From a virus, in the IMG/VR virus record IMGVR_UViG_3300042456_000433, positions 1-25,686 of that record: a DNA stretch of 25,686 bases; one strand, written 5' to 3'. The notes beneath the pieces were generated by a model. That model searched no databases, was not told the origin of the DNA, and was given only the letters and a program-made list of their open reading frames with translations. Every line of letters begins with the position of its first letter. Position 1 is the stretch's first letter. Of the stretch, positions 1-25,686 are shown piece by piece. Position numbers and translations under genes: made by a program.

Positions 1-75
1 GCATACTGTGAATCCAGAGGCGAAGGTCTTGGGCTCTTGCACCGCCTTTACGGTGCCGTTAATAGTTACTTTCAT
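1..75 (-). CDS. SSB-like protein, 5' part only (duplicate of the 25284-25634 gene)
   Basis: This is the first 25 codons of the SSB-like gene, present a second time because of the 127-bp terminal repeat. The ATG is at 75-73 and the frame runs off the window edge. It is not a second gene; the full copy is at 25284-25634. Its start overlaps the end of the upstream gene (59-340) by 17 bases. Confidence 0.9.
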   Translation of the reverse strand, partial: MKVTINGTVKAVQEPKTFASGFTVC

Positions 76-127
76 TAATAAAGGATTTGATAAAACGTGC
101 CATTTGGGTCTGTGTCCATCGGCCGCG
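1..127. repeat. Terminal direct repeat, left copy (circle junction)
   Basis: Bases 1-127 are identical to bases 25560-25686. The overlapping reading frames continue correctly across the join, so the sequence is a circular or circularly permuted molecule with 25,559 unique bases. A length of exactly 127 is what an assembler using a 127-mer leaves at the ends of a circle, so this is probably not a biological terminal repeat. Confidence 0.95.
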
Positions 128-340
128 GGAATCGGGCCGGTCGAGGTGCGCCAAGAGGCGCAGGTTGAGGTGGTGGTAGGTCTGGTCGTCCATCGGCCCG
201 TACATGATGGCGTCGAGGGTTGCCTCGTCATCCCACAGGACCGTGCACAGCATAAGTGACTCGAGGCGAACGCGTCGCACCTCGATGAGCGTGGTGCTGT
301 CCAGCTCTGCCTCGTCGAAGAAGTCGTCAAGCTCGCTCAT
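59..340 (-). CDS. Hypothetical acidic phage protein, 93 aa
   Basis: I do not recognise this protein. It starts with an acidic stretch (MSELDDFFDEAELD) and ends with a basic helical tail (TQTQMARFIKSFINE). I chose the ATG at 340-338 because it overlaps the preceding membrane-protein gene by only 14 bases; the open frame continues upstream to 403, but that part lies inside the neighbour. Its 3' end overlaps the SSB start by 17 bases, which places it in the early operon just before SSB. It has no membrane segment or cysteine motif. A role in replication or recombination is only a guess from position. Confidence 0.7.
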   Translation of the reverse strand: MSELDDFFDEAELDSTTLIEVRRVRLESLMLCTVLWDDEATLDAIMYGPMDDQTYHHLNLRLLAHLDRPDSRGRWTQTQMARFIKSFINESNY

Positions 341-527
341 TGGGATCGCCCAGGATTTCGTCCAGGATAGCCTCGACGTCGGTGGTCCACAGCTTGCTTT
401 CAAGGACGCGGATGCGTGCGTTTGCTTTTGCTAATCTCCAGCGCAAGTCAAGGTTGTTTACCAACAAATAACCGAGCACGATGATGCCTACAATCCATGC
501 CCATATCGCGTGCAGCTCGGTTATCAT
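327..527 (-). CDS. Small membrane protein with cytoplasmic coiled coil, 66 aa
   Basis: The N-terminal part (about residues 6-24, rich in W, I, V, L and G) is one membrane-spanning helix. It is followed by a charged, heptad-like helix (about 26-50) and an acidic tail. The ATG at 527-525 overlaps the stop of the upstream gene as ATGA, indicating translational coupling. It lies among early genes just before SSB, far from the lysis cassette, so a membrane-anchoring or host-takeover role is as likely as lysis. No family recognised. Confidence 0.7.
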   Translation of the reverse strand: MITELHAIWAWIVGIIVLGYLLVNNLDLRWRLAKANARIRVLESKLWTTDVEAILDEILGDPNERA

Positions 528-910
528 AGCTCGTCCTCACCTACCGCGCCCAGTTCGTACATGCCCACCAGCTTAAGCACCACCCGCGACAGCGCGCGCT
601 TCTCGCACATGGCCACGGGGTAGGGGTTGGTGTTGTTCGCCTTGCTCGTCTCGCCAAAGCTGGAGATGACGTGCGGGCTGCCGTCCTTGCGTGCCATCGT
701 GCCAGTGGCTTTGATGACGTACCGGCCGGCCTCCGGGTCTGACCACTCCAGCACCGTCTCGAAAATCACCACGATGCCGAGGTGGGCCTGGAGGTAGTCG
801 ATGCCCTGCCGGGTCACGATGATGAAGCCTCGCTTGTCTTTGTGGAAATGGTGCGGCGCCATGTTGTAGGCCGCTGCCAGCTTCCGGAACTCCTCAACTG
901 GCTGGCCCAT
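524..910 (-). CDS. Putative single-strand annealing / recombination protein, 128 aa
   Basis: The protein has an N-terminal helical part (LAAAYNMAPHHFHK), a central beta-rich part (residues 28-85: reading of a target such as FIIVTRQGIDYL, then YVIKATGTMARKDG), and a conserved-looking C-terminal patch NPYPVAMCEKRALSRVVLKL at 95-114. That layout (beta core followed by a P-V-A-x-x-E-K-R-A helix) resembles small phage proteins related to the Rad52/Erf annealing group, and the gene lies in the early operon a few genes before SSB. The link to annealing proteins is inference from the pattern, not a firm family match. It overlaps the upstream 50-aa gene by 17 bases and ends in an ATGA overlap with the next gene. 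Confidence 0.6.
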   Translation of the reverse strand: MGQPVEEFRKLAAAYNMAPHHFHKDKRGFIIVTRQGIDYLQAHLGIVVIFETVLEWSDPEAGRYVIKATGTMARKDGSPHVISSFGETSKANNTNPYPVAMCEKRALSRVVLKLVGMYELGAVGEDEL

Positions 911-1046
911 GGATGCGTCGGTCGATGAGGGTGAGTGCCATGGCGATGCCGAGGGACAGCTGCGGATTGAGGGCTTTGATGGCGTTGTCTACGCCTTGCA
1001 GTTCTGCGCGCAGGTCGCGCATGGCTTGGATTGTTTCCGGTGTCAT
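894..1046 (-). CDS. Small helical protein, 50 aa
   Basis: This short gene begins with MTPETIQAMRDLRAELQG and ends with DRRIHGPAS. The ATG at 1046-1044 overlaps the stop of the preceding gene as ATGA, the same coupling used throughout this operon, and its stop lies 17 bases inside the next gene. The predicted protein is mostly one or two amphipathic helices. Coupling and tight packing are the main evidence that it is real. No function can be assigned. Confidence 0.65.
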   Translation of the reverse strand: MTPETIQAMRDLRAELQGVDNAIKALNPQLSLGIAMALTLIDRRIHGPAS

Positions 1047-1480
1047 TGCTTGATGGTTTCAAGGTTGATAGCCTCCTGTACGGAGATGGGGTCAAAAGGT
1101 TTCCATCCGAGAATCTCGAATGGTCCGCGGAGCGGGTCAGTGCCCCACCAGCGAGGCTCACCTTGGATGGTGCGATCAACCTGGTACCGGATGCGCGAAG
1201 GGTCTCCGACGGCTTTCCAGCGGTAAGCGATGAGGCACCATGTTTCCTGTGTAGGCAACTCTTTCCAGTGCTTCCAGGTTGTGAAATCGATATCCGACAT
1301 TGTGGGTGTGGTTTGGGTGTTAGTGATGGGATTTGCCGCCAGCTGTCGCTGCTCGTACGGCAGCAGCTCTTCGGCACGCAGGAGCACGTTGGCGACGTGT
1401 GGGAACTCCTCGAGCAGCTTGCGGTTGTGCTCCAGCTCGTCGCTGATGTAGTCGATAAGCACCTGTAGTGCTGTTCTCAT
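1043..1480 (-). CDS. Hypothetical early protein, 145 aa
   Basis: The first 50 residues are helical and charged (for example DELEHNRKLLEEFPHVANVL). A polar linker (residues 50-62) follows, then a tryptophan-rich region (62-130, with TWKHWKELP and RWWGTDPL) that may be a small beta domain. The internal methionine at about residue 61 could be an older separate start, so the protein may be a fusion of two small phage proteins. The ATG at 1480-1478 lies 12 bases after the upstream stop. No family recognised. Confidence 0.7.
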   Translation of the reverse strand: MRTALQVLIDYISDELEHNRKLLEEFPHVANVLLRAEELLPYEQRQLAANPITNTQTTPTMSDIDFTTWKHWKELPTQETWCLIAYRWKAVGDPSRIRYQVDRTIQGEPRWWGTDPLRGPFEILGWKPFDPISVQEAINLETIKQ

Positions 1481-1492
1481 TTCTTGTCCGGG

Positions 1493-1639
1493 TCAATCAT
1501 TATAGTACTCTTCTTCCCAGCCGCATTTATTCTCGTCACAGTAGCAATCTCCACGGTCAGCATCCCAATAATCCTCACCATCTTCAAACACCTTTCCGCA
1601 ATGCGTGCAACTTTCGATTGTTTGTGTCCTGCGTTTCAT
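1493..1639 (-). CDS. Cysteine-rich zinc-ribbon-like microprotein, 48 aa
   Basis: The protein contains CTHC at residues 11-14, then C32, C34 and C39 in an acidic context ending WEEEYYND. Five cysteines and a histidine in 48 residues suggest a small metal-binding fold, though the second half (C-Y-C then C) is not a standard CxxC. The ATG at 1639-1637 overlaps the upstream stop as ATGA. Small zinc-ribbon proteins are common among phage early genes. DNA, RNA or protein binding cannot be told apart here. Confidence 0.7.
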   Translation of the reverse strand: MKRRTQTIESCTHCGKVFEDGEDYWDADRGDCYCDENKCGWEEEYYND

Positions 1640-1815
1640 TCGTCATTCTTGTTCGGGTCAATCTTGCGGATTTGCTCCCAGCCACACGCCGGGCTGTCCG
1701 GCTCCTGTGTCCAATACGTGATGTCTACAACCTTCCGCACAAAGGTGGCTTCTACCCAGTCCTGGTCATCGTCGTCCCGCACTTCCACCCGCTCGCCGTA
1801 TTTGAACTTGCTCAT
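1636..1815 (-). CDS. Small acidic protein with SH3-like barrel pattern, 59 aa
   Basis: The protein starts MSKFKYGERVEVRDDDDQDW, continues with ATFVRKVVDITYW, and ends near CGWEQIRKIDPNK. The order (G-x-x-V-x-V-R, an acidic turn, W, A-x-F-V, then W-x-x-I-R-K-I) is the pattern of small SH3-like beta barrels seen in many phage early proteins. Both ends use ATGA overlaps (1815-1812 and 1639-1636), which strongly supports the gene. The function is unknown. Confidence 0.7.
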   Translation of the reverse strand: MSKFKYGERVEVRDDDDQDWVEATFVRKVVDITYWTQEPDSPACGWEQIRKIDPNKNDE

Positions 1816-2048
1816 GACTGTTGAATACGCTGTTGGTCACTTGACATCACAGATTGTGACCTCGTGTTGTTGTAGTACGCCGTGCGCAGCTTCTCGCGCA
1901 GCTGGTACTTGAAGTCCTCGAGGATGCGCTCGAGGTCGCGCTCCCATTGCAGCTCTTCCTGCCAGGCGTTAAAGCTCTCAGGCGCCCGCTCCGGCATCGA
2001 CGTGGATGCGATGCGCGGGCCTTCGACGGTGTAGTGGTTGCGTGCCAT
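1812..2048 (-). CDS. Hypothetical helical protein, 78 aa
   Basis: The protein is polar and mainly helical between residues 28 and 58 (WQEELQWERDLERILEDFKY), with a serine/glutamine-rich tail. The ATG at 2048-2046 shares one base with the upstream stop, and its own stop overlaps the next ATG. The N-terminal 25 residues are proline- and serine-rich and probably disordered. I do not recognise the family. Confidence 0.65.
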   Translation of the reverse strand: MARNHYTVEGPRIASTSMPERAPESFNAWQEELQWERDLERILEDFKYQLREKLRTAYYNNTRSQSVMSSDQQRIQQS

Positions 2049-2287
2049 CAGTAGCCATAGGTAAAGTCGAGGTAGGCCTCAATTTGATTGCGCAGATCGT
2101 CGCTGCACTGCATCACCTCGGTCACGTCGATGTTCAACTTGCCGCACCACAGGGTGACCTTGTGGATGTCGATGTGGCTCTCGTCCGGTCCAGGTCCGCT
2201 CTTGTCTGTCCACCCTTCGAATTCAACTTCGAAAGTCACGTCTTCTACCTCCATCTCGGAGATTGGAATATCCAAGTAATCTTTCAT
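2048..2287 (-). CDS. Hypothetical acidic early protein, 79 aa
   Basis: It begins MKDYLDIPISEMEVEDVTFE. Residues 13-55 look like three or four beta strands and the C-terminal part is helical (TEVMQCSDDLRNQIEAYLDF). I chose the ATG at 2287-2285 rather than the upstream extension to 2419, which is out-of-frame sequence of the neighbouring gene. It lies 28 bases after the first early gene. Function unknown. Confidence 0.65.
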   Translation of the reverse strand: MKDYLDIPISEMEVEDVTFEVEFEGWTDKSGPGPDESHIDIHKVTLWCGKLNIDVTEVMQCSDDLRNQIEAYLDFTYGY

Positions 2288-2315
2288 GTGTTTGTTTGGG
2301 TTTGATGTGTCAGGA

Positions 2316-2588
2316 TCACTTGGCCAACTTGGCCATCTTCTTCTCAAACCACGTCCACGGGTTCGTGTAGGTCGTGCCGGTGTCGCCGTTGCTTGCTTTG
2401 ATGGGCAACCACGCGCCATTAACTTCTTCGAAGCAAACTACCCAGTTACCGAACCACGCAATCGCTTGCGTCTCAAATGTGCGGCCTTCGCAGACGTAGC
2501 CGCTGATGTAAGAGAGGCCGCAATTAGCGTATTCCACACTGAATTTAGAGGCAACTTGCTGAATTTGAGCGGTTTGGTAGGTGGTCAT
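2316..2588 (-). CDS. First gene of the early operon, hypothetical, 90 aa
   Basis: The protein starts MTTYQTAQIQQVASKFSVEY and contains paired hydrophobic/aromatic segments (AIAWFGNWVVCFEEVNGAW) and a lysine-rich end (FEKKMAKLAK). The ATG at 2588-2586 is about 20 bases downstream of the expected transcription start of the promoter at 2646-2614, so it is the first gene transcribed. A longer frame to 2729 exists, but it would run through the promoter and terminator and is not used here. The family is not recognised. Confidence 0.65.
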   Translation of the reverse strand: MTTYQTAQIQQVASKFSVEYANCGLSYISGYVCEGRTFETQAIAWFGNWVVCFEEVNGAWLPIKASNGDTGTTYTNPWTWFEKKMAKLAK

Positions 2589-2613
2589 GGCCGTGTGTGT
2601 TTGTTTGACCCCA

Positions 2614-2646
2614 CAAACATATGGCACCTTCCTCACCCCCTGCAAA
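2614..2646 (-). promoter_or_regulatory. Bacteroidota-type promoter for the early operon
   Basis: On the minus strand TTTG (2646-2643) is followed after 21 bases by TATGTTTG (2621-2614). This fits the known primary sigma factor consensus of Bacteroidota (-33 TTTG, -7 TAnnTTTG). Transcription should start near 2607, giving a leader of about 20 bases before the ATG at 2588. It lies directly downstream of the late terminator, in the only clear regulatory gap of the genome besides 21498-21674. Confidence 0.75.
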
Positions 2647-2679
2647 TTTTCTGCAAACATTTTTACATGAGAGGTACAA

Positions 2680-2713
2680 ACAAGAAAGCCCCACCCCTCG
2701 TTAGGGGCAGGGC
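2680..2713 (-). terminator. Rho-independent terminator closing the late region
   Basis: On the minus strand an 11-bp stem (arms 2713-2703 and 2698-2688, with GCCC...CCCT and AGGGG...GGGC ends) closes a 4-base loop (AACG). The two internal G-T positions would pair as wobbles in RNA, which holds only on the minus strand. It is followed by the T-rich stretch CTTTCTTG. It lies about 40 bases past the last late gene (stop at 2754) and just before the early promoter. Confidence 0.8.
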
Positions 2714-2753
2714 CAACCAGATCAAACAAATCAGCCAGTACGAACTGTGCGTA

Positions 2754-2981
2754 CTACTCCGCGAAAGATAGGCACAACGGCGTCACAGCGACCGCGCAAA
2801 GTGCAACGGCTGGCCAGCTCATGCCGTGGGCTATGATGTCATTGCAGGCGGTCAGGGCGATGACGCCACCGATGGTGCGCTTTGCCGACCACCGCTTGAG
2901 GTCACCTTTCGTCTTAAAGACCTCAGTGATGTCGAGGTTCAGCTTGCCGAATAGCGAAGCGAAGTCAAGGCCAGGCTTCAC
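2754..2981 (-). CDS. Putative holin-like membrane protein, 75 aa
   Basis: The protein starts at GTG (2981-2979), overlapping the preceding stop as GTGA. A short N-terminal part (FASLFGKLNLDITEVF) is followed by a basic stretch (KGDLKRWSAKR, about 27-38) and two hydrophobic segments, one near IGGVIALTACNDII and one near WPAVALCAVAVTPLCLSF. Two closely spaced membrane helices in a short protein beside an endolysin fit a class II-like holin, but sequence alone does not prove it. An ATG start further upstream (to 3137) would run through the overlapping small gene and is rejected. It is the last gene before the terminator. Confidence 0.6.
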   Translation of the reverse strand: MKPGLDFASLFGKLNLDITEVFKTKGDLKRWSAKRTIGGVIALTACNDIIAHGMSWPAVALCAVAVTPLCLSFAE

Positions 2982-3139
2982 TTCTTCGGCTTGCCCAGTA
3001 CGATTGCGTTCACGACGCGCTTCACGACGTCTACCCAGCTGTCGTCCGCTTCGCTCTCCGTCAGAGCTGTCAACGTTCCCAGAAGAGAGAGCAGGGCCAG
3101 CGTGAGTTCCGCCCAGTTTTCGATAAGGAAGTCCCACAT
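2978..3139 (-). CDS. Small membrane protein of the lysis region, 53 aa
   Basis: The protein starts MWDFLIENWAELTLALLSLL and has one hydrophobic helix (about residues 9-25), an acidic middle (TESEADDSW) and a short basic end (GKPKK). The ATG at 3139-3137 lies 13 bases after the phosphoesterase stop, and the stop overlaps the next gene as GTGA. Small proteins of this layout recur near the lysis genes of Bacteroidota phages. Possible roles are holin, antiholin or lysis accessory. It is read in a different frame from the longer open frame at 2754-3137. Confidence 0.65.
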   Translation of the reverse strand: MWDFLIENWAELTLALLSLLGTLTALTESEADDSWVDVVKRVVNAIVLGKPKK

Positions 3140-3152
3140 GGTTCAGTGTTGG

Positions 3153-3965
3153 TTAGTGTGCTTCGGTGAAGGTAGTCACAACCTTGGCTTGCTCTTTTTC
3201 GCCCTTGTAGATGCGCTGGACGCATGCATCCATCCACCACCCGCCCAAGCGTGGCTGTGCAAAGCCTTTCTCTACCTCCCATCCTGCAAAACGGTCGAGC
3301 ATCTTGTAGCTGCCCAGCTTCACATGGTGTACGGTCTCCTCGCGCAGGCTCATGTTCTGCGCGATGCGCTCCACTGTCATCGGCACGTGCCACTTCTGGT
3401 GGGTGTGTCCGCTGACGATGACGTCCGCGTCCGGCCATTCCTTCTGGTCCAGGTCGACGTTCAGCACGCCCTTGCTCCTCGGCGCGTTGCCTCCGTACCC
3501 GTGGTGAAAGTGCATGAGCATCGGCATCAGGTTCATCTTGATGTTGCGCGTGAGCTGCACCTTGATCCACCCGCTATAGCTACCAGGCGAAACTATGCCG
3601 CCCATGCCTTGGCACAGCCGGTCGATGGGTGAGGTGCTCAGGCGCTTCTCGATGTTGGTCTCGTGGTTGCCGCGTCCCATGAACAGCCACCTGTCGGCGT
3701 AGGGCTGGAGGAATTCGATGCTGTCGTTGATGACGTCGTCGAGGTAGGTGATGGACTTGTACTCTGGTCGCAGTCCGGCGTAGCTGCGCCGTGGATCGTA
3801 CATGCCCTGCATGAGGTCGAACCAGTCCCCAAAACAAAAGACCGCGGCATCTCTTGCCACGGCCTCGTCGAGGTGCCGCTTCAGCCTGTCGCGGTCGCAC
3901 TTGACGCTGTCGAAGTGGACGTCTGACAGGAGCAGGAATCGTGCGGGCTCGTTGGTGCTTCGCAC
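3153..3965 (-). CDS. Calcineurin-like metallophosphoesterase, about 270 aa
   Basis: All metal-binding blocks of the calcineurin-like phosphoesterase family are present in order: SDVHFD (about residues 14-19), GDWFD (46-50), GNHE (99-102), a histidine-rich strand MHFHHG (151-156) and GHTH (186-189). The enzyme should therefore be an active two-metal phosphoesterase, acting on a nucleotide, nucleic acid or phosphoprotein that cannot be named. The start is unclear. GTG at 3965-3963 is the first usable codon after the endolysin stop at 4006. The frame immediately upstream (TTWSTSYV) also looks like protein but has no standard start outside the endolysin gene. The gene sits between endolysin and small membrane proteins, an unusual place for such an enzyme. 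Confidence 0.85.
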   Translation of the reverse strand: MRSTNEPARFLLLSDVHFDSVKCDRDRLKRHLDEAVARDAAVFCFGDWFDLMQGMYDPRRSYAGLRPEYKSITYLDDVINDSIEFLQPYADRWLFMGRGNHETNIEKRLSTSPIDRLCQGMGGIVSPGSYSGWIKVQLTRNIKMNLMPMLMHFHHGYGGNAPRSKGVLNVDLDQKEWPDADVIVSGHTHQKWHVPMTVERIAQNMSLREETVHHVKLGSYKMLDRFAGWEVEKGFAQPRLGGWWMDACVQRIYKGEKEQAKVVTTFTEAH

Positions 3966-4005
3966 GTAGCTGGTGGACCATGTCGTCGGCCCGTGCTGCT
4001 TGAGC

Positions 4006-4374
4006 TTAGTATGTCCAGATGACGTCTTCAGGGAGGCTGGGGTCGTTGTCGACATGGATGAAGGTGTTGGCCACGCCGATGCGGTTGAAGCCTGCTTTGA
4101 TGCAGGCTGCGAGGATGGCGTAGCGTTGGGAGCTGTCGGGGCAGTGGATGTCCGCTGCGAAGCCGCGCAGGTGCGCGCTGTTCTTGGCCGTCTTGTAGCC
4201 CTTCTTTGCGAGGCTGTTGTGGTGGGCCTGGGTGCGGTACCCGCTGTTAATTTTGAAGGGAACCCCGGCGAGGTGGCGGGCCTCGTCAATCATAGCCAGG
4301 AACTCCTTGTCCATCTTCGCGCCGGAGCCGGGCGCATCGGGGCTGTCGAACTCGGACAGTTGGAAGTATCTCAT
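4006..4374 (-). CDS. M15-family peptidase endolysin, 122 aa
   Basis: This is a D-Ala-D-Ala carboxypeptidase-like zinc peptidase (M15A/M15_3 type) that would cut the peptidoglycan peptide for lysis. The conserved features are SGYRT (residues 44-48), the zinc ligands H68 and D75 in SAHLRGFAADIH, and H107 with D109 in FIHVD. The start MRYFQLSEFD at 4374 is a typical beginning of phage M15 endolysins. A TTG at 4395 overlapping the upstream stop is an alternative. The protein is a single catalytic domain without a signal peptide, so it needs a holin. Small membrane proteins on both sides are candidates. Confidence 0.88.
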   Translation of the reverse strand: MRYFQLSEFDSPDAPGSGAKMDKEFLAMIDEARHLAGVPFKINSGYRTQAHHNSLAKKGYKTAKNSAHLRGFAADIHCPDSSQRYAILAACIKAGFNRIGVANTFIHVDNDPSLPEDVIWTY

Positions 4375-4391
4375 GCGGTGGGTGTACCAGT

Positions 4392-4607
4392 TCAACGCTC
4401 GAGGCGAGCCAACAGCTGCGCGAGCGTGAGCTCAATTTTATGGATGCTGTCAACTATCTCCCGGAGCTGCTTGCGTGTGTCGTTGTCATTCAGCTCCAGC
4501 TGTATCACTCGGGACTTCAGCCGTGCGACGTCGTTGCTCATCTTGACGTAGATGCCGGCCACGGCGCCAAGGACCGCAAATAGTGAGATGACAGTATCGA
4601 TGCCCAT
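4392..4607 (-). CDS. Membrane-anchored coiled-coil protein, 71 aa (lysis accessory?)
   Basis: One N-terminal membrane helix (about residues 5-21, VISLFAVLGAVAGIYV) is followed by a long heptad-like helix (about 26-70) rich in L, I, R, E and N. The gene lies 17 bases upstream of the endolysin ATG. This layout is common just before Bacteroidota phage endolysins. It could be a holin, an inner-membrane spanin-like protein or a coiled-coil regulator. The lipid-exposed segment is clear; the exact role is not. Confidence 0.72.
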   Translation of the reverse strand: MGIDTVISLFAVLGAVAGIYVKMSNDVARLKSRVIQLELNDNDTRKQLREIVDSIHKIELTLAQLLARLER

Positions 4608-4631
4608 GACGGCGAATATACTGCAAGCGAA

Positions 4632-4772
4632 TTACCTGCCTTGGCCGCGGTATGGCTTGCGCCAGTTCTTCCCGCGCTTGTGCGTGCGCTGCTTTGTCTT
4701 GGCGTGTACGCCGGGCCTGCTCACCTGCCGATTGATGCGGACGGGTTGGGCCTGTGCTTTAGCCTTCGCCAT
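4632..4772 (-). CDS. Small strongly basic protein, 46 aa
   Basis: The protein starts MAKAKAQAQPVRINRQ and ends KPYRGQGR, with GVHAKTKQRTHKRGKN in the middle. About one third of its residues are K, R or H. The ATG at 4772-4770 overlaps the previous gene by 14 bases. Short basic proteins ending in a Y-R-G-Q-G motif are familiar to me from Bacteroidota phages between tail and lysis genes, where they are called hypothetical. It may bind nucleic acid or be a virion component; neither is shown. Confidence 0.7.
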   Translation of the reverse strand: MAKAKAQAQPVRINRQVSRPGVHAKTKQRTHKRGKNWRKPYRGQGR

Positions 4773-5001
4773 GTTGTGGGAATGGGTTGGGGTCAGTCCA
4801 GTCAGGTTGTGCTACCAAGTTGAGAGCCTCTTCATAGCTTATCCAGCGGTCGTTTACGTCAAAGTTTGGGGCGCGTTCTACTATGTAATACTGTCCATCT
4901 ATTCTCGCCCGCTGGGTTTGGGCAGTGCCCATAAGTCCATCAAACGGGATCCGCTCAAATACCTCGCGGCTTACTACGCGGTAGAATCTTTCAGAGTCCA
5001 T
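4759..5001 (-). CDS. Hypothetical protein following the tail genes, 80 aa
   Basis: It starts MDSERFYRVVSREVFERIPF, contains a strand-rich middle (ARIDGQYYIVER) and a helix (SYEEALNLVAQ), and ends with a proline-rich tail. The ATG at 5001-4999 overlaps the LamG gene by 11 bases. The small alpha/beta layout fits a tail-fibre assembly or lysis-region protein, but I do not recognise a family. Confidence 0.65.
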   Translation of the reverse strand: MDSERFYRVVSREVFERIPFDGLMGTAQTQRARIDGQYYIVERAPNFDVNDRWISYEEALNLVAQPDWTDPNPFPQHGEG

Positions 5002-5710
5002 AGAGTCGGCGGTGTGCGTTGTAGTTCTGCTTTACTTCTGCTGCGGTCAGGCCTTTGCCTTTGTAGATTCTGATTTGAGCCACTTTGCCGTCAAGATATA
5101 CGCCGGGCTCGTTAATGATACGGCCTACGTAGTAGCGTCCTCTGTCAGTAAAAGATGAACTCAAGGTGGCGGTTTTATCCAGCGAGTTGTTGATGTATAG
5201 CCGCGTCTGATTGCTTGCGGTGCTCGTTCTGCTTAACACAATGTGATACCAGTTTCCGGTCGATAGGTTTGACGTGCTCGAAAAGACGTCAGACGTATTT
5301 CTGTAAAATCTCAAATTCCCTCCGGAAGTAATGTAGTCAGTGAGGGATTCACTCGTTGTTGGTGACGTAATACGGCGCGGGTCCAAAATTGATGGACCGG
5401 TGCTGATGCTGTCGTATTTTACCCATACCTCCCATGTAAATGCACCAGTCCCAAAGCCGAACGGCGTGCCCGTGGTGCTCGAATCTTCGGCATAATCGTT
5501 CACCCCGTCTAAATCAAATACGCCTCCGTTGTCTGTGCTGTAGGTAGGAGTGTTGTACAATGTCGCATTGTTAGCGTTCGTCGACAGGTCGGTCCATGTG
5601 CTGCCCGTACCTCCGTAACTGTTCGGGTTGTGTGCCGACAGGTACAGCGACAGGCTACTCGTAACGATGCCCGGTGTCTTTGCCGCGCTCACTGCCTTTA
5701 GGAACATCAT
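4991..5710 (-). CDS. LamG / concanavalin-A-like lectin domain protein, 239 aa
   Basis: After a short leader (residues 1-20) the protein shows the LamG-3 pattern: WTDLSTNANNATL (about 39-51), FDLDGVNDYAE (65-75), FTWEVWVK (90-97), WYHIVLSR (153-160), RLYINNSLD (169-177) and a final KVAQIRIYKGKGLTAAEV segment. This fold typically binds carbohydrate. Its position right after the fibre gene, with an ATGA overlap, makes it a likely receptor-binding or fibre-tip protein that recognises host surface glycan. It has no visible catalytic motif. It could instead decorate the virion. Confidence 0.82.
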   Translation of the reverse strand: MMFLKAVSAAKTPGIVTSSLSLYLSAHNPNSYGGTGSTWTDLSTNANNATLYNTPTYSTDNGGVFDLDGVNDYAEDSSTTGTPFGFGTGAFTWEVWVKYDSISTGPSILDPRRITSPTTSESLTDYITSGGNLRFYRNTSDVFSSTSNLSTGNWYHIVLSRTSTASNQTRLYINNSLDKTATLSSSFTDRGRYYVGRIINEPGVYLDGKVAQIRIYKGKGLTAAEVKQNYNAHRRLYGL

Positions 5711-7458
5711 ATCAGTTCACGTTCTCCGGTGAGGGTCCATGTATCAGAGGCCACCCGTTTAAGAGCCACTACAGCGTAACGCGCCGCGGTCTTCAGTGTT
5801 TCGCTGCTGTTTATGGTCACGCCGCTGGCACCAACGAATGTAATTTGACCGGTGTTGTTCTGCTCGAAGTAGATCTCCGTGTCTGCAGCCCACGTGACCG
5901 AGGCTTGAGTGGGCACGGTGATAGTCACCGCTGTGCTGCTGGTGGTTTGGATGTAGTCGCCTGCATCTCCGAGAACGAGGGTGTACGTCGTGCCGGACTG
6001 GGTACGCACGATGCTGTAGCTGGCCCCGGTGGTCACAGCGGACCATGAAAGCGTTCCGCTGCCGTCCGTCGTCAGTCGGTCGCCGTTGCTGCCGTCGGTC
6101 GCTGGCAGCGTGTACGTCTTGTCCGCGGCGAGGGTGGCCGGAGCTTGCAGCCGTATGTAGTTGGTCCCGTTGTTGGCTGCCTCCTTGAGCTCAAGGTAGG
6201 CACCTACGGAAGCGGTGGCCGCTGTGGTCATGAGCGAAACGAAAGACAGCGTGCCGGAGCCGTTGGTCTGCAGAACCTGTGCGCTCGTGCCATCGGCAGA
6301 AGGGAGCGTATATGTGGTTGTAACTGCAAGTGAGGCCGGTGCTTGAATTGCGATTGAATTGCCGCCGTTTACAGTGGCTTCCGCCAGTGTAATCCTGCCG
6401 CCCGTGATGCCTGCATAATCCGCAATAACAGTGTTCGCTTGCCTTACTCCATCCGACTCAATTATCAATATCTCATAGACGCCGTTGACGATATTCAGGT
6501 TCTCGCCGTTCAAATCAATTTCCCTAACTGCGGATAGCGTGACGTCGTCGTCATCGAGCCGCGCGCTGTCGAGCGTGATGGTGTCGGTGGTGGCGTTGGT
6601 GGTGATGGTCATGCCACCGGCTGCTGCAAGTGTCAGCGTGTCTGTGGTGCTGTCTGCCACGACGTTCGACTGCGTAGCTACGGCGATAGTGCCGAAGGTG
6701 TTAGGCGCCGTCACGCTGTTCGTGATTGTGACCGTGTCCGTCGTCGCGTTAGTGGTAATTGTTACCCCCGTTCCTGCAACGAGGGTAAGAGTGTCCCCTG
6801 TAGAGTCCGCTTCCACCGTTGTCTGCCCAGCTACCGCCACGCTGCCAAAGGCGTTGGCACCCGTTGCGCTGTTGGTGATGGTCAGGGTGTCGGTGGTCGC
6901 GTTGGTTGTCAGGGTGATCCCGGTGCCAGCTGTAATGGTCAGGGTGTCGGTGCTGCTGTCTGCCACAATGCTCGACTGTCCAGCTACTGCGATGGTCTTA
7001 AAGATGTCGCCAGCTGCTGCCGGAGCTTCTGCCTCCCAGTTGCCGCTCGTGCTGTTGTAGGTCAGCACGTCGCCGTTCGCCACGCCGGTGGTGTCGACGT
7101 CGCTCAGGGCATCTAAAGAGGCACCAATAACACCAGTCGTGTTTTCCACCCACGACATCATGAAGTTGAGGTCGGTGTCGCTGCTGGTCGCGTAAAGGGC
7201 GTCTCCCGCCTCGAGCGGCAGCACGTCGTACAGCAGCTCCGTGCTGACGTCCTGGCTCGTTACTGTCACTCGCTTGATGAGCTCCTCCGCGCCGCCGCTC
7301 TTCTTCAGCTTCAGCGTGGCCGTAGCGTTGGGCGTGGCCTTGTCGCAGTTCACGATGATGGACTTGACCAGCGTGGTCGAGGCGGACGCGGTGAAGAGCG
7401 CCTGCGACGTATTCGTAGTGCTGTTGCTGAAGTTCTTGACCTTGAAGTTGTTCGCCAT
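5707..7458 (-). CDS. Repeat-rich tail fibre protein, 583 aa
   Basis: The N-terminal part (1-110) is beta-rich and probably attaches to the tail. Residues 153 to about 300 hold three tandem 51-residue beta repeats (sharing DTLTL, T-T-N-A-T-T-D and T-I-T-N-S). Residues 366-405 and 432-472 are a second repeat family with QAP, YTLP and SGTLS(W/F), typical of aquatic phage fibres. The C-terminal 480-583 is a fibre-end domain (VTITVP, QITFVGASGVTIN, DTWTLTGE). Composition is dominated by T, S, A and G. The protein would form a trimeric fibre that contacts the host cell. It shares one base with the gene before it (TAATG). Confidence 0.85.
   Translation of the reverse strand: MANNFKVKNFSNSTTNTSQALFTASASTTLVKSIIVNCDKATPNATATLKLKKSGGAEELIKRVTVTSQDVSTELLYDVLPLEAGDALYATSSDTDLNFMMSWVENTTGVIGASLDALSDVDTTGVANGDVLTYNSTSGNWEAEAPAAAGDIFKTIAVAGQSSIVADSSTDTLTITAGTGITLTTNATTDTLTITNSATGANAFGSVAVAGQTTVEADSTGDTLTLVAGTGVTITTNATTDTVTITNSVTAPNTFGTIAVATQSNVVADSTTDTLTLAAAGGMTITTNATTDTITLDSARLDDDDVTLSAVREIDLNGENLNIVNGVYEILIIESDGVRQANTVIADYAGITGGRITLAEATVNGGNSIAIQAPASLAVTTTYTLPSADGTSAQVLQTNGSGTLSFVSLMTTAATASVGAYLELKEAANNGTNYIRLQAPATLAADKTYTLPATDGSNGDRLTTDGSGTLSWSAVTTGASYSIVRTQSGTTYTLVLGDAGDYIQTTSSTAVTITVPTQASVTWAADTEIYFEQNNTGQITFVGASGVTINSSETLKTAARYAVVALKRVASDTWTLTGERELI
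6559..7002 (-). repeat. Three tandem 153-bp fibre repeats
   Basis: Inside the fibre gene, residues 153-203, 204-254 and 255 to about 300 are diverged copies of one 51-residue unit, so the DNA repeats with a 153-bp period. Sequence differences are spread between copies, so this is an old duplication rather than a recent one. Copy number could change by recombination and alter fibre length. Confidence 0.8.
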
Positions 7459-9530
7459 TATCGGAGCTTGTCGAAGGAGATAGGTAAAAATATGGTAAAC
7501 AGTTCCGCGTCCTCGGAAGCGACATTGATGTCAGACGACAGGCTTGCCCCTTGCAGGTTGCTGCTGATTTGCGCCTGTAGTGATTTGCCGCCGCCGTCGC
7601 TGGTGAGGTTTTGGAACCTTGGACCTTTACGGATACGCTCATCTACCGCGACAGTGATGCTGCCGTCCGCCGCGTGCAGCTCGTAAAGCTCAAGGTCTTG
7701 CAGTCGCTCCTTCGCGTAGTAGTTCAGTGTGTACGGCGCATACCTGCGGCCGTCGTAGGTGAAGGTGCTGTACATCTGTGGCACCGTTAGCTCGACCGGC
7801 AGATACGCTTGTCCGCTCTGCCGAAGGCGTGGTGTATTTTGCCCGAAGAGAATTTCGCGCACCCCTAACTCATGCAAATCCTGCGTGCCTGTGGTGACGA
7901 CGGAGCTGGTCCATGTCGTCGGATCGTCCCACGTGGTGCTGCCTGTCTTTACTTCTATGCGTCCTATTGCAATGGTTTCAAATGCGTCCCCGAGGATGAC
8001 GCGCTCCTGCTCGAGGACAGCAGTATTTGAGTTTGCGCTCGTTGCGCTGTATGCCACGGCGTCCTCTGCTTCTCCGCTGTACTGTAGGATGACGTAGGTG
8101 GTGGGTTGAGCTGCGTTGGTTTGGTCGGTATTCACCCCGGCGTCAAGTTCCAGCACATCAAAATAGACGGTAACCTCAAGGCCGGAAAGGTCGGCAGGCA
8201 GCGGCGGGAGGTCGAGCTGGAAGAATTGCGCATCGCCTATGTTGTCGGTAGCCGGGTTCTGTGGCGCACCGCTAATCGTAAACCTGTCGGCAGCGTTGGT
8301 GGTCCAAGACGCAGTTTGCGGAGATGGGTACGTGTAAGGAATTGCCTGCCCGAATGGTGGGAGGTAGGCGGTGGCCGCTGTATTTGTAACCGTGTTTGTT
8401 AAATACCGGTTGCCACATTTGACTTTGAGCTTGATGCGGCGTTGGAAATGGTAGTTGTTTTCCCCAGGGTAGTCACTGTCTTCATTCCACACGTTATGCA
8501 GCAGCAGCCGAAATACTTGGCCGTTGGCATAGTCGAATTCATTGAGCACCACGGTCGTCGTGCCGTGGTCGGCTGGTGCATAGCTGGCAACGAACGCCGG
8601 ACCTGCGTTGTTATGCTCAAATAAGCGCCGCACTTTCTTGAGCGGGAGCTGATACCCGTACTGCCAGCCTCGCAGCTTTTTGATACCGACGCCGATGTCG
8701 ATGTTCGTGCTGACGTTTGAAGCACTCAAATAGTCGCCCTGCTTGTCGTATGCCAAGGCGGAAAGCGTAGCACTTGCCACCTGTTTGCCTACAGGCGTAA
8801 ACCAGAATGTGCCGTTGGCCTGATAGATGCGCGCCCCCAGGCTGATAGCAAATTGTGCCAGGACAAAGGCAGTGTCATAGTAGTTTTTCTGGTCCGTCTC
8901 CTCCTCGTAATTGTAGAAGGTTGCATGCGTCACACGCAAGTTGCTGTAGTAGTCCCCCGTTGTGATGTTGCCAGGCGTGTAGCTTGCCACAGCCCGCAGG
9001 AACGGCGTGTCATTTGCCCATAGCGAAGTGGTACGCAGCTTGGACAGCGCCAGGGTGAGGTGCTTAATAAAGGTAAAACCGAATCCCGCATTGGTGTATG
9101 GCAAGCCGTTGTCGTTGTAGAGGATGTCCTTGAGGTTTGCCAAGTCGTCCGTCGCTCGGATGCGGTTCTCGATAGGATACGCTTGGTCTGCGAGCAAAAG
9201 CTGCTCGGCGAGTATGACGCCGCCCCAGTACATCGTGTCTACACCGTCTGGATCGTACCTAACACTCACCAAGTAGCGCCCTTCGGGGCTTAGGATTAAG
9301 TCGGTAAGAAAGTCGCTGTGGTCACTGTTCTGCTCAATCAACGTGAACTCGAGAAAGCTGCCGATGATAGGCTCGTACCTTGTCTCGACGTTCCCTTCAT
9401 AATTCAGCACAAAGCCGTCTCCACCTATCGTGAAGGGAATGATGGCCCCCGTGTAGGTGTCGTCGTGGATGTTCACCTGGTACGTCAGTCCCAGGTTGTC
9501 GCTGAATTCGGACTGCAGACGGATGGCCAT
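7458..9530 (-). CDS. Tail tip / baseplate protein, 690 aa
   Basis: The gene lies directly after the tape measure gene, sharing one base with it, the position of distal tail and tail-associated (hub) genes in siphophages. The N-terminal 100 residues form a beta domain (YTGAIIPFTIGGDGFVLNY, then YLVSVRYDPDG and TMYWGGVIL), consistent with a distal-tail-like ring domain fused to a larger hub. The middle (200-400) has many aromatic residues, and the C-terminal part has LYELHAADGSITVAVDE and ends FLPISFDKLR. No lysozyme or peptidase motif is visible. Assignment rests on order and layout; sequence similarity to a named family is not clear to me. Confidence 0.72.
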   Translation of the reverse strand: MAIRLQSEFSDNLGLTYQVNIHDDTYTGAIIPFTIGGDGFVLNYEGNVETRYEPIIGSFLEFTLIEQNSDHSDFLTDLILSPEGRYLVSVRYDPDGVDTMYWGGVILAEQLLLADQAYPIENRIRATDDLANLKDILYNDNGLPYTNAGFGFTFIKHLTLALSKLRTTSLWANDTPFLRAVASYTPGNITTGDYYSNLRVTHATFYNYEEETDQKNYYDTAFVLAQFAISLGARIYQANGTFWFTPVGKQVASATLSALAYDKQGDYLSASNVSTNIDIGVGIKKLRGWQYGYQLPLKKVRRLFEHNNAGPAFVASYAPADHGTTTVVLNEFDYANGQVFRLLLHNVWNEDSDYPGENNYHFQRRIKLKVKCGNRYLTNTVTNTAATAYLPPFGQAIPYTYPSPQTASWTTNAADRFTISGAPQNPATDNIGDAQFFQLDLPPLPADLSGLEVTVYFDVLELDAGVNTDQTNAAQPTTYVILQYSGEAEDAVAYSATSANSNTAVLEQERVILGDAFETIAIGRIEVKTGSTTWDDPTTWTSSVVTTGTQDLHELGVREILFGQNTPRLRQSGQAYLPVELTVPQMYSTFTYDGRRYAPYTLNYYAKERLQDLELYELHAADGSITVAVDERIRKGPRFQNLTSDGGGKSLQAQISSNLQGASLSSDINVASEDAELFTIFLPISFDKLR

Positions 9531-11749
9531 TAGTATTTGGTGCGGTTACGGTTGAACGTGGTGCGCTCATTGCTGATGACCAAGTCGCGCCCCTGTAATC
9601 TCCCAGTGACGGTTACGTTGGCGTTGCTCTGCCCGGCTCCTGCCATCTGCAGGAACTCCCCCATGCGCTCAAACGGGATGATAGCCTCTTTGCCTGACTG
9701 GTTATCTCCGACCATAGCTAACATGGGACCGGTAGTTAATCCTCCCTGCGCAAAGGCAGGTACGCTGCCTCCTCCGGCGCTCTGTAAGGCTGTTTTTGCG
9801 TACGTTCCCAAAGCCACCAGAGCGATACCTGCGATAAGAGCGACTGCAGGGTTGAGGCTTTCGAGCGACTTGCGTATGCCTTTGATTGTGATACCCACGC
9901 CAATGGCAATCTCTCCAACTTGTACGGCGAGGTCGGCCAACGTGTTGAGCACCATGCGCCCCAAGCCTTCCATGCCTTTTCCCGTTGCGAGGGTTTGCCC
10001 CAGCATCTTGGAGAAGTTGATAGTCATGCTTTCCGCAGCCTGTTCGATAGCCTGCTCTACAGCTGCGCCAAAACTCTGCGCGGCGTCTCGTGCTCTGTTG
10101 TAAGCGTCCACCATGCGCTCCGCTCCTTCGATAGCCTCTTCCGGTATGAACTCCTCCGGCAGCTCCAGCTCCATCAAGTTCATCGGTGACTCACCAGCGG
10201 GTGTCTTTCCCAGGATAGCCTCCGCCACCGACGGCCCTTCGCCAAGGTCGGCGAGCGTCAGGGCCGTGTTAGCCATCTCCTCGTTCAGGTCTTCCAGCGC
10301 CTGCTGCTCTGCCATGTAGGCAGCGGTTGTCCGCTTAAATGCCTCGTATGCTTTTTCGCGTGCGGTGACGTTGCTGCCAACGGCCACCGTGTTATCTTCT
10401 TGTGCGCTCGTGTTCGCCTGTAGGGTGGCCGCGTCCTTCTGCCCTTGCAGCTGCTGCTGTATAGCCGCCTGCCGTTGCCGGGTCAGGCTTGCGATGTTGT
10501 CGCGTAGCTGCTTGTCTAAAGAGTTCAGAGCATCTGCACTGCGTTGGACATCTTGCGGCACATCCTTACCTGCAGCCGCCCATGATGCCACTGCCTGCGC
10601 GTTCGCTTGGACGAGCCGGTAGTTTTCGCGCCATTGCGCGTTGGCATTTGCCAGCTCTTGGTCGATGAGCTGCAAGGCTTCGCGGCCTTGCTTGCCTGCT
10701 ATCGTGCGATCGAAATCTTCCTTGGCTTTGCGCGCCTTGTCCGTCTCGCTCTTGTAGAGGACCATGGCACCCACCAGCACGCCCACAGCAGCGGCGGCAG
10801 CGACGTAGGGGTTGGCGAGGATGGAAAGGTTCAGGCCGAGCTGCGCCGTCTTGGCCGCCAGGAGCGCGCCCTTGATAGTGGTGTAGGCGTTGATGAGACC
10901 GGCGACTGCAATCAGCGTGGGGCCGAGTACGGCGAGCAGGCCGCCGATGACGAGCACTGTGGTCTTGGTCTCGTCGCTCCATCCTTTGATGCTATCCACC
11001 ACCTGACGGACGAAACCGACAAACGGCTTGAGCGCGTCGTTGATGATAGCGCCAAAGTCCTCGGACAGGTTGCCTACCTCGTTGGCGAGCTGCGTGTAGG
11101 GGTCGACGTTGGCCGCTGCCTCCGCTGCTCCGCCGAACTGCGTTTCCAGCTCTTGCAGGATGATGGTCTGCGCACCAGCTACGTCCCCCGATTCCTGCAG
11201 AGCTTCGATTTGCGCTTTCTGTTCTGCGGTGAACTGCACCCCGGCGCGGCCCAATGCTTTGACGCCTTTGATTGGGTCGTTTAAAGCCTTGCCTACCTGC
11301 ACTGACGCGCTCGTCAGGTCCGTGCCCAAACGGGTCGACAGGTTGAGGATGGCCACCTGCGCCTTGTCGAACTCGGTGCCGGTGACGTTGGTGAAGGTGA
11401 GGAGGTTGGCCGTGACCTCCTTGAGGATTTGGTCGTCGTCGTACAGGCTGATACGCTGCAGTCCGGCGGCCATCTCTTCCAGCTGTGCCACGCTCCGCCC
11501 GGCAGCACCACCCGTCGACTGGACGGCGGCCTCTACCTGTGCGATGGCCTTGGCACTGTCCACCGCATTCTTTGTGGCGATGGCTCCGAATGCGGCGATG
11601 GGTGCGGTGAGTCCGATGGATAAGGACTTGCCCAGGTCGTTCATCCTGCCTGCCGTATCGCGCAGTCGTTTCGTGGCGCCGTCAAGAGCTTTGTCCAGCT
11701 CTTTGGTGTTGGCGCCAAATATGATATTGAGGATTGCGTCTTTAGCCAT
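9530..11749 (-). CDS. Tape measure protein, 739 aa
   Basis: The protein sets tail length and is carried inside the tail tube. Typical features are an N-terminal helical region (LDKALDGATKRLRDTAGRM), the conserved prophage tail-length block around residues 85-200 (LLTFTNVTGTEFDKAQVA and GKALNDPIKGVKALGRAGV), three hydrophobic segments (about 270-300, 312-335 and 650-675), and the usual glycine-rich C-terminal motif FAQGGLTTGPMLAMVGD followed by EAIIPFERM. By the usual 0.15 nm per residue it predicts a tail near 110 nm. It overlaps the frameshifted chaperone end by 8 bases. Confidence 0.92.
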   Translation of the reverse strand: MAKDAILNIIFGANTKELDKALDGATKRLRDTAGRMNDLGKSLSIGLTAPIAAFGAIATKNAVDSAKAIAQVEAAVQSTGGAAGRSVAQLEEMAAGLQRISLYDDDQILKEVTANLLTFTNVTGTEFDKAQVAILNLSTRLGTDLTSASVQVGKALNDPIKGVKALGRAGVQFTAEQKAQIEALQESGDVAGAQTIILQELETQFGGAAEAAANVDPYTQLANEVGNLSEDFGAIINDALKPFVGFVRQVVDSIKGWSDETKTTVLVIGGLLAVLGPTLIAVAGLINAYTTIKGALLAAKTAQLGLNLSILANPYVAAAAAVGVLVGAMVLYKSETDKARKAKEDFDRTIAGKQGREALQLIDQELANANAQWRENYRLVQANAQAVASWAAAGKDVPQDVQRSADALNSLDKQLRDNIASLTRQRQAAIQQQLQGQKDAATLQANTSAQEDNTVAVGSNVTAREKAYEAFKRTTAAYMAEQQALEDLNEEMANTALTLADLGEGPSVAEAILGKTPAGESPMNLMELELPEEFIPEEAIEGAERMVDAYNRARDAAQSFGAAVEQAIEQAAESMTINFSKMLGQTLATGKGMEGLGRMVLNTLADLAVQVGEIAIGVGITIKGIRKSLESLNPAVALIAGIALVALGTYAKTALQSAGGGSVPAFAQGGLTTGPMLAMVGDNQSGKEAIIPFERMGEFLQMAGAGQSNANVTVTGRLQGRDLVISNERTTFNRNRTKY

Positions 11750-12409
11750 CTTTCCTGTTGAGTGCTTGGCTCATCTTGTCGAAGAGCTGGGTGTGCTTGG
11801 CCGTGATCTTGGGCGAGGCTGACTTCTTGCGAGACGATGCGTAAGGATTGAAGTCCGACCACTCGTATGCGCGTGAATTCTTTGCTCGGTGGATATTCGC
11901 CAGCATTGCCATGACGGCACTGGTGTGCATCCACTGGAGCTCGTCTCTGAATTCATAGGAGCGCAGAATAATCATTACCTCTCCGAAGGTACTGCTCCAG
12001 AAAATAGAAGGGTCCTTGCCGCGCTCAAGCCAAGCGACGTACAAGGACCTCATGTCGAACGGCTCACCTTTGCCGCTCTCTCCGCTTACTTTTTTTTTGT
12101 GTCCAGCTGCAAAGCGGTGAGCACGTCCCTGCTCACGTCGTCCCAGCTGACCGAACCGAAGAGCGCCGCGAACTTGGGGAAGTTCAGCGGCAGCTCTCGG
12201 TCGGTAAGGATGGCCTGTGTCCTGACTCCCGCCCATACCAGCTTCGGGAGGTTTGCCAGGGCTTTCTGCTCCAAGAGTTCCTGCAATTGGTCCAGCTGTG
12301 CGCCTTCCTCTTCGAGGAAGAGGTTAAGTGCGTAGAGGTTGAGACAGACGTCCACCGTGAGGTCGTCCGTCAATTGCAGCGAGAACTTGCCTTGGAGCTT
12401 GTTAGCCAT
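11742..12409 (-). CDS. Tail assembly chaperone GT fusion made by -1 frameshift, about 222 aa
   Basis: This is the frameshifted product of the G-type chaperone gene: about 107 residues in the first frame, then about 115 residues in the -1 frame starting VSGESGKGEPFD and ending FDKMSQALNRKDG. The downstream open frame has no good start of its own; its coding-like sequence begins right at the slippery A tract (12098-12090). The arrangement and place, between major tail protein and tape measure, match the G/GT pair of lambda-like phages, in which the fusion recruits tail tube subunits to the tape measure. Ribosomes that do not shift end at TAA 12086-12088 and make G only. Confidence 0.82.
12086..12409 (-). 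CDS. Tail assembly chaperone G-like, 107 aa
   Basis: The protein is short and begins MANKLQGKFSLQLTDDLTVD, with a helical body (LYALNLFLEEEGAQLDQLQ) and the end LQLDTKKK immediately before TAA. The ATG shares a base with the major tail protein stop (TAATG). Its place, size and the slippery run at the stop identify it as the unshifted tail chaperone, which keeps the tape measure protein soluble during tail assembly. It should be made in excess over the GT form. Confidence 0.82.
   Translation of the reverse strand: MANKLQGKFSLQLTDDLTVDVCLNLYALNLFLEEEGAQLDQLQELLEQKALANLPKLVWAGVRTQAILTDRELPLNFPKFAALFGSVSWDDVSRDVLTALQLDTKKK
12087..12098 (-). promoter_or_regulatory. -1 ribosomal frameshift slippery site (nine A)
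   Basis: On the minus strand the G frame reads ACA AAA AAA AAG TAA; a -1 slip reads AAA AAA AAA GTA instead and avoids the stop. The run of nine A (12098-12090) is a strong slippery sequence. The TAA directly after it may pause the ribosome. A GC-rich segment lies just downstream (from about 12085), though I cannot assign a defined stem by eye. Confidence 0.8.
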
Positions 12410-12927
12410 TACGTGTTCAGGTTAAATACAGCCTTCGAAGTGTCGAGGACAGCCTTGTAGATCGTGCCGTCGCCTTCAAAGTTAACAGAGAAAGAGGCCA
12501 CTTCGTTCAAGCCAGCCGTTTCTTCGTAGCTGGTGATGTACGCCTTGCCCCAGTACATGAGGTCGCCGTCGAGACCGGTGGTCCATGCCACCTTTACTTT
12601 CGTCTTGGCTTTCCACAGGGTGAAGAGGTCGGCAGCGCTTCGGACTGTTGCACTCAAGCCGTACTCGACAAGACCGTCGGCGGTCATGGTCCACGACAGC
12701 GAAGAGGTCAGGATTTCGCGTTCGCCGTCGTTGTCTTTGGTCGTCGCGTCGATGACCTCCATGGAGCCGCTGAAGGTGCCGGAGGTGGCGCAGGCAACAA
12801 TCTCCCAGGTGTCGTTCTCGGAAGTGTTGTTGCCGTAGGTGTTGCCGCTGAAGGTGCCGCTGTCGGCGCTTTCGTTGGAGATGAAGATACCGATCGCGTT
12901 GGAGCGGATTTTACCGGTGGTTGGCAT
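12409..12927 (-). CDS. Major tail protein (tail tube), 172 aa
   Basis: The protein is a beta-rich tail tube subunit of the TP901-1/lambda V type. Typical parts are GIFISNESADSG (about 13-24), a long beta-hairpin region (TWEIVACATSGTFSGSMEVI), LTSSLSWTMTADGLVEYG, a two-helix insert (SAADLFTLWKAKTKVKVAW), and the end VASFSVNFEGDGTIY. Its place directly before the G/GT chaperone genes is the usual order. It shares one base with the next ATG. The gene lies 3 bases after the glycosyltransferase-like gene, so the two are co-expressed. Confidence 0.88.
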   Translation of the reverse strand: MPTTGKIRSNAIGIFISNESADSGTFSGNTYGNNTSENDTWEIVACATSGTFSGSMEVIDATTKDNDGEREILTSSLSWTMTADGLVEYGLSATVRSAADLFTLWKAKTKVKVAWTTGLDGDLMYWGKAYITSYEETAGLNEVASFSVNFEGDGTIYKAVLDTSKAVFNLNT

Positions 12928-12930
12928 GTC

Positions 12931-13644
12931 TTAAAAGTTAAAGGGTTTCAGTTGGGAAAGTTCGGGAAAGTCGCCGACTACCTCCGTGGGAGGGAAGCGG
13001 TCGGGCTTGTTGGCGAAGCCGCGGAAGCTGTTGATGTTCACCTCACTCTTGATGTCCACAATCATCGGCGTCTCGCTCTTGAGCAGGAAGGTGAGCTGGT
13101 CGGTGCAGCGGCTGATGTTGGTACGGAAGCAGGCGTCAAGGCCGCTCATCAGCTCGTACTCGTAGCAGTGGCCTCGGTGCTTCTGGCAGGCTTCCACCAG
13201 CTTCCTCGAGGTGCAGCGTCCGACGTTCGACTGGCCGCGCCCACTGAAGAGGTGTGTCTGTCCGGTCTTGCTGTCGACGATGTAGAAGGCGGCGTGTGCC
13301 ACCCACTGGCGCCCGGCCTTCAGCTCCTTGGCCATCTTCTCTGCCCAGTCGTTGCGCAGGATGTTGTCCGAGCAGTATTCCATCAGGTAGTCGAACTGCA
13401 TATGCCGGAGCATGTAGCGCAGGCCCATCTCGAATTTCCGCCCGACGGGGTGGTTGCCTACCTCGTAGTGGATGTAGTTGCGCTTCTTGCATACTGCCGC
13501 AAGGCCGGGGTCGTCGCCGATGACGCATACTTCCATCTCGATGCCATGCTCGAGGAACTGGCCGCGTACGCGATCGAGTGCGTCCATGGCGATGTTGCGG
13601 ATACGCGGCCGCTTGTAGACCGGGAAGTGTACGGCGATTTTCAT
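12931..13644 (-). CDS. Glycosyltransferase-like (GT-A fold) protein in the tail operon, 237 aa
   Basis: The first 100 residues follow the GT-A layout: MKIAVHFPVYKRPRI, then EVCVIGDDPG (38-47), a helical region and FDYLMEYCSDNILRNDW (84-100), where SDN takes the place of the usual DxD metal motif. The later part (HAAFYIVDSKTG, then YEYELMSGLDACFRTN) could be the acceptor side. The ATG at 13644 overlaps the tail completion gene as ATGA and the next gene, the tail tube, starts right after. A sugar-transferring enzyme here suggests modification of a virion protein or of a host glycan. Without DxD, the metal dependence is uncertain, and a non-catalytic GT-like fold cannot be excluded. Confidence 0.75.
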   Translation of the reverse strand: MKIAVHFPVYKRPRIRNIAMDALDRVRGQFLEHGIEMEVCVIGDDPGLAAVCKKRNYIHYEVGNHPVGRKFEMGLRYMLRHMQFDYLMEYCSDNILRNDWAEKMAKELKAGRQWVAHAAFYIVDSKTGQTHLFSGRGQSNVGRCTSRKLVEACQKHRGHCYEYELMSGLDACFRTNISRCTDQLTFLLKSETPMIVDIKSEVNINSFRGFANKPDRFPPTEVVGDFPELSQLKPFNF

Positions 13645-14513
13645 TTGCTCTTGCGTTGGGTGATGTACCACTGTCCGCCGATGCAGTGCACGGTGATGCC
13701 GTCGTAAGCACGATCCATCGTCGCGGTTGCGCTGCCGTCGATGGTCACGCCGCTGTCGCCTGCGTTGGGATGCAGCACCACCTTCCTTTGGTTGGACAGG
13801 TTTGATCCTGTCTTTACACGGATTTCGCGGCCGGAACTGCTGCCTGCTGCCGGCAAATACAGGTTTGCCGTATGGCTGCCGGATGCGGTTTTGTAGTTTA
13901 GAAATGTCAGGTGGTCATCGGATGCGACGGACAGCGTTTCCCCACCATCCAAATTGACGATTTTCGGTTCGCTGTAAATCGCGCCGTAGATGTTGAGGTC
14001 GCGGGTGGCTGCCCACGTCGAGTTGCTGCTGTTGTATTCGAGGCGACTGTATGCTCCCGGGCTGGTGGCGCTAACGTCGTAGATGTTGTCGAGGTACAGC
14101 TCGCCGAGGTCGGCAAGGGCGGACGGGACGGTGACGTTGTCGCGGACGACGCGCACGTCGTACGTCTGCGTGAGCGTAAACAGGTCGATGGCCTCGAAGA
14201 CGTCGGTGGCCTGGTTGGTCAGACGGATTTCTGCGATGGTATTGCCCCCGTAGCCGTCGAGCGCGGCACGTACCAGCACCGCCAAGGCGTTGGCGTCTTT
14301 GGGCTTGTCCTCGATGATGGTCACCTGCACGGTGTTCGTGTCCATCGTGCTGGTGCTGTCGTGCGTGTCGGCAGGGTCGGTGCTGATTTGCTGCACCACG
14401 ATGGCCGGGATAGTCCCACCTTCGAGCCGAGACAGCGGGTAGATGCGGTCGGCGGTGGTGATGGCCGTGACGTTGGCGTCTGCCTTGAGGATGTCGATGA
14501 CGAGGTTAATCAT
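13641..14513 (-). CDS. Tail completion protein (DUF3168/gp17-like) with extra C-terminal beta domain, 290 aa
   Basis: Residues 1-125 match the small tail terminator family: MINLVIDILKADANVTAITT, IYPLSRLEGGTIPAIVVQQI, TVQVTIIEDK, and LFTLTQTYDVRV. This protein normally ends near residue 125-140 and caps the tail tube. Here a linker (126-180) leads to a beta domain (181-290) with LTFLNYK, NLYLPAA, KVVLHPNAG, VTIDGSATATM and GQWYITQ, a layout otherwise seen at the ends of phage fibres. The fusion would put a fibre-like decoration at the head-tail joint. Both ends use ATGA overlaps. Confidence 0.85.
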   Translation of the reverse strand: MINLVIDILKADANVTAITTADRIYPLSRLEGGTIPAIVVQQISTDPADTHDSTSTMDTNTVQVTIIEDKPKDANALAVLVRAALDGYGGNTIAEIRLTNQATDVFEAIDLFTLTQTYDVRVVRDNVTVPSALADLGELYLDNIYDVSATSPGAYSRLEYNSSNSTWAATRDLNIYGAIYSEPKIVNLDGGETLSVASDDHLTFLNYKTASGSHTANLYLPAAGSSSGREIRVKTGSNLSNQRKVVLHPNAGDSGVTIDGSATATMDRAYDGITVHCIGGQWYITQRKSK

Positions 14514-15127
14514 GCGAAGCCTTTTTTGCGCTTGTAGCGGTCTATGATTTTGATGGCGTCCCGGTTGAAACGCTCCACCGCCATGTCGCCCTTGTTGTCC
14601 AGCACCTCTTGATAGATGTTGTGACCGGCAAAGCCTGGGTGCTTAATCTGCTTGATGCGGTGGATGTATCCCGTTTCTGCATTCCGCACCATAAAGCCGC
14701 CTTTTCCTGTGCTCCGCGTGCCTATGATTCCGCCACGTCTCGCCTTGCCAATACCGCCCGTGCGGACTTCGGGCTTGCTTCCCTTTTGGATGAGGTGGTT
14801 GTACTTAACTGGCGCGAAGGTGGTAGGCGATGCAGAATCCATGAACGTGCTGACGGGCCTCACGCTGAAACGCTTGTTGGCCGTCTTCAGCACCACATAG
14901 GGTGAGTAGCGCTTGACGTTACCGCGCACGACGTGCTGCGACTTCGACCACGAGCCGGAGCCGCCGAGCTGCTTGCCGAGGCGTTTGGCCTCGTTGCGCA
15001 TGACGGAGGCCGCATTCACTTGGGCCGTAGCTACGGCGCCGCTCTTCAGCTCCAGCGGCAGCTCCTTGAGCGCCTGCTCGATGGCTTTGATGCTGGCCGC
15101 ATCCACGCGCACGTTGAAGCCCGCCAT
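14510..15127 (-). CDS. HK97 gp10-like head-tail / tail protein, 205 aa
   Basis: The true start is MAGFNVRVDAASIKAIEQAL at 15127; the open frame reaches 15793 but the upstream part lies out of frame inside two other genes. The N-terminal helix with E-Q-A-L-x-x-L-P, the segment VNAASVMRNEAKRLG, and the basic body (GNVKRYSPYVVLK, GKGGFMVRN, KQIKHPGFAGHN) follow the HK97 gp10 family, proteins needed to complete the tail and join it to the head. It ends with a lysine/arginine-rich helix (AIKIIDRYKRKKG). It shares one base with the head closure gene. Confidence 0.85.
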   Translation of the reverse strand: MAGFNVRVDAASIKAIEQALKELPLELKSGAVATAQVNAASVMRNEAKRLGKQLGGSGSWSKSQHVVRGNVKRYSPYVVLKTANKRFSVRPVSTFMDSASPTTFAPVKYNHLIQKGSKPEVRTGGIGKARRGGIIGTRSTGKGGFMVRNAETGYIHRIKQIKHPGFAGHNIYQEVLDNKGDMAVERFNRDAIKIIDRYKRKKGFA

Positions 15128-15441
15128 CAGTTCCGAAGCTCGGTAAAGACGCGCAGACCTTCGCGGCGCCCAATCTCCTCCACGCCTACGATATAGTAGT
15201 ACTGGCTGTTGTACAGGATGCGCATGGTGGAGTTCACCGTCGAACGGTAGCGCATGGTCCACTGCGTACGGGTGAGGGCCGTCTGGCGGTCCACCTCCAC
15301 CACCTCGCCAGAGCCACGATCGAGCTTCTCGGCCCATACGGTCGCCAGCGTCGTCCACGTGACCACGTCGTAGTTCCAGTCGTCTTTGGTCACCGTCGGC
15401 TGCTCGATGACGATGCGCCGGTCCATCTTGCCGATTCTCAT
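15127..15441 (-). CDS. Head closure protein (SPP1 gp16-like adaptor), 104 aa
   Basis: The start MRIGKMDRRIVIEQPTVTKD is typical of the phage head-tail joining family, followed by WTTLATVWAEKLDRGSGEV and the TALTRTQWTMRYRSTV and RILYNSQYYYIVGVEEIG segments. The protein seals the portal after DNA packaging. The ATG at 15441 overlaps the connector stop as ATGA. A longer frame to 15546 is in-frame sequence over the previous gene and is rejected on overlap. Confidence 0.88.
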   Translation of the reverse strand: MRIGKMDRRIVIEQPTVTKDDWNYDVVTWTTLATVWAEKLDRGSGEVVEVDRQTALTRTQWTMRYRSTVNSTMRILYNSQYYYIVGVEEIGRREGLRVFTELRN

Positions 15442-15995
15442 GCGTAGACGCGGTAGGTGGACAGCAGTGCCTGCACGCCCATGGGTAACTCGGTCGCGAT
15501 GGTGCCAGTGATGACCTGTTGCCGGTTCTCGTAGTAGTGACCGCACAGCAGGCGCATAGCCTGCAGGATAGGGCCGGGCACGGTGCTGTGCCCTGCCGTC
15601 GTGTTGATGATGACTTGGTTGTAGCGCTCAAGGAATACGGCCGGAGGCGCGTCGAAGGCGATGCGCTGGGGCGATCCCACGAGGTCGGCATACCAGCGTG
15701 CGGTCGACAGTGTCTGCAGGACGTTGTCCACGTCGTAGAACTGCACCGACGAGATGGCCGTGACCGGTCCGGCCGGGAACTGGTTGTCCTCAAAGGAGTC
15801 CATGTAGAACGTCACCGTGCCCGAACCGAACAGGCGGCCCGTGTATTCCTCGCACGCCTGGCGCGCTGAGGTGAGCAGGAAGCCGAGCGTCGTGTCGTCA
15901 TCGTTGCCGTCCACCCGAAGATAGTTCTTGAGGTTGGTGAGGCTGATGAAGTTGGTGTCGGTAGGTTCCGCCGCGCGGCTGTGTCGCATAGTCAT
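15438..15995 (-). CDS. Head-tail connector (HK97 gp6-like), 185 aa
   Basis: Residues 17-60 have the adaptor pattern (FISLTNLKNYLRVDGNDDDT, then FLLTSARQACEEYTGRLF). They are followed by a beta segment (FYMDSFEDNQFPAGPVTAIS), GHSTVPGPILQAMRLLCGHY and the usual final ALLSTYRVY. This protein binds under the portal and receives the head closure protein. It lies just after the terminator at 16033-16001, so its own transcript depends on read-through or on a weak nearby promoter. Confidence 0.88.
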   Translation of the reverse strand: MTMRHSRAAEPTDTNFISLTNLKNYLRVDGNDDDTTLGFLLTSARQACEEYTGRLFGSGTVTFYMDSFEDNQFPAGPVTAISSVQFYDVDNVLQTLSTARWYADLVGSPQRIAFDAPPAVFLERYNQVIINTTAGHSTVPGPILQAMRLLCGHYYENRQQVITGTIATELPMGVQALLSTYRVYA

Positions 15996-16000
15996 AGGTC

Positions 16001-16033
16001 AAAAGTAAGAAAGCCCGGGGGAGTGCCCCGGGC
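16001..16033 (-). terminator. Terminator or attenuator after the capsid gene
   Basis: On the minus strand a perfect 8-bp GC stem (GCCCGGGG at 16033-16026 with CCCCGGGC at 16020-16013) closes a 5-base loop and is followed by TTTCTTACTTTT. This is the form of an intrinsic terminator. It lies 29 bases after the protease-capsid stop and 18 bases before the connector gene, inside an operon, so it may act as a partial terminator that raises capsid mRNA relative to tail genes. Confidence 0.8.
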
Positions 16034-16061
16034 CTTCTCTATGGTGTCAGCTCTGCAAGGA

Positions 16062-17360
16062 TTACGCGCCCACCGTGAACCGGACGTCGCCCGTGTGTGC
16101 GAAGTCGGCGTCGGCGTACATGTTGAGGATGAGGCGGGTGATGCCCGTCGCAGCCAAGGTGTACGGGTCGATAACGAGGTCGGCTGCTCCGCCGCCCCAG
16201 TATGCCACGTAGCAGTTCTCCATGTTCGCGATAACAATCGGAACGAGGTCGGCTTCGTTGCTGATAGTCGTCGATGCCGTGGTGTTGGCGTACACCTCGG
16301 AGTAGATGTCGTACGACGCGTCCGTGATGAGGCCAGCAGCTGCGAGCGACGTGCCGTATGCCTGGTAGCCAAAGATGGCGTTGTCCTGCATGATGGGGAT
16401 AGCGCCACCGGAAACCGTCGGGGTGTAGCGTGCCGTAGCGAGCAAGCCGTGCGACGTGATGAACGCCGTGCTGTTCGTCAAGGCGTTGGCGTTGCCGAGG
16501 GCTCCGATGAGGCCCGATGCCACCTGCGAGGTCAAGCCCGCGACGTTAGCGGCTGCCGTTTCGTTACGCTTCACGAACGTAGAAGCAGCAGCGGCGATGA
16601 CCTTGGTCAGGAACATCTCGTCCACCTGCGCAGCAGATGCCCGTGCGAATTGGCGCTGAACCGTAGCGTCGATGCTTTGGTTCATAGCTGCGAGCAACTC
16701 GTTGGTGATGTCGATACGCGAAGCCACACGCTGCGGAGAGAGCTGGCGCGCTGCGATAGCTGCTGCACCCGTTGCCGAAGCCGTTTCGTTGATGATGTCC
16801 GTGCCGTCGTTGAGGGATGGCAGGTTGATGTTTCCAGCGAGGCCGCGCAGGACGTTGGCGCCTGCCTGCTCGAGGATAGGGGTGGGGACGAGCGCCTCGA
16901 GGACGTTCGTGTTGGACTGTCCGGGGACGTTCGTGCCGCCGATGGTCGACGTGTTCCGGAGGATGAAGCCCGGGATCTGGGCCAAGCCGCGGACGCCTAC
17001 GCCTGCGTTCTTCAGGTCGGACGCTGCCTGCTGGCTCATCTCCGCCTCGAGGCCGGTCAAGCGGCCGGTCATCGATTCGCGGACGAGCTTGCTGATGGAG
17101 TAGCGCTGCTGGATTTTCTCCTGCTCGAGCACCTCCGGCTGCGGGGTTGCAGCAGAGAAGGCAGCACGCAATACCTGCGCCTCGGTCTTCTCGGCGCGCT
17201 CAATTTTCGCGTCGAGAGCCTCGATTTCGGTGTGCAGGTTGTCTACGGCCGTCTCTTCGGTTTCGTTGAATGACCGCTGCATCAGCTCGGCCGATTCGGT
17301 CAAGCTCTTCAGCTGGTTCAGCTTGGAGGCGCGCAGCGCCTTCATGTCGTTGAGGTTCAT
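16062..17360 (-). other. Possible internally started major capsid product, 432 aa
   Basis: Met356 of the fusion (ATG 17360-17358) begins MNLNDMKALRASKLNQLKSL, which is how stand-alone HK97-type capsid proteins usually start. A separate start here would yield scaffold plus capsid without the protease, giving the usual excess of capsid. A TACCTTTG resembling a Bacteroidota -7 box lies at 17394-17387, but there is no matching TTTG upstream, so internal transcription is only a weak possibility. No Shine-Dalgarno sequence is present. Confidence 0.4.
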
Positions 17361-18425
17361 GTATGGAAGGGTAAAGGGTTTCAGGTCAAAGGTAGTATTT
17401 GCCGAGATATTGATATGTCGGCTTTGGTTTTCCTCGAGGTCGTCATCCGGGCTGTCGTCCGGCATGTCGTTGGGCATGTCGTTAGGCATGTCTTCGGAGA
17501 CCTCCTCGGTGTAGTCGTCAATCATCGCCTTGATGTCGTCGAGCGATTCGATGATGTCGTCGAGCAGGTCTTCGGTCTTCTCGTCGCGCTCCTCGACTTC
17601 CGTCGGCAGGGAGTTGACGCCGCGTGCCGCCATGCGTGCGGCGACGGTGGTGGTGGGTGAGGCCGGGTACGTCACCGGGCTGACGTCGTACAGCTGGCCT
17701 ACGCGGGTGATGGTCCGCATGCTGCGGTCTTTGCTCCACTCGTCCTCATCGATAGTGAAGGCGAAGCTCGACTGCGTGATGTCGCCGCGCTTGATGAGCT
17801 TGTACAGGTCGCGCCCTTCGCTGGTGTCGGCAAGCATAGCACGGTAGTGCAGGCCGCGCGCGTCGATGGTCAGCTCGAGGGTGCCGTTCGTGGTCCGCGC
17901 CAGCGGGACGCCGGCGTGGTTGATGAGCAGCCGGACGTCGTCCTCGGTGCGCCCGTCGAAGGCGCCGGGAGCTACACGCTCCTGGAAGTAGCCCAGGTCG
18001 TAGCTGTCCCCGAAGACGGAGGCGTAGCCGCTGATGATCATATCCTCTGAAGCCCGCACCTCCATGGTACGCACCTCGACGTTCGGGCCGTAGATGTTCC
18101 GCAGCTCTTGCTCGCGGTCGTTGTTGTTCTCTTGCATCTCTTCGACTTTTTTGGTCGCCCACGTGAGGCCCGCGTCGCCACCCCACAGCAGGTAGCTGAT
18201 GGTGCCGCAGGCCTCCGTGTCGTCCGGATTGTAGTATGTCCTGGCGCGGGACAGGAAGCTGTACATGCGGACCGTCCGCTCGTGGCTGATGGTCTCGCGG
18301 TTGGAAAGTATGCGGGCCGTCTCTTTCCCCACCGGCGTGGCGCAGCGTCCGTTCACGGCGTCGTTGAGTTCGATGCCGCGCCGTGCGTTGTCCGTCACTG
18401 CCTGTGGGTAGTCGTTATACGGCAT
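16062..18425 (-). CDS. Prohead protease-scaffold-major capsid fusion, 787 aa
   Basis: Four parts are visible in one frame. Residues 1-97 are a small domain (CATPVGKETARILSNRE, SYLLWGGDAGLTWA) found in front of some phage proteases. Residues 115-265 are an S78-type prohead protease (SGYASVFGDSYDLGYFQERV, LLINHAGVPLART, QSSFAF) with H170 and S219/S220 as likely catalytic residues. Residues 275-335 are an acidic repeat (NDMPNDMPDDSPDDD), then 356-430 is a coiled-coil scaffold (delta) segment. The rest, about 460-787, is the HK97-fold capsid. HK97-like phages usually have protease and capsid as separate genes. It overlaps the portal gene by 11 bases. Confidence 0.92.
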   Translation of the reverse strand: MPYNDYPQAVTDNARRGIELNDAVNGRCATPVGKETARILSNRETISHERTVRMYSFLSRARTYYNPDDTEACGTISYLLWGGDAGLTWATKKVEEMQENNNDREQELRNIYGPNVEVRTMEVRASEDMIISGYASVFGDSYDLGYFQERVAPGAFDGRTEDDVRLLINHAGVPLARTTNGTLELTIDARGLHYRAMLADTSEGRDLYKLIKRGDITQSSFAFTIDEDEWSKDRSMRTITRVGQLYDVSPVTYPASPTTTVAARMAARGVNSLPTEVEERDEKTEDLLDDIIESLDDIKAMIDDYTEEVSEDMPNDMPNDMPDDSPDDDLEENQSRHINISANTTFDLKPFTLPYMNLNDMKALRASKLNQLKSLTESAELMQRSFNETEETAVDNLHTEIEALDAKIERAEKTEAQVLRAAFSAATPQPEVLEQEKIQQRYSISKLVRESMTGRLTGLEAEMSQQAASDLKNAGVGVRGLAQIPGFILRNTSTIGGTNVPGQSNTNVLEALVPTPILEQAGANVLRGLAGNINLPSLNDGTDIINETASATGAAAIAARQLSPQRVASRIDITNELLAAMNQSIDATVQRQFARASAAQVDEMFLTKVIAAAASTFVKRNETAAANVAGLTSQVASGLIGALGNANALTNSTAFITSHGLLATARYTPTVSGGAIPIMQDNAIFGYQAYGTSLAAAGLITDASYDIYSEVYANTTASTTISNEADLVPIVIANMENCYVAYWGGGAADLVIDPYTLAATGITRLILNMYADADFAHTGDVRFTVGA

Positions 18426-19605
18426 CGCTGCTGATTTTCGTGCTGTAGTCCGACATGCTGCTCAAGTCGAGCTGGTTCACCTGCACCAGGTGGATGTCGC
18501 CCTTGGCGCCGATGGTGTTGTAGTCCTCCATCGTGCGCACCTCGTTGATGGTAAAGACGCCGTCGGTCAGCATTTGGTGGTAGTAGTCGCTGCGCGCTTT
18601 CGTGTCGCCGCGCAGCAGGTCCTGCATGTTGAACTTGGCAAAGTAGTCCTCCCGCTCAAACTCGGGGATGAGCTTGAGGTTGACCTCCTGCTCGATGCGC
18701 GTGGCCCATGGCACAACGGTGTGCCGTGCGAAGTTGCGGCCCTGCTCTTCGGTATTGCTGAAGGTCGTCTGCGTGGCAACTCCTACGATATACGGCGGGA
18801 CGCCCATGATCGTGCAGATGGTCTCGTCGCTGTAGCGCCGGGTCTGTAGGAACTGCGCCTGCTCGGGAGGCAGTGAGATTTGCTGGTACTTGAATCCAAA
18901 CGGCAGCACCTTGACGCCGATGCCGCCGGTCTGCCACGACCGCCGCACCGCGTCCATCTGCTCGTTCTTGATGGGGTTGTCGGTAGACAGGATGCCGAGC
19001 ATCGAACCGTCCGAGCCGAAGAAATCGGCGCCGTAGTTCTCGGCCGCCTTGGCGATGCCGATGTTCTCCTGGTGCAGCTCGATGGGTGACTTTCCGTTGA
19101 GGCAGCTGACGGCCAGCACGTCCTCGTAGCGCAGGTCGCCCAGCTCCGCGTGACGCACGAACAGCATGCCGTTCATGTTCATCAGCGTGCAGTCGTTCGT
19201 GTGCAGGATGTGAAGGTCGGTCGGCCGTCCGTCGAAGGTGTTGCGCTTGATGTGCGCGAAGGCTCGGCCGTACACCATGGCCATCGCGGTGATGCTCTCC
19301 CAGAACTCGTAGGGCGTCTGGTAGTCGTTCGGCCGTACCGCGCACAGCTGGTGGGCCGGGTGATTGTACGCCAACCGGCGGCCGGTGTCGATACGCTCGA
19401 GCACGTTGAGATTCATGTAGCCCAGCGTCTGCGAGATAGCACGGACGCAGGCGTACACGGTGGCCACCGTCATGGCGTTCTCTTTCCCTACCATAGCGCC
19501 AGAGCGGGTGCGCATGGTGTAGGCCGTAGAGTTCCAGAACTCGTTATTGCCGGTATAGCCAACGCGAGCACGCCGCTGGAAGAGGGATAGGATTCTCTCG
19601 AACAT
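18415..19605 (-). CDS. Portal protein (HK97 family), 396 aa
   Basis: The protein forms the ring at the packaging vertex. The N-terminal part (FERILSLFQRRARVG, then ENAMTVATVYACVRAISQTL) and the block HQLCAVRPNDYQTPYEFWES with MAMVYGRAFAHIKRN are the usual HK97 portal blocks, followed by FLQTRRYSDETICTIMGVPP and the TTFSNTEEQGRNFARHTV stretch. Its length of 396 residues is normal. It starts 31 bases after the large terminase stop and overlaps the protease-capsid ATG by 11 bases. Confidence 0.93.
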   Translation of the reverse strand: MFERILSLFQRRARVGYTGNNEFWNSTAYTMRTRSGAMVGKENAMTVATVYACVRAISQTLGYMNLNVLERIDTGRRLAYNHPAHQLCAVRPNDYQTPYEFWESITAMAMVYGRAFAHIKRNTFDGRPTDLHILHTNDCTLMNMNGMLFVRHAELGDLRYEDVLAVSCLNGKSPIELHQENIGIAKAAENYGADFFGSDGSMLGILSTDNPIKNEQMDAVRRSWQTGGIGVKVLPFGFKYQQISLPPEQAQFLQTRRYSDETICTIMGVPPYIVGVATQTTFSNTEEQGRNFARHTVVPWATRIEQEVNLKLIPEFEREDYFAKFNMQDLLRGDTKARSDYYHQMLTDGVFTINEVRTMEDYNTIGAKGDIHLVQVNQLDLSSMSDYSTKISSDAV

Positions 19606-19636
19606 TGCGCCGAAGGTACGCTATAGGAAAAATTCC

Positions 19637-21196
19637 CTACAGCGTGACCACCTCGTAGATGACGTCGTCGTCGTCGCTGTTCAGCTTGCAGCCAAAGGCC
19701 ATGATGGAAGCCACCACCCCGTCGACCATCTGCCCGTATTTCGTGCGCCCTTTGGTCACCTTGATGTTGTCGGCAGCGTCGCGGTCCAGCTTCACGCAGC
19801 CCATCTGCCAGCGCAGACAGGCGTTGCCGCCGTGGATGACGGTGCCCTTCACCACCTCCATCTCAAACATCTTCGTGGGCATGCTGATGTCAAGGAAGCC
19901 CTGCCCCATCGGCTGCATGTCGATGCCCGCGTCGATTAGCTCCGGCACGATGTACGTGGAGAAGCGTCGGTCGTATGCCACGGCTGTGATGTTGTAGGTC
20001 TCTGCGGCGCGGATGATGTGGTCGCGGACGGTGCGGAAGTCGGTGACGTTGCCTGGCGTGATGGACAGGTCGCCGTCGCGCTGGAAGCGCAGGTAGTCCA
20101 CGCCTTCACTCTTGCGCATCTTCGTCCGCTCCTCGTTGACGAACTGGTGCACTTTGAGGTAGTGCACCTGCACCACCTCGTCCCAAAAGAGCAGGGCAAA
20201 CGCGGTGAGGTCGCGGGTGGAGGCAAGGTCGAGGCCTCCCCAGCAGGGCAGCTTCTTGAGGTAGTTGTCGTCCGGCAGGGCTTGCGCTCCTCGCATGAAC
20301 TCGTGGTCTGTGATCCACGCGACGTCGCTGCCGGTCCAGATGTTGAGGTGCAGGCGCAGGAACGTGTTGAGCACCGCCGGATTTGACTTGCACTTGGCTA
20401 CCTCCTGCTCGAAATATTCCTTGCGGCAGATGGAGCCATAGCCGGGGTTCGCCTTCTTCCACGTCGCCTCCTGCGTCCAGTCGTCCTCCTTGGCCGCGCG
20501 GTACAGCACCGGCAGGAACGTCGGGTCGTCCACCTCGCCGTTGAGGACGCGCTCGGCGTAGTCGTGCACCTCGTAGCAGATGGAGTTGGTGTCGTAGCCC
20601 GCCGTCGTGAGCATGAGGATAAGCGGTTGCTGGCGTGCTGCTACCGACGTAGTGAGGACGTCGTACAGCTCGCGGTCCTTCTGCGTGTGCAGCTCGTCGA
20701 AGAGGACGGCCGAGCAGTTGAAGCCGTGCTTTGTCCGAGCCTCCGCGCTGATGGATTTGTAGAACGAGTTCTTGTAGTAGATGGCGTGCTGGAGCGTCTT
20801 GCAGCGGGAAGCCAGGCTCTTGTTTTGCCCGACCATCGCGGCGGCGATGTCGTACACGATGCGCGCCTGGTTGCGGTCGCCGGCCGCGCTAATGATTTCG
20901 GCCCCGGCCTCCTGCTCCGCCACGAGCAGGTAGAGGGCGATGGCCGCGGTGAGGTTGGACTTGCCGTTCTTTCGCGGGATCTCGATGTAGCATGTGCGGT
21001 ACTTGCGCATGCCGTCGGCACGCTTCCATCCGAACAGCGGCCGGATGATGTCGTCCTTCTGCCAGTCCTCGAGCAGGAACGGCCCCTGGTGGCCCTTCAC
21101 GTGCGAGCAGAACTGCTCGATAAAGTTCACCACTCGGTCGGCCGCCTCCGCGTCGTACCAGTAGCCGGGGTCAGCCGAGGAACTTGTCGAGCTCAT
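19637..21196 (-). CDS. terL: Terminase large subunit, 519 aa
   Basis: The ATPase part has Walker A-like PRKNGKSN (residues 74-81) and Walker B-like AVLFDE (163-168). The nuclease part has D323 (GGLDLAST), D409 (VAYDRRF) and D492 (QMVDGVVASIMA), the three acidic residues expected for the RNase H-like fold. The sequence between (GQGFLDISMPTKMFEMEVV and GGNACLRWQMGC) is typical of HK97-type terminases of the P27-partnered group. It cuts and pumps DNA into the prohead. It overlaps the small subunit by 26 bases. Confidence 0.95.
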   Translation of the reverse strand: MSSTSSSADPGYWYDAEAADRVVNFIEQFCSHVKGHQGPFLLEDWQKDDIIRPLFGWKRADGMRKYRTCYIEIPRKNGKSNLTAAIALYLLVAEQEAGAEIISAAGDRNQARIVYDIAAAMVGQNKSLASRCKTLQHAIYYKNSFYKSISAEARTKHGFNCSAVLFDELHTQKDRELYDVLTTSVAARQQPLILMLTTAGYDTNSICYEVHDYAERVLNGEVDDPTFLPVLYRAAKEDDWTQEATWKKANPGYGSICRKEYFEQEVAKCKSNPAVLNTFLRLHLNIWTGSDVAWITDHEFMRGAQALPDDNYLKKLPCWGGLDLASTRDLTAFALLFWDEVVQVHYLKVHQFVNEERTKMRKSEGVDYLRFQRDGDLSITPGNVTDFRTVRDHIIRAAETYNITAVAYDRRFSTYIVPELIDAGIDMQPMGQGFLDISMPTKMFEMEVVKGTVIHGGNACLRWQMGCVKLDRDAADNIKVTKGRTKYGQMVDGVVASIMAFGCKLNSDDDDVIYEVVTL

Positions 21197-21497
21197 CCTC
21201 TTCCATCTCCTGGTTCATGCTGCCTTCTAAGGACCGCACGATGGAGGTCTTCCGCTGGCGGTTGTCGCGCAGCTGCTGCCACTCCGGCCTGCTCCTCATG
21301 TACTGGTCGCCGCTCTTGCCGGTCACCGTGTAGGTGGTGCCGTACTTGCTGATGAACGACTGCAGCATCTCCTCCTCCACCTCCACGCAGGCGAGCGTGT
21401 AGATGAGCGAGCGGATGCCAGGCGTGATAATCCCGCGCCGATGGTAGTCAGCGCATAAACGGTCGTATCGCTCGCGGATGTCGGGGTGCATTTCCAT
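21171..21497 (-). CDS. terS: Terminase small subunit (P27 family type), 108 aa
   Basis: The protein is helical: HPDIRERYDRLCADYHRRG, then GIRSLIYTLACVEVEEEML, KYGTTYTVTGKSGDQYMRSR with the P-E-W segment near residue 71, and an acidic C-terminal tail EEDELDKFLG. That order (helices around a G-T-T-Y-T turn before P-E-W) is the P27 small terminase pattern. The gene sits right before the large subunit. It should bind the packaging site, and the 177-bp gap upstream is the obvious candidate. Confidence 0.85.
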   Translation of the reverse strand: MEMHPDIRERYDRLCADYHRRGIITPGIRSLIYTLACVEVEEEMLQSFISKYGTTYTVTGKSGDQYMRSRPEWQQLRDNRQRKTSIVRSLEGSMNQEMEEDELDKFLG

Positions 21498-21674
21498 GGT
21501 TTTTCTGTTGATGTTTTGTATTTATCCCAAAAGGTTTTTAATCTCATTGACGTACAGTCAACTGCGCGCTCAAAGTAAAACCGCGCAAACACTGAGGGAC
21601 CCCCCTACCCCCCTGAAAATATCTATATTGAAAGGCCTTTTGTACTTGCATTTAATTAGCAGTGTTCAATAGTA
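21498..21674 (-). other. 177-bp gap between HNH and small terminase; possible packaging (cos/pac) site
   Basis: No gene fits here. On the minus strand it holds two runs of six G separated by TA (21613-21608 and 21605-21600), flanked by CAG and TCCC. It also has an inverted repeat TTGAC-5-GTCAA (21547-21561), TGCGCG with CGCGCA (21563-21568, 21582-21587), and an A-rich leader before the small terminase ATG. HNH nuclease genes next to small terminase commonly flank cos sites. The G runs are the oddest element. I see no strong promoter of the TAnnTTTG form. Confidence 0.5.
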
Positions 21675-21953
21675 TTATTCCTTGTCGCTTGTCGCCCGCT
21701 TCTTGTTGTGGCACACCTCGCACAGCGGCTGGTGGTTGGCCACACGCCAGAACCACTGGGGTTTGGACTTGGCCGGGATGATGTGGTCGACGACTGTGGC
21801 GGGCCGCTCGCACACGGCGCACAGCGGGTTCATCTTCAGGAACCAAATGCGGTACTTCACCCACTTCCAGGTCTTGTACTGCCACTCGACGTGCTCGGCG
21901 CCGGGTATCTTTGCGTGCCACTTGGGTGGCTTGCCGTCGGGGACGTTAGGCAT
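21675..21953 (-). CDS. HNH endonuclease, 92 aa
   Basis: The protein has an HNH nuclease core: CAVC (45-48), the catalytic pair DH at 56-57, N73-H74, and CEVCHNKK (78-85) with a paired zinc-binding cysteine set. N-terminal residues 20-42 are aromatic and basic and may contact DNA. HNH proteins placed just before the small terminase are needed, in several phages, for cos cutting together with the terminase. It overlaps the glycosyltransferase gene by 8 bases, so it is part of the same transcript. Confidence 0.92.
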   Translation of the reverse strand: MPNVPDGKPPKWHAKIPGAEHVEWQYKTWKWVKYRIWFLKMNPLCAVCERPATVVDHIIPAKSKPQWFWRVANHQPLCEVCHNKKRATSDKE

Positions 21954-22653
21954 GGGAGAAGTAGTGGGCGGCTGCTGCGTCGCGCTTGCGCCGTTGGTCT
22001 TGCGAGGCGTGTAGAGCTTCGAGTCCTTCCTTGAGGTTGGTGATGCGACTCATGAGCATGGCAGGTATCACCTTGTTCTCGAGCATGGCGCTGACGCATA
22101 TGTCGTCGCATGTGTCGTTGTAGTCATCGAGGGCACGTGGCATGAGGCTGATGTGCTCCGGTCGCAGGAAGAAGAAGCGGCCCTTGACGATGTCCGTCTT
22201 GGCGTCTGTGTGGCTGGCTGGGTGGTGCATGCTGCGCCAGTACGATCGGCCGGGCAGCAGGCAGACGCCGTTGATGCCGAGGGCCTGCACGGCTGGGTTC
22301 TCGTCCATGTACTGCTCGCAGTCGGAGATGACGTCCTCATCTACGAACGTCAGGTCGTCGTCCATGATGAGGATGTACTGTGTGTTTGTGTAGCAAATCT
22401 CCATCCACCGCTGCCAGCACTTGCGCTCGTTGGTATAGCGCACGATGCGGTGTGCTATGCCTTCGTAGCGATGTCGGCTGTCCGAGGCGTTATCGACCAC
22501 CAGTATCTCGGGGTTGGCGCTTTGTCGTGAGCAGTCCTCGGTAATCTTCTGCAGCTGCGACGACCGCCTCCAGTTGGTGTAAATGACGGTGGTGCGCGCT
22601 TGCGGCCTGTCTCTGTCTTTGGGGTGCTCGAAGTGGTGGCCGTTGTGGTTCAT
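21946..22653 (-). CDS. Glycosyltransferase family 2, 235 aa
   Basis: A GT-A, family-2-like glycosyltransferase. The nucleotide-sugar site is visible in TTVIYTNWRRS (21-31) and ILVVDNASD (50-58), the metal motif in ILIMDDDL (94-101, DDD at 98-100), and the acceptor-side block TDIVKGRFFFLRPEHISLMP with CDDICVSAML (182-191). The first 20 residues are polar and probably not part of the fold. The ATG overlaps the methyltransferase stop as ATGA, so the two enzymes are made together. The sugar donor and target cannot be told. Confidence 0.85.
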   Translation of the reverse strand: MNHNGHHFEHPKDRDRPQARTTVIYTNWRRSSQLQKITEDCSRQSANPEILVVDNASDSRHRYEGIAHRIVRYTNERKCWQRWMEICYTNTQYILIMDDDLTFVDEDVISDCEQYMDENPAVQALGINGVCLLPGRSYWRSMHHPASHTDAKTDIVKGRFFFLRPEHISLMPRALDDYNDTCDDICVSAMLENKVIPAMLMSRITNLKEGLEALHASQDQRRKRDAAAAHYFSHA

Positions 22654-23180
22654 AGCTGGATGAAGTAGGAGGGGATATAGTCGGTGGTAAGGATAGGCTG
22701 GCGCAGGTCGTAGGCTTTGATGAAGTCGTTCACGGCGTCGCGGACGCCTGGCGTGTTCTTGTGGTAGTCGTGACCTCCAAGGATGGTCCGCCTGCCCTTG
22801 AGCAGCTGGTAGGCGTGGGTGAGGTCGCGCATGACGGCTGGGTAGGTGTGGTCTGCGTCGATGTAGATAAAGTCGGGCTGAATGTCTATGTCCTTAAATC
22901 CGTCGGGCGATGGTCCGAGGAAGGAGACAGGCTCTCCGTACAGCTCGCGCTCGAGGCTCTTGCGCATGTGGTGAAGGTTGGCCACTTGCCGCTTGTTGCC
23001 GAGCCCGCTGGCTGCCGTTCCTGTCCACGTGTCCATGAGATAGAGGTAGGTGGGTTTGCTGCGCAGGATGGCCTTGGCGTTGTCTCCCATGAAGACGCCG
23101 ACCTCTACGACGACGCGCCCTGGCACGATGTCTTTGTAGACGTGGCCTCTGCTCTTGTAGTTCTTGTTGATGTCAAGCAT
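22650..23180 (-). CDS. Class I SAM-dependent methyltransferase, 176 aa
   Basis: Motif I for the cofactor is VVVEVGVFMGDNA (23-35), then LYLMDTWTG (46-54), DFIYIDADHTYPAVMRDL (103-120) and the motif ILGGHDYHKNTPGVRDAV (133-150), followed by a hydrophobic end. The pattern (V-E-V-G, then Y-I-D-A-D-H-x-Y, then G-G-H-D-Y) is that of the Methyltransf_24 group of sugar or small-molecule O-methyltransferases rather than DNA methylases; the DNA-methylase motif DPPY/NPPY is absent. It is coupled to the glycosyltransferase gene. Confidence 0.88.
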   Translation of the reverse strand: MLDINKNYKSRGHVYKDIVPGRVVVEVGVFMGDNAKAILRSKPTYLYLMDTWTGTAASGLGNKRQVANLHHMRKSLERELYGEPVSFLGPSPDGFKDIDIQPDFIYIDADHTYPAVMRDLTHAYQLLKGRRTILGGHDYHKNTPGVRDAVNDFIKAYDLRQPILTTDYIPSYFIQL

Positions 23181-23182
23181 GG

Positions 23183-23335
23183 TTATATGCTGAATGGTTG
23201 ATGGCCGGTCAGCTCAACGAGCTTGGCCTTTATGCGCTCAAGGCGGTTGCAGTGGTTCTGCCACTGGGTAAAATTTTTGGTCATGCCCCTGTTGTCTGCC
23301 AACCAGTGCAGGATGCGCAGGCGTTCACTCCTCAA
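23183..23335 (-). CDS. Small helical protein overlapping the NinG 3' end (start uncertain), 50 aa or more
   Basis: The frame ending at 23183 codes for a charged helix (SERLRILHWLADNRG, NRLERIKAKLVELTG) and stops 2 bases before the methyltransferase ATG. TTG at 23335 is the first common start that overlaps NinG by little (11 bases). The sequence directly upstream in this frame (SSEWYIRPEDEIEVQE) also looks like protein, but no ATG, GTG or TTG lies there. A CTG at 23404 is possible. The ATG at 23707 would lie deep inside NinG and I reject it. No family recognised. Confidence 0.5.
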   Translation of the reverse strand: MRSERLRILHWLADNRGMTKNFTQWQNHCNRLERIKAKLVELTGHQPFSI

Positions 23336-23834
23336 CTCCTGGACCTCTATCTCGTCCTCCGGCCTGATGTACCACTCGCTTGATACTGGCGTGAAGTAGA
23401 GCAGCCGCTTTGTATCGGGATGCAAGCTCCACCAGCTCCTCCACCTTGTACGCTCGGTGCTGCTGCGCTCGTTGCATAACCTGATGAGCTCTTCCCGGCT
23501 GCTCACGTTCGAGATTGCATCCAAATAGCCACTGTTCTCCTGCTCGGTAAATGTTGCAGGAAACGCACTGTACTCGGACGTTGTCCTGATTCCATCGTGT
23601 AGCCCAAAAGCGGCGAGAGGCGAAATGTCCGGCCTGCAGGTTGCTGACGTGGTCCTCTTTGCCGCAGGTGAAACACCTGGCGTTGCCGTATCTGTCTGCT
23701 GCTTCATAGCGCACCAGCTTGCTGAACCACAGGTCTACCTTCTTGACTGCCTGCGCGTGGGTGAGCTTCCTGCCTTTGGGCTTCGCTTTGGGTTTGGTGT
23801 GCAGCTGTCGGCACGCCTTGCTGTCTTTCGCCAT
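23325..23834 (-). CDS. ninG: NinG-like recombination endonuclease, 169 aa
   Basis: The core CFTCGKEDHVSNLQAGHF (54-71), then SRRFWATRWNQDNVRVQCVS (73-92) with CVSC, and QWLFGCNLER, is the NinG/Rap zinc-binding nuclease pattern, related to HNH folds (two CxxC sets with a G-H). The basic N-terminus (KPKAKPKGRK) should bind DNA; residues 33-42 carry the usual WFSKLVR. NinG proteins cut branched DNA during phage recombination and replication. The ATG at 23834 is supported by the N-terminal match although it overlaps the upstream gene by 131 bases. The last 16 residues look like out-of-frame tail. Confidence 0.85.
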   Translation of the reverse strand: MAKDSKACRQLHTKPKAKPKGRKLTHAQAVKKVDLWFSKLVRYEAADRYGNARCFTCGKEDHVSNLQAGHFASRRFWATRWNQDNVRVQCVSCNIYRAGEQWLFGCNLEREQPGRAHQVMQRAQQHRAYKVEELVELASRYKAAALLHASIKRVVHQAGGRDRGPGVEE

Positions 23835-24273
23835 CGGTAGCCAAGATACCGGCTTTGGGCTTGTAGGCGGGCAGGTCGAGGACGTCGGCTATGGCGGTGA
23901 GGGATTGTGCGGTGCGCTCGGTGGCGGGCTTGATGTCCTGCACGTCGGGGTCATACTTGGCTGCGTGGCGCATGCGGTGGCGTGCTCGCTCGTCGGCATA
24001 CTGGCGCATGCAGGCGTACAGCTCACGGGCTTTGAATCGCTCGTACAGGTTCTCCGGCCCCAGGCGTCCGGTCCGGATCATGGCAAAGCAGTGGCGCAGC
24101 TCGTCGAGTGTCCAGCCGTAGTTCTCGGTGATGACGGTCATGGCGTCGTCGAAGTCGGCGGCGGTGCGCATGGTCACCTTGCACTCGAGAGCGTTGACCA
24201 GCTCCTTTAGGGTGTACAGGATGGCGGCGTTGGTGTCCTCCGGTCCCAGCTCGAGGGCTTTGCGAATGGTCAT
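23704..24273 (-). CDS. Hypothetical replication-region protein, about 189 aa
   Basis: I chose MTIRKALELGPEDTNAAILY (ATG 24273-24271), which follows the replication gene stop by 4 bases (TGAGGACATG). A longer start at 24372 overlaps that gene by 95 bases. The body is helical (VITENYGWTLDELRHCFAMI) with a basic block (ENLYERFKARELYACMRQYA), a pattern seen in uncharacterised phage proteins placed after replication initiators. The last 40 or so residues lie over NinG in another frame and look out of frame, so the native protein may be shorter. No function assigned. Confidence 0.65.
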   Translation of the reverse strand: MTIRKALELGPEDTNAAILYTLKELVNALECKVTMRTAADFDDAMTVITENYGWTLDELRHCFAMIRTGRLGPENLYERFKARELYACMRQYADERARHRMRHAAKYDPDVQDIKPATERTAQSLTAIADVLDLPAYKPKAGILATDGERQQGVPTAAHQTQSEAQRQEAHPRAGSQEGRPVVQQAGAL

Positions 24274-24277
24274 GTCC

Positions 24278-25036
24278 TCACTGGTGGTTTTGGGGAAAGC
24301 GAGGCCCGTATCGCTTTGCCACAAGGCGCGCAAGGTCGTCCGCAGTGATGTCCTTACCTCGTGGTCGGTCATGCTGATGATTTCCCCGCTTGTTGTCAAG
24401 AGGAAAGAGCCCCTGCCATCCGTTGGCGATGGACTGGGCGATAATTTGTGCCGCTGTGTGCTCATTGTCTTGGCTGATTTGTTGCAGTCGGTGAAGTGCG
24501 GTCTGGAGGCCGCGGGTGGTGTAAGGCTTGATGCGTCGCTCGCGGCGATCGGCCTCCCACTCCTTCCAAGCGTTCATGAACTGGTCAGAATTGAATGGCC
24601 AAATAACCTCGCGCGCACGCGCGGTGGTCTTTACTACTTCTTTACTATATCTATTCTCTTCTATACTATGCGCAACTGTGGTTGCTTCTTGGCGCAACTG
24701 TGGTTGCAACTCTTGCGCCTCTGGTTGCAACTCTTGCGCCTCTGGTTGCTTGCTTCTCTGGTTGCTTGCAACTACAGGCGCAACTTCGACATGGAGCCGT
24801 CTTTTGTAGCCGTAGCCGTCGGTCACAATGTGCCCGCTGGCCTCCAGCTGCTGCCGCATCTTGCGTACGTGCTGTGGGGTGCAGCGGAGCGAGTGGGCGA
24901 GGAACTCGTCCCCGGCCCAGCTCGCACCGTCCTGCTTACTCAACGCCATCAGACGCGCAAGGAATACCCTGTGAAGGGGCGGCAGGTCAAGCTGCCACAC
25001 TTCAGCTGGTATCCAAATGCCGTTGGCGTGTTCCAT
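24278..25036 (-). CDS. Phage replication initiator with winged helix, 252 aa
   Basis: Residues 15-82 form a winged helix-turn-helix (LPPLHRVFLARLMALSKQDG, then LAHSLRCTPQHVRKMRQQLE and SGHIVTDGYGYKRRLHVE), the type in DnaD-like and lambda-O-like initiators. A variable linker (85-140) includes two copies of QPEAQEL (97-110). The C-terminal part (147-212) has FNSDQFMNAWKEW, IKPYTTRGLQTALHRL and SIANGWQGLF, typical of phage replication proteins that bind the helicase or its loader. The linker DNA carries iteron-like repeats and an AT-rich stretch, so the protein may bind inside its own gene. It ends 4 bases before the next ATG. Confidence 0.82.
   Translation of the reverse strand: MEHANGIWIPAEVWQLDLPPLHRVFLARLMALSKQDGASWAGDEFLAHSLRCTPQHVRKMRQQLEASGHIVTDGYGYKRRLHVEVAPVVASNQRSKQPEAQELQPEAQELQPQLRQEATTVAHSIEENRYSKEVVKTTARAREVIWPFNSDQFMNAWKEWEADRRERRIKPYTTRGLQTALHRLQQISQDNEHTAAQIIAQSIANGWQGLFPLDNKRGNHQHDRPRGKDITADDLARLVAKRYGPRFPQNHQ
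24629..24765. other. Candidate replication origin inside the initiator gene (iterons plus AT-rich tract)
   Basis: GGTTGC occurs five times on the plus strand at 24680, 24702, 24723, 24744 and 24760, with gaps of 22, 21, 21 and 16 bases. Two 16-base copies of GCGCAACTGTGGTTGC (24670-24685 and 24692-24707) hold the inverted GCAAC...GTTGC. Next to them, 24629-24669 is AT-rich (10 C and no G in 41 bases on the plus strand) in a GC-rich genome. The phage lambda origin has the same plan inside gene O. Part of the repeat also codes QPEAQEL twice. Confidence 0.65.
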
Positions 25037-25039
25037 GGC

Positions 25040-25273
25040 TTACCGTGGTCCGATGCTCTGCAGGTACTCCTCGTGGTACAGCACCTCGCCCATGATTTGT
25101 GTCTCGGTGACGTTGCACTGTTGCACCATGGTCGGCATGTACTTGAGAAGCCCGCGCGGGTTGCGCTTTAGCCAGTTCTTTATGGTCTGCGGGCTGACCT
25201 TGAGGTTGCCAGCCGCCATGGTCAGGCTTCCGTAGTGCTTATTCAGGAACGCTTCCATGCTGGTCACTATCAT
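25040..25273 (-). CDS. Small HTH DNA-binding protein, about 77 aa
   Basis: The protein starts MIVTSMEAFLNKHYGSLTMA and contains a helix-turn-helix of the Cro/CI style (LTMAAGNLKVSPQTIKNWLK), followed by a short helical tail. An alternative start at 25300 adds 9 residues that overlap SSB. It could regulate the early operon or help initiation. It lies between SSB and the initiator gene. No lysogeny partner gene is seen, so it is not necessarily a repressor. Confidence 0.75.
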   Translation of the reverse strand: MIVTSMEAFLNKHYGSLTMAAGNLKVSPQTIKNWLKRNPRGLLKYMPTMVQQCNVTETQIMGEVLYHEEYLQSIGPR

Positions 25274-25283
25274 GTAGTTTTCG

Positions 25284-25634
25284 TCAGAAGGGCAGGTCAT
25301 TGGGCGTCGGGGTTGACGGTGGTGCCATGCGGTTAGTGGTGCGTCCTGCGAGCGGCTTCTTGGCTGGTGCTGGAGCAGGTGCCTCCTCGGGCTTGCCTGC
25401 GTACTTCAGCTCGACAAAGTAGCGGCCATTCCACTCCCGGCTATTCAGCCAGCACTCGAGCGTGATCGGGTGCTCTGCCACCAGTGCGAGGGCTTCATCC
25501 ACGTCGTCCTTCTTGAAGGTGACGGGGTAGATATTACTGCCTGCCTCGATGAGGACGTCGCATACTGTGAATCCAGAGGCGAAGGTCTTGGGCTCTTGCA
25601 CCGCCTTTACGGTGCCGTTAATAGTTACTTTCAT
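25284..25634 (-). CDS. Single-stranded DNA-binding protein-like (OB fold, DUF3127-like), 116 aa
   Basis: The first 80 residues form a compact beta barrel pattern (MKVTINGTVKAVQEPKTFAS, NIYPVTFKKDD, ITLECWLNSREWNGRYFVEL). This resembles the small OB-fold SSB-like proteins (DUF3127 type) common in Bacteroidota. The middle (83-110) is rich in P, A and K, like a disordered tail, and the end NDLPF matches the acidic tip (DxPF) by which SSB recruits partner proteins. The 5' end is repeated at window positions 1-75 because of the circle join. It overlaps the upstream gene by 17 bases. Confidence 0.85.
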   Translation of the reverse strand: MKVTINGTVKAVQEPKTFASGFTVCDVLIEAGSNIYPVTFKKDDVDEALALVAEHPITLECWLNSREWNGRYFVELKYAGKPEEAPAPAPAKKPLAGRTTNRMAPPSTPTPNDLPF

Positions 25635-25686
25635 TAATAAAGGATTTGATAAAACGTGCCATTTGGGTCTGTGTCCATCGGCCGCG
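25560..25686. repeat. Terminal direct repeat, right copy (circle junction)
   Basis: Identical to 1-127. It carries the SSB start and, beyond it, the 3' end of the gene seen in full at 59-340. Joining the ends through this repeat gives uninterrupted reading frames on the minus strand. Confidence 0.95.
25618..25686 (-). CDS. 3' end of the 93-aa hypothetical gene (duplicate of 59-340)
   Basis: This is the last 22 codons and stop of the gene at 59-340, present again because of the terminal repeat, and cut at its 5' side by the window edge. It is not an independent gene. It shows that this gene ends 17 bases inside the SSB gene. Confidence 0.85.
   Translation of the reverse strand, partial: RGRWTQTQMARFIKSFINESNY

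Follow-up and report, generated by a model that had tools for sequence, protein, structure and literature searches.

An iteron array within the initiator gene of an uncultivated phage is very probably its replication origin

Does a cluster of short repeats in the replication initiator gene of an uncultivated phage mark the place where replication starts, or do the repeats belong to the protein, to an RNA or to the regulation of the operon? We investigated this question in the viral record IMGVR_UViG_3300042456_000433, analysed over its whole length of 25,686 nt (the window). Bases 1-127 are identical to bases 25560-25686, which indicates a circular contig or one with terminal redundancy; its true length is 25,559 bp. 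Based on the evidence discussed below, we consider it very probable that the phage carries a theta-type replication origin inside its own initiator gene. This supports the interpretation of the first-pass annotation, which had proposed an embedded origin consisting of iterons followed by AT-rich DNA, an order of elements that agrees with the annotated lambda ori.

The initiator gene (24278..25036, minus strand), recognised by its open reading frame, its translation and PHROG 678, encodes 252 aa with a winged-helix N-domain, a linker whose coding part holds the putative origin, and a C-terminal helical domain. Among profiles, PHROG 678 ('replication initiation O-like') matches it best (residues 7-227, E 1.1e-16), and lambda O matches this profile too (E 1.7e-35). 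Pfam Phage_rep_O (PF04492), however, gave no match to the initiator at E<=1, lambda O as a control reaching E 5.7e-36. Because PHROG classes the protein as O-like whereas Phage_rep_O does not match it, the earlier label 'lambda-O-like' is better supported in the sense of 'works like lambda O' than in the sense of 'is lambda O'. The N-terminal part (24776..25036, minus strand, residues 1-87) is predicted to bind DNA. Its secondary structure is predicted in the order H-H-H-E-E, and the best Pfam lead for the initiator, HTH_36 (PF13730; residues 17-70, E 0.0026), stays with 18.0 bits below the cutoff of 25; the linker is predicted to be disordered. The structure models are of low confidence (mean pLDDT 45 for this phage and 37 for a B-type initiator, see below, the latter too poor for use). 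Comparison of the low-confidence model by VIA-align placed Rep N-domains (4pql, 4pt7, 4pta, 5kbj; Z 8.4-9.1) in the best rows, the plasmid Rep N-domains being tied with LexA, MntR and DnaD rows. The models are too weak for a finer placement of the N-domain than as a winged helix. A PDB sequence search with the initiator matched nothing, and no sequence-level match to the RepA_N family was found. The C-terminal part (24281..24607, minus strand), presumably the contact to helicase or loader, has 68-93% of its amino acids in common with the B-type initiators, from which the N-domain differs.

The gene directly downstream (23704..24273, minus strand) occupies the position of lambda P, and its ATG adjoins the initiator stop codon. 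Its product matches PHROG 26016 (function unknown; E 8.5e-4), but not the P-like PHROG 109, to which both lambda P and the P protein of PdC23 belong by the same search. Directly upstream, in the position of lambda cII, lies a gene for a small HTH-like protein (25040..25300, minus strand) with sub-threshold matches to P22_Cro and HTH profiles. The iteron array sits within the early operon.

Five copies of GGTTGC with spacings of 22, 21, 21 and 16 bp had been reported for the linker-coding part of the gene, and we found them on the plus strand at 24680, 24702, 24723, 24744 and 24760, all inside 24278-25036, the coding strand reading GCAACC; the QPEAQEL repeat of the linker is present as well, QPEAQELQPEAQEL being encoded at the array. 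The iterons are imperfect dyads of the form GCAAC-N4-GTTGC. On the minus strand, iteron 1 (GCAACCAGAGAAGC, 24752..24765, codon phase 1) has three mismatches to the dyad GCAACYACAGTTGC, and iterons 2 and 3 (both GCAACCAGAGGCGC, 24736..24749 and 24715..24728, both in codon phase 2) have as many. The two copies nearest the AT-rich tract are complete (two of five) and share the dyad GCAAC-CACA-GTTGC: iteron 4 (24694..24707, codon phase 2) reads Q-P-Q-L and iteron 5 (24672..24685, codon phase 0) reads A-T-T-V-A, because the two are 22 bp apart and hence lie in different frames. Among relatives, the dyad is complete in up to five of five copies. Genome-wide, GGTTGC shows no enrichment (22 copies against 19.4 expected); what stands out is its clustering, since any 6-mer occurring five times in 86 bp was encountered in the whole genome only in the windows starting at 24679 and 24680. 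At the array, 130 bp contain 11 copies of the half-site GTTGC/GCAAC, with four in the next densest window and a mean of 0.37; the array with its outer half-sites (24672..24784, minus strand) therefore reaches to about 24784, past the end given in the first-pass annotation.

Beside the iterons, the 41-bp tract described earlier as AT-rich and free of G was confirmed at 24629..24669 (plus strand: 22 T, 9 A, 10 C, 0 G). It is purine-rich on the coding (minus) strand and, by nearest-neighbour energy, the least stable stretch of the genome at both 41 and 50 bp, making it a candidate DNA unwinding element. In the tabulated relatives a tract of 72-80% AT follows the array; in L069 the automatic measure was thrown off by a stray match farther downstream, but the tract can be seen by eye. 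The GC skew, which had been expected to centre on the origin, was rejected as a marker: its extreme falls near 24.55 kb, but a range as large is reached by 17% of block shuffles (not significant), and its sign is opposite to the usual origin rule.

Comparison with related contigs revealed that this region is exchanged as a block. In L008, L009, L011 and L012, here called B-type, another winged-helix N-domain is joined to the C-domain of this phage: DNA identity is about 85-96% in the flanks adjoining the initiator, whereas from -6 onwards none can be detected until the AT tract, or its end, is reached. The exchanged module (24608..25042, minus strand) comprises N-domain, iterons and AT tract; its upstream junction lies at the start codon (DNA identity of about 90% persists to -6) and its downstream junction at the GC-rich CGCGCGAGG directly past the AT tract, where identity returns to about 90%. 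The B-type genes carry five iterons of their own (CGACACNAACGTC, spacings 19 and 23, codon phases 1, 2, 1, 0, 2) as well as their own purine/AT-rich tract. The converse swap is found in L034, which shares with this phage only N-domain, iterons and AT tract and almost nothing of the surroundings, and the N-domain and iterons of this phage (A-type) occur on unrelated C-terminal domains too. Several details of this mosaicism were noted in passing. The GC-rich run at the downstream junction (24607-24616, CGCG/GCGCGCGAGG) may be a recombination hot spot. In L034 (3998-4804, equal to L059) an in-frame 21-bp insertion duplicates the outer GTTGCGCCTGTAG unit, so that arrays can lengthen in units of 21 bp. 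At the end of the initiator gene in L012 and L013, the usual C-terminal tail has given way to one of a second type (IRNERQPARPERPRGPDITPDDVARIV), the start of the next gene being altered too; this is a further mosaic point.

Pairs of neighbouring iterons, A-type or B-type, were also searched at the DNA level only in 2.9 million viral contigs. The A-type scan returned 22 stretches, over half of them from contigs new to the analysis; every array lies in an initiator gene, whose N-domain is of the A type (51-100% identity) in all but L065, which is cut at the contig edge before the N-domain, and the C-domains are either of a 'W..GLF' type or of an unrelated 'GW..G..KMKDWKA' type. All ten stretches of the B-type scan belong to contigs of the B-type set. 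N-domain type and iteron type are strictly co-inherited in these sequences. In the tabulated A-type genes, steps of 21, 21 and 22 bp separate the copies next to the AT tract (at the 3-mismatch cut, one copy is missing from three rows), and outer gaps measure 16, 21 or 32. This spacing fits helical phasing, and a step of 22 bp changes the reading frame. The expectation that iteron DNA should be kept while the gene drifts was borne out: where the N-domain is about 52% identical, the linker residues differ, yet the dyads are still present in their 21-21-22 spacing.

A reciprocal search by N-domain alignment yielded 80 loci. Fifty relatives reach the linker and have an N-domain identity of 49% or higher (seven of them are duplicate sequences). 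Every one of these has an in-gene array that exceeds all 60 codon-shuffled controls, and 48 of the 50 contain at least two GCAACYACAGTTGC dyads with two or fewer mismatches. Relatives keeping the initiator but lacking the repeats, which the first-pass annotation had named as the refuting case, were looked for among these 50, and none was found. The two exceptions, L090 and L091 (initiator gene from 2001), have the iteron GTTCC-N4-GGAAC, and the start of their recognition helix is changed from CTPQ to CTVP (P54-Q55 to V-P, in the residues 54-55 of this phage). As the two are near-identical, they count as one event; the change of iteron and helix is possibly a natural switch of specificity, the co-variation being only suggestive. 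Among 28 distant N-domain relatives (23-47% identity), 15 have other arrays and 13 no significant in-gene array, so that not every member of the wider family has this architecture.

An obvious objection is that the repeats are nothing else than an expanded low-complexity protein linker, with the QPEAQEL unit copied and the DNA having no function. The predicted disorder of the linker would agree with this, as would the fact that a tandem 21-bp duplication preserves the frame. The codon phases, however, vary among the copies (1, 2, 2, 2, 0, i.e. all three reading frames), one identical 14-mer being read as QPQL or as ATTVA. When codons were resampled with the protein held fixed (n=5000), the repeat redundancy of the DNA was reached in 0/5000 cases in the initiator gene, with the same outcome for a B-type relative and for lambda O, the positive control. 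Iterons in several codon phases together with this failure of resampling mean that the protein cannot explain the repeat. The synonymous sites are frozen as well: codons for the same residue are identical to those of L034, whose N-domain is 84% identical over the aligned stretch, in 36/37 cases in the linker and 29/62 in the N-domain (Fisher p 5e-8), and variable third positions amount to 1/39 in the linker against 18/83 among close A-type genes (p 0.006), and to 0/38 against 18/86 among B-type genes (p 0.0015). The L034 figures by themselves might also arise if only the linker had recombined recently, but such an event is unlikely to account for all three sets. Taken with the persistence of the motif in differing linkers at 52% N-domain identity, this rules out a pure protein repeat, to which we assign next to no probability. 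The array is a DNA signal, and the view of the first-pass annotation that QPEAQEL is protein sequence constrained by DNA agrees with the mixed phases, the frozen sites and the resampling alike; the protein sequence of the linker would then largely be a by-product of the DNA sites. Equally improbable, in our judgement, is a freezing of synonymous sites by RNA structure or by an overlapping antisense gene instead of protein-binding DNA. The A-type strand does fold better as RNA than its shuffles (z -4.5) and a 347-aa plus-strand ORF spans the region, yet the B-type iterons have no such excess (z -0.64), which removes a common RNA structure from consideration, and the plus-strand ORF covers the whole initiator gene, while the constraint is limited to the linker and the N-domain part is free to drift, which likewise discards the ORF as its cause. 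Helical phasing and dyad symmetry, furthermore, favour DNA.

Slightly more weight, though still very little, can be given to a DNA-level alternative: the array could mainly be an operator or incompatibility element, through which the initiator autoregulates its operon or the copy number instead of starting replication. Sites of DNA-binding proteins often are regulatory, and the position within the early operon would suit such a role; on the other hand, the array is located some 250 bp into the gene and not at a promoter, it is followed by the AT/purine tract, and the order of elements agrees with the origins of lambda and pSK41. Regulation could, moreover, coexist with origin function rather than replace it.

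For the embedded origin, we suggest by analogy with lambda that the N-terminal winged-helix domain would bind the five dyad iterons, probably as dimers, at sites which are about 21 bp and hence two helical turns apart. The assembled complex would strain and melt the adjoining AT/purine-rich tract, and the C-terminal domain would bring the replicative helicase, either directly or via a loader such as the product of 23704-24273, so that replication could start.

In lambda, O dimers bind inverted-repeat iterons and a neighbouring 40-bp A+T-rich region opens (PMC5043065), and the O gene is a known in-gene origin (PMC3349717, PMC6022878). The likeness extends to inverted-repeat iterons (ITN1-4), spaced by about 20-24 bp and distributed over all three frames in the linker-coding part of O, and to a tract of about 40 bp, AT-rich and purine-rich, adjoining on the C-terminal side. 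The N-domain of O binds DNA and its C-domain binds the loader (PMC3349717, PMC6022878, PMC5043065), a division of tasks which the initiator of this phage may share. Unlike lambda, this phage has five iterons of unrelated sequence, its initiator lacks PF04492 and the downstream gene is not recognisably P. The staphylococcal plasmid pSK41 (RepA_N family) has its origin centrally in rep; the winged-helix N-domain binds four boxes and the linker protein is dispensable (PMC5703833). The Rep of pPR9 is chimeric relative to it: roughly 500 bp with N-domain (pfam13730 HTH) and origin have been exchanged, the C-domain being >97% identical (PMC5703833). The in-rep origin and the joint swap of N-domain and origin resemble our observations, the PF13730 lead of our initiator being sub-cutoff; pSK41 differs in being a plasmid and not a phage and in its iterons and C-domain, and the initiator gave no RepA_N match at the sequence level. 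In the Stx phages P27 and 933W, O contains six iterons, and their number varies, lengthening the O linker (PMC7466680); the variable number is shared, but their iterons and O are lambda-type, unlike those found here. Two further phages with PHROG 678 initiators like ours, annotated only as hypothetical proteins, have arrays in the O-like gene which exceed codon-shuffled controls and differ in iteron sequence: the Pseudomonas phage Cruim01 (PP179333.1, 48162-48911; CCTATTCGGAAAA) and the Vibrio phage 1.177.O (MG592544.1, 40095-40823; GACAGGCAAGC). These arrays probably are origins unmarked in their records. The test for in-gene repeats was weak or marginal in Klebsiella phage ST11-OXA245phi3.2 and Pantoea phage PdC23, and in Erythrobacter ZS04 the repeat is mingled with simple CCAGAA repeats.

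The genome offers some further observations. A single 787-aa ORF (16062-18425), in which an NDMPNDMPDD unit of acidic character is repeated in tandem (17442-17492), looks like a capsid maturation protease fused to the major capsid protein, and genes for a Glycosyltransferase family 2 protein and a Methyltransf_24 protein lie at 21946-23180, between the replication genes and the terminase. The phage encodes a DUF3127 protein and the C-domain of its initiator resembles Bacteroides plasmid proteins, which together hint at a Bacteroidota host; a host and prophage search of genome contigs with the C-domain alignment and TerL as queries returned no relatives.

Altogether, the origin is of an ordinary kind; the phage group is new, and the comparative evidence for the origin is unusually clean. 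Sequence alone has sufficed to place the origin in this group of uncultivated phages, which also provides a natural experiment with interchangeable DNA-binding domains and their cognate sites. The test by codon phase and synonymous sites could reveal in-gene origins across viral metagenomes, and the matched sets (A-type, B-type and L090/L091) make initiator-iteron specificity directly testable. Whether N-domain, iterons and AT tract form a portable and self-contained cassette, shuffled by uncultivated phages as one block onto several C-domains which are mutually unrelated or very diverged, with the 21/22-bp phasing kept despite large protein divergence, is a question on which we find the balance even. 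If they do, the natural variants L090/L091 would reveal part of the recognition code, and the exchange may be selected as an escape from replication interference by related phages, plasmids or satellites.
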